Source: Dehalococcoidia bacterium
GTDB lineage: Bacteria; Chloroflexota; Dehalococcoidia; CAUJGQ01
Assembly (NCBI GenBank): GCA_035310145.1
Contig: DATGEL010000016.1
Location: forward strand, 1 to 43,758
Length of the DNA stretch: 43,758 bases
Reading direction: 5' to 3'
Of this stretch, positions 1-43,758 are shown one piece after another. The position numbers were made by a program, and so were the translations under genes. The notes beneath the pieces are model-generated. The model did no database searches and was not told the DNA's origin. It saw nothing but the letters and a program-made list of their open reading frames with translations. How positions within the stretch are numbered: position 1 is the first letter of the stretch; every line of letters begins with the position of its first letter.

Positions 1-1499
1 CCCTCCAAGGCCTGCAGGTCGATGCGCACGCTGCGCTTGTTGCGGTTCAGCGCATTGAAACCGGGCGAGGTGTTGATGCCGTAGGCCGAGCCGTTCGGCG
101 CCGCGATCGTGCGGTAGTTGTCGATGCGCCGGTCGCTTTCGACCTTGATCACGTCCGCGCCCAGGTCAGCCAGGAAGCGTGACGCCTGCGGTCCGGCCCA
201 GACCCAGGTGAAGTCGAGCACGCGCACGCCGCGCAGTGGGAGGGGTAAGGACGTGGGGCGCAGGTCGTGCAGGTCAGAAACCGTAGGGGAGGGTATTCCC
301 TCCTTCGCACCGCCTTTGCCGTCGAGCCTGGGGGCATCCGGGCGGAAGATTTCGGGCCACGGCAGCCAGGCGAGATCTGTCGGCAACCCGGCCGCAAGCC
401 CCGCGCCGCCGGATCTCGTCTCTCGGGCCGGCGCGGGGCCGCGCAGCCGCGCCGGTGTGCGCGTGAGCCGCACCGGCGGACCGGGCGCCGTCAGCGTGCC
501 GCCTGCGGGCAGCGCCAGCTCGACGAAGGCGCCGCGGGCACGCAAGTGCTCGGAGGCGAGCACGTCCGCTGCGCTGTTCACCGGCGCCAGCGGAATACGC
601 CGCGACTGCGCCATGCGGTACAACTCTTGCGCCGTGTAGCTCGCGAAGAACTCGCAGAGCAGCGGGCTCAGCGCGTCCCAGTTGTCGCGGCGGCCGCCGA
701 AGCCGTTGAACAGCGGGGATCGCGCCCAGTCGGGGCTGCCCATCAGCTCAACCAGGCGCTGCCACTGGTCGTCGCGCACCAGCAGCATGCTCACAGCGCC
801 GTCCTTGCAGGGCAGAAACTCGAAGGTGCTGGCCACGAGCCGGCTGGGCACGACCTCGCCGAGCGCCAGATACGGCGCAAACGTCGGATCGTTGGCGCAG
901 ATCAGTGCTTCCTGGATAGAGAGATCCACGCACTGGCCGCGGCCGCCGCGCTCGCGCCAGGCGAGCGCGGCCAGCGCGCCGAGCGCCGCTGCTGCCCCGG
1001 CCATGAAGCCGCCTTGAAAACCGGCGGGCTTCAGCGGGCGGCCGCCCTCACGCCGGCCCCCCGCGGGCGTGAGCTGGGCATAGCCGCTGGCCGCCCACAG
1101 CGTCAGCTCGTTCGCCGGCTCGTCGGCACGCGGACCGCTCAGCCCGAAGGGCGTGATGAAGACGGAGACGAGCCGCGGATGCAGCGCCGCCAGCGCCGCC
1201 GGCGTCAGGCCGAGCGCGGCGGCTTCAGCGGCCTGCAGGTCCGTAATCAGCACATCCGCCGAGCCGAGCATGCGCCGCGGGCCCTCGACGCCGGAAGCGG
1301 TGGCGGCCTCGAAGATGGCGCCGCGCTTACCGGCGTTCAGATAGGCGAAGAGCTCAGGCCGCCGCCGCAGCGGGTCGCCCGCCGGCCGTTCGAGCTTGAC
1401 GCAGTCCGCGCCGCAGTCGGTCAGCAGCCGCGCACAGTACGGCGCGGCGACCATGCGGCCAAACTCGACCACGCGCAACCCGGCCAGCGCGGCAGGCAT
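1..1499 (-). CDS. CaiB/BaiF family (class III) CoA-transferase, two-domain fusion, 3' end cut by window edge
   Basis: One open minus-strand frame runs from the ATG at 1499 to the left edge with no stop, about 499 codons. It begins with the family signature [19 protein letters not shown] and continues [12 protein letters not shown]. Around 240 a second copy of the same N-terminal signature starts ([17 protein letters not shown], then [10 protein letters not shown]), so this is a tandem two-domain protein cut inside domain 2. Family enzymes move CoA between acyl groups through an aspartyl-CoA thioester. In domain 1 the catalytic position reads VDLSIQEA, Glu where formyl-CoA transferase has Asp (VDVxxQDA). 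It starts 14 bases after the enoyl-CoA hydratase stop on the same strand, so the two are probably co-transcribed. Substrate unknown. Confidence 0.88.
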
Positions 1500-1513
1500 C
1501 GGAAGCAGCCCGC

Positions 1514-2350
1514 TCAGCGCCCGGCGTCTTGTTCGGCAAACGCCGCGTCCCGCGTTTGCAGATAGGCGCGCAAACCCTGCGTGTCGCGAATGTGATTGAG
1601 CTGGTCCTTCTCGGGTACACCGGGCACGAGGTGCTCGGCCATGCGAATGTCGAGATGGTGCTGGAAGGCGGCCGTGAAGCCCATCTTGTCGTAGGTCTGG
1701 TGGATGCTGCGCTTCATCACCTGCGCGGCGAAGGGGGGCACGAAAGCGATGCGCCGCGCCGCCTGCCAGGCCGTCTCCTCCAGCCGCTCCGCCGGCACAA
1801 CCGAGTTGAGCAGTCCCCAGGCCAGCGCCGTTTGCGCGTCGATCGTGTCGCCACTCAGGTAGAACCAGTTCAGGTGCTTGTTATGGCCAAGAAACGGCAG
1901 CATGGTGAAGGGCGAGTGCGCCACGTGGCGAATCTCCGGCTCGGCGAAGACGGCCTGCTCCGAGGCGATCACGATGTCGCAGGCCAGCGCCAGCACGTTG
2001 CCGGCCGCCATGGCGAAGCCGTTGACGGCGGCGATCGTCGGCTGACGCAGGTACCACATGCGCAGCAGCGTGCGCGGCGCCTTGTGCGTCTGATCCCAGC
2101 GCGCCGTGGCAGGCACGCTGGGCCGCGCGTGGCCGGGGGCGATGTCGAAGCCGCTGGAGAAGGCGCGGCCGGCGCCCGTAAGGATCACGACCCGCACCTC
2201 GTGGTCCGCCTCCACCAGGTCGAGGGCGGCGTCCAGGTCGTCCAACAGCTCTGAACTGAGCGCATTCAGCTTCTCGGGCCGGTTCATGGTGATGCGTGCG
2301 ATGCCTTCGCGCCGCTCCAGCAGCAGATTGGCAAACGTTGGGTCGGCCAT
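1514..2350 (-). CDS. enoyl-CoA hydratase/isomerase family protein
   Basis: This 278-residue protein has the usual crotonase length. It carries the N-terminal [13 protein letters not shown] motif, the first oxyanion-hole segment [10 protein letters not shown] (about residues 61-70) and the second segment [23 protein letters not shown], where the AAGN turn polarises the thioester carbonyl, followed by FAEPEI. Crotonases hydrate or isomerise enoyl-CoA esters, or cleave related CoA esters. The glutamates that define true hydratases cannot be placed with certainty by eye, so the exact reaction is open. It heads a minus-strand pair with the CoA-transferase 14 bases downstream, suggesting activation and beta-oxidation-like processing of one acyl substrate. 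A second CoA-transferase gene diverges from the same 153-base upstream region. Confidence 0.9.
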
Positions 2351-2462
2351 GGCGCCTCCTCGTCCTCGCCGCGCGGGCCGCGTGCCCGTCTCGCAGGCCG
2401 CACGCTAAGCCGGGCGTCAGGCGCTGTCAAGCAAGGGCTGCGGCTGCTCGCGGCCGCCGGGC

Positions 2463-2468
2463 TATACT
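2463..2468 (+). promoter_or_regulatory. candidate -10 hexamer TATACT
   Basis: TATACT matches the bacterial -10 consensus at five of six positions and lies in the divergent region between the hydratase and the second CoA-transferase. No convincing -35 is present 16-18 bases upstream. It would start RNA near 2475, either giving a short leader to the ATG at 2504 or a leaderless mRNA beginning at the in-frame GTG at 2477. Confidence 0.35.
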
Positions 2469-2503
2469 CCCCGCGGGTGCGTCTGCGCACCGCGGAGGCA
2501 GTG

Positions 2504-4984
2504 ATGACCCAGGCGCCGCTGGCCGGCCTGCGCGTGCTCGAGATCGGGGAGTTCGTCTCCGCCGCGTACTGCGCGAAGCTCCTGTCCGACCTCGGCGCCG
2601 AGGTGCTGAAGCTCGAGCCGCCCGACGGCGACCGCGCCCGCCGTTACGGCCCCTTCCGCGGCGGCGTGCCCGACCCGGACGCCAGCGGTCTCTTCCTCTG
2701 GCTGAACCACGGCAAACGGCTGGCGACGCTGGACCTGGCCGCACCGGACGGCCGCGACGCGTTTCACCAGCTGGCGGCTGAAGCCGATCTCGTGATCGAA
2801 AACCTCGAAGCAGCCGAGATCGCGCGCGCCGGCGCTGCCTACGAGACGCTGGCGAAGCTGCAACCGGGCCTGATCGTCACCTCGATCAGTCCGTTCGGCC
2901 GCACGGGGCCGCGGGCGCACTGGCGCGGACACGGTCTGCAGGCCGCCGCAGGCAGCAGCGTGGCGTACCGCACCGGCGACCCGGCACGCTGTCCGCTGAC
3001 CAAGCCGCTTAACGACCCGGAGTTTCTAGGCGGCGTACACGCGGCCGCGGCCACGCTGCTCGCCCTGCGCCAGCGCGAGCGCGGCGGACCGGGGCAGCAC
3101 GTGGATGTCGCGATCCAGGACGTGCTCTTCTCCGTGACCTCGGGCACGCTGCTGGTCGCCGCGATCTTCGGCGGCCGCACACCGCCCAGCCGCAGCGGGC
3201 ACCGTTATCCGGCCTTCTTCCCCTGGACGGTGCTGCCCGTCGCCGACGGCTTCATGGAGTTCGTCACCATGCAAGACCGGCAGTGGCAGGCGTTTGTCGA
3301 CGAGATCGGCTCGCCGGCCTGGGCGAGCGATCCGCGCTTCCAGAACCGCGTGACGATGACGCAGTACGCCGATGAGCTGGACGGGCTGCTGCTCGCCGCG
3401 GTGGGCCGGCGCACGCGGGCCGACCTCTGGGAAGCATGCCGCCGGCGGCGCATCTCCTTTCAGCCCGTGCACCGCACCGACGAGCTGCTGCGGGCCGACC
3501 ACCTGCGCCAGCGCGGCTTCTTCGTGCCGATCCCGGACGGAAACGGAGGCAGCGTCACCGCGCCCGGATCGCCGTTCGTGTTCGAAGGCCGGCGCGCGGC
3601 CGGCCATCCCGCGGCAGCCGTGCGCGAACCGGCCGTCGCCGCACACCCGCCAGCGAATCCGGTACGTGCGGCTGCAGCGGCGTGGACGGGGCGCGCCGAG
3701 AGGCGCCCACCTGCCGCCGACTGCAGCCCCACGGACGCCCCGCTCGCGGGCGTGCGCGTGCTCGACCTGGGCCAGGTCTGGGCGGGGCCGCTGCTGGGCC
3801 AGTATCTGTCCGACTTCGGCGCCGACGTCATCCGCGTCGAGACGGGCAAGCGGCAGGGCATGATGTCCGGCGCGGCGGCCGTGCCCACCGATCCGGCGGC
3901 GCCGGCTTCGTACAATGTGCTCTTCCGCAACCGGCGCAGCGTCAGCCTCGACCTCGAGCATCCGCGCGGACACGCGCTGTTCTTGCGGCTGACCGCCGTC
4001 AGCGATGTCGTCTTCGACAACCTCTCGCCGCGCGCCGTGAGGAAGCTGGGCATCGGCTACGAGGCGCTGCGCCGTGTCAATCCCGGCATCGTCGTCGCCT
4101 CGCTCTCCGCCGCGGGCCAGCACGGCCCCTGGGCCGACGTGCTCACCTACGGCCCCTCGCTCACCGCCCTCTACGGCATCAAGAGCCTGCTCGGCTATCC
4201 GGGCGACACGCGCATTATGGAGGACGTGGCCGACCTCGACCCCACCGCCGCCACCTACGCGCTGACCGCCATCCTCGCGGCGCTGCGCCGGCGGGAACGC
4301 TCCGGTCAAGGGACGTTCATCGACCTGGCGCAGGGCGAGGCCGGTCTCGCGTCGCTCGGCGAGGCGGCGCTGGAGTATGCGATGAACGGCGTGGTGCTGG
4401 GTCCGACCGGCAACCGCCACCGAGCGATGGCGCCGCACGGCATCTATCCCAGCGCCGGCCCTGGGGGCTCCTGGAGCGAAGCCCAGGGGAGAGCGTCGCA
4501 GACTTCAGATGACGCCTGGATCAGCATCGCGGTGGACAGCGATGCAGCCTGGCGGGCGCTCTGTGTCGTGTGCGCCGAGGAAGCGCATGCAACCGATCCG
4601 CGCTTCGCCACGCTGGCGGGCCGGCTGCGCCACGTCGAAGCGCTGGATGCGCTGACGGCCTCGTGGACGCGCCGGTTCGATGCGAGCGAGCTGAGCGAGC
4701 GGCTGCAGGCGGCCGGCGTCGCGGCTTATCCTGTCCAGGATCCCCTTGCCGCCGTGCGCGACGAACAGATCGCCTTCCGTCGCACCGCGGTGCGCGTGGC
4801 TACAGGGGCGCTCGATGCCGCGCAGGTCTACACGGGCACACCCTGGTTCCTCAGCGAGGCGCCGCCGACGATCTACGGTCCGGCGCGGCCGCTCGGCGCC
4901 GACAACGAGAGCGTGCTTCGCGGCGTGCTCGGCCTTTCAGCGGCGGAACTCACCGCCGCGATCGCCGCCGGGGCGGTAGCCTGA
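2504..4984 (+). CDS. CaiB/BaiF family (class III) CoA-transferase, complete tandem two-domain fusion
   Basis: This 826-residue protein is about twice the usual 400 residues because two CoA-transferase domains are joined. Domain 1 (about 4-380) starts PLAGLRVLEIGEFVSAAYCA and domain 2 (about 410-826) starts PLAGVRVLDLGQVWAGPLLG. Domain 1 has the catalytic-type VDVAIQDV with Asp206; domain 2 has IDLAQGEA with Glu612 at the same place. In class III enzymes the aspartate forms the acyl and CoA intermediates, so the domains may differ in activity. The ATG at 2504 is preferred over the in-frame GTG at 2477 because GGAGG lies seven bases upstream and homology starts right after it. A palindrome encoding about 15 extra residues lies in domain 2 between GIYPSAG and DDAWISIAV. 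Substrate unknown. Confidence 0.9.
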   Translation: MTQAPLAGLRVLEIGEFVSAAYCAKLLSDLGAEVLKLEPPDGDRARRYGPFRGGVPDPDASGLFLWLNHGKRLATLDLAAPDGRDAFHQLAAEADLVIENLEAAEIARAGAAYETLAKLQPGLIVTSISPFGRTGPRAHWRGHGLQAAAGSSVAYRTGDPARCPLTKPLNDPEFLGGVHAAAATLLALRQRERGGPGQHVDVAIQDVLFSVTSGTLLVAAIFGGRTPPSRSGHRYPAFFPWTVLPVADGFMEFVTMQDRQWQAFVDEIGSPAWASDPRFQNRVTMTQYADELDGLLLAAVGRRTRADLWEACRRRRISFQPVHRTDELLRADHLRQRGFFVPIPDGNGGSVTAPGSPFVFEGRRAAGHPAAAVREPAVAAHPPANPVRAAAAAWTGRAERRPPAADCSPTDAPLAGVRVLDLGQVWAGPLLGQYLSDFGADVIRVETGKRQGMMSGAAAVPTDPAAPASYNVLFRNRRSVSLDLEHPRGHALFLRLTAVSDVVFDNLSPRAVRKLGIGYEALRRVNPGIVVASLSAAGQHGPWADVLTYGPSLTALYGIKSLLGYPGDTRIMEDVADLDPTAATYALTAILAALRRRERSGQGTFIDLAQGEAGLASLGEAALEYAMNGVVLGPTGNRHRAMAPHGIYPSAGPGGSWSEAQGRASQTSDDAWISIAVDSDAAWRALCVVCAEEAHATDPRFATLAGRLRHVEALDALTASWTRRFDASELSERLQAAGVAAYPVQDPLAAVRDEQIAFRRTAVRVATGALDAAQVYTGTPWFLSEAPPTIYGPARPLGADNESVLRGVLGLSAAELTAAIAAGAVA
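4459..4488 (+). repeat. nested inverted repeat inside a CoA-transferase gene
   Basis: The outer arms CCCTGGG (4459-4465) and CCCAGGG (4482-4488) enclose a second pair, GCTC (4467-4470) and GAGC (4474-4477), around CTG. It is translated in frame as part of PGGSWSEAQGRASQTS, where relatives usually run directly from a Gly-containing turn into DDxWI. It looks like a small palindromic element inserted without breaking the reading frame. Confidence 0.55.
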
Positions 4985-5060
4985 TTCCGCGGACCAAGAC
5001 TACTCGGAGGAGGTTCTTGACCAGGCAGATGCATCCCTGCCACGACGCCGATCGTTATCT

Positions 5061-5073
5061 GGACGGACCGTCC
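5061..5073. repeat. perfect dyad GGACGG-A-CCGTCC upstream of the YceI gene
   Basis: Six-base perfect arms around a single base lie about 100 bases upstream of the YceI-protein start. A regulatory protein site is possible, but nothing else in the 185-base leader supports this and no regulator gene is adjacent. Confidence 0.25.
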
Positions 5074-5169
5074 GAGGGCGCAGCGGGGCGGTTCACCCCC
5101 TTTACAGGGGTTTAACCAGCTACGGACGGCGGCGTGATACGGTGCCTCAACGGCGGGGAGGACGGTGGT

Positions 5170-6393
5170 ATGGCGGGGACGATCGAACAATCGCGCAGTC
5201 CGGCCTGGCAACTGCCGCGGGAACAGGTGCTGCCGCGGGCGCTCGCCGCGGGGCTGGTGGCGGGCGGCGTGATCGGCGTCATCGGCACCCTGATCTGCGT
5301 GCCGCTGCGGCGCTGGGCCGGCGTCACCGACCGCGCCGTGATCAACGGCTACACGATCGCTGGCGGCTCTCTCGCGCTCTGGCTGCTGGGCGGACTCTTG
5401 TACGGGGCGCTGGCTCGCCGCGGCGGCCGCGCCGCCGCCTGGCTGCTCAGCGCCGCGCTTGCCATCGCTATACTTGGCACCATCGTCTTCGCCGGGCCGG
5501 CGCGCGACCTCGCCAACCGGCTGCCGTCGCTGGCCGTTCCGCTGACCCTGCTCGTGGTGTTGGGCGGCGCCGCGCTCTTCCTGGCGATCGTCGGACTGCG
5601 GGCGCCGTGGCGCATCGCGACGCCGGCGGCCGTGGTGGCCGCGCTCGTGGTGGGCTTCGCCGTCACCGTCGCCGACCGGGAGCCGAAGGTGCACTTCACC
5701 CTCACCAAGCTCACCGTGCCGCCCGCGGCCACGCGGGCCGCGCCGGCGCAAGCGGCCGCGCCCGCCTCCGCCCCGGGCCCGGCGGATGCCAACGCCGCAG
5801 CCCCGGTCACGCCCGCGGCAACCGCGTCAACGCCGGGAGCCGCGACTGGAACGCTGCATTTCGTCGTCAATCCCCAATCGCAGGCGGCCTACACCGTGCA
5901 CGAGAAGCTGACGCGGCTGCCGGCGCCCAGCGACGCGATCGGCAGGACCAGCGCGATCACCGGCGATCTGTACCTGGAGAAGAGCAGCGGCCTCGCGCCG
6001 AGTCGGCCATCGGCGTTCACGGTCGAACTCTCAACGCTCACCAGCGACACGGCGCAGCGCGATCGCTTCCTCAAACAGAGCGTGCTGCAAGTCGCGCGCT
6101 TCCCCAACGCGACGTTCACGATCACCGGCATCGAGGGCTTTCCGGCGTCGTATAAAGAAGGCGATCAGGTCACCATCTCGGTCACGGGCACGATGAACAT
6201 CCACGGCGTGGAGAAGCCGCTGACCTGGACGGGCCAGGCGCAGGAGGCCGGCGGTAAGCTCGAGGCCGTGGTCAGCACCGACTTCCAGATGCAGGACTTC
6301 GGCATCCAGCCGCCGAGCGTGCCCGTGGTGCAGTCGGTGGATTCGCACGTGCATCTCGATCTGCACCTCTTCGCGGACCAGCAAGGATCGTAG
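5170..6393 (+). CDS. YceI-family lipocalin-like protein with five-helix membrane N-terminus
   Basis: This 407-residue protein has two parts. Residues 24-168 contain about five hydrophobic helices (24-46, 61-81, 87-108, 120-143, 150-168). A Pro/Ala-rich linker (183-226) follows, then a YceI domain (about 227-405) recognised by DLYLEKSSGL, STLTSD, QRDRFLK, ARFPNATFTITG, GTMNIHGVEKPLTW and DFGIQPP. YceI proteins are periplasmic or secreted eight-stranded barrels that bind polyprenyl or fatty lipids. Here the barrel would be tethered outside the membrane. Usual YceI proteins are about 190 residues with only a signal peptide. The ATG at 5170 follows GGGGAGGA with seven bases between and is preferred to a GTG at 5134. 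The lipid ligand is unknown. Confidence 0.85.
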   Translation: MAGTIEQSRSPAWQLPREQVLPRALAAGLVAGGVIGVIGTLICVPLRRWAGVTDRAVINGYTIAGGSLALWLLGGLLYGALARRGGRAAAWLLSAALAIAILGTIVFAGPARDLANRLPSLAVPLTLLVVLGGAALFLAIVGLRAPWRIATPAAVVAALVVGFAVTVADREPKVHFTLTKLTVPPAATRAAPAQAAAPASAPGPADANAAAPVTPAATASTPGAATGTLHFVVNPQSQAAYTVHEKLTRLPAPSDAIGRTSAITGDLYLEKSSGLAPSRPSAFTVELSTLTSDTAQRDRFLKQSVLQVARFPNATFTITGIEGFPASYKEGDQVTISVTGTMNIHGVEKPLTWTGQAQEAGGKLEAVVSTDFQMQDFGIQPPSVPVVQSVDSHVHLDLHLFADQQGS

Positions 6394-6465
6394 CCCGCCT
6401 CCTCGTCCCCTCTTTCGCCTGAACCGCCCACGGCCGAACATGGACGGAAGATGCGGAGGACGACG

Positions 6466-7776
6466 ATGCCCAAGCGCGCGGTGCTGGCGTTCAGCGGCGG
6501 GCTCGACACGAGCGCGATTCTCACCTGGATGGTCAAAGAGCAGGGCTGGGAGGTCATCACCTTCACGGCCAACCTCGGCCAGCGCGAGTCCGACAGCCTC
6601 GCCGTGGCGGCGGGGAAATCGCGTGACATCGGCGCCGTGGCGCATGAGGCAGTCGACCTGCGCAAGGAGCTGCTCGAGGAGTTCTTCCTGCCGGCGATGC
6701 AGGCGCACGCCAAGCTGGAGGGGCGCTACCTGCTCGGCACCTCGCTCGCGCGCTACCCGACCGCCCGCGCCGCCATGCGCCTGGCGAAGCAGTACGAGGC
6801 CACCGTGCTCGCGCATGGCTCAACGGGCAAAGGCAACGACCAGGTGCGCTTCGAGACCACCTGGCTCGTGCTCAACGCCGACCCTGCGTACCACATCGAA
6901 GGCATGGAGATCTTCGCGCCGTGGAAGGACGAGTCGTTCCTCGCTCGCTTCGGCAACGGCGGCCGCAAGATCATGCGCGCCTACCTTGAGGAGATGAAGG
7001 TTCCCGTGCCCTCAGGCGGCTCCGACGCCCCCGACCCCTACAGCCAGGACGAAAACCTGCTGCACATCTCCTCCGAGGGCGTGGTACTGGAGCAGCCCGA
7101 AGAGTCGCACGTCGACAAGGTCATCTACACGCGGCTCACCGACCCGCGCCGCGCGCCGGACACACCGGAACTCGCCAGGATCTGGTTCGCGCGCGGCGTG
7201 CCGGTGCGCCTGGAGGTGCTGGACGAGCGCGGCAACACCCTCCAAGCGCCGGTCGAAGGCGATTTGGTGCGCGTCTTCACCGCCGCGGACACGCTCGCGG
7301 GGCGGCACGGCATCGGCCTGCTGGATATGGTGGAGCACCGCTACGTCGGGCTGAAGTCGCGCGGCGTCTACGAGGCGCCAGGGCACACGCTGCTGGAAGC
7401 GGCGCACGCCGACCTGGAAGGGATCGTGCAGGACGGCCCCGTGCTGGACGAGAAGTACGCGCAGGCGCCGCGGCTGGCACGGCTGATCTACACCGGCGGC
7501 TGGTTTTCACAGGAGCTGCGCCGCTACCTGGCGTCGCTGGCTGAAGACCAGCAGCGTGTGAACGGCTGGTCGCTGGTGCGGCTGTACAAGGGCGCGGTGC
7601 TGCCCGTGGCGCGCTGGAGCGCGGCCTCGCTGTACGACCCCGGCCTCGTCTCCTTCAACGACATGACCGGCGCCGGCTTCGACCCGCGCAAAGCGCGCGG
7701 CTTCATCGACGTGCAGGCGCTGCACATGTGGGCCGCCGAACGGGCCCGGCACGTGGGCGAGGGAACAGGGCGGTAA
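6466..7776 (+). CDS. argG: argininosuccinate synthase
   Basis: This 436-residue enzyme joins citrulline and aspartate with ATP to make argininosuccinate, the penultimate step of arginine synthesis, in the cytoplasm. The PP-loop ATP pyrophosphatase motif SGGLDTS sits at residues 10-16. HGSTGKGNDQVRFE, the citrulline/aspartate-binding region, is intact, as are EGMEIFAPWKDE and the C-terminal HxYVGLKSRGVYEAPG region. The length fits the longer bacterial ArgG class rather than the about 400-residue class. The ATG at 6466 has CGGAGGA upstream, better than the ATG at 6451. No argH or other arginine gene is in the window, so it stands alone. A palindromic repeat follows 31 bases after the stop. Confidence 0.95.
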   Translation: MPKRAVLAFSGGLDTSAILTWMVKEQGWEVITFTANLGQRESDSLAVAAGKSRDIGAVAHEAVDLRKELLEEFFLPAMQAHAKLEGRYLLGTSLARYPTARAAMRLAKQYEATVLAHGSTGKGNDQVRFETTWLVLNADPAYHIEGMEIFAPWKDESFLARFGNGGRKIMRAYLEEMKVPVPSGGSDAPDPYSQDENLLHISSEGVVLEQPEESHVDKVIYTRLTDPRRAPDTPELARIWFARGVPVRLEVLDERGNTLQAPVEGDLVRVFTAADTLAGRHGIGLLDMVEHRYVGLKSRGVYEAPGHTLLEAAHADLEGIVQDGPVLDEKYAQAPRLARLIYTGGWFSQELRRYLASLAEDQQRVNGWSLVRLYKGAVLPVARWSAASLYDPGLVSFNDMTGAGFDPRKARGFIDVQALHMWAAERARHVGEGTGR

Positions 7777-7807
7777 CGCCCCTTCCAAACAACCCTTCCG
7801 CAGCCCT

Positions 7808-7871
7808 CCCCTCTCCATTGCAGATCGCGCTCCGCGCGATGGCAGGCGATGGAGAGGGGCCGGGGGTGAGG
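7808..7871 (+). repeat. palindromic repeat with GGGGGTGAGG tail, copy 1 (intergenic)
   Basis: The arms CCCCTCTCCAT (7808-7818) and ATGGAGAGGGG (7849-7859) are perfect complements. Between them lies a second perfect hairpin, ATCGCGC-TCC-GCGCGAT, and after them the tail CCGGGGGTGAGG (7860-7871). The arm and tail sequences recur at 30579, 36756 and 41371. It may act as a terminator-like structure after argG, but no T-run follows. Confidence 0.7.
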
Positions 7872-7993
7872 CCGCGCGGCGCGCACTCTTCTGCGAAGAC
7901 CGTTCGCGCTGCCCAAAATCTGACGGCCGCTGCGTTCATGGGGGTGTGCGCACGGCTTTGTCGTTGTGCCGAGCGCCCGAGCGGAGGCCGCGC

Positions 7994-8449
7994 GTGGACG
8001 TTGAGGCGAACAAGGCGCTGGTGCGTCGCTACTTCGACGAGATTGTGAGCCACGGGATCCTTGAAGCCGTGGACGAGCTGTTCCACCCTGAGTTTCATTC
8101 CCATGGGGCGCCGCCCGACGCCCCGCGCGGGACTGAGCGAGTCAAGACCGTGTGGCGGAACTGGCGCGCCGCGTTCCCCGACTGGACCGCTGCCGTGGAG
8201 TTTCAGGTCGCCGAGAGCGATCTGGTAGCGACGCGGATCACCGCTCAAGGGAAACAGACGGGCGAGCTTCGTCACCCACGCTTTGGTGTTATCCCCGCGA
8301 CCGGCCGGTATGCCACGGTCACGGCGACGGTCACGTTTCGCCTTCGCGACGGCAAGCTGTACGAGAACTGGGAGAGCGGCGACTTCCTCGGCTTCTTCCA
8401 GCAGCTCGGCGTGGTGCAACTCGTGGCGCAGCCGCTGTCCACTTCGTAA
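7994..8449 (+). CDS. SnoaL-like / ester cyclase-type polyketide cyclase-fold protein
   Basis: This 151-residue protein begins VDVEANKALVRRYFDEI and continues DELFHPEFHSHG, VWRNWRAAFPDW and VATRITAQGKQTGE, ending LYENWESGDFLGFFQQLG. This is the usual pattern of SnoaL-like NTF2-fold proteins (often annotated ester cyclase), small cone-shaped proteins that bind or cyclise hydrophobic ligands. The conserved helix-then-HPEFxxH and AFPDW segments are visible. The GTG start at 7994 has GCGGAGG six bases upstream; an earlier in-frame ATG at 7946 lacks a ribosome site. It is separated from argG by the palindromic repeat and converges on the acetyltransferase 44 bases away. The ligand and reaction cannot be told from sequence. 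Confidence 0.75.
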   Translation: MDVEANKALVRRYFDEIVSHGILEAVDELFHPEFHSHGAPPDAPRGTERVKTVWRNWRAAFPDWTAAVEFQVAESDLVATRITAQGKQTGELRHPRFGVIPATGRYATVTATVTFRLRDGKLYENWESGDFLGFFQQLGVVQLVAQPLSTS

Positions 8450-8493
8450 CGTTCGACGAATCGCTCGCGGGCGCGGCATACGTGGTGGCTGGA

Positions 8494-8982
8494 CTACTGC
8501 CCGGCGAGCGCCGCCAGCTCGGCGCCGTCGAGGCGGCAGGTGGTCCACTCGTCCTGGAACTGCGCGCCGAGACGCTTGTAGAAGCCGATCGAAGGCTCGT
8601 TCCAGTTGAGCACCGACCATTCGAGCCGGGCGCAGCCGCGCGCCGCGGCCACCCGCGCCAGCTCCACGAACAGCGCCTTGCCCAGGCCGTGGCCGCGCTG
8701 CTCCGGCAGCACGAAGATGTCTTCCAGCCAGATGCCGGGCCGGGCGCGGAAGGTCGAGTAGTTGTGGAAGAACAGGGCGAAGCCCGCCGGCTCGCCGCCT
8801 GCCTCCGCGATCAACGCTTCGGCGTACGGGCGCGGGCCGAAGAGGTGCTCGCGCAACGCTGCCTCGTTCGCCTCGCACTCGTCCAGCATGCGCTCGTACT
8901 CGGCCAGGCCGCGGATCAGGCGCACCAACAACGGCAGGTCAGCCTCGGCAGCAAAGCGGATGCGGATCGGCGGCTCGCTCAC
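8494..8982 (-). CDS. GNAT-family N-acetyltransferase, SSAT-like
   Basis: This 162-residue protein starts with the GNAT beta1-alpha1 segment IRFAAEADLPLLVRLIRGLAEYE and has the acetyl-CoA pyrophosphate loop PEQRGHGLGKALF (R/Q-x-x-G-x-G/A). The block HNYSTFRARPGIWLEDIFV, followed by RLEWSVLNWNEPSIGFYKRLGA, resembles the diamine (spermidine/spermine, thialysine) N1-acetyltransferase branch. These enzymes acetylate small amines with acetyl-CoA in the cytoplasm. The GTG at 8982 is preferred because GAGGAG lies just upstream, and the sequence before it is not GNAT-like. It is monocistronic and convergent with the SnoaL-like gene. The substrate remains a guess from similarity. Confidence 0.85.
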   Translation of the reverse strand: MSEPPIRIRFAAEADLPLLVRLIRGLAEYERMLDECEANEAALREHLFGPRPYAEALIAEAGGEPAGFALFFHNYSTFRARPGIWLEDIFVLPEQRGHGLGKALFVELARVAAARGCARLEWSVLNWNEPSIGFYKRLGAQFQDEWTTCRLDGAELAALAGQ

Positions 8983-9098
8983 GGCGGCTCCTCGCCCGCG
9001 CTGTAGCGCACCGACACAGTATTGCACGGCCCGCCTCTCCCACACCGCACGGGGAGGGCAGCCTTCACTTGAGGAACCGGCGAGCGGCGCCGCGCAGG

Positions 9099-9578
9099 TC
9101 AGTAGCGGGGACTGCTCGGCACCTGGGAACGCGGGGAGCCGGCGGGCGCCGGGGCGTTGACCGGCTGCGGCTGCGTATCCCCGGCCAGCAGTTCGCCGTT
9201 CATGCCCTGGCCGGTATGGAAGCGGCAGAAGAAGATCGCGGCGCCGGACTGGGGAATGGTTACCGTCACGTCGACCTTCTGCTTCGGCGCCACGTCCATA
9301 TTCACCGACTGGCCGGGCACGCTGATGTTATGGGTCACCGTCTTCGAGTCGTTTTCGACCTCAAGCTCGATCTTCTGGCCGGGATCACCGCGCAGGAACG
9401 TCGGCTCGAAGTAGAAGCTGTCGGCCTCCAGGTCGAAGCTGCTTTTGCCCTTCACCGATTTCGTGCCGTGGCTGTTGTAGGTCAGCGATCCCAATGTCAG
9501 CGTTTTGCTCCCCTCGGAGGAACTGCACGCGAGGAGGAGCAGGGCCGGGAGCGCGAGGAGAAGCTGCCAGCGACGCAT
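9099..9578 (-). CDS. cupredoxin-domain lipoprotein (type I copper protein)
   Basis: This 159-residue protein has a short charged start (MRRW), a hydrophobic stretch and a lipobox LLLLAC with Cys18, indicating a membrane-anchored lipoprotein on the outer face. The mature part is a single plastocyanin-like barrel. Copper ligands are visible as His83 (TVTHNIS), then Cys118, His121 and Met126 in FFCRFHTGQGM. The phrase PGQKIELEVEND precedes the first ligand, as in other blue copper domains. The C-terminus is a Pro/Ala/Ser-rich tail. Such proteins carry single electrons to or from membrane oxidoreductases, or buffer copper; the partner is not in the immediate neighbourhood. Start ATG follows GGAAGG. 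A second cupredoxin domain is fused to the CopA ATPase in this window. Confidence 0.88.
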   Translation of the reverse strand: MRRWQLLLALPALLLLACSSSEGSKTLTLGSLTYNSHGTKSVKGKSSFDLEADSFYFEPTFLRGDPGQKIELEVENDSKTVTHNISVPGQSVNMDVAPKQKVDVTVTIPQSGAAIFFCRFHTGQGMNGELLAGDTQPQPVNAPAPAGSPRSQVPSSPRY

Positions 9579-9703
9579 TGAGCGACCTTCCTTCCACTCT
9601 TCACCCCGTTTCTACGCCTCAGGGTCACGACCGGATGCATGGTCGATCCGCGGTCGGAAGGCGAAATTGGCGCGGAAATCCGGCGTGAGCGACGCGCGGC
9701 CGC

Positions 9704-9719
9704 TAGAATGGGGGGCGTG
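9704..9719 (+). promoter_or_regulatory. candidate -10 TAGAAT with GTG seven bases downstream
   Basis: TAGAAT (9704-9709) matches the -10 consensus well. Seven bases later, GTG at 9717 is in frame with the DUF7064-like gene, a spacing suited to leaderless transcription. No -35 is obvious. The competing start is ATG 9756 with its own ribosome site. Confidence 0.3.
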
Positions 9720-9755
9720 TCCGGCGATACGGCAATGGCCTTGAGGAGCGGCGCG

Positions 9756-10736
9756 ATGGCGGCGGTGATCGGCAACCTGGCGGCGAGCGACGACTACCTG
9801 CACCCGCTCGGTCCCGAATCCAACTTCAACGAGAGCATGTACTTCAACGTGTTCGACCGCGAGCAGCGCGTCGGCGGCTTCGTACGGCTCGGCAACCGCG
9901 CCAACGAGGGCTATGCCGAGATGACGATCTGCCTCTTCCTGCCCGACGGCCGCGTGCTCTTCCAGTACAGGCGCCCGCCGATCCAGAACAACGACGCCTT
10001 CGATGCCGGCGGTATGCGCTTCGAAGTGATCGAGCCGGCCCAACGCCTGCGCACCACGTATGAGGGCCAGGTCGTCGAGCTGAAGGATCCGCTGGAGATG
10101 GCCGAGCCGAGCGCCGCCTTCCACGGCAACCCGCGCAAGCAGGTGAAGCTCGAGCTGGTGCACGAGGCCGTGGGGCCGATGTACGGCAGCGCCGGCCACG
10201 CCGAGGCCGGGAACGTCGACCCCGAGAAGGAGTTCGCCCGCGCCCACTACGAGCAGCACATGCGCGCCGCGGGCTCGCTCCAAGTCGAGGACGAATGCTA
10301 CCAGATCGACGGCCTCGGCCTGCGCGACCACTCCTGGGGGCCGCGCTACTGGCAGGCGATCGATTCCTACCGCTGGCTCACCTGCAACTTCGGGCCTGAC
10401 TTCGGACTGATGGGCTCGATCGTCTGGCAGGACAAGGCAAAGGGACTGGTGCGGCAGGGCGGCGTGGTGGTGCGCGACGGCAAGTTGACCAACGTGCGCC
10501 AGATCGAGATTGACACGCGTTTCGCGGAGAACGGCCTCTATCACGAGGGCTTCACCGCCCGCCTCGCGCTTGAGGGCGGGGAGACGCTGGCGGTCGAGGG
10601 CGCGGTGAAGTCGTTCATCCCCCTGCGCAACCGCCGCGAGGGCATGATTACGCACGTGGGCGAGGGGATGACCGAGTACCGCTGCGGTACTCGCCTCGGC
10701 TACGGTCTCTCGGAATACCTCGATCAAGTCCGCTAA
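9756..10736 (+). CDS. DUF7064/DUF7065-like (AttH/CrtC-like lipocalin fold) protein
   Basis: This 326-residue protein has an N-terminal half with ESNFNESMYFNVFD, GGFVRLGNRANEG and MTICLFLPDGRVLF, and a C-terminal half opening with LRDHSWGPRYWQ. DHSWGxR is the hallmark of the CrtC/AttH-type double-lipocalin fold and of the DUF7064/DUF7065 proteins common beside acyl-CoA and CoA-transferase genes in Chloroflexota, Actinobacteria and mycobacteria. The fold assignment is by motif and recall; no reaction is established. The ATG at 9756 is chosen because TGAGGAG lies seven bases upstream; ATG 9708, GTG 9717 and ATG 9735 are upstream alternatives. It precedes the TPP-enzyme gene by 153 bases. Confidence 0.65.
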   Translation: MAAVIGNLAASDDYLHPLGPESNFNESMYFNVFDREQRVGGFVRLGNRANEGYAEMTICLFLPDGRVLFQYRRPPIQNNDAFDAGGMRFEVIEPAQRLRTTYEGQVVELKDPLEMAEPSAAFHGNPRKQVKLELVHEAVGPMYGSAGHAEAGNVDPEKEFARAHYEQHMRAAGSLQVEDECYQIDGLGLRDHSWGPRYWQAIDSYRWLTCNFGPDFGLMGSIVWQDKAKGLVRQGGVVVRDGKLTNVRQIEIDTRFAENGLYHEGFTARLALEGGETLAVEGAVKSFIPLRNRREGMITHVGEGMTEYRCGTRLGYGLSEYLDQVR

Positions 10737-10827
10737 CGCGAGGGCGCAGGGAAGACCGGCGCGGCGATGACCTGTAGGGGGGCCCATAGCGCAGCGCAAC
10801 CGTCGGAGACTTCCCATGCGGCGCCCT

Positions 10828-10844
10828 TCGCGGCAAAGCCGCGA
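10828..10844. repeat. perfect 7-bp hairpin TCGCGGC-AAA-GCCGCGA
   Basis: This compact GC hairpin with a three-base loop lies between the DUF7064-like gene and the TPP-enzyme gene. There is no following T-run, so a Rho-independent terminator is not well supported; it may be an mRNA-stabilising or attenuating structure. Confidence 0.4.
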
Positions 10845-10889
10845 CCAACAACGTGTGAATCGCTCAACAAAGGCACGGAGGCAGCGACG

Positions 10890-12533
10890 ATGCGAGCAGC
10901 AGCGGCAGTGGCAGAGATCCTCAAGCGTGAGGGTGTGCAATTCCTGATCGGCTACCCGGTCAACCCGATCATCGAGGCGGCGGCGGAGGCCGACATCCGC
11001 ACGATCATCGTGCGCCAGGAGCGCACGGGCCTGCACATGGCCGACGCCGTCAGCCGCGTCACTTCGGCCGACCGCATCGGCGTCTTCTGCATGCAGCAGG
11101 GACCCGGCACGGAGAACGCCTTCGGCGGCGTGGCGCAGGCGTATGGCGACTCCTCGCCGATCGTGGTGCTGCCGGCGGGCTATCCGCGCCGGCTGATCAA
11201 CGTGCCGCCGAACTTCAACGCCTTTCTCAACTACCAGCACGTGACCAAGTGGATCGAGCAGGTCACCCAGGGCGCCAACGTGCCGCAGGCGCTGCTGCGC
11301 GCCTTCACCCAGGTCAAGAACGGCCGGCCGCGCCCGGCCCTTGTGGAGATTCCGGCCGACGTCTTCGGCGAAGAGGTGTCCGAACCGCTGGAATACCGCC
11401 CGGCGCCTCGCCTGCGCAGCGCCCCCGATCCGCGCGACGTGGAGAACGCCGCCGGTGTGCTGGTTGCCGCACAGCGGCCGGTGATCTATGCCGGCCAGGG
11501 CGTGCACTACGCCAAGGGCTGGCCGGCGCTGCGCGAGCTGGCCGAGCTTCTGGAAGCACCCGTGACCACCAGCCTGCAGGGGAAGAGCGCCTTCCCGGAG
11601 GACCATCCGCTCTCGCTCGGCTCGGGTGGGCGCGCCGTGCCGGAGCCGGTGCACCGCTTTTTGAGCGACGCCGACGTGATCTTCGGCATCGGCTGCAGCT
11701 TTGCCACCACCAGCTACGGCGTGACCATGCCGAAGGGTAAAACCTTCATCCATGCCACGCTCGACCCGCACGATTTGAACAAGGACGTGCCCGCCGAGCA
11801 CGCGCTGATTGGCGACGCGCGGCTGACGCTCGAAGCGCTCTGCACGGCGATCAAGGAGCGGCTGGGCGGCAAGCCCCGCGGGCGCAAGGACGCGGTGGCC
11901 GCGGAGATCCAGAAGGTCCGCGAGCCGTGGCTGAAACAGTGGCAGCCGAAGTTGACCAGCGACGAGACGCCGCTCTCGCCGTATCGTGTGATCCACGACC
12001 TCGCGCAGACGGTGGATGCGGCCAACACGATCATCACGCACGACGCCGGCAGCCCGCGCGACCAGCTCTCGCCCTTCTGGCAGAGCACAGTGCCGCTGAG
12101 CTACATCGGCTGGGGCAAGACCACGCAGCTCGGCTACGGCCTGGGTCTGGCGATGGGCGCCAAGCTCGCCTGCCCGGAAAAGCTCTGTATCAACGTCTGG
12201 GGCGACGCGGCGATCGGCTTCACCGGCATGGACTTCGAGACGGCAGCGCGCGAGCGCATCCCCATCCTCTCGATCCTCCTGAACAACTTCTCGATGGCGA
12301 TCGAGCTGCCGATCATGCAGACGGCGACGAAGAAGTACGGCAGCACCAACATCTCCGGCCACTACGCCGACATGGCGAAGGCATTCGGCGGCTACGGCGA
12401 GCGCGTGGAGAAGCCGGACCAGATCGTGCCGGCGATCAAGCGCGGCATCGAGGCGACGCGCAACGGCCAGCCGGCGCTGCTGGAGTTCCTCACGCAGCAG
12501 GACTACCAGTACTCGATGTTCGGCCGGGGGTGA
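10890..12533 (+). CDS. thiamine pyrophosphate-requiring enzyme, acetolactate synthase-like
   Basis: This 547-residue protein has the three-domain TPP-enzyme plan: N-terminal pyrimidine-binding domain with the cofactor-activating Glu44 (VRQERTGLHMADA), a central domain (about 190-330), and a C-terminal pyrophosphate-binding domain with GDAAIGFTGMDF from residue 438 and NN at 465-466, the GD-x(n)-NN metal and diphosphate motif. Ala in place of the second Gly is tolerated in this family. Members include acetolactate synthase, benzoylformate and phosphonopyruvate decarboxylases and sulfoacetaldehyde acetyltransferase. No FAD-specific feature or small regulatory subunit gene is present, so it is probably not the anabolic IlvB. 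Start ATG 10890 has GGAGG upstream; homology begins at once. Substrate undetermined. Confidence 0.88.
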   Translation: MRAAAAVAEILKREGVQFLIGYPVNPIIEAAAEADIRTIIVRQERTGLHMADAVSRVTSADRIGVFCMQQGPGTENAFGGVAQAYGDSSPIVVLPAGYPRRLINVPPNFNAFLNYQHVTKWIEQVTQGANVPQALLRAFTQVKNGRPRPALVEIPADVFGEEVSEPLEYRPAPRLRSAPDPRDVENAAGVLVAAQRPVIYAGQGVHYAKGWPALRELAELLEAPVTTSLQGKSAFPEDHPLSLGSGGRAVPEPVHRFLSDADVIFGIGCSFATTSYGVTMPKGKTFIHATLDPHDLNKDVPAEHALIGDARLTLEALCTAIKERLGGKPRGRKDAVAAEIQKVREPWLKQWQPKLTSDETPLSPYRVIHDLAQTVDAANTIITHDAGSPRDQLSPFWQSTVPLSYIGWGKTTQLGYGLGLAMGAKLACPEKLCINVWGDAAIGFTGMDFETAARERIPILSILLNNFSMAIELPIMQTATKKYGSTNISGHYADMAKAFGGYGERVEKPDQIVPAIKRGIEATRNGQPALLEFLTQQDYQYSMFGRG

Positions 12534-12577
12534 AGGCGTGCGGAGCAGTCCTTAAGCAGGGTACCGGAAAAGTAGAT

Positions 12578-12606
12578 TTGCCCAGGTTTCGATTCGCCGT
12601 TATGTT
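12578..12606 (+). promoter_or_regulatory. candidate sigma70-type promoter TTGCCC-17-TATGTT
   Basis: TTGCCC (12578-12583) and TATGTT (12601-12606) are exactly 17 bases apart, each with four matches to consensus, in a locally AT-richer stretch. It would transcribe the small gene at 12709 and possibly the hydrolase behind it. Confidence 0.45.
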
Positions 12607-12708
12607 TAGCTGCACGCGGCGCCTGGCACGCGCCAGAGGTCAACAGCAGTCGTTTTTCAGCACCCTACCAGGGACGCACGGCCTGCGCCCTGCGCAGTAG
12701 GTGGTTCG

Positions 12709-12933
12709 GTGGCAAGCCAGGCGGGTGAAGCCGAATTTGAGCCGGTCGATCTGGAAAGCGCCAACGTGTATGCCAGCTTCGACAACGAGGCGCAGGCCCT
12801 GGCGCTCGTACGCGAGGCGATCGCGCGGCATGGCGAGCCGTACATCTACACCTGGGCACTCGGCCGCATCGCCCGCTCGGCGCCGGTGAAGGGCGCAGCG
12901 CTCGCAGCGCTGGCGAAGCGCATGGCGGCGTGA
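12709..12933 (+). CDS. small hypothetical protein
   Basis: I do not recognise this 74-residue protein. It starts with GTG, with AGGTGG just upstream, and reads acidic first (GEAEFEPVDLESANVYASF), then helical (NEAQALALVREAIARHGEPYIYTWALGRI), and ends in a short basic Ala-rich helix. The central pattern, repeated-Ala helix then HGxxYxxxWAL, looks like a small alpha-beta domain and is reminiscent of small unnamed Chloroflexota proteins, but that is recollection only. A well-spaced promoter lies about 100 bases upstream and the alpha/beta hydrolase starts 41 bases after its stop, so the two may be co-transcribed. It could also be a remnant of a larger gene. Confidence 0.45.
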   Translation: MASQAGEAEFEPVDLESANVYASFDNEAQALALVREAIARHGEPYIYTWALGRIARSAPVKGAALAALAKRMAA

Positions 12934-12974
12934 CTCTCACCCAATTCTTAGTAAATTGAACGGAGGGTGTCGTT

Positions 12975-13760
12975 ATGCATGCGTTTCGCATACCGGGCTC
13001 GAACGCATCCCTCTGCTATCACGACATCCCGGGCGAGGAACCAGCGCTTGTCTTCCTTCATGGCCTCGGCGGGGCATCGTCTGAGGGATTCCTCGTCATC
13101 GCTCGCCATCCGCTCCTGGCAGCATCGCGAATCGTTCTGGTCGACTTGCTCGGGTTCGGCTACTCGGATCGGCCCGAAGCGTTCGGCTACAGCATGGAGG
13201 AGCATGCGGATAGCGTTGCCGCGCTGCTGGAGCACCTCGGCCTCTTTGGCTGTCGGGTGATCGGGCACAGCATGGGCGGCTCCATTGCCATCCTGTTAGC
13301 TTTCCGGTTCCCCTCGCTTGTTTCAGCGCTCGTGGTGGCCGAGGGGAACCTCGATCCCGGCAAAGGGGGGATCAGTCTGCAGATCGCCGCACAGCCGGAG
13401 GAGGTCTTCATCCGGGAGGGGCATGCAACGCTCATGCACGATCTCAAGGGATGGCTGGATGCGACGCCGGCGTACGGCGGGGCATTCCGCGCCGTGCAAG
13501 GCGCCTCGCCTCAGGCGATCTATCGCAGTGCGCAATCACTCCTTGCGGCGCGGCAGCCCACGTTACGCCAGGCGCTGGAGCAGTTGGCGATCCCAAGGAC
13601 GTATCTCATCGGAGAACGTTCGCTGCCCGGCTTCCCTGAGGGGCCAGCCCCTGCGAACGGGGTTGAGGTCGCCTACGTCGCGGATGCGGGCCACCTCATG
13701 AACGCGGACAATCCCGACGGATTCGCGTGCGCCATCGCCCACGCGTTCGGCATGGGGTGA
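12975..13760 (+). CDS. alpha/beta-fold hydrolase
   Basis: This 261-residue protein has the canonical hydrolase order: oxyanion strand-turn VFLHGLGG (about 26-33), DLLGFGYSDRP (57-66), nucleophile elbow GHSMGGS with Ser99 (97-103), and catalytic His240 in DAGHLMN. The catalytic acid is probably the Asp or Glu in the loop before AYVADAGH, not assignable by eye. The family hydrolyses esters, lactones, epoxides or C-C bonds; there is no substrate clue in the neighbours. Start ATG 12975 has CGGAGGG eight bases upstream. Its base composition is somewhat less GC-rich than neighbouring genes, including the intergenic sequence before it, which could reflect later acquisition. Confidence 0.88.
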   Translation: MHAFRIPGSNASLCYHDIPGEEPALVFLHGLGGASSEGFLVIARHPLLAASRIVLVDLLGFGYSDRPEAFGYSMEEHADSVAALLEHLGLFGCRVIGHSMGGSIAILLAFRFPSLVSALVVAEGNLDPGKGGISLQIAAQPEEVFIREGHATLMHDLKGWLDATPAYGGAFRAVQGASPQAIYRSAQSLLAARQPTLRQALEQLAIPRTYLIGERSLPGFPEGPAPANGVEVAYVADAGHLMNADNPDGFACAIAHAFGMG

Positions 13761-13981
13761 ATTCACCAGGGCGTTTCAACGCATCGGTCCCACCCGCGGC
13801 TGGATGAGCGCAACGAACTGACGGCTGAAGGGGCTCGCTCACCGCAGTGTCGTCGCACGCGAGCGGCGCAATGGTCGGGCATTGTATCGGTTGATCACTT
13901 CAATTTCGTTGCATTCTGCCGATGATCACGGAGAAGACGTCCACGCGGGCTGGCTGACGCCGCCGCGGGAAGGATCTGCCC

Positions 13982-15862
13982 GTGAAGCTGCTGTACCGCC
14001 CGGCCGTGGCGCGGGGTCTCGCTCTGCAAGCGGCGGTGGCCATGGTCTGCTACCTGAGCTGGCGCCTCACCGCGACGATCAACCGCCAGGCGATCGCCTT
14101 CTCCGTGCTGCTGCTCTGCGCCGAGCTGCAGGGGTTCGGCAACTTCCTGCTGTTTATCCTGATGACCTGGGACACCAAGACCCGGCCGCCCTTCGCACTC
14201 CGCGACGGCCTCTCGGTCGACATCTTCGTGCCGACCTACAACGAGGACCTCGAGCTGCTTGAGGCCACGATCGCCGGCTGCAACGCCGTTACGTACCCCC
14301 ACACCACCTACCTGCTTGACGACGGCCGCCGCACCGCGGTCAAAGAGCTGGCGCTGCGCCTCGGCTGCCGCTACCTCGCGCGTCCCGACAACCGGCATGC
14401 CAAGGCCGGCAACCTCAACCACGCGCTGCAGCACAGCAGCGGCGAATTCATCGTCGTGCTCGACGCCGACACCGTGCCGCAGCCCGAGCTGCTGGACCAC
14501 ACGCTGGGCTACTTCACGGATGAACGCGTGGCCCTCGTGCAGTTGCCGCAGGAGTTCTACAACCGCGACTCCATGCAGCACTCCGCCAACGGCGAATGGC
14601 ACGAGCAGGAGCTATTCTACCGCGTGATCCAGCCGGGGAAGAACCGCTGGAACGCCGCCTTCTGGTGCGGCAGCCCCTCGGTGGTGCGCCGCGCCGCGCT
14701 CGACGATGTCGGCGGCGTGGCAACCGAGACGATCACCGAGGACATCCACACCTCGCTGCGCCTGCACGCCCGCGGCTGGAAGACGGTCTACCACGACGAG
14801 CTGCTCGCCTACGGCATCGCGCCGCAGACCTTCAACGCCTTCGCCCTACAGCGCAAACGCTGGGCACAGGGCACGATGCAACTGCTGCGCTCGCGCGAGA
14901 ATCCACTGATCGTGCCCGGGCTGACGCTCGCGCAACGGCTGAATTACCTCGCCTCCATGGCCACCTACTTCGACGCCTTCCAGAAGCTGATCTACCTGAT
15001 CACGCCGCCGCTGATCCTGTTGAGCGGCGTGCTGCCGCTGCACGCCTCGGTGCGGGCCTTCGCCGGCTTCTGGGTGCCCTACTTCAGCCTCGGCATGCTG
15101 GCCAACATCGCGCTGGGACGAGGCTACTTCCACTACTGGCGTGTCGAGCGCTACAACCTGCTGAAGATGTTCACCTTCTTGCAGGCATCGCTGACCCTGT
15201 TCTGGTCGCGGCCGCTGCGTTTCCGGGTGACGCCGAAGCGGGCCGATGCGAGCGTGGGCTCCCTGGAGCGGCGGCAACTTGGCCCGCAGTTCGCCCTGCT
15301 CGCCTTCATGGCGATCGCCGCCTGTGCCGCCGTGTTCAACCTCGCCTGGGGGCTGACGGCCCGGTACCGGGCGCCGGGTCTGATCGGCATGACGTTGTGC
15401 TGGGCGCTGGTCAACCTCGGCATGGTCGGGCTTGGCGTACGCGAGGTGCTGAGCCGCACGCACGCGCGGCAGAATTACCGCTTCCCCTCATCCCTCTCCG
15501 CGCGGCTGACGGACCAGGCGGGTGGCACGCTCGCCGTGATCGCGGACAACCTCTCGCGCAGCGGCGCCAGCCTCAGGAGCCGCGCCCCCGTTCTGCCAGC
15601 GAGCGAGGTTCTCCTGCGCCTCGACCTGCCCGAGGGGCCGTTGGCGATGGCGGCCGAGGTGTTGCGCTGCCGCCCGCGCACCGACGGCGGGCACGATCTT
15701 GGCCTGCGCTTTCTGGAAATCTCGCCCGCGGAGCAGATGCGGCTGCTGCGCTTCCTCTTCGTAGCGCTGCCGCGCCAGGAGCGCGGCCGGCAGCCGCTCA
15801 CCCTGCCTCCAACCGGTCAGGGCTCCCTCGACCGGGGCGAGGCGGCCGCCGCCTCAGCCTGA
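13982..15862 (+). CDS. cellulose-synthase-like family 2 glycosyltransferase with C-terminal PilZ domain
   Basis: This 626-residue membrane protein has two N-terminal helices (about 10-60), a GT2 catalytic domain and further membrane helices, then a PilZ domain. The GT-A motifs of processive beta-glycan synthases are all present: DDG at 113-115, DAD (DxD) at 161-163, TED at 252-254 and QRKRW (Q/RxxRW) at 290-294. The PilZ domain (about 494-595) carries both c-di-GMP signatures, RQNYR (496-500) and NLSRSG (523-528), so synthesis should be switched by c-di-GMP. This is the BcsA plan, but no BcsB, BcsZ or other polymer-export gene is nearby, so the product may be another beta-glycan. The start is GTG 13982 preceded by GGGAAGGA. 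Confidence 0.92.
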   Translation: MKLLYRPAVARGLALQAAVAMVCYLSWRLTATINRQAIAFSVLLLCAELQGFGNFLLFILMTWDTKTRPPFALRDGLSVDIFVPTYNEDLELLEATIAGCNAVTYPHTTYLLDDGRRTAVKELALRLGCRYLARPDNRHAKAGNLNHALQHSSGEFIVVLDADTVPQPELLDHTLGYFTDERVALVQLPQEFYNRDSMQHSANGEWHEQELFYRVIQPGKNRWNAAFWCGSPSVVRRAALDDVGGVATETITEDIHTSLRLHARGWKTVYHDELLAYGIAPQTFNAFALQRKRWAQGTMQLLRSRENPLIVPGLTLAQRLNYLASMATYFDAFQKLIYLITPPLILLSGVLPLHASVRAFAGFWVPYFSLGMLANIALGRGYFHYWRVERYNLLKMFTFLQASLTLFWSRPLRFRVTPKRADASVGSLERRQLGPQFALLAFMAIAACAAVFNLAWGLTARYRAPGLIGMTLCWALVNLGMVGLGVREVLSRTHARQNYRFPSSLSARLTDQAGGTLAVIADNLSRSGASLRSRAPVLPASEVLLRLDLPEGPLAMAAEVLRCRPRTDGGHDLGLRFLEISPAEQMRLLRFLFVALPRQERGRQPLTLPPTGQGSLDRGEAAAASA

Positions 15863-15968
15863 ACACCCCGGCGCCCGCGGACACCTCCGGCGTCGAGCCG
15901 TCCTTTGCCTCCCATCTGGCCGCGCAGTCGCAGAGCAGCAGCCCGCCGAACGAGCGCGAAGGCGCCGG

Positions 15969-15997
15969 TTGACAGGAAACGGAACTCCGATTCCAAT
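15969..15997 (+). promoter_or_regulatory. candidate sigma70-type promoter TTGACA-17-TCCAAT
   Basis: A perfect -35 TTGACA (15969-15974) is followed 17 bases later by TCCAAT (15992-15997). Between them GGAA and TTCC form a small dyad. It lies about 70 bases upstream of the ABC exporter genes and should drive them. Confidence 0.5.
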
Positions 15998-16068
15998 AGA
16001 GACAGGGGCGGCCCTGGCCCGGCTCTGCCTTGTGCAATCGCCGCCCCGACGGTGAAGCGTGCGGTACG

Positions 16069-17124
16069 ATGACTGACCTGACCGCAACCGATGAGCGCGT
16101 AACGGTCCCGCCCGTCCCGGCAACCGGCGGCGAGCCGGCGATCGTCGCAGAAAACCTGGTCAAGCGCTACGGCGAAGTTGTGGCGCTGGACGGCGTTTCG
16201 TTTGCCGCGCCGGCCGGCACGGTGCTGGGGCTGCTCGGCCCGAACGGCGCCGGCAAAACGACCGCCGTGCGCATCCTCACCACCCTGCTGCGCCAGGACC
16301 GAGGCAGCGCCCACGTGCTCGGCTACGACGTGGCCCGGCAGCCGCACCAGGTGCGCGCCTCGATCGGTCTCGCCGGCCAGTACGCCGCGCTGGACGAGAA
16401 CCTCACCGCGCGGGAGAACCTGCGCCTGGTGGGCCGGCTCACTCATGTACCCACCGCCGCCGTCGCTCGCCGCGGCGAGGAGCTGCTGCAACGCTTCGAC
16501 CTCGGCGCCGCCGCAGACCGGCTGGTGCGCACCTATTCCGGCGGCATGCGCCGCCGCCTCGACCTGGCCGCGGCGCTGGTGCATGAACCCGCGGTGCTCT
16601 TCTTGGACGAGCCCACCACCGGCCTCGACCCGCAGGGCCGCAACGAGCTGTGGCGCGTGATCGAGGAGCTGGTGGGCGGCGGCACCACGGTGTTGCTCAC
16701 CACGCAGTATCTTGAAGAGGCGGACCGCCTCGCCGACCGCATCATCGTGATCGACCATGGCCACGTGATCGCTGAAGGCACGGCGGCCGAGCTGAAGGCC
16801 AGCATGGGCGCGACGGTGATCGAAGTCGCCTTCCGCGATCTCGCCGCGGTAGAGTCCGCGCGGGCGCGGCTCGCGGCGCTGGGTCCCGTCACGCAGGCAG
16901 GCCGCACGGTGCATGTTGGTGTCGGCGACGGTCCGCGCGCCATGCTCGAAACCGTGCGCGTGCTCGACGCCGCCGGTCTCACGCCGGTGACGCTGACGCT
17001 GCGCGAACCCACGCTCGACGACGTGTTCCTCACGCTCACGGGACATGTCGCGGAGGAGCCGGGCGAGGCCGACAACGGCGCGGCCGTGCCGGCGCCGCGT
17101 CGCGGCCGCAGAGGAGGAGCATGA
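16069..17124 (+). CDS. DrrA-type ABC transporter ATP-binding protein
   Basis: This 351-residue ATPase has Walker A GPNGAGKT (57-64), signature [12 protein letters not shown] (from 156), Walker B VLFLDEP (176-182), D-loop GLDP and the switch His replaced by Gln in TTQYLEEAD, which is usual for the DrrA/daunorubicin-resistance branch. The extra C-terminal domain (about 240-335, ending [13 protein letters not shown]) is also typical of this branch. It pairs with the integral membrane subunit whose ATG overlaps its stop by four bases. The pair should export a hydrophobic compound such as a drug, lipid or glycan at the expense of ATP. The ribosome site before ATG 16069 is weak. Substrate unknown. 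Confidence 0.92.
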
Positions 17125-17936
17125 TGGCCACACGCACGGTCGCCCTGCGCACCGCGGCCGCCGGCGTCCCCGTGCGGCGGGCACAGCCGGTGGGCGATGC
17201 CCTGACCATCACCTGGCGCAACCTGCTGACCATCCGCCGCACGCCGCGCCTGCTCGTCTTCGCCACGATCCAGCCGGTGATGTTCGTCCTGATGTTCCGC
17301 TACGTGTTCGGCGGCGCGATTCGCGTACCGGGCGTCTCCTACGTGAACTACCTGATGCCCGGTATTTTCGTGCAGACCGTCGTCTTCGGCTCGCTGACCA
17401 CGGGCATCGGCCTCTCGGAAGACCTGCACAAGGGGCTGATCGATCGCTTCCGCTCGCTGCCGATGGCGCGTTCGGCCGTGCTGGTGGGGCGCAGCCTCGC
17501 GGACCTGGGGCGCAACGTCTTCGTCGTGGGGCTGATGGCCGTCGTGGGCTTCATCGTCGGCTGGAAGCCGGATCACGGCTGGCTGGGGCTGCCGGCCGCC
17601 TTGTTGCTGGTGATCGCCTTCTCGTACGCCCTCTCCTGGGTCTTCGCCATCGTCGGGCTCAGCGCCCCGGACGCGGAAACGGCGCAGGCGATGTCCTTTC
17701 CCCTGCTCGCGCCGCTGGTTTTCGCCTCCTCGGCCTTCGTACCCGTGAAGTCGATGCCCGACTGGCTGCAGGGGTTCGCCAGCCACCAGCCCGTCTCCGT
17801 GGTGGTGAACGCGGCGCGCGACCTGACCCTGGGCAAGCCGGTCGGCGGCGACTTCTGGCAGGCCGTCGCCTGGATCGCAGGCATCGTCGCGGTCTGCGCC
17901 CCAATCGCCGTAGCCCGCTACCGCCGCGTCGGCTGA
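17121..17936 (+). CDS. DrrB-type ABC-2 transporter permease
   Basis: This 271-residue protein has about six membrane helices and the ABC-2 family features: TWRNLLTIRRTPRLLVFATIQPVMFVLMF near the N-terminus, YVNYLMPGIFVQT, then DLHKGLIDRFRSLPMARSAVLVGRSLADL, and a C-terminal LLAPLVFASSAFVPVKSMPDWLQ block. These are the hallmarks of the DrrB/daunorubicin exporter permeases. It is translationally coupled to the ATPase through an ATGA overlap, with GGAGGAG upstream; ATG 17121 and ATG 17124 are equally good starts. A homodimer with two ATPase subunits is expected. No antibiotic biosynthesis genes are nearby, so a housekeeping or resistance role cannot be decided. Confidence 0.92.
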   Translation: MMATRTVALRTAAAGVPVRRAQPVGDALTITWRNLLTIRRTPRLLVFATIQPVMFVLMFRYVFGGAIRVPGVSYVNYLMPGIFVQTVVFGSLTTGIGLSEDLHKGLIDRFRSLPMARSAVLVGRSLADLGRNVFVVGLMAVVGFIVGWKPDHGWLGLPAALLLVIAFSYALSWVFAIVGLSAPDAETAQAMSFPLLAPLVFASSAFVPVKSMPDWLQGFASHQPVSVVVNAARDLTLGKPVGGDFWQAVAWIAGIVAVCAPIAVARYRRVG

Positions 17937-18094
17937 TTGAGCCGAGCGTGAGCGGAGGTCCGCGGGCGGGGAGACGCCGCGGCCGCCCCCGGCGTTGTAC
18001 GGCTTGCCCGCAATCCGGAATAATCCAGACGCGGTGCGGGTCCGCTTCTCCGCGGATTCGCCTTGCATGGCTGATAGGCCAGAGGGCGAACCGA

Positions 18095-18832
18095 ATGAGC
18101 GAATCCGTCGCGCTTACCTTTCTCGGCACGGGCAACTTCAACGCCCAGGGGCGCTACTGGAACAGCTTCCTGATCGGCCGGCGCGTGCTGGTCGAACCCT
18201 CGCCGATTGCGCTGGCGAACCTCTTCCGCGCCGGCGTCGATGCGACCGAGATCGACGTGATTTTTCTCAGCCACTTCCACGCCGACCACAGCTTCGGCTG
18301 GCCCTTCCTGCTGCTCAACCAGGCCGGCCGCCGCAGGTCGCCGCTGTGGGTTGTCGGCCCGCCCGGCCTGCAGGCCTTCCTGGAAGAGATGACGCACGCC
18401 GGCAGGCTGGACCACCTCGTGGCGATGTCCTTCCAGCGCGGCGGCGGCTTTCCGCTGCACTACGTCGAGGCCGACGAGCGCGAGCAGGCGGCTGGCGACA
18501 TTCGCTTCCGCGCCGTGCGCGTGGAGCACGACCCGGCGCTCGACTGTTTCGGCTACCTGATTCAGCAGGGCAGCCGCAGCATCGGCTATTCTGGCGACAC
18601 GATTCTCTGTGACGGCCTGCGCCGCATCGCCGCCGGCGCCGATGCGCTGGTGCTGGAGTGCAACCAGGCGCACGGCCAGCCGCGGGTACACATGTCGCTG
18701 GAGCGCGTGCGTGCGCTGCGCGACGAGTTCCCGGCGCTGCCCTTTGTGCTCACGCACATGGGCGCCGATGTGACCGATCCGAGCATCCCGAACGTGCGCC
18801 TGCCGAACGACCTGGAGACGGTGAGGCTCTGA
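18095..18832 (+). CDS. metallo-beta-lactamase fold hydrolase, RNase Z-like
   Basis: This 245-residue protein begins with the strand ALTFLGTGNFNAQGRYWNS, as in RNase Z and related phosphodiesterases. It carries the zinc motif HFHADH with His60, His62, Asp64 and His65. Further metal ligands follow in VEHDPALDCFGY, GYSGDT (Asp) and VLTHMGAD (His). This ligand order fits the MBL superfamily binding two zinc ions. RNase Z itself is usually about 300 residues with an exosite insertion; that insertion is not evident, so this may be another hydrolase of phosphodiesters, cyclic nucleotides or lactones. It stands alone between the exporter and MFS genes. Start ATG 18095 has AGAGGG upstream. Confidence 0.85.
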   Translation: MSESVALTFLGTGNFNAQGRYWNSFLIGRRVLVEPSPIALANLFRAGVDATEIDVIFLSHFHADHSFGWPFLLLNQAGRRRSPLWVVGPPGLQAFLEEMTHAGRLDHLVAMSFQRGGGFPLHYVEADEREQAAGDIRFRAVRVEHDPALDCFGYLIQQGSRSIGYSGDTILCDGLRRIAAGADALVLECNQAHGQPRVHMSLERVRALRDEFPALPFVLTHMGADVTDPSIPNVRLPNDLETVRL

Positions 18833-18978
18833 GCGAGCGACCATGGTCGCCGGGGGATTCCAGCCGCAACCCGCCGAAATCCGCGAGAAATCGCAGCAAT
18901 ATCACGCCGATCTGACGGTTTCGGCGGGATCCGGGCAGTCGATCTGTGATACACCTCTGCTAACACGGAGAGGTTCGC

Positions 18979-20610
18979 ATGATCGATGTAGCCCCGACGA
19001 CCAACCGCGCCCGCCTGGTGATCATGTCGGGCGTGATGCTCGGCCTGCTGCTCTCGGCGCTCGATCAGACGATCGTCAGCACCGCGATGCCGCGGATCAT
19101 CGCCGACCTCGGCGGGCTGTCGTACTACTCCTGGGTCTTCACCGCCTACCTGCTCACGAGCACCGCCGCCGTGCCGATCTTCGGCAAGCTCTCCGATGTC
19201 TACGGCCGCAAGCCGTTCTACATGGCGGGCATTGTGCTCTTTCTCGCCTCCTCCGCGCTCTGCGGCCTCGCCCAGAACATGCCCGAGCTGGTGCTCTTTC
19301 GCGCAATCCAGGGCGTCGGCGGCGGCGTGATGATGGCCAACGCCTTCGCCATCATCGGCGACGTCTTCCCGCCCGCCGAACGCGGCAAGTGGCAGGGTCT
19401 GACCAGCGCGATGTTCGGCTTCGCCTCGGTCGTCGGTCCGACACTCGGCGGCTACCTCACCGACAGCTTCACCTGGCGCTGGGTGTTTTACGTCAATCTG
19501 CCGGTGGGCGTGATCGCGCTGGTCGTGCTCTGGTTCACGCTCCCCTGGCGGCGGCGCCTGGGCGTGCAGCACGCGATCGACTATCTCGGCGTGGCCACGC
19601 TGCTCGCCGGCGTCGTGCCGATGCTGCTCGCCTTCGTCTGGGTCGGGGATCAGTTCGCCTGGTTCGCGCCGCAGTTTTTCGGCCTGCTGATCGCCTCGCT
19701 GGCGCTGCTCGTCGCCTTCGTGCTGATCGAGCGCCGCGCGGCCGAGCCGATCCTGCCGCCGCAGCTCTTCCGCAATCGCACCTTCGTCAGCGGCGCGGTG
19801 ATCATGTTCTTCTCCGGCATGGCGATGTTCGGCGCTACGGTTTACATGCCGCTGTTCATGGTTACCGTGCGCAACGCCTCTGCCACGCGCGCCGGCCTCA
19901 CCGTGATTCCGATGACGCTGAGCATTGTCCTGGCCAGTGTCATCTCCGGCCAGCTGGTCTCGCGCACGGGGCGCTACCGCTATCTGATCATCGGCGGCGC
20001 CCTGGCGATGATGGTGGGGACCTTCCTGCTCTCCACGCTCGGCGTCGACACGCAAACGATCGTGATCTACCTGTTCATGGTCGTGGTGGGCGCGGGCGTC
20101 GGCTTGAGCATGCCGATCATCACGATCGTGGTGCAAAACGCGCTGCCGTACCGCGTGCTTGGCACGGTCACCTCGGCCACGCAGTTCTTCCGCTCGATCG
20201 GATCGACGATCGGCGTGGCGATCTTTGGCAGCATCCTTACCACGCGGCTTGGCAGCGAAATCCCCAACCGGCTGCCGCTGGAAGTGAAGTCATCGCTTCC
20301 CGCCACCAGCCTGAAGACGGTTCAGGATCCAAAAGTCTTGCTCTCGCCGGTGGGCGGCGATCAACTGCTCGCCGCCTTTCGGCCGCTCGGGCAGGACGCC
20401 AACCGCCTGCTCGGCGCCACCACCGAGGCCATGCGCCACGCCTTCGCCGCCTCGCTGAGCGATGTCTTCCTGATCGGCGGCGCCGTGGCGATCATCGCCT
20501 TCCTGGCCACCTTCACCATGGAGGAAGTGCCGTTGCGCAGCGGCCACATCATCGATGACGAGGACGAGGCGCCGGACGGCATGGCTATGGCGGCGGCGGC
20601 GAGCCACTGA
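18979..20610 (+). CDS. MFS transporter, DHA2 (EmrB/QacA) family drug exporter
   Basis: This 543-residue protein has about 14 membrane helices. It carries the DHA2 signature LLSALDQTIVSTAMPRI in helix 1, the MFS loop-2/3 motif GKLSDVYGRKPFY and the motif-C region GPTLGGYL of proton antiporters in helix 5. A second inner loop separates helices 6 and 7 (ERRAAEPILPPQLF). DHA2 exporters expel hydrophobic and cationic drugs in exchange for protons. The C-terminal loop between helices 13 and 14 is unusually long (about 440-500), which is common in the family. ATG 18979 has CGGAGAGG upstream. No TetR or MarR regulator lies beside it, unlike many such genes. Confidence 0.93.
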   Translation: MIDVAPTTNRARLVIMSGVMLGLLLSALDQTIVSTAMPRIIADLGGLSYYSWVFTAYLLTSTAAVPIFGKLSDVYGRKPFYMAGIVLFLASSALCGLAQNMPELVLFRAIQGVGGGVMMANAFAIIGDVFPPAERGKWQGLTSAMFGFASVVGPTLGGYLTDSFTWRWVFYVNLPVGVIALVVLWFTLPWRRRLGVQHAIDYLGVATLLAGVVPMLLAFVWVGDQFAWFAPQFFGLLIASLALLVAFVLIERRAAEPILPPQLFRNRTFVSGAVIMFFSGMAMFGATVYMPLFMVTVRNASATRAGLTVIPMTLSIVLASVISGQLVSRTGRYRYLIIGGALAMMVGTFLLSTLGVDTQTIVIYLFMVVVGAGVGLSMPIITIVVQNALPYRVLGTVTSATQFFRSIGSTIGVAIFGSILTTRLGSEIPNRLPLEVKSSLPATSLKTVQDPKVLLSPVGGDQLLAAFRPLGQDANRLLGATTEAMRHAFAASLSDVFLIGGAVAIIAFLATFTMEEVPLRSGHIIDDEDEAPDGMAMAAAASH

Positions 20611-20840
20611 CCCGACCGAGGCAATCGCGTAGCGTCCCTCGTATGCTGGACCCGATGCGCCGGCATCGCCACGGCGACGGCCTGCGCCGGACCCTGGCGA
20701 TGGTGGCGTCACCGCTGCGACGCGGACGCTGGTTTAGGTTCGAGGCGGTGCGGGCGCAGCGGGCGATAGGCTGGCCGGCGACGCAGGATATCATGCCGGC
20801 GTGCACTGCAGAGCAGCATCGCCCTTGAGAAGGCAAGCCG

Positions 20841-21563
20841 ATGCCGCGCAACGAACAACGCCGCCAGAAGTCGCTGCAAAAGCACGCCGCCAGGCGCAAG
20901 GCGAAGCGCCACGCCCTCGCCGTGGGCGGCCAGCCGGGCGGTCTGCGCGGTGAGCTGCGCGCTGCCGCCCACTGGCCGCTGGAGGAATGCCTGATCACGC
21001 GCGACTGGCAGAAGCCGGGCGAGATCGTGCAGCTCGCCGTGGCACGGCGGGCGCCGGACGGCGGCATCGGCGCGGCCGTGTTTCTGATCGACCTCGGCTG
21101 CCTGGGCGTGAAGAGCGCAACGGTCGCGCGCTTCGACTCGCTCGGTCAGTACCAGGCCGAGCTGCGCGCCGACCTGGCGGCGATGCAGCCGATGAAAGCG
21201 ATCGGCCTCGACCTCGCTGCGAAGATCGTGCGGGAGGCCGTGGCCTATGCCCGCGGCCTGGGCTTCAGTCCCGACAAGGACTACTACGACGCGGCGCTGC
21301 TGCTGGGCGGCGCCGAGCCGGAACGGGCTGCGGAGCGCGTGCCGCTGGGCGGCGAGGACGGCAAGCCGCTCTACATCGTGGGCGCCTACGACAACCCGAC
21401 GGCGGTCATAACCCGCCTGAACCGCGCGGTGGGGGAAGGCAACTACACCATCGTCTCGCCGCTGGCGTCGCTCCCCGGCTACGATCTCGGCGACGGGGAT
21501 GACGACGGTGAAGCAGACGCGATCGAAGCGGAGTTCGAGCGTCGCGACAGCGACGACGCCTGA
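20841..21563 (+). CDS. conserved hypothetical protein
   Basis: This 240-residue protein opens with a strongly basic segment (MPRNEQRRQKSLQKHAARRKAKRHA). It continues WPLEECLITRDWQKPGEIVQLAVARR, AAVFLIDLGCLGVKSA and AAKIVREAVAYARGLGFSPDKDYYDA, ending in an acidic tail (DLGDGDDDGEADAIEAEF). I have seen the W-P-L-x-E-C and DxxCLGVK pattern in unnamed bacterial proteins often found near pRiA4b ORF-3-type genes, but no function is established and I assign none. The basic N-terminus could bind nucleic acid or ribosomes. GAGAAGG precedes the ATG at 20841. It converges with the toxin gene six bases downstream. The 230 bases before it hold no gene, only a possible -10, TATCAT. Confidence 0.7.
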   Translation: MPRNEQRRQKSLQKHAARRKAKRHALAVGGQPGGLRGELRAAAHWPLEECLITRDWQKPGEIVQLAVARRAPDGGIGAAVFLIDLGCLGVKSATVARFDSLGQYQAELRADLAAMQPMKAIGLDLAAKIVREAVAYARGLGFSPDKDYYDAALLLGGAEPERAAERVPLGGEDGKPLYIVGAYDNPTAVITRLNRAVGEGNYTIVSPLASLPGYDLGDGDDDGEADAIEAEFERRDSDDA

Positions 21564-21569
21564 GCGCGC

Positions 21570-21989
21570 TCAGGCCGGAGAACCGGGATCGCGCCGCGCC
21601 ACGCCGGGCAGCCGGTCGAAGTCTCGATCGAAGGTGTACAGCTCGCCCGAGCCGGCGCGGATCGCCTTCGCGGCGAGCAGTGCATCGACGAAGTCCACGT
21701 GGCGATCGCGGTAGAAGACGAGCGCCATCTGCAGCGCCTGTTTGTCCCCGTTTTCAACCCCGTCGAGATCGAGGATTGGATCGAGATAGTCATGAATCTG
21801 CACGCGCGTCGCGCGGTAAAAGGTGGTCAAGGTCCAGATCACTTCAGCCAGCACGACGTCTTCGAGCAGAACCCGCTCTTCACCTGATGCCACGCGCTCA
21901 AAAAGGGCAATGGCGCGAACAGCCAGCTGCGGGGCATCGTTGACCAGATAGCGGAGGATAGTGTTCGAGTCGATCCGCAAAGCCGGCAT
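21570..21989 (-). CDS. vapC: PIN-domain ribonuclease toxin (VapC family)
   Basis: This 139-residue protein has the PIN-domain pattern: RIDSNTILRYLVND with Asp7, VVLAEVIWTL with Glu49, DFVDALLAAKA with Asp102 (or Asp99), and TFDRDFDRL with Asp121 and Asp123. These acidic residues bind Mg2+ or Mn2+ in a ribonuclease that typically cuts tRNA or rRNA when free of antitoxin. The start ATG shares its first base with the antitoxin stop codon (TGATG at 21991-21987), so the pair is translationally coupled in antitoxin-first order. The active site looks complete. The natural RNA target cannot be told from sequence. Confidence 0.88.
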   Translation of the reverse strand: MPALRIDSNTILRYLVNDAPQLAVRAIALFERVASGEERVLLEDVVLAEVIWTLTTFYRATRVQIHDYLDPILDLDGVENGDKQALQMALVFYRDRHVDFVDALLAAKAIRAGSGELYTFDRDFDRLPGVARRDPGSPA

Positions 21990-22252
21990 CAGTCATCGAG
22001 TCCGCGGCTGACCACATGTTCAGCAACTTCTCGGCGATACTGCTCGCGAACCGCTGCCATTCCCGGCCACGGGCGATCACTCTTAATGATGCCCGCCAGC
22101 TCGCGCACGTCGCGATGACGCACCGGGTGGGCGATGGCCTTGCCGTCTTCGACGTAGAAGACGAGCTGGTCGCCTTTGCGCAGGCCGAGCGCCTCGCGGA
22201 TCTCCTTCGGAATCGTGACCTGACCCTTTGAGGTAATCGTCGCCGTGGACAT
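21989..22252 (-). CDS. vapB: AbrB/MazE-like antitoxin of the PIN toxin
   Basis: This 87-residue protein has an N-terminal swapped-hairpin DNA-binding domain, MSTATITSKGQVTIPKEIREALGLRKGDQLVF, the SpoVT/AbrB signature. It has a C-terminal part (GIIKSDRPWPGMAAVREQYRREVAEHVV) that probably wraps the toxin. It neutralises the PIN RNase and represses its own promoter with it. The ATG at 22252 is chosen because GGGGAG lies upstream and the AbrB domain begins immediately. An 8-base palindrome in its leader overlaps the likely -10, consistent with autorepression. Confidence 0.88.
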   Translation of the reverse strand: MSTATITSKGQVTIPKEIREALGLRKGDQLVFYVEDGKAIAHPVRHRDVRELAGIIKSDRPWPGMAAVREQYRREVAEHVVSRGLDD

Positions 22253-22272
22253 GATACTGCTCCCCATTGCTG

Positions 22273-22299
22273 CCTTACTTTCGCATTGAAGTAAGGATA
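22273..22299 (-). promoter_or_regulatory. palindromic operator and -10 of the vapBC-like operon
   Basis: CCTTACTT (22273-22280) and AAGTAAGG (22289-22296) are perfect 8-base arms with an 8-base spacer. A partial third copy, GGTAAGG, lies at 22309-22315. On the minus strand TATCCT (22299-22294) overlaps one arm and could be the -10. This AT-rich dyad stands out from the surrounding GC-rich DNA and fits an AbrB-type antitoxin binding site. Confidence 0.6.
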
Positions 22300-22330
22300 G
22301 CATGGGAGGTAAGGCGACGCGCGGCCGTGC

Positions 22331-23080
22331 TCAACCGTGGCGCAGCAGCGATTCGGCCTCCCTGAGGTCCGCGGGCGTGTCCACGTCCAGCCAGAAGGCG
22401 CCGCTCAGGTCTACCGCGTGAAACGGCTGCCGCGCCGCCACGCGCGTCATGATCGCGCTCAGCTCTGAGTCGACGCCGAGCTCGTCAATCACGGCAAACA
22501 CGTCCGGGTGGCAGCGAAAGATACCCGTGTCGATCCCGTCCCAACGGCGCAGCCGCTTGCCGAACGCCGCGACCAGGCCGTCCGGTCGCAACCGCACCCG
22601 GGTCGCGTCGGTCAGACGCGACGCCGGCAGCGGTCCCCGATCCACGCCGATGGCGAAGCGCTGTTCCGCGCCGAGCATGCGGCGGATCGCCTCCACACTC
22701 AGCAGGTGGTCGGCCATCAGCAGCAGAAAGGGCGCCTGAGCAACGGCGGCGCGGGCCGCGGCAAGCGAACTGCCGTTCGGCAAACGGTAGTCCGGATTCC
22801 AGACAACATGCAGCGACGGGCCGCCTGGCCCAAGGCCGGCAAGCGCCGCCTCGATTTCGGCGCCGCGGTAGCCGAGCACGACATACGCTTGGTGTACGCC
22901 GGCCTGCGCGAGCGCTTCCAGGGTGTAGGCGAGCAGCGGCCGGCCCAGGACGGGCGCCAGCGCCTTGGGCGCGCCGCCGCCCGCGCCGCCGAGGCGCGAG
23001 CCAAGTCCAGCGGCCAGGATCACGGCTGGAAGCGCGGGCTGCGGCGGGTCAAGCGGCGCCGGGGCGGATTCGGCCTTCAC
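22331..23080 (-). CDS. sugar/inositol-phosphate nucleotidyltransferase (CTP:inositol-1-phosphate cytidylyltransferase-like)
   Basis: This 249-residue protein has the nucleotidyltransferase core: PAVILAAGLGSRLGG (from residue 18), Lys39 in APKALAPVLGRPLL, then NGSSLAAAR and LLLMADHLL with Asp124 as metal ligand, and GIDTGIFRC. The combination of NGxS and MADHL resembles the cytidylyltransferase domain that activates inositol-1-phosphate for di-myo-inositol-phosphate or phosphoinositide synthesis. MobA- or GlmU-type enzymes usually have GD at the Asp position. It lacks the fused membrane CDP-alcohol transferase of the archaeal enzyme and none is adjacent. Other sugar-phosphate substrates are possible. 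The start GTG at 23080 has no ribosome site, but TATACT ends seven bases upstream, suggesting a leaderless mRNA. Confidence 0.75.
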   Translation of the reverse strand: MKAESAPAPLDPPQPALPAVILAAGLGSRLGGAGGGAPKALAPVLGRPLLAYTLEALAQAGVHQAYVVLGYRGAEIEAALAGLGPGGPSLHVVWNPDYRLPNGSSLAAARAAVAQAPFLLLMADHLLSVEAIRRMLGAEQRFAIGVDRGPLPASRLTDATRVRLRPDGLVAAFGKRLRRWDGIDTGIFRCHPDVFAVIDELGVDSELSAIMTRVAARQPFHAVDLSGAFWLDVDTPADLREAESLLRHG

Positions 23081-23087
23081 ACGAGCC

Positions 23088-23093
23088 AGTATA
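23088..23093 (-). promoter_or_regulatory. -10 TATACT placed for a leaderless transcript
   Basis: On the minus strand TATACT ends at 23088 and the nucleotidyltransferase GTG begins at 23080, seven bases on, where transcription itself should start. There is no Shine-Dalgarno sequence in between, and the -35 is poor (TGCCCC). Confidence 0.45.
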
Positions 23094-23176
23094 GCGGCAG
23101 TCCGCGCGCCGGGGCAGGCCGGGCGAGAACCCAGAGCGTCCGGCCCCGGTCTCGATCCTGCGCTCGGTGCCTGCCG

Positions 23177-23659
23177 CTAGAGCACGCATTGCCCCGTGGT
23201 CGTGTCGAAGAAGAAGCCGGGCGGGCAGACGCCGGAGGCGTTCCCGGTGATTGGCACGCAGCCGTTCACCGACAGGCTGAAGGCGAATCCGAGCGGGCAG
23301 ACACCCGAGCTCACGGTTCCCGCTGGCCCCTGCGGTCCCTGAGGCCCGGCCGGGCCCTGCAGCCCTTGCGGCCCCTGCGGACCTTGCGGCCCCTGCGGTC
23401 CGGCCGCGCCTGCTGGGCCTGCCGGACCGGCCGGCCCCTCCATATTGACGTCGTACTCCGTTTGGTTCTCCGCGCAGGCGAAACCGCTCTGGGCGACACT
23501 CAGCGCCTGCGTCGAGTTGTCCGCGCACATGCGCAGCGTGCCGGCGTTGCCGCCGCTCTGCGCGTGCACAAAGCTCAGCGCCGCGAACACGGCCAGCACT
23601 ACCACCACGGCGCCCCAGCCCATCCGCTCGAGCGTCGTCACCGAGCGACTGCGAAACAT
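23177..23659 (-). CDS. collagen-like repeat membrane protein
   Basis: This 160-residue protein has a short basic cytoplasmic start, one hydrophobic helix (about 15-33) that anchors it or serves as an uncleaved signal, a first Cys-containing segment (Cys45, Cys62), then 13 uninterrupted Gly-X-Y triplets (residues 75-113) rich in GPQ and GPA. The end is a Cys-patterned domain with two similar units, [14 protein letters not shown] and [17 protein letters not shown] runs form collagen triple helices, so an extracellular trimer stalk with disulfide-stabilised ends is likely. RBS GGAGG precedes the ATG. Bacterial collagen-like proteins act in adhesion or surface structure; the partner here is unknown. 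Confidence 0.8.
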
Positions 23660-23824
23660 ACGTCACCTCCGCGCGCGGAAGTGTACGCGCGCCGCGCGGC
23701 GGCGGCCTGAGGGTTTTCTCAGCAAACGGATTGTTTCCCATTGCGAATTCGCCCGCTCGGTGCTTGTCTGGCGTCGCGGGACGGCTTGCGGCCCAGGGAA
23801 ACCTTCGGTCGGTTGCGAGGATGC

Positions 23825-24474
23825 CTATTCGCCGGAGGCCAGCGCCTGATTCAGGCGGTCATGGACGGCATCGCGCGCCTGGCAGCTCTGGGGCGAGGCG
23901 AGGCTGAGGCAGAGCGCGGCATCGTCGATGTAGGCGGTGTAGAGCAAGAACACCTGCTGGCTGCAGTCCGTGCTTGCACCGAGCAGCAGGGCGTTCGTGG
24001 CCGCGACTCGATCGGTAAGCGGTGCGCCGCTTCGCTTTCGATCGTTGCGGCCGTGGTCAGGTTAGCGCGGATGCGGCCGACGGAGCAGGCGGACAGCGAT
24101 GTAGATGTGCCGCCAGAACCGCTGCCGACCCGGCCGGCGATGCTCTTCACCAGCGCAAAGGCACCGATCAGCACCAGGATCGCCACGCCGATGCGCAGCG
24201 GCAGCCGCTCGAACGCATGAGTCTGAGCCGCCGAACGTCGCGGCCGGCGAGAGACGATGACCGGCTGCGGCCGGCTCGCCGTGCCGGCGCCGCCGAATAC
24301 GGCCGGCGTGCTGCCTCCCGCACGCTGTGCCCATTGCGCACAAGAGATCGCGACGGGGTGGCGCTCGCCGCAGAAGGCGCACGCTTCGAGCGAAGCCTCG
24401 CCGGCAGCTACCGTCGGCTCGGGTGGGCAGTCGCCGTCATGCCGCGTGCCGCAACGTGCGCAGAGTTCGGCCAT
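23825..24474 (-). CDS. zinc-ribbon membrane protein with frameshift near 24017
   Basis: The first frame, from ATG 24474, encodes two Cys/His clusters ([12 protein letters not shown], residues 5-16; [14 protein letters not shown], 32-45), a basic linker, one membrane helix (about 94-112) and an outer part with [24 protein letters not shown]. After Leu153 this frame turns into low-complexity Arg/Ser/Pro residues and stops at 23851. The frame reached by dropping two bases (or adding one) near 24017 continues naturally as [34 protein letters not shown] and [19 protein letters not shown], stopping at 23825. The restored protein has about 216 residues with paired cysteines outside. The break may be a true mutation, a base-call error or recoding; there is no clear slippery heptamer. 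It is divergent from the ApbE operon. Confidence 0.6.
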
Positions 24475-24716
24475 CTGCAACCTTCCGCTCACTCGCCGTC
24501 TCGGTATCGTAGCAGCCCGCCGGCAACGGCCGGGGCGGGGCATACGCCGGCGCCCGATCGCCGCGGCCACCAACATCATTGGACCTGAATGAGAACGGGA
24601 TGTGGGCTTTCGCATCAAGGCCCAATCTCGGCCCAACGCCCGGCTCGTAGCCTGAAGGCAGTGGCGAAGGCGCGAACCGCGCCCACCGCACGCCAGCATG
24701 AGCATGAGGTGAACCC

Positions 24717-25145
24717 ATGGCAGAGCAGATGAAGACTCGCACGCAGCGCACGGCGCTGCTGAGGAAGCGGGCCACGGCGGCGAGCTTCGGTGTGTTGGCC
24801 GGCGCGTTTGCGCTGGTGGCCGTCTCGACGCAGCACCGAGGCCAAGCCGCCTCCTCCGCCGTCGATGCAGTGGCGAGCGCCGCGGCCGGCCAGTCAACGG
24901 CGGCAACGCTCGCCGAGTCGGAAGTTCCCGCACAAGCCGCCGCGACCGCGGCAACGACATCACCGGCCGCCAGCGCATCCGCCGGGTCCGATGAGACCCG
25001 GGCCACCACGGCAACACCCGCGTCGACTCCGGTGATCGCCGCATCCGCCGCGCAGACGCCGACTACGCAGTCGCCGGCCAGCACCGGCGGCAGGAATGTG
25101 GCCGCCGGCACGTCCAGCAGCCATGCCGCCACGCGCCAGTCGTAG
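24717..25145 (+). CDS. Ala/Ser/Thr-rich membrane-anchored protein, first gene of the ApbE operon
   Basis: This 142-residue protein has a basic N-terminus (KTRTQRTALLRKR), one membrane helix (about 19-37) and an outer tail of about 100 residues made almost only of Ala, Ser, Thr, Pro, Gln and Gly. There is no folded domain I can name. ApbE starts 15 bases downstream and the cytochrome-like gene overlaps ApbE, so the three form one operon. In ApbE operons this position usually holds the FMN-binding protein that ApbE flavinylates. No FMN-bind domain is present and the canonical D-x-x-S/T-G-A-T attachment motif is absent; the nearest string is DETRATT. The tail could be a flexible linker or glycosylated. 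GAGGTG precedes the ATG. Confidence 0.65.
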   Translation: MAEQMKTRTQRTALLRKRATAASFGVLAGAFALVAVSTQHRGQAASSAVDAVASAAAGQSTAATLAESEVPAQAAATAATTSPAASASAGSDETRATTATPASTPVIAASAAQTPTTQSPASTGGRNVAAGTSSSHAATRQS

Positions 25146-25160
25146 CCAGGAGCAGCAGCA

Positions 25161-26180
25161 ATGAACACCGATTCAGCCGGTGCGGCAGATGACCCGGCGA
25201 ACGAGTCCGCGCTCGATTCGCTGCGCGTGGTCTTCCGCGCGATGGGAACAGAGGTCTCGCTCGCCGTCTGGCCGCGGCGGGGACAGGAGGCGTCGGCCGA
25301 GGCGGCGCTCTGGGCGGAGGTCGCCCTGCTGCGCGAGGCGGATGCGTTGCTCAGCCGCTTCCTGCCGGAGAGCGAGATCAGCCGCCTCAATCGCGGCGCC
25401 GTGACACCGGTGCGAGTTTCGGCGCTCACCTTTTCTGCGATCGAAATTGCGCTGGATGCGGCGGCGGCCAGCGGCGGGCTGTTCGACCCGACCGTCTACG
25501 GCGCCCTGCTCGCCGCCGGCTACGACCGCAGCTTCGCAGATCTCGAGCAGAAACCGTCGCGGTCCATGCCGGCAGCCGCCCTGCCCCGGCAGGCGGGTCG
25601 CTGGCGCGAAGTCCTGCTCGACGAAGCCCGGGGCACGGTCACGCTGCCCAACGGCGTTGGGCTCGACCTCGGCGGCATCGCCAAGGGGTGGCTGGCCGAC
25701 CGCGTGGCCGAGAGGCTCGGTGTCTTCGGGCCGGCGCTCGTCGACATCGGCGGAGACATCGCCATGCTCGGCCTGCCGCCCGACGCCCCTGCATGGGCGA
25801 TCGACGTCGATGGACCGTTCGGAGCGGTGCTGGGCACCCTCCAGCTCGAAGGCGGGCGTGGTGTCGCCACCTCGGGCATCACACGGCGGCGCTGGCAGAC
25901 CGAGGCGGGGAGCCGCCATCACCTGATCGACCCGCGCACCGGCGCGCCGGCGCTCACCGACCTGTTAAGCGTGACGGTGGTCGCGCCGACCACCGCCGCG
26001 GCCGAGGTAGCGGCGAAGGGCGCCCTGCTGCTGGGCAGTGTCCTCGGCCTCGCGGCACTGGTTCAAGCTGCCGAACTGGGCGGATTGCTCGTGCGGCGCG
26101 ACGGCCGCGTGCTCGTGGCCGGCAGCCTGAGCTGGATCCCCGCCGGCGCAGCCCAGCAGCCCGCGGAGGTGAACGCATGA
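25161..26180 (+). CDS. apbE: FAD:protein FMN transferase (ApbE)
   Basis: This 339-residue protein has the complete ApbE pattern: AMGTEVSLAVW (27-37), SRFLPESEISRLNRG, FDPTVYGALLAAGYDRSF, the GVGLDLGGIAKGWLADRV nucleotide and Mg-binding block, LVDIGGDIAMLG, VATSGITRRRW, HHLIDPRTGAPA, and the C-terminal TVVAPTTAAAEVAAKGALLLG. ApbE splits FAD and links FMN by a phosphodiester to Thr or Ser of an extracytoplasmic redox protein. No signal peptide or lipobox is seen, although many ApbE proteins are secreted lipoproteins; it may act inside or leave by an unrecognised route. It is coupled by a four-base overlap to the ferric-reductase-like gene. AGGAG lies before the ATG. Confidence 0.93.
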   Translation: MNTDSAGAADDPANESALDSLRVVFRAMGTEVSLAVWPRRGQEASAEAALWAEVALLREADALLSRFLPESEISRLNRGAVTPVRVSALTFSAIEIALDAAAASGGLFDPTVYGALLAAGYDRSFADLEQKPSRSMPAAALPRQAGRWREVLLDEARGTVTLPNGVGLDLGGIAKGWLADRVAERLGVFGPALVDIGGDIAMLGLPPDAPAWAIDVDGPFGAVLGTLQLEGGRGVATSGITRRRWQTEAGSRHHLIDPRTGAPALTDLLSVTVVAPTTAAAEVAAKGALLLGSVLGLAALVQAAELGGLLVRRDGRVLVAGSLSWIPAGAAQQPAEVNA

Positions 26181-26884
26181 CCGCCCGAACCTGGCCCGCC
26201 CGACTGAGCGCCTGCGTTATCGCCGTGTGCACGGCTTTGGCCGGCGCCCTGATTGGGGCCGGCGCGCTCATCCTGGCCGGGCGGCTCGCTTCCAGCATCG
26301 ACCTTGCCGGCGTGCTAGGCAGCCGCCTGCCCTGGTACACGACGCGGGCGGCCGCGATCACCGCCTACCTGCTGCTCAGCGGCACGACTGTGCTCGGCCT
26401 CAGCATCTCGACGCGGGCGCTCGACCGGCTCATGAGCCGCGCCACAGCCTTCGCCCTGCACGAGTGGCTCTCGTGGCTGGCGCTGGCCTGCGTGGCGCTG
26501 CACGTTGGCGCTTTGCTCGTCGACACCTTCCAACCGTTCTCGCCAGGCGAGGTGTTGGTGCCGTTCACCAGCAGCTACCGCCAGGTGGCAACCGGCATCG
26601 GCGTACTCAGCCTTTACCTGCTGGGGACGATCACGATCAGCTTCTACCTGCGCGCGCACATCGGCCAGCGAGCCTGGCGCACCCTGCACTACGGCAGCTT
26701 CGCCCTCTACCTGCTGGCGACGTCACACGGTATCTTCTCCGGCGCGAGCCAGGATCTATCCTGGATGCGCTGGGTCTACAGCGCCAGCGCGACGGTAGTC
26801 GGGCTCTTGCTCAGTTCGCGCATCCTCGCGGGACGGCGCAGGCACACGGCCAAACGCCCCGCGCGAATCGCGTCCGCCGCCTGA
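26177..26884 (+). CDS. ferric-reductase-like transmembrane cytochrome
   Basis: This 235-residue integral membrane protein has about six helices and four histidines spaced for two b-type hemes: His95 and His109 in one helix (LHEWLSWLALACVALHV), His171 and His184 in a later one (LHYGSFALYLLATSHG). This is the FRD/NOX-type heme-binding bundle (PF01794), here without any FAD/NAD(P)H-binding domain. It overlaps the ApbE stop codon by four bases (ATGA) with GGAGG upstream. The operon therefore encodes a transmembrane electron path and a flavin-attaching enzyme, so the electron receiver is probably a flavinylated outer protein. It converges with the small zinc protein 21 bases further on. Confidence 0.87.
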   Translation: MTARTWPARLSACVIAVCTALAGALIGAGALILAGRLASSIDLAGVLGSRLPWYTTRAAAITAYLLLSGTTVLGLSISTRALDRLMSRATAFALHEWLSWLALACVALHVGALLVDTFQPFSPGEVLVPFTSSYRQVATGIGVLSLYLLGTITISFYLRAHIGQRAWRTLHYGSFALYLLATSHGIFSGASQDLSWMRWVYSASATVVGLLLSSRILAGRRRHTAKRPARIASAA

Positions 26885-26905
26885 TTCGCCGGCAACGGGG
26901 AAGGA

Positions 26906-27097
26906 TCAGGCTGCTACGGGCGCGTGCGGCTTCGTTGACGGCGCCCGCCGACCCTTGCCGTGCACGCTCCGCCAGGCAAGCCAGCATGAGAGATGGAAGG
27001 CGTCTCGGTGCTGGGGAGGCGGCCGTACGGCCCACAGCAGCGATGGCTCGTCCGCCGGCAGGATCGGTCGCGAGCACACGTGGCAACTCCTGGGCAT
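26906..27097 (-). CDS. small zinc-binding-motif protein
   Basis: This 63-residue protein has CHVCSRPI (CxxC at residues 5-8) and, 28 residues later, HLSCWLAW (HxxC), a likely one-zinc C-C-H-C site. The rest is short and basic. The ATG at 27097 has a strong AGGAGG site (about 27104-27109), so I take it as real despite its size. Small proteins of this shape, CxxCxxPI then AxHxxCW, occur in many high-GC genomes without known function. It is monocistronic, convergent with the heme protein. Confidence 0.6.
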   Translation of the reverse strand: MPRSCHVCSRPILPADEPSLLWAVRPPPQHRDAFHLSCWLAWRSVHGKGRRAPSTKPHAPVAA

Positions 27098-27487
27098 CGC
27101 ACTCCTCCTGCGCTCGTGCGGATTTGCCGGCGGCCGCGTCCGAATCCGGCCACCCTCTTGAGTATCAACGCACGCGGCCGTTGCTTCTGTGACACCGGTT
27201 GCACGGCGAACGTTACACGCGCTGCTAAAACCTCGAGGCTATCCGGAGCGGACCCGAATCGTCAGCAGAGCCCGACACGCGGATGCGCCAGGGCCGGCGT
27301 ACGGCCAGGCGGCGACAATCGCGGAGCGAAGATCTCGAGGCGACTGCACAGAAAGCGGCCCGGATGCCTTCAGGCATCCGGGCCGCTCGGCGTGGCCATG
27401 GCTGCATGGCACGGTCAAGCGCGAGCGCGCACCCCGTCCACTTCGCGAGTTCACCAAGCGACCGCGGCGACAAGCGAGCTTCGGCGG
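27098..27487. other. intergenic region with no gene
   Basis: These 390 bases lie between the small zinc-protein start and the aminotransferase stop, both minus strand. They hold the ribosome site of the zinc-protein gene near 27104-27109 and, at 27354-27387, a perfect 15-bp hairpin. Nothing else is supported. Confidence 0.6.
27354..27387 (-). terminator. intrinsic terminator of the aminotransferase gene
   Basis: A perfect 15-bp stem (27354-27368 with 27373-27387), core CGGCCCGGATGCC, and a four-base loop lie about 100 bases after the aminotransferase stop. On the minus strand TTTCTGT follows the stem, a short U-rich tract. Confidence 0.7.
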
Positions 27488-28684
27488 TTATGCCGTGCCG
27501 AACAGGAGCTTCGACGCCGCGGCGGACCCGGCCGCGGCGTCCACCCGCACGCCCTGTGCGGCGCAGGCTTCGGCCAGGGCGCCGGCCACCAGCAACACGT
27601 TCTCGGCCGTGGACGAGTGGCCCATCAAGCCGACGCGCCACGCCTTGCCGCGGAAGGCGCCGAGTCCGCCGCCCACTTCCAGGCCGCGCTCGCGCAGCAG
27701 ATGGCCGCGCGCCTGGACATCGTCTACTCCCTCGGGAATGCGAACCGTGGTGAGCGGTGGCAGGCGATGGCCGGCCTGCGCCGCCAGCGGCATGCCCATC
27801 GCCTCGAACGCCGCCTGCGCGGCCTGAGCGTGCTTCTGGTGACGGGCGATCCGCGCCGGCAGCCCCTCCTCCAGCACGATGCGCAATCCTTCGTGCAGGG
27901 CGTAGGTCATCGAGGCTGGGGCGGTATGGTGATAGGCGCGCTCCGGCCCCCAGTACTTTTCCAACAGGGTGAGGTCGAGGTACCAGTTCGAGACTGGCCG
28001 GCCGCGCGCGTGGATCGCCTGCATCGCCCGCTCGCTCACGCTGATCGGCGCCAGACCGGGCGGACAGGAGAGACCCTTCTGCGAACAGCTATAGACGTAG
28101 TCCAGCTCCCAGGCGTCGACGGCCAGTTCGCAGGTGCAGAACGAGGTCACGGCGTCCACGATAACCAGGGCGCCGGCCTCGTGCGCGATGCGGGCGACTT
28201 CGTCGATCGGCTGCAGCACGCCGGTGCTGGTTTCGCCTTGCACGATCGCAACGGCCCTCACACGACCGGCGCCGCGCACGGCGTCGCGGATGCGCTGCGG
28301 CTCGACCACCGTGCCCCACGCGGCATCGACACGCACGACGCTGGCGCCGTAGCGAGCGGCCATCTCGACCATGCGCTCGCCGAAGTAGCCGGCCACGCCG
28401 ATCACGATCGTATCGCCCGGCTCCAGCAGGTTCGCCATCGCCGCCTCCATGCCGGAGGTGCCGGTGCCGGGTAGGGCGAGTGTCATGCGGTTCTGCGTCC
28501 GGAATGCGGCGCGCAGCATCGCCTGCACGTCGTCCATGATCTGCAGGTAGGCCGGATCCAGGTGGCTGACCATGGGTGCGGCCATAGCCCGGTACACGCG
28601 CGGATGCGTGGCGCTGGGGCCCGGACCGAGGAGGATGCGTACGGGAGGGTTCAGTTCCGCCGCGACACCTTCAATCACGTGCAT
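27488..28684 (-). CDS. PLP-dependent class V aminotransferase, alanine-glyoxylate/serine-pyruvate type
   Basis: This 398-residue fold-type I aminotransferase has the AGXT-family beginning LLGPGPSATHPRVYRAM, the cofactor-phosphate region PGTGTSGMEAAMANLLEPGD, Asp177 in GALVIVDAVTS and the Schiff-base Lys203 in YSCSQKGLSCPPG. It also shows SNWYLDLTLLEKYWG and YHHTAPASMTYALHEGL near the substrate. Family members transfer amino groups from alanine or serine to glyoxylate or pyruvate in the cytoplasm. The start is ambiguous: ATG 28684, or GTG 28678, which sits six bases after AAGGAG and has the better ribosome site. It is monocistronic with a strong terminator. Confidence 0.92.
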   Translation of the reverse strand: MHVIEGVAAELNPPVRILLGPGPSATHPRVYRAMAAPMVSHLDPAYLQIMDDVQAMLRAAFRTQNRMTLALPGTGTSGMEAAMANLLEPGDTIVIGVAGYFGERMVEMAARYGASVVRVDAAWGTVVEPQRIRDAVRGAGRVRAVAIVQGETSTGVLQPIDEVARIAHEAGALVIVDAVTSFCTCELAVDAWELDYVYSCSQKGLSCPPGLAPISVSERAMQAIHARGRPVSNWYLDLTLLEKYWGPERAYHHTAPASMTYALHEGLRIVLEEGLPARIARHQKHAQAAQAAFEAMGMPLAAQAGHRLPPLTTVRIPEGVDDVQARGHLLRERGLEVGGGLGAFRGKAWRVGLMGHSSTAENVLLVAGALAEACAAQGVRVDAAAGSAAASKLLFGTA

Positions 28685-28897
28685 CTCCTTGCTCTCTTCG
28701 GACTTCCAGCGGCGCGTGGCTTCGTCGCCCCGCGACGAGCGTAGACCGGCGTCGCGGGCAGCCGCAACCGGCAGCCGCAACCGGGGCAGTGTATCGAGAG
28801 CGGTGAGCGGGCGTGGGGCGGTTCGCTGAGCGTCGACCCGGCCAGGCGCGGCGGGTTTTGCCGTGAGTCCAAACCGACCTGCGGAGCAGCCACGCCT

Positions 28898-30094
28898 TCA
28901 GCCCCGGACCGCCGTGCCCGGGTCTCCCCTTCCGCTGGTTCTGAGCCCGGAGGATCGAACCGGGGGATGAGGGCGGGGCGGGACGACGATTCCGTACAGA
29001 CTCGCCACGGTCTCACAGGTCATCTTGCGACGGTCGGCAGCGGGCACGCCGGCGAACAGGCGCCTCAGCACCTCCTGCGATTCGGGCCAGAGCGAGTCGT
29101 GGTGTGGATAGTCGTTGCCCCACATCAGCCGGTCCACGCCGATGAAGTCACGGGTCTGAACGCCGATCGCGTCGTCCTCGAACGTAATCCAGCACTGGCG
29201 GCGAAAATACTCGGACGGCGTCAGCGGCAGCTTCTGGGCCGGGTGGCCAACGGTGCGATGCACGGCGAAGTCGAGCCGGGCGAGGAAGTGCGCGACCCAG
29301 CCCGTGTCGAACTCCGCGGCGACGATCTTGAGCCGCGGGTGGCGCTCGAGTACGCCGCTGGTCAGCAGCGTCGCCAGCGTTACCTCGGCCGCGGTGTGCG
29401 AGAGCGCGTAGTGCAACACGGGATCCCAGTCAGCTGGGAGACGCATCTGCATGCCGTCGGCGCCCGTGAAGATATGGAACGTTACCGGCGTTTCCGCCTC
29501 TGCCGCCGCGGCCCAGAACCGATCGTAGGCGGGATCTCCGTAGGGCCGCTCGCCCGGCGCCGTGCACCAGATCACCGCGCCCTTCAGGCCAAGCTTCACC
29601 GCGCGCTGCAACTCACGCACGCCGTCGGCCACGTTGCGCAGCGGAATCGAGGCGGCGCCGATCAGCCGGTTCGGCGCGTGGCCGCAGTATTCGGCGAGCC
29701 AGTCGTTGTAACGGCGTGCGATCTCCAGCGAGAGCGCCGCGTCTTCGGCGGCGCCCGTGAGCATGCAGAGGCTCGGATAGATCACCTCGGCGGAGACGCC
29801 GTCGATCGCCTGGTCCTTGAGTCGCTCGGCCGGGTCGAGCACGCCCGGCCGGAAGGCGCCATAGCCCCTTGCGATCAACGTGTCGATGTCCGGGTCGTTG
29901 GCGTCATGACCGGCGATGCCGAAGCGGCCGATCGGCATGCGCTTATCGCCGACGACCTTATACGGCCCGCGCCGGCCCTGCGGATCGGGTTTGATCTGCG
30001 GAGCCTGCTCGCCGTACTTCTCCACCAAACCGTCATAGATGTGCGCCGGCTCGACGATGTGCGAGTCGGCCGAGATGCACGGCATGCCGGTCAT
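28898..30094 (-). CDS. amidohydrolase family protein (ACMSD-like, amidohydrolase 2)
   Basis: This 398-residue protein begins ISADSHIVEPAHIYDGLVEKYG and contains the TIM-barrel blocks EVIYPSLCMLTG, YNDWLAEYCGHAPNRLIGAASIPL, VTFHIFTGAD, PRLKIVAAEFDTGWVAHFLARLD and MWGNDYPHHDS. This is the common amidohydrolase-2 pattern of Chloroflexota and Actinobacteria, related to ACMS decarboxylase. The first metal site reads DSHIVE rather than HxH, with Glu in the second position, which is typical of this subgroup. The last Asp is in NDYPH. ATG 30094 follows GGGAG by eight bases. The C-terminus has an extra Pro/Arg-rich tail of about 25 residues. A -10 TATACT lies upstream at 30156-30151. Substrate unknown. 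Confidence 0.87.
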   Translation of the reverse strand: MTGMPCISADSHIVEPAHIYDGLVEKYGEQAPQIKPDPQGRRGPYKVVGDKRMPIGRFGIAGHDANDPDIDTLIARGYGAFRPGVLDPAERLKDQAIDGVSAEVIYPSLCMLTGAAEDAALSLEIARRYNDWLAEYCGHAPNRLIGAASIPLRNVADGVRELQRAVKLGLKGAVIWCTAPGERPYGDPAYDRFWAAAAEAETPVTFHIFTGADGMQMRLPADWDPVLHYALSHTAAEVTLATLLTSGVLERHPRLKIVAAEFDTGWVAHFLARLDFAVHRTVGHPAQKLPLTPSEYFRRQCWITFEDDAIGVQTRDFIGVDRLMWGNDYPHHDSLWPESQEVLRRLFAGVPAADRRKMTCETVASLYGIVVPPRPHPPVRSSGLRTSGRGDPGTAVRG

Positions 30095-30150
30095 CGTTTC
30101 CGCTCCCTGTGCCGCCCGCACCGCCCGCGGCGTGACGCGTCGATGGCAGG

Positions 30151-30156
30151 AGTATA
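30151..30156 (-). promoter_or_regulatory. candidate -10 TATACT of the amidohydrolase gene
   Basis: TATACT on the minus strand lies 57 bases upstream of the amidohydrolase ATG in the divergent region shared with copA. No good -35 is seen at the usual distance. Confidence 0.35.
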
Positions 30157-30202
30157 GCGCTGAGCACGACGGGACCGAGGAGCAACCCGTTCGTGCTGGC
30201 AC

Positions 30203-30233
30203 TTGACTCTCAAGTTACTATAGGGTTGAAGAT
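30203..30233 (+). promoter_or_regulatory. MerR-family type operator-promoter of the copper ATPase
   Basis: TTGACT (30203-30208) and GAAGAT (30228-30233) are 19 bases apart, a lengthened spacer that MerR activators bridge by twisting DNA. The spacer holds an imperfect dyad, ACTCT (30206-30210) ... AGGGT (30222-30226), very like known PbrR/CadR/CueR-type sites (TTGACTCTATAGTAACTAGAGGGT is the family pattern). This predicts metal-induced copA expression. No merR-like gene is in the window. Confidence 0.65.
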
Positions 30234-30292
30234 GCCTGGTGAAGGCCGATCGCTTCGGCGAACCCCGCGATCGGCCGGAGAACTGGGCGGGA

Positions 30293-32941
30293 ATGGTCAT
30301 GGCGATTTCGGAGCACGACCTGGCGATGCAGGTCGAAAATCAAGGCGAGGATGGTGCGGCCCGCGCGACCGCTGAACTGGCGATCGAGGGCATGACCTGC
30401 GCCTCGTGCGTCCGGCGTGTTGAGCGGGCGCTCGGCAAGGTGGCGGGCGTGCAGAGCGCCGCCGTGAACCTGGCGACCGAGCGCGCCAGCGTGACGCTGG
30501 ATCAAGATGCGCCGCCAGAGACCGCGAACCTGATCGCGGCGGTCGAGAAGGCCGGCTACGGCGCCCGCCCGATCGTCTCCCCTCTCCCAGGAATGGGAGA
30601 GGGGCTGGGGGTGAGGGCCGAGGACGAGAAGGATCGTCGCCAGCGCCGCGATCTGCGCCTGCGCTACGCGAAGCTGTCGCTGGGCCTGGCGCTCTCGATT
30701 CCCGTTGCGGTCATCGCGATGTTCGCGATGGACCTGCGCTACCGCGACTACATCCTTCTGGCACTGACCACGCCCGTCTGGCTTTTCGTCGGCTGGGAGT
30801 TCCACCGCGGGGCGCTCAGGGCAGCGCGCCATGGCACGGCGAACATGGACACGCTCGTGTCGGTCGGTTCGACCGTAGCCTTCTTCTACAGCGTCTGGGC
30901 GACCTTTGCCGGGCAGGATCCGTTCTACGACACGGCGGCGCTGATCATCACGCTGATCTACCTGGGCAAGCTGCTGGAGGCGATCGCTCGCGGCCGCGCC
31001 GGCAGCGCGATTAGAGAGCTGATGCGGCTGGGCGCGAAGTCGGCGCACCGCGTGCGCCAGGGCGTCGAGCAGGATGTGCCGGTCGAGGCCGTGGTGCCGG
31101 GCGACGAACTGCTGGTTCGGCCCGGCGAGAAGATCCCGGTCGACGGCGTGGTGCTCGACGGCCGTTCGGCGGTCGATGAGTCGATGCTGACCGGAGAAAG
31201 CCTGCCCGTGAGCAAGTCGCCCGGCGACGCGCTGATCGGCGCGACGATCAATACGCATGGCCTGCTGCGCATGCGGGCCGAGCGCGTGGGTCGCGAGACG
31301 CAGCTCGCGCAGATCGTGCGCCTGGTGGAACAAGCGCAGCTGGAGAAGGCGCCCGTGCAGCGGCTCGCCGACCGCGTGGCCGGAGTGTTCGTGCCCGCGA
31401 TCCTGCTGATCGCGGCGCTGACCTTCGGCGGCTGGCTGCTCGCCGGCTTCAGCGGAACCGCGGCGATGGTCGCGGCCGTGGCCGTGCTGGTGATCGCCTG
31501 CCCCTGCGCCCTCGGGCTGGCCACACCGGCCGCGATTATGGTGGGCAGCGGCCGCGGCGCCGAACACGGCATCCTGCTGCGCGGCGGCGAGAGCCTGGAG
31601 CGCGTGCGCGACGTGACCACCGTGGTGCTGGACAAGACCGGCACCGTCACGCGCGGCGAGCCCGCCGTCACCGACCTGGTGCCGATCGGCGGCGCCACGG
31701 AGGCTGAGCTGTTGCTCGCCGCCGCGGCCGTTGAACGCGGCTCCGAGCACCCACTCGCGGCGGCGATCGTGCGCGCCGCCGCCGAGCGCGGCCTCGCGCT
31801 GCCTGCCGTCCACGACTTCGAGTCCACGCCGGGCGGCGGCGTGCGCGCGGCTACGGTCTTCGTCGGCAGCGCCCGCTGGCTCGCCGAGCGGGGAATCGAG
31901 ATCGCACACGCGCAGACAACACTCGATCTGCTCGAAGCCGGCGCGAAGACCGCGGTGCTCGTCGCCGACAAGGGCCGCCTGCTCGGCGCGATCGGCATCG
32001 CCGACCCGCTGAAGCCCGATTCGGTAGCGGCGGTGCGCAGGCTGCGCGAATCCGGCCTCGACGTGGTCATGCTTTCCGGCGACAACCGCCGTACGGCCGA
32101 GGCGATCGCACGGCAGGTAGGCATCGAGCGGGTGGTGGCCGAGGTGCGGCCCGACGAGAAGGCCGTGGAGATCCGGCGGCTGCAAGGTGAGGGCCGGGTT
32201 GTCGCGATGGTTGGCGATGGCGTGAACGACGCGCCGGCGCTGGCCGCGGCCGACGCCGGCATCGCCATGGGCACCGGCGCCGACGCGGCGATGGCCGCGG
32301 CGGACATCACGCTGGTGAAGGGCAGCCTGCGCGGCGTGGCGGAGGCGATCGAGCTCTCCCGCGCGACGATGCGGGTGATCAAGCAGAACCTGTTCTGGGC
32401 TTTCGCCTACAACCTCGTGCTGGTGCCGCTGGCGATCTTCGGCAAGATCAACCCGATCTTCGCCGCCGTGGCGATGGCGCTCTCCAGCGTCACCGTGCTG
32501 AGCAACTCGCTGCGGCTACGAGGCACGCGATCGGCGCAGCTCGTCGCCGCGGCCGTTTTTCTCGCCGCCTTCGCCGCCGTGGGCTTCGGCGCCTACCGCG
32601 GTCTTTCCGGCCAGGCGGCCGTTTTCGGCAGCGCGTCGTATGCCTGGGGGCGCGACGAGGTGCACATGGCGATGGTGGGCCAGCGCACCACGGCGCGGAT
32701 GCCGGACAAGTTCCGCCCCGGCACCTTGCACGTCAAGGCCGGCACGACCGTGACCTTCGTGAACGACGACGAGCAAGCGCATACGGTGGTGAGCGGCAGC
32801 CGCGGCGCGCCGGACGGCCGCTTCGAAAGCGGTCTGCTGCAGCCCGGCCAACGCTTCAAGGTCACGTTCGCGCGGCCGGGCACCTACGCCTACGTGTGCT
32901 CTCTGCACCCCGGCATGAATGGGACGATCGAGGTCAAGTGA
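30293..32941 (+). CDS. copA: CopA-type Cu(+) P1B-ATPase with ninth helix and C-terminal cupredoxin domain
   Basis: This 882-residue protein (numbered from ATG 30293) has an N-terminal metal-binding domain with GMTCASC (33-39), then eight helices. CPC lies at 403-405 in helix 6, DKTGT at 447-451, SEHPL at 484-488, GDGVND at 641-646, and the Cu(+)-specific YN and MALSS (728-732) in helices 7 and 8. This is a complete copper exporter of the cytoplasmic membrane. Normal CopA ends after helix 8 inside the cell. Here an extra helix (about 750-766) leads to a cupredoxin domain (about 790-882) with ligands His830, Cys869, His872 and Met875 (CSLHPGM), which should lie outside. Residues 95-109 derive from a palindromic repeat. 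ATG 30299 and leaderless GTG 30239 are alternative starts. CopZ follows. Confidence 0.93.
30579..30617 (+). repeat. palindromic repeat with GGGGGTGAGG tail, copy 2, translated inside copA
   Basis: CCCCTCTCCCA (30579-30589) and TGGGAGAGGGG (30594-30604) are perfect 11-base arms around GGAA, followed by CTGGGGGTGAGGG (30605-30617). In copA it is read in frame as part of [15 protein letters not shown], between the metal-binding domain and helix 1. Confidence 0.85.
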
Positions 32942-33035
32942 GCCAAGGCGTGCAGGGGCCAGCGGGCGCGCCGTGCAGAGCGCGCCCGCAACAGACAGCA
33001 ACGGGCGTATCAAAGCAGATGGAGGAAACGAGATC

Positions 33036-33242
33036 ATGGAAACGCTGAAGCTAACCGCACCGGACATCTCCTGCGAGCACTGCCAGCACACGATTGAGCA
33101 GGCGGTGGGCGCCATGCCGGGCGTGAAGCATGTGGCAGTCGCGATCGAGCCGAAACAGGTGACGGTCGAGTTCGACCCCGCCCAGACCAGCCGCAAGCAG
33201 ATCGAGGAGGCGCTGGAAGAAGAAGGCTACCCGGTGGCGTAG
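33036..33242 (+). CDS. copZ: heavy-metal-associated domain protein, CopZ-like copper chaperone
   Basis: This 68-residue protein is a single HMA ferredoxin-like domain: METLKLTAPDISCEHCQHTIEQAVGAMPGVKHV, with metal-binding CEHC at 13-16, then VTVEFDPAQTSRKQIEEALEEEGYPV. CopZ proteins carry Cu(I) in the cytoplasm and hand it to CopA. It lies 94 bases after copA on the same strand with no terminator between, so the two are probably co-transcribed from the MerR-type promoter. The ATG at 33036 has GGAGGAA upstream. The His in CEHC is less common than the CxxC residues of MxCxxC chaperones, but occurs in related zinc/copper chaperones. Confidence 0.88.
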   Translation: METLKLTAPDISCEHCQHTIEQAVGAMPGVKHVAVAIEPKQVTVEFDPAQTSRKQIEEALEEEGYPVA

Positions 33243-33332
33243 ACCGTACGGGGGCCCGCAGCGATGGCGCCCGCCCGGCGCGGTACAGCCGTACAATGGT
33301 CGGGAGGGCGCCGCCGCGCCACGAGGAAGAGC

Positions 33333-33653
33333 GTGACGAGTGGGCTGATCGACGAAGCCGAGCGCATGCGCCGCATGCCGGGGATCTACTTCGCCACAGA
33401 GGCGTCGGGGCGCACGGCGAAGATCGCCGGCACGGGCCTCGGCGTGTGGGAAGTCATCTCCGGCTGCCGCGAGCGGCCGCTGACGGTCGCACGGCTGGCC
33501 CGCGCCTTCGACTGGCTCACACCCGAACAATTACACGCCGCCATGGCGTACTACTCCGCATATCCCGATGAGATCGATGCCGAGATCGCCGAAAACGACG
33601 GAATAACGCCGGAAACGCTCTACGCGAAGTACCCGTTCATGCTTCCCAAGTGA
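33333..33653 (+). CDS. DUF433-like domain protein
   Basis: This 106-residue protein reads RMPGIYFATEASGRTAKIAGTGLGVWEVI, then LTVARLARAFDWLTPEQLHAAMAYYSAYPDEIDAEI. This matches the DUF433 (VapB-like) winged-helix pattern: a binding site for a nucleic acid or toxin near the start and the helical LTxxQLxxALxYYxxYPxEID end. DUF433 proteins are usually the antitoxin-like partner of a DUF5615 PIN-like protein encoded just downstream in the same direction. Here a DUF5615 gene is present, but on the opposite strand, its 3' end overlapping this one by 17 bases. The GTG start at 33333 has GAGGAAG upstream. It may share the copZ transcript, being 90 bases behind it. Confidence 0.75.
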   Translation: MTSGLIDEAERMRRMPGIYFATEASGRTAKIAGTGLGVWEVISGCRERPLTVARLARAFDWLTPEQLHAAMAYYSAYPDEIDAEIAENDGITPETLYAKYPFMLPK

Positions 33654-34011
33654 GCCACTCGACGGTGTACGGTTGCATTCCGTCGGCACGCCGCTGGGCA
33701 TGGGCTTCGAGGGCACGTAGTATACCCCCAACGTCCGCGGTGGGCAGCGATTCCGGTACCAGCACTACGCCGTGATGCAGTTCCCCGCGGGCGAAGAAGC
33801 CTGCTGCAATGTTCGAAAGATCGCGCCGATCGCGCGTCACCAGCGCGCGGCCGTGTGCAGCAGCCCAGCGAAGTTGCACTTCATCTGACCTGCCGTCCAG
33901 CCCGACTTCGTGCGAGCTGACAACATCCAGCCCGCGCCGTCGCCCGGCAACGGCGATCACGGTTGAGAGATTCTCATCCAGCAGGTAGCGCGGCCGGCGC
34001 TCGGCTCTCAC
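33637..34011 (-). CDS. DUF5615 PIN-like protein
   Basis: This 124-residue protein starts RPRYLLDENLSTVIAVAGRRRGLDVVSSHEVGLDGRSD and continues ALVTRDRRDLSNIA, the pattern of DUF5615 (Mut7-C/PIN-like) proteins: acidic residues in LLDEN and TRDRRD form a likely nuclease metal site. Its GTG start overlaps the stop codon of the haloacid dehalogenase gene (GTGA, 34011-34008), so it is translated by coupling to that gene rather than with the DUF433 gene. Its 3' end lies 17 bases inside the convergent DUF433 gene. The normal partner arrangement (DUF433 then DUF5615, same strand) has thus been turned round. It could be a toxin; activity is not shown. Confidence 0.78.
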   Translation of the reverse strand: MRAERRPRYLLDENLSTVIAVAGRRRGLDVVSSHEVGLDGRSDEVQLRWAAAHGRALVTRDRRDLSNIAAGFFARGELHHGVVLVPESLPTADVGGILRALEAHAQRRADGMQPYTVEWLTWEA

Positions 34012-34721
34012 CCACCGAGCTGCCGCGCAAGGTCCATGAAGTCCGCCGCGACGACCTCGAATTCGGGATCGGGTGTCAGATCCGGCACGCGCTCCGGATT
34101 GCCTTCGAAGGGGCGGGGCACGAAGGCGGCCTGCAGCCCCTGCGCCCGCGCCGCGTGCAGATCGTGCTTGTGCGCGGCGACCATCATCACCTGGTGGGGC
34201 TGCAAATCGAGCAGATCGACGGCGCCGAGATAGACGCGCGGGTCCGGCTTGTACGCGCGGAACAGCTCGGCCGAGAGCACGCAGTCCCAGGGCAGGCCCG
34301 CGTGCTTCGCCATGTTGGTCAGCAGCGAGAGGTTGCCGTTGGAAAGCGGCGCGATCAGGTAGCTGTGCTTGAGCTTCAGCAGGCCGGGCACGGTATCGGT
34401 CCACGGGTCGAGCCGGTGCCAGACGCGGTTCAACTGGTCCTTCTCGGCCTCCGAAAGCCCCTGGACGCCGTACTTCGCCAGCAGCTCGTCCAGCGCCATG
34501 CGGTGCAGACCGTCGAGCCGCGTCCATGGCAGCTCACCGCGCATCACGCGCTGCATGTTTGGCGCGTACTGTCCGCGCCACTCGTCCGCAAAGGCGCCCC
34601 AATCGACGCTGAGACCTTTCGCCCGGTTCAGCGCGTTGCCCTCGCGGATCACCGTGCCGCGCCAGTCCACGCAGGTGCCGAACACATCGAAGAGCAGCGC
34701 TCGAACGTCTTCGAACGACAC
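34008..34721 (-). CDS. haloacid dehalogenase type II (HAD superfamily)
   Basis: This 237-residue protein has the L-2-haloacid dehalogenase motifs: motif I LLFDVFGTCVDW with nucleophile Asp12, motif II PLSNGN, the catalytic Lys in AYKPDPRVY, and motif III VAAHKHDLHAARAQG. Type II dehalogenases replace halogen by hydroxyl in short 2-haloacids through an aspartyl ester, with no metal cofactor. FGT after the nucleophile separates it from phosphatase HADs, which have DGT. The start is GTG 34721, with GAGAGG upstream. It is followed by the coupled DUF5615 gene and preceded at 74 bases by the copper amine oxidase gene on the same strand. Real substrate unknown. Confidence 0.9.
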   Translation of the reverse strand: MSFEDVRALLFDVFGTCVDWRGTVIREGNALNRAKGLSVDWGAFADEWRGQYAPNMQRVMRGELPWTRLDGLHRMALDELLAKYGVQGLSEAEKDQLNRVWHRLDPWTDTVPGLLKLKHSYLIAPLSNGNLSLLTNMAKHAGLPWDCVLSAELFRAYKPDPRVYLGAVDLLDLQPHQVMMVAAHKHDLHAARAQGLQAAFVPRPFEGNPERVPDLTPDPEFEVVAADFMDLARQLGG

Positions 34722-34795
34722 CGGCTTACCTCTCTGTTCAGGCGAGCCCCAACCCGCCCTCGCGGCCCCGCATGCGCTCGCAGGTACGGACCCTG

Positions 34796-36748
34796 TCACG
34801 CCTCGCAGCAGTCGCCGTGGCCGTTCGACGGCGGCACGTCGAGCGAGGGGTTGCCGTCGAAGAAGCCGCTGGGCTGAAGCTTGAAGCCGAGCGTCGAGAC
34901 GGGCATCACCGGCCAGTCTTCCGGCCGCACGATGTGATGGGCGCCAAGCGAGTACCAGACGACGAGATCGGTGTTCTCCAGCGGCCGGTCCTGCGCCGCG
35001 TAGGCCGGCAGGCCGGCGCCGCCCGGGTGCTGGTTCGGGTAGTCGCCGGCGGCGTAACGCTCGGCGGGATCGAAGCGCGTCACCCAGAGGTGCTTCGCCA
35101 TGAAGCCCGCCCGCCTGGAGATGCTGGCCTGAGGCAGCGCGTAGGGCACGGCATTTTCGCCGGGGAGCAGGCGGTAGGCCACCGGCTCGCCCGTCGCGTT
35201 CAAGACGTTGGGATTGGCGATCTGCCAGTAACGCGCCGAGGCGAGGTCGAGCGAGCGCTGGGCCGCGCCTTCGCGCTCAAGCAGCGCGCGCCGAACAAGC
35301 CAGGCGTTGCCGTGCGGGTTCAGCTCCGGCGGCGCCGTCTCCGTGTTCACCTCGTACACCGAGTTCTCCGTGCCGTCCACCGTCATATCCAGGCGTACGT
35401 TGAAAAAGTGCTGGTGGTTCGGGCCGTAGAGCCCCGGCGCGATCAGCGTGCCGTACACGGGCATCTCGCCCTCGGCGACAGCGCCGGTGGAGACGATGCC
35501 CGTCATCTTGATCTCGTACTGGATCGTGCCGTCCTGGTAGAGATACCAGAAGAAGCCGTACTCGTAGTTGCCGACGGTGGCGATCGAAGAGATCACCAGC
35601 CGTCGGTTGCGCCGCACCTCGGTGGTGCCGGCGCGGGCGTCGCGGTGCTTCCAGAGGATGCCGTAATCCTCTTCGTGCATGCAGACCGCGTTGGTGAGCG
35701 TGATCGCCTCACCGCGCGGGCCGGCCACGACGCCGTCGAAGTACCGGATCTCGCCCAGGCAGTCGCAGCCCAGCTCCAGCGCGTTGGCGAGCATGCCCAC
35801 GCCGTACTCGCCCTCGTCGAAGGCGTTCTTGCGCCAGTGCGTGGGGTTCGCGTCGCCGTAGGGCACGACCATCTCGGAGAGCGAGGCACGGTAGAGGACC
35901 GGCCGCAGCCGGCCGCGGTCTTCGTAGCCGACGGTGTGCAGCACCAGGCCCTCGCGCGCCGTGAAGCCCAGGCGCAGCCGCCACTTCTGCCAGCGCACCT
36001 CGTGGCCGTCCACGCTGAAGCTCGCGCCCTCCGGCTGCGTGATGCTGACCGGCTTCAGGTCCTGGCGCACGCCGTCTGGGAACGAGGGCACGTTGTTGGC
36101 GTTGCGGATGCGCTCGGCATCGTAGTTGCCTGCGCGGGGAGGCAGCGGCACCACGCCGTTGTCCTCGACCTCGACGACGCGTCGTTCGTCCAGGTCGAAG
36201 ACGGTGAGCAGCCCTTCCACCGGCCGCGCATAGCCGTTGTCGGTCGGGTCGCTGCGCACCCAGGTAAGGGCGCGCACGACGCGCTGCGCCGGGTTCGGGT
36301 CCGCGTCGTAGTTGCCGGCGGACCAGGCGTCGACCATGCAGAGGCTGAAGTCGCTGACGCCGCGCTTGCGCATTGCGGCCTGCCAGTCGGGGTCGCTCTT
36401 GATCGCCTGGTCGGCCGAAAGCGCCTCTTCCCACGTGACCGAGGGTTGCGCGCCGGGAACGCTGCGCGACCAGCTCACGCGCTGCTCGTCCAGCGAGACG
36501 ATCGCCTCGTAGGTCGTGCGGGCGGCGAGGTCGCGGAAGATGGCGAAGGCCTCGCGCGCCACGGCGCCCGCCTCGGGCCAGCCGAGCACGGCGGCCTTGG
36601 GCGGCTCGTGCAACGAGATCGAGACGAACAGGAGTCCCTCCACGCCGAACTGCGCCTTCAGCTGCGCGGACACGGCTTCGACCTCGGCGGCCGTCAACGG
36701 TTCCAACGGATGGAGGGCGGTGGAGACCTCGTCGCGCGTCGCCTGCAT
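34796..36748 (-). CDS. copper amine oxidase (primary-amine oxidase)
   Basis: This 650-residue protein has the full catalytic domain. The tyrosine that becomes topaquinone is Tyr395 in TVGNYEYG. The catalytic-base Asp311 is in FDEGEYGVG. Copper ligands are His445 and His447 in NHQHFFNVRLDM and His605 in HHIVRPEDWPVMPV. Such enzymes oxidise primary amines to aldehydes, giving ammonia and hydrogen peroxide, and build topaquinone themselves with copper and oxygen. No signal peptide is seen, as in Arthrobacter enzymes, so it is probably cytoplasmic. Residues 1-230 correspond to the N2/N3 domains. The ATG at 36748 uses GAGG that is the end of a palindromic repeat. It lies two kilobases from the copper exporter. 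Confidence 0.94.
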   Translation of the reverse strand: MQATRDEVSTALHPLEPLTAAEVEAVSAQLKAQFGVEGLLFVSISLHEPPKAAVLGWPEAGAVAREAFAIFRDLAARTTYEAIVSLDEQRVSWSRSVPGAQPSVTWEEALSADQAIKSDPDWQAAMRKRGVSDFSLCMVDAWSAGNYDADPNPAQRVVRALTWVRSDPTDNGYARPVEGLLTVFDLDERRVVEVEDNGVVPLPPRAGNYDAERIRNANNVPSFPDGVRQDLKPVSITQPEGASFSVDGHEVRWQKWRLRLGFTAREGLVLHTVGYEDRGRLRPVLYRASLSEMVVPYGDANPTHWRKNAFDEGEYGVGMLANALELGCDCLGEIRYFDGVVAGPRGEAITLTNAVCMHEEDYGILWKHRDARAGTTEVRRNRRLVISSIATVGNYEYGFFWYLYQDGTIQYEIKMTGIVSTGAVAEGEMPVYGTLIAPGLYGPNHQHFFNVRLDMTVDGTENSVYEVNTETAPPELNPHGNAWLVRRALLEREGAAQRSLDLASARYWQIANPNVLNATGEPVAYRLLPGENAVPYALPQASISRRAGFMAKHLWVTRFDPAERYAAGDYPNQHPGGAGLPAYAAQDRPLENTDLVVWYSLGAHHIVRPEDWPVMPVSTLGFKLQPSGFFDGNPSLDVPPSNGHGDCCEA

Positions 36749-36755
36749 GGTGTCA

Positions 36756-36792
36756 CCTCACTCCCGGCCCCTCTTCCGAAACTGGAGAGGGG
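36756..36792 (-). repeat. palindromic repeat with GTGAGG tail, copy 3, upstream of the amine oxidase gene
   Basis: Read on the minus strand: CCCCTCTCCAG, loop, GGAAGAGGGG, then CCGGGAGTGAGG. The stem has one mismatch. The last GAGG (36759-36756) lies seven bases before the amine oxidase ATG and serves as its apparent Shine-Dalgarno sequence. Confidence 0.7.
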
Positions 36793-36828
36793 GGATAGCG
36801 GACTGCCTGATCGAGAGTGTAGCCGAGT

Positions 36829-36853
36829 GACCGGCGCGCCGCTCGCGCCGGTC
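36829..36853. repeat. perfect 10-bp hairpin, possible terminator for the MaoC pair
   Basis: GACCGGCGCG and CGCGCCGGTC flank the loop CCGCT, about 200 bases downstream of the MaoC-like stop on the minus strand. No T-run follows on either strand, so termination is only a possibility. Confidence 0.4.
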
Positions 36854-37052
36854 GCTGAAGATCACGGCTGACCGCGAGAAAGCCGTACCGTCCGGCGCCG
36901 CTGAACCGACGGAAAACCGCGCGTGCGCTCGTATGGCGGCTCGCTGACCGGCCGCCCAGGAGAACGCTCCAACCCGGATCGCCCCTCCATATCTCCTGGT
37001 CGGCGGAGCAGAGGGCCGCCGAGGCGAACCGATGAGGCGCGAGGTCGCCCGC

Positions 37053-37481
37053 TCAGCCGCCGCGCATGGGCAGCTCTACCTGCATGTTGCCGCGCACGCT
37101 GGGCTGGCCTTCGGCGAGCGTGACGACCTCCAGCTCGATGATGTTATGTCCGTCTTCCTGGCGCATGTCCACCACGCGGCCGGCGAGCGTGAGCGGGCGG
37201 CCGGCGACGTCCGGGCGGCGGAAGACGGCACGCAGGCTCGTCACCCGGCCCTCGGGGCCGGCCCAGTCGTTGGCGTACTGCACCAGCCAGGAGAGCTTGA
37301 GGTTGCCGGGCACCAGGGCGCCGCCCACGCCCATGCGCCGGCCGGCCTCGGCGTCGGCGAAGGCGGGGTTCACCGGGTTGTCGCGGCCGAAGTAGTCCAC
37401 CGCCAGCTCCTCGGTCGGCAGCTTCTCGACCGGCGGCAGCTCTTCGTCGGGGCGAATGTCCTCGAAATAGCGCTGGCTCAT
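37053..37481 (-). CDS. MaoC-like hotdog dehydratase subunit
   Basis: This 142-residue protein has the hotdog-fold segments FEDIRPDEELPPVEKLPTEELAVDYFG, NPVNPAFADAEAGRRMGVGGALVPGNLKLSWLVQYANDW and FRRPDVAGRPLTLAGRV. In two-subunit (R)-specific enoyl-CoA hydratases one hotdog carries the active Asp/His and the other shapes the tunnel. Here the block normally reading D-x-N-P-x-H is DNPVNPAF, with Asn and no His, so the catalytic His may be missing and this may be the partner subunit. It starts one base after the stop of the FAS1-like hotdog gene (37483-37941), so both are co-translated and probably form a heterodimer acting on acyl-CoA. GC-rich codons match its neighbours. Confidence 0.82.
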   Translation of the reverse strand: MSQRYFEDIRPDEELPPVEKLPTEELAVDYFGRDNPVNPAFADAEAGRRMGVGGALVPGNLKLSWLVQYANDWAGPEGRVTSLRAVFRRPDVAGRPLTLAGRVVDMRQEDGHNIIELEVVTLAEGQPSVRGNMQVELPMRGG

Positions 37482-37482
37482 C

Positions 37483-37941
37483 TCACTCGCTCCCCCTCGC
37501 CGCCTTCGGGTCGAACTGCGTCACGGTGATCAGGATCGCGGCGACGTGCTCGTCATTGGTGTCGAAGAAATCGGTGGCGCTGGTGACGAGCACGCTGTAG
37601 CCGTAGCGCCCGCCCAACCGGTCGCGGATGTCGATCACCTGCGTGATCGCCTTCAGCTCCTCGCCGATCTTGAAGGGCCGCGTGAAGCGCCACTCCTGCT
37701 GAGTCATGATGCCGCCGGGCAGCACCGAGGGCATGGCGCCCCGCCGCGCCGTCTGCATCAGGCCGAGCACGTAGGGCGGCGCCGTGCCGCTGCCCGCGGC
37801 CCAGCGCGGATCGTGATCGTCGAGCAGGCCGATCAGGCGGTTTGCGTCCCCTTCGCGCACGGTAAAGGAGACGGGATCGGACTTGCGCCCGATGAAGGCG
37901 CGGTGCTCGTCGGTGATCTTGCTCTCCAGCTCTTCGGCCAT
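37483..37941 (-). CDS. FAS1-like/MaoC N-terminal hotdog dehydratase subunit
   Basis: This 152-residue protein matches the N-terminal MaoC-like dehydratase domain: ITDEHRAFIGRKSDPVSFTVREGDANRLIGLLDDHDPRWAAGSGTAPPYVLG, PGGIMTQQEWRFTRPFKIGEELKAIT, and DRLGGRYGYSVLVTSATDFFDTNDEHVA. In this family the first part binds the acyl chain and the pair hydrates or dehydrates 3-hydroxyacyl-CoA or related thioesters. ATG 37941 has GGAGG five bases upstream and is preferred to ATG 37953. It is the first gene of a two-gene operon with the second hotdog gene. The acyl-CoA genes at the left of the window suggest a matching pathway but are not linked. Confidence 0.85.
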   Translation of the reverse strand: MAEELESKITDEHRAFIGRKSDPVSFTVREGDANRLIGLLDDHDPRWAAGSGTAPPYVLGLMQTARRGAMPSVLPGGIMTQQEWRFTRPFKIGEELKAITQVIDIRDRLGGRYGYSVLVTSATDFFDTNDEHVAAILITVTQFDPKAARGSE

Positions 37942-38121
37942 GCCAGCCTCCACGGCGGCCGGATGCAGCGGATACTCCTCCTGCCGCTCCGGCTGCTTTG
38001 CTCGCCCGCGAACGCGGAGCTTCCCTCGCTGTTGTACCGCGCGGCCGGCCGCTCTGACCAGTCAAGACGTAGAATGTCGCGACGCGGGCACAGGGTCGAT
38101 GCGCCCGGAGCAGCCACCGGG

Positions 38122-38664
38122 TCAGCTACTCGGCGCCGCCTCGCCCCGGGCGATGCCCGCGGCCCGCGCCTGCACGGCCGCGTCCTTCTCCGCGACGAGC
38201 GCCTGCAGACCTTGCTGATAGCGGAGCATCGCCTCGCGCAGGGCTGGATCGGCGGCGGCGAGGATGCGCACCGCCAGCAGGCCGGCGTTGCGGGCGTTGC
38301 CGATCGCCACCGTGGCGACCGGCACGCCGGCCGGCATCTGCACGATCGAGAGCAGCGAATCCATGCCGTCGAGGTATTTCAGCGGCACCGGCACGCCGAT
38401 CACGGGCAGGGGCGTGGCGGCGGCGATCATGCCGGGCAGGTGCGCTGCGCCGCCGGCGCCGGCGATGATCACCTGCAAGCCGCGTGTGGCTGCCGCCTCC
38501 GCGTACTCCAGCATCGCCCGCGGCGTACGGTGCGCAGAGACGACGCGCACCTCGCAAGGCACGCCGAATTCGGCCAGCGCCTCGGCCGCGGCCTGCATCA
38601 CCGGCAGGTCCGAGTCGCTGCCCATGACGATGCCCACGCGCGGGGCGGCCGGCGCGGCGTTCAC
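38122..38664 (-). CDS. purE: N5-carboxyaminoimidazole ribonucleotide mutase (class I PurE)
   Basis: This 180-residue enzyme has the PurE class I pattern GIVMGSDSD (15-19 is GSDSD), VVSAHRTP with His45, and [38 protein letters not shown] and [13 protein letters not shown]. It converts N5-CAIR to CAIR in purine synthesis. The start is GTG 38664 with GAGGGAGG upstream. It follows purK by 52 bases on the same strand, in purK-purE order, the reverse of the E. coli order. The tail beyond about residue 160 is Ala-rich. No other pur genes are in the window. Confidence 0.95.
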
Positions 38665-38716
38665 AGCGCCTCCCTCATGAGGATTTGTGGCCTGAAGCTG
38701 GGGGTAGCGATCCCCT

Positions 38717-39883
38717 TCACCCCGAACCCTCCAACAGCGCCACGGCCCGCGCCGCCCGATCGCGCGCGTCAGCAGTCCTCTCGCCCAGCGCGGTGACGTG
38801 GCCGACCTTGCGGCCGGGGCGCGACTCCTTGCCGTAGACATGAATGCGTACGCCCTCGACGGCCAGCGCCGCGGGCAGGTTGGCCACCGGATTGCGCGGC
38901 ATGCCGGGCACGCCGATCAGGTTCACCATCGCCGCGGCGGGCGCGACGAGTGCGATGCTGCCCAGCGGCCAGTCCAGCACGGCGCGCAGATGGTTTTCGA
39001 ACTGCGAGGTGGCACAGGCCTCGATCGAGAAGTGGCCGGAGTTGTGCGGGCGGCAGGCGATCTCGTTGATCAGCACACCGTCGCGTGTCTCGAACAGCTC
39101 GACGGCCATGATGCCGACCAGGTCGATCGCCTCGGCGATGGCGAGGGCGAGGCGCCGCGCCTCCTCGGCGCGCTCCAGCGCTATCGCCGCCGGCGCCAGC
39201 ACCTCGTGGCAGATGCCCTCGCGCTGCACCGTCTCCACCAGCGGGTAGGCGACGCTCTCGCCGCCCGGCCGCCGCGCCACCAGTTGCGCCAGCTCACGCG
39301 TGATCGGCACGAACTGCTCGGCGAGCAGCGACAAGCCGCGCCGCACCGCCTGGTCAACGACCTCCCCGGCCCCCGCCGCATCCTGCGCCAGCCAGACGCC
39401 GCGGCCGTCATAACCGCCGCGCTCGGCCTTGAGCACCACCGGCCAGCCGTGCGCCGCCCCAAAAGCGCGGACCTCGTCGATTGCGTGTACGCGCACAAAC
39501 GGCGGCACGGGCAGGCCAAGGCGGGCGAACAGCTCGCGCTGCCGGCCCTTGTCCTGCGCGACCTCGACCGTGTCTGCCGAGGGATACACGGTGTGGCCCG
39601 CGGCGGCGAGCGCCCGCAGCGCCGCGACGTCCACCAGCTCGTGGTCGAAGGTGACGGCATCGCAGCAGGCGGCGAAGGCGAGCAAATCGTCGAGCGAATC
39701 GGGCCGGCCGATGCTGACGTGCGGCGTGACGCGCGCGGCGGAGTCGTCTGGTGCGCCGGCGAGCACGTGCAGCTCGATGCCGAGCGAGATCGCCGCCTGC
39801 TGCGTCATCCGCGCCAGCTGCCCCGCGCCGACCATGCCCACCCGCGGCGCCGCACCGTCCGCGCCCTCGTTCGCTTCCCTCAC
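38717..39883 (-). CDS. purK: N5-carboxyaminoimidazole ribonucleotide synthetase
   Basis: This 388-residue ATP-grasp enzyme begins with [24 protein letters not shown], the PurK N-terminal nucleotide domain. It continues [15 protein letters not shown], the ATP-grasp [34 protein letters not shown] and [28 protein letters not shown]. It uses ATP and bicarbonate to carboxylate AIR at N5, giving the substrate of PurE. In most PurK proteins the glycine loop reads K-T-R-x-G-Y-D-G-K-G; here it is [11 protein letters not shown], a minor variation. Start is GTG 39883 with GCGGAGC upstream. The adjacent purE makes this a functional two-step unit. Confidence 0.94.
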
Positions 39884-40029
39884 GCTCCGCCTCGTCGTGC
39901 CGTGCTCAGGAACACGATAGCGGAAGCGGGCGGGAGGGGCGACGCGTTGCCCGAGTGCGGTACGCTATGCCGGGAATCGCGCAGCAATCGACCGAGTTGC
40001 TTCGCTTGCTTGAATAGACGGACGGTGCC

Positions 40030-40428
40030 ATGCGCGTCTCTGAATTGCTGACGGTCGGTGAAGCGTACGATCGGAGACAGTTGCAAGGGCTGCTCAACAC
40101 GAAGGACGCAACCATCAATACTGGTGTATTTCATCCGAAGGGCTACGACACGATCTTGCTCTTCGTCACCGAAAATACGTCAGCGGACGGCGCCGAACAT
40201 CACAATCTCCTGCGCGGTCGCACGCTTGAGTGGGACGGGCAAACCAGCGGCCGGTCGGACGATTGGATCATTCACCACACGGACCGGGGCTGGGAGCTGC
40301 TGTTGTTCTACCGCGAGCGCAAGCGATCGTACGCCGATGCCGGATTCCGGTATGAGGGCCAGCTGGCGTACGAGGGGCATGTCGGCGCCGAGCCGGCACA
40401 CTTCACCCTGCGTTTGCTCAAGGAGTAG
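40030..40428 (+). CDS. solitary DUF3427 / ScoMcrA SRA-like domain protein
   Basis: This 132-residue protein matches the shape of the DUF3427 domain: VGEAYDRRQLQGLLN, GVFHPKGYDTILLFVTEN, HHNLLRGRTLEWDGQTSGRSDDWIIHHTDRGWELLLFYRER and GFRYEGQLAYEG, ending in a short strand. DUF3427 domains occur at the C-terminus of helicase-restriction fusions, and a related SRA-like domain reads modified DNA in ScoMcrA-type type IV restriction enzymes. Here it is a complete gene with no nuclease or helicase attached or nearby. The assignment is by recalled motif order, so moderate. It stands alone between purK and the methyltransferase. Its composition is less GC-rich than its neighbours, hinting at acquisition. 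The ribosome site is weak (CGGACGG). Confidence 0.6.
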   Translation: MRVSELLTVGEAYDRRQLQGLLNTKDATINTGVFHPKGYDTILLFVTENTSADGAEHHNLLRGRTLEWDGQTSGRSDDWIIHHTDRGWELLLFYRERKRSYADAGFRYEGQLAYEGHVGAEPAHFTLRLLKE

Positions 40429-40496
40429 CGGGCGCCTCCGCGCGCGTCCGGGCCGCGCCGCTTCTCTATGACATGTCGGCCGGAGCCGCTGCCTGC

Positions 40497-41231
40497 TCAG
40501 CTTGGCCGGAGGCCGCCGAAGAGGGCGTTGCCCAGCCGCTTCCAGTAGCAGTCGACGGAGACCAGGCCGGCCTCGCGCAGCCAGCGCAGATGCTCGTCGA
40601 GCGGCTGGAAGTCGTGCCCCTCGTGCTCGGCGTGGTGCGACCTGGGCGGCGCCGCGGGCTCGCCGCGCGCCTCGCGTTCTCGCTCCTCCGCCCGGCGGTA
40701 GGCGGCGGCCGCGCCACCGTCCACTGCCGCGGTCATGTCGAGGTTGAGAAAGCAGCCTCCGGGCGCCAGCCGCGCGGCGCAGGCGCGGTAGAGCGATCGC
40801 GTCGCGGCCGGCGGCAGATGGTGGATCGCCCGCCCGGAGACGATCGCCTGGAACGGACCCGCCGCGGCTTCGGGCAGCTCGCCGTCGGCGAAGTCGCCGT
40901 GCAGGTAGCGGTAGCGGCCGGCGAAGGGCGCCATGCGCTCGGCGCCCACCTGCATCATCGCCTCGGAGATGTCCAGCAGCGTCGCCTCGGCGCGCGGAAA
41001 GGCCGCCAGCACCGCCGCGGCGACCGCGCCGTACCCCGCGCCCACGTCGAGCACGCGCAGCGCCGCGTCCGCCGGGAAGGGCAGCAGCCGCGTCAGCAGC
41101 GTCAGCGGCTCCTGGCGCTCGGCCGCGCGCCGGTCCATGCGCTCGACGTACTCCTGCACCCGCGCCGGCTCGCGCCAGTGATGGCCGGGCCGCTCGGCCG
41201 TCCCGGATCGTTCTGTGCTCTGATTCGTCAT
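40497..41231 (-). CDS. class I SAM-dependent methyltransferase
   Basis: This 244-residue protein has methyltransferase motif I VLDVGAGYG (60-68), an acidic strand 2 end (ATLLDIS), then GDFADGEL and IVSGRAIHHLPP (motif II region) and LAPGGCFLNLD (motif III). It belongs to the Methyltransf_12/25 group, in which the acceptor is decided by the C-terminal part. An His-rich segment (RSHHAEHEGHDFQPL) lies before the end. The ATG at 41231 follows CAGCGGAGG. No neighbour suggests the acceptor molecule. The reading frame is complete and the gene is monocistronic. Confidence 0.88.
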   Translation of the reverse strand: MTNQSTERSGTAERPGHHWREPARVQEYVERMDRRAAERQEPLTLLTRLLPFPADAALRVLDVGAGYGAVAAAVLAAFPRAEATLLDISEAMMQVGAERMAPFAGRYRYLHGDFADGELPEAAAGPFQAIVSGRAIHHLPPAATRSLYRACAARLAPGGCFLNLDMTAAVDGGAAAAYRRAEEREREARGEPAAPPRSHHAEHEGHDFQPLDEHLRWLREAGLVSVDCYWKRLGNALFGGLRPS

Positions 41232-41370
41232 CTGCGCCTCCGCTGGTCGGCTGCCACCGCACTGTGCGCCCGTCGCGTCGCGGGCAGTGTACCGCCTTCG
41301 CCGTCGCGGCCGCCGTGCAGCAGTTTAGCGCGTTCCCGGCTCGCGGGCGGCCCTCACCTCATTTCACATA

Positions 41371-41405
41371 CCTCACGTACCCCTCTCCCAATCCTGGGAA
41401 AGGGG
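41371..41405 (-). repeat. palindromic repeat with GTGAGG tail, copy 4 (intergenic)
   Basis: On the minus strand: CCCCTTTCCCA, GGAT, TGGGAGAGGGG (one mismatch in the stem), then TACGTGAGG. The hairpin differs from the copy inside copA at only a few positions, in the stem and loop. Confidence 0.75.
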
Positions 41406-41475
41406 CGATCGTGGGGTGCCGGCTCGAACGCCGTCGGGTTAACCGCACCGGCTACGGAACGCCCTACGCCGGATC

Positions 41476-41508
41476 GTCTCCTTCCCTCCAGGATTGGGGG
41501 AAGGAGAC
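41476..41508 (+). repeat. related hairpin GTCTCCTTCCC ... GGGAAGGAGAC
   Basis: Perfect 11-base arms (41476-41486 and 41498-41508) enclose an 11-base spacer containing CCAGGATTGG, resembling the loop of copy 4. It is followed by AGGAGAGGATGAGG, a diverged form of the repeat tail. Confidence 0.55.
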
Positions 41509-41518
41509 AGGAGAGGAT

Positions 41519-41549
41519 GAGGGGCCGGCGCTGACCGCGCCGGCCCCTC
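41519..41549 (-). terminator. strong 13-bp hairpin after the surface-protein gene, probable terminator
   Basis: GAGGGGCCGGCGC (41519-41531) and its perfect complement (41537-41549) flank a five-base loop, 22 bases after the minus-strand stop at 41572. On the minus strand the sequence after the stem is pyrimidine-rich (ATCCTCTCCTGTCTCC) rather than a pure T-run. Confidence 0.55.
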
Positions 41550-41571
41550 GTGCCGCTCTCCAGAAGCTTCG

Positions 41572-43758
41572 CTACGGCCCCGTTGGCCCGTTGCCCGCCG
41601 AAGGCGGACCCGGCTGGTAGGCGCCGTTGCTGTTCACGCAGACGAACAGGCTCTGCGCCGGCCCGACCGTGGTGAAGTCCACCGGCGCGCCGCTGGCGCT
41701 GAAGTAGCCGGCCTGGAACTTGTGCGTCGAGTTGTTGAAGGCCCAGACGCTGACCACGATGCCGCCCGGCTGCACGATGTTGACGACAGCCGAGAGCGGG
41801 CTGCCGGGCGCGAGGCTGGATGGCGTGATGATCTGGTTACAGCCCGGATTCAGGTTGGCCGGCGCGCCGGCCGCGGCCAGCGTCACCTGCGTCGTGGACT
41901 GCGCCGTCACGCCGGTGATGTCGCCGATGAAGCTCGCCGTCACGGTCGCCGTGCCGGGGGCGCCGGCGCCGTAGAGCGTCGCCTGCGCCGCGGTGCAGCT
42001 CGCGAAGACGAACGAGGCGGGAGCGGGGTTGAGGCTGGGCACGTCGGGCACGATCACCACCGGCGGCGCCGAGGGGATCGGGCCGCAGTGCACGGTGTAG
42101 CGCAGCGCCAGTTGCGAGCCGGAGCTGGCGTTGGCCGGCCCCAGCGCCCCCGCGTCGGTGGAGAACGTCACCTGGCCGCCCTCCGCGCCCGGCGCCGCGC
42201 CCTGCAGGAACAACACCGGCGCCGTCGGGCAGGTGAGGAAGCCGCCGACCGCCAGCGCCACGCAGCCCGTCACCACCGGATGCACGACCGTGGCCACGAT
42301 GGTGCTGCCGTTGTCCACGCCGCTGGCCGCGGCCACCGTGCCGGGATTGGCGCTGAGCTGGACCTGGTACGGCGGCGGCAGCAAACCGATTGGGGCGGCC
42401 GCCGTCGTGATTGTCAGCGCCCCGCCGAGGTTCGTGGCGCGAGTGTACGTCGCGCTGATCGAGACGCTTGGGCTGAGGGCGCCGATGAAGGGGAACGAGG
42501 CGCCGGGAGCCAGGGCCACGTGGACGATGTTTGCCTCCGGCGGGCTGATGAAGGCCGGCGAGGCCGGGTTCGCCTGCAAGGGTGGCGCAGTGTTGGGGCT
42601 GAAGGCGGGGGTGAACTTCGCCGCCGTGCATGAGTCCTTGCCGCCGGGAAGCGTGGTAGTGCCGCAAAAGACCGTGTAGGTCGGCCCGCTCGCTTCGACG
42701 ATCTCCACCGCGGGACTGGAGACGGTGTAGACGATCGTGCCGCCGTCGATCGTGTTGGGGTTGGTGTCTGGATCGGACGGCGAGACGCCCGAGTCCTGGA
42801 AGACCGCGCCGCAGACGATCGCCACGTTCGGCGAAAGCACCGAAAGCACGCCCGGAGCCGACGCGCTGCCGGAGAGGGGCGGCCGCGAGGCGAACTGGTT
42901 GGCGCTCGCGAGTAAGCCCTGCTGGTTGTTGGCGGTGACCGGCGTGGCCGGGAAGGCTATGTCGCTGGCCTGCGTCGAGTTGGCGCAGCCGATCGCCGAG
43001 TTAATCCCGGCGCCGCCCGCCGCTCCGCCACCACCGCCCCCGCCGCTACCGCTCGGCGGCGGCACGATCGTCACGCCGGACGGCGTGACGGTCGCCGTAT
43101 TGTACGGCTGCGCCGCGCCCAGGGCGAACGAGCGCACGGTGAAGCTCGGCGTGGCGCTGGCCGCCATCGTGCCGGTGAACGTGACCGTGGTGCAGGCGGC
43201 CGCCGGTGCGACCGTGCCGCAGGGAAAGCCGACGTTGTTCGGCGCCGGGCGGGAGCTTTGTTGCGGACCGGGGTTCACCGTGGCAACGCCGTTGCCCGTG
43301 ATCACGACGAACGACTGGGTTTGGCCCGCGGGATAGGTGAGCACGCAGGAATACGTGTCGCCGACCTGGAACGAGGTCGTCGAGCCAAGTCGCGCCCCCG
43401 GCGTGGTGTTGGTGCAGGTCACGCCGGTCGGTGCCGCGATGCCGGTGAAGCCGTTCACCGTCGCCGGCGGCGAGCCCGGAAATGCATCGAACTGGTAGAC
43501 AAAGTTCAGAGTGGCGGGACTGATCGTGGCCGGCCCGGGGTTCGTCGCCGTGGCGGTCATTGTAATTTGGCCGGGGGTCCCGACAATCGCGGGATTCACG
43601 AAGGGATAGCCGCTGATCAATTGCAGCGGAATCACGGTCCCCACGATCAATCCCGCGGTGGACGGGGGCAATGAAGTCGGCGGACATGAGATAGTCAGCG
43701 TACTGCTGGGTGGTGCAGGCGGGGGCGGGGGCGCGGCGGCGGTGCAATTGTTAGGCAG
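41572..43758 (-). CDS. large surface/secreted protein with Ig-like repeats, N-terminus beyond window edge
   Basis: The minus-strand frame is open from the right edge to the stop at 41572, 728 visible codons. The start lies outside the window. The edge portion is a Pro-rich segment (CTAAAPPPPPAPP). The rest is Ser/Thr/Ala/Pro/Val-rich with many beta-strand units, such as GQITMTATATNPGPATISPA, VTCTNTT and VGDTYSCVLTYPAGQTQSFVVITGNG. Disulfide-like Cys pairs recur. A Gly-rich hinge (SGSGGGGGGGAAGG, near 43024-43050) divides it in two. The first half resembles DUF11/CARDB-type adhesin modules (TxTATNxGPxTISP). It ends PPSAGNGPTGP without LPXTG or other sorting motif. It is probably extracellular. 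A strong hairpin follows. Confidence 0.72.
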   Translation of the reverse strand: MPNNCTAAAPPPPPAPPSSTLTISCPPTSLPPSTAGLIVGTVIPLQLISGYPFVNPAIVGTPGQITMTATATNPGPATISPATLNFVYQFDAFPGSPPATVNGFTGIAAPTGVTCTNTTPGARLGSTTSFQVGDTYSCVLTYPAGQTQSFVVITGNGVATVNPGPQQSSRPAPNNVGFPCGTVAPAAACTTVTFTGTMAASATPSFTVRSFALGAAQPYNTATVTPSGVTIVPPPSGSGGGGGGGAAGGAGINSAIGCANSTQASDIAFPATPVTANNQQGLLASANQFASRPPLSGSASAPGVLSVLSPNVAIVCGAVFQDSGVSPSDPDTNPNTIDGGTIVYTVSSPAVEIVEASGPTYTVFCGTTTLPGGKDSCTAAKFTPAFSPNTAPPLQANPASPAFISPPEANIVHVALAPGASFPFIGALSPSVSISATYTRATNLGGALTITTAAAPIGLLPPPYQVQLSANPGTVAAASGVDNGSTIVATVVHPVVTGCVALAVGGFLTCPTAPVLFLQGAAPGAEGGQVTFSTDAGALGPANASSGSQLALRYTVHCGPIPSAPPVVIVPDVPSLNPAPASFVFASCTAAQATLYGAGAPGTATVTASFIGDITGVTAQSTTQVTLAAAGAPANLNPGCNQIITPSSLAPGSPLSAVVNIVQPGGIVVSVWAFNNSTHKFQAGYFSASGAPVDFTTVGPAQSLFVCVNSNGAYQPGPPSAGNGPTGP

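Follow-up and report, generated by a model that had tools for sequence, protein, structure and literature searches.

What receives the flavin from an ApbE flavin transferase whose operon encodes no FMN_bind protein? MsrQ-like flavinylation clusters, in which PF01794 and ApbE occur together, typically include FMN_bind (Meheust et al. 2021, PMC8238504). The question is raised here by three plus-strand genes (24717-26884) in the window, the whole stretch of 43,758 nucleotides of Dehalococcoidia DNA that was analysed, encoding a small protein with a long disordered tail (the tail protein), an ApbE and a PF01794 cytochrome. Comparing sequences across related loci, we arrived at the reading that the small protein serves the neighbouring ApbE as substrate, carries a C-terminal flavin on a disordered tether and acts as electron acceptor of the cytochrome, to which we give a probability of about three in four.

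Architecture of the operon

The initial annotation described an operon of ApbE and ferric-reductase genes with an odd first gene, whose product it took to be an anchored Ala/Ser/Thr-rich protein without an FMN-bind domain or canonical flavinylation motif. Open reading frames, Pfam matches and a motif scan agree with this description. The genes have RBS-like spacing, and an ATGA overlap joins the last two, the ATG of gene 3 overlapping the ApbE stop codon. The features discussed below are as follows.

24717..25145, + strand: tail protein, 142 aa, candidate flavin carrier and proposed substrate of ApbE (open reading frame, RBS, homology, third-position GC)
24771..24827, + strand: transmembrane helix, residues 19-37 (hydropathy 1.86 over 19 residues)
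24843..25130, + strand: low-complexity Ala/Ser/Thr tether, residues 43-138 (composition; unalignable between relatives)
25131..25142, + strand: terminal T-R-Q-S motif, residues 139-142, with Ser142 as predicted FMN site (alignment, family statistics)
25161..26180, + strand: ApbE flavin transferase, 339 aa, no signal peptide (Pfam ApbE E 5.7e-56; Foldseek)
25869..25922, + strand: ApbE segment T237-S238..R243-R244-W245..H253-H254, R-x-W for canonical Y-x-R (alignment to solved ApbEs)
26177..26884, + strand: MsrQ-like/ferric-reductase-like cytochrome, 235 aa, six transmembrane helices, without FAD/NAD domain (Ferric_reduct PF01794 E 1.3e-7)
26459..26461, + strand: His95, predicted heme ligand (invariant 83/83)
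26501..26503, + strand: His109, predicted heme ligand (invariant 83/83)
26687..26689, + strand: His171, predicted heme ligand (invariant 83/83)
26726..26728, + strand: His184, predicted heme ligand (invariant 83/83)

The tail protein has a cationic N-terminus upstream of its single hydrophobic helix, followed by a tail of ~100 residues containing 33 Ala, 17 Ser and 16 Thr. It matched no Pfam family above cut-off and no NCBIfam family; the canonical D-x-x-[ST]-G-A-[ST] was not found in it, and its C-terminus reads ..H-A-A-T-R-Q-S. GC is raised at third codon positions of the gene, and its product is 41% identical to the tail protein in the same place in a genome of the same family (G001, locus L020). 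Minus-strand ORFs over this gene were rejected, as homology and the higher third-position GC point to the plus strand.

The second gene product has the family signature and modelled fold of ApbE (PF02424), its model matching solved ApbE structures with Foldseek E values down to 8.5e-25, and is predicted to transfer FMN. The third, with its PF01794 domain, six transmembrane helices and four predicted heme-ligand His, is a MsrQ-like member of the FRD superfamily. The four His noted in the initial annotation do not vary across the family, and W53 and R57 are likewise invariant in 83 of 83 cytochromes. Six long helices make up its AlphaFold model (pLDDT 89.3), the third and fifth carrying the His pairs, and the best Foldseek matches, although weak (E 0.007 upwards), include NADPH oxidases (NOX) and STEAP2. 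Because the window cytochrome lacks a flavin or NAD(P)H domain, quinol is the likely donor, by analogy with MsrQ. In one distant cytochrome homologue (L086) the C-terminus is extended by a region resembling, by eye, a FAD/NAD domain.

Known ApbE substrates in the genome and its relatives

Two explanations had been offered for the missing acceptor: that it is encoded elsewhere, or that the first gene specifies a flexibly tethered flavin carrier of a type so far unrecognised. The genome check for an FMN-bind protein suggested at the time found no FMN_bind (PF04205) match at E ≤ 1 in the cluster or anywhere in the 5.3-Mb source genome (estimated 99.8% complete), and neither DUF2271 (PF10029) nor DUF3570 (PF12094) was found in this genome. 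FMN_bind was also wholly absent from 10 of 12 host genomes tested in other lineages and, in a cross-tabulation compiled by hand, from 63 of the 85 near-complete Chloroflexota that matched this ApbE strongly (cut near 1e-90). These absences weaken the first explanation.

The genome has three intact ApbEs. A fourth match, on contig C43, was rejected as a frameshifted and truncated remnant (L007 5462-5795, minus strand); it resembles the FMN_bind-associated ApbE of a same-family genome and is a decayed canonical flavinylation gene. Both types coexist in G001, where one locus holds FMN_bind, ApbE and an RnfD-like protein (L015) and another holds tail protein, ApbE and cytochrome (L020). A second cluster of the operon's kind, overlooked in the earlier reading, lies on contig C127 of the source genome, where two tail proteins ending ARTRAS flank an ApbE-cytochrome pair. 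These paralogues (L005 1840-2109, minus strand, and 4223-4534, plus strand) are 62% identical over 85 residues, and one is divergently transcribed. The third ApbE (C49, L006 6615-9034) is convergent with a 408-aa PF01794 protein bearing an extra C-terminal region, and no tail protein was found in the 16 kb around it.

A conserved C-terminal motif in the tail proteins

Also overlooked was the conserved part of the tail protein, its extreme C-terminal TRQS. In an alignment of five tails (that of the window, the two from C127, one from G001 ending RTRQS and one from G034 ending RTRSSR), the only invariant residues are one Leu, one Pro, T139, R140 and S142. Used as a protein query, the full-length low-complexity tail returned mostly composition matches in relatives, and loci were therefore gathered via ApbE and their neighbours then read. 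An ApbE of this kind was present in 238 of 400 genomes in a search of the window's phylum. The set comprised 80 named loci (the named homologues being mostly Chloroflexota), 30 and a further 80 from the window's phylum, and another 30 from the phylum to which the Actinomycetales MAG L106 belongs. From each locus that also contained an ApbE and a PF01794 gene, a single tail ORF was picked solely on its place and a transmembrane helix; once near-duplicates were dropped, 95 candidates became 82 non-redundant tails. This strict rule gave no candidate in 41 of 137 ApbE-cytochrome loci, some of which have a tail elsewhere.

The tail bodies are unalignable across the 82 loci, in contrast to their endings. 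The pattern [ST].[AGSTQV][ST] followed by 0-2 residues, first framed on the same loci in which it was first counted, ends 69 of the 82 tails, against a mean of 3.9 and a maximum of 13 in 2000 shuffles, and the ending [ST]R[AGSQ]S(R) occurs in 32 of 82 where shuffling gives 0.04. As controls, the C-termini of the adjacent ApbEs and cytochromes had such an ending in 0/82 and 2/82, respectively. When tails were aligned on the last Ser, position 0 was Ser in 73 of 75, position -3 Thr or Ser in 71 of 75, position -2 Arg in 38 and Gly in 19, and position -1 Ser, Gly or Ala in 64. Actinomycetota loci fetched later served as a hold-out of 15, leaving out four loci already seen: a narrower pattern, P2, was present in 6/15 (0.27 by shuffling) and [ST][GRHKQS][AGS][ST] near the tail end in 10/15 (1.8 by shuffling). 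Among transmembrane ORFs more than 600 nt from ApbE, only 2 of 166 had a motif ending, one being the second tail of a cluster locus.

Codons vary at all four motif positions; the conserved entity is therefore the protein. Overlap with a Shine-Dalgarno sequence was considered as the cause of the motif and rejected, given this variety and the encoding of the terminal Arg by CGN, never AGG.

Gene order, a point the initial annotation had singled out for survey, is conserved: in many Chloroflexota a gene of this type has the same ApbE and cytochrome downstream of it, as it does in loci from Actinomycetota, Planctomycetota and Bacillota. The first gene belongs to a large bacterial family, apparently not described before, of small membrane proteins that combine an anchor, a floppy tail and conserved last residues. 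No description of such proteins was found in the open-access literature searched, preprints excluded.

Relation of the tail endings to the canonical flavinylation motif

ApbE substrates bear flavin on the last residue of [S/T]-G-A-[S/T] (PMC12052999), and in alignment the tail endings have the shape of this motif. Some tails with the same neighbours carry it outright. The L106 tail ends ..PPPADTSSGAS, with the canonical core including Asp; the L209 and L244 tails end ..QTSSGAS and ..VASSGAS; and the L269 tail ends ..VATSGASGAYR, with the core close to the C-terminus. An Alicyclobacillus tail ending ..APDIITRGS keeps the canonical Asp, and in L201 the cytochrome itself ends ..QSTSGASPST. The endings grade through SGAS, SGGS, THAS, TRGS, TRAS and TRSSR (the last in Herpetosiphon, for instance), and a flavinylation site is the simplest reading of this series. 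The earlier suggestion of a flavin carrier of unrecognised type, flexibly tethered, thus gains strong comparative support at the level of sequence.

The window motif itself deviates from consensus at the Gly position, which is Arg. Replacing G by A, or A by V, in the motif was enough to cut flavinylation of the fumarate reductase studied to about half (PMC12052999). Together with the C49 ApbE-cytochrome pair, which has no tail protein nearby, this departure would suit a different role, in which the tail protein serves as a subunit for assembly or anchoring, its motif merely docks ApbE or the cytochrome, and the ApbE substrate is encoded elsewhere. We regard that as unlikely, since the substrate families searched are all absent from the genome, this position is occupied in relatives by the canonical motif itself, and the C-terminal Ser is almost always retained in the aligned tails.

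Conserved C-terminal motifs on proteins that otherwise vary are characteristic of sorting signals. The tails fit that description, so their last residues might serve in sorting, processing or degradation and have no flavin role; we consider this highly improbable, because the motif is almost limited to ApbE neighbourhoods, grades into [ST]GA[ST] and lacks the C-terminal helix of the sortase and PEP-CTERM classes.

A variant ApbE accompanies the tail proteins

Between its catalytic Ser and His segments, the window ApbE has an R-x-W segment that aligns with D-Y-E-R-Y-F of solved ApbEs. ApbEs of the R-x-W type occurred in 142 loci, with a P2 tail nearby in 76 and FMN_bind in none, while those of the Y-x-R type had three FMN_bind partners and no such tail. 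The change may concern substrate recognition. We think it probable that these loci represent a class of ApbE substrate without a flavin-binding fold, with FMN on the C-terminal Ser of an extracellular tether and a co-evolved R-x-W ApbE accepting T-R-S-S-like sequences for S-G-A-T, spread across Chloroflexota and Actinomycetota and also represented in Planctomycetota and Bacillota. Natural tail-ApbE fusions were looked for and none was found.

Neither a signal peptide nor a lipobox, by which extracytosolic ApbEs are recognised, was found in the window ApbE, and a hydrophobic stretch was present in 1 of 65 members of its clade, even though the tail is expected on the outer side of the membrane. 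Three Chloroflexota ApbEs beside FMN_bind substrates are likewise without a signal peptide, so the puzzle is general and not specific to the tails. Either flavinylation precedes export, or ApbE reaches the outside by some other route.

Topology and proposed mechanism

The cationic N-terminus of the tail protein argues for an N-in/C-out orientation. Across the family, mean net charge is +3.05 before the helix and -0.49 after it, and 73 of 82 tails obey the positive-inside rule for C-out. The Alicyclobacillus tail (L078 4300-5019) has a peptidoglycan-binding domain (PF01471, 9e-16) between the helix and its terminal DIITRGS.

We propose that ApbE would take FMN from FAD and attach it to the final Ser of the C-terminal T-R-Q-S, a putative diverged form of [S/T]-G-A-[S/T]. 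The flavin would then hang outside the membrane, on the loose tip of a disordered tether that spans ~100 residues and has a single helix as its anchor, and could work as a swinging arm. The cytochrome would pass electrons across the membrane via two b hemes, probably from quinol. At the outer heme the tethered flavin would collect these electrons and deliver them to an acceptor, possibly Fe(III), located within the cell wall or past it. Flavin attachment, the residue concerned, the direction of electron flow, donor and acceptor are all inferred. The opposite orientation, in which the signal-less ApbE flavinylates a cytosolic tail that supplies the inner heme with electrons, substituting for the NAD(P)H domain that the window cytochrome lacks, seems very improbable given the charge distribution about the helix and the peptidoglycan-binding domain of the Alicyclobacillus tail.

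Comparison with known flavinylation systems

The operon resembles MsrQ-like clusters (PMC8238504) in placing ApbE beside a six-helix, four-His, bis-heme PF01794 protein, and in the transmembrane electron transfer to a flavinylated partner proposed for both; it differs in having no FMN_bind gene, ApbE signal peptide or cytochrome NAD domain, and in having as partner a disordered tail with a variant terminal motif. Closer in layout are the FMN_bind proteins of three Chloroflexota loci (L013, L015 and L236), which also have one N-terminal helix, an Ala/Ser/Thr/Pro linker and a downstream ApbE without signal peptide. What sets them apart from the tail proteins is a folded FMN_bind domain containing D-x-x-[ST]-G-A-T, an RnfD-like partner in L013 and L015, and an ApbE segment that lacks R-x-W.

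Several precedents exist for parts of the arrangement. DUF2271 and DUF3570 are likewise substrates of 'orphan' ApbEs without FMN_bind (PMC8238504), but they are folded and their flavinylation has been demonstrated. Flavodoxin_4 and FMN_red carry flavinylation motifs outside the core fold (PMC11334425); that of FMN_red lies on an unstructured C-terminal extension, as proposed for the tails, but the extension sits on a domain whose family binds flavin non-covalently. In engineered flavin tags ApbE flavinylates a short terminal motif, and tags seven residues long perform best when placed at the N or C terminus (PMC12052999); they are man-made and canonical, whereas the tail motif is natural and in many cases has R, H, Q or K for G.

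In the 2021 survey, 4% of genomes were orphan, with ApbE and no known substrate, and unidentified substrates exist (PMC8238504). The tail family is a concrete candidate for these. It was probably missed because profile libraries are blind to a disordered tail and signal-less ApbEs were filtered out, that survey having discarded genes without a signal peptide or lipidation site (PMC8238504). If the reading is correct, it would widen the ApbE recognition motif, offer new short flavin tags and possibly orthogonal ApbEs, and define an electron carrier that is a flavin on a flexible arm, with no folded domain needed.

Other observations

In 17 of the 82 loci another transmembrane protein nearby has a strongly acidic, D/E/H-rich tail, for example L020 2753-3037 (minus strand), L017 964-1365 (minus strand), L106 57-782, L180 and L235. 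None was found beside the window operon. This companion, which we would guess may bind metal, sometimes has PepSY domains (PF03413; L014, L138 and L170), and in L223 an acidic D/E/H-rich tail is fused to the cytochrome. Elsewhere in the window, a small minus-strand protein (23177-23659) has, by eye, collagen-like Gly-Pro-Gln/Ala repeats, and its gene adjoins a nucleotidyltransferase-like gene (22331-23080).
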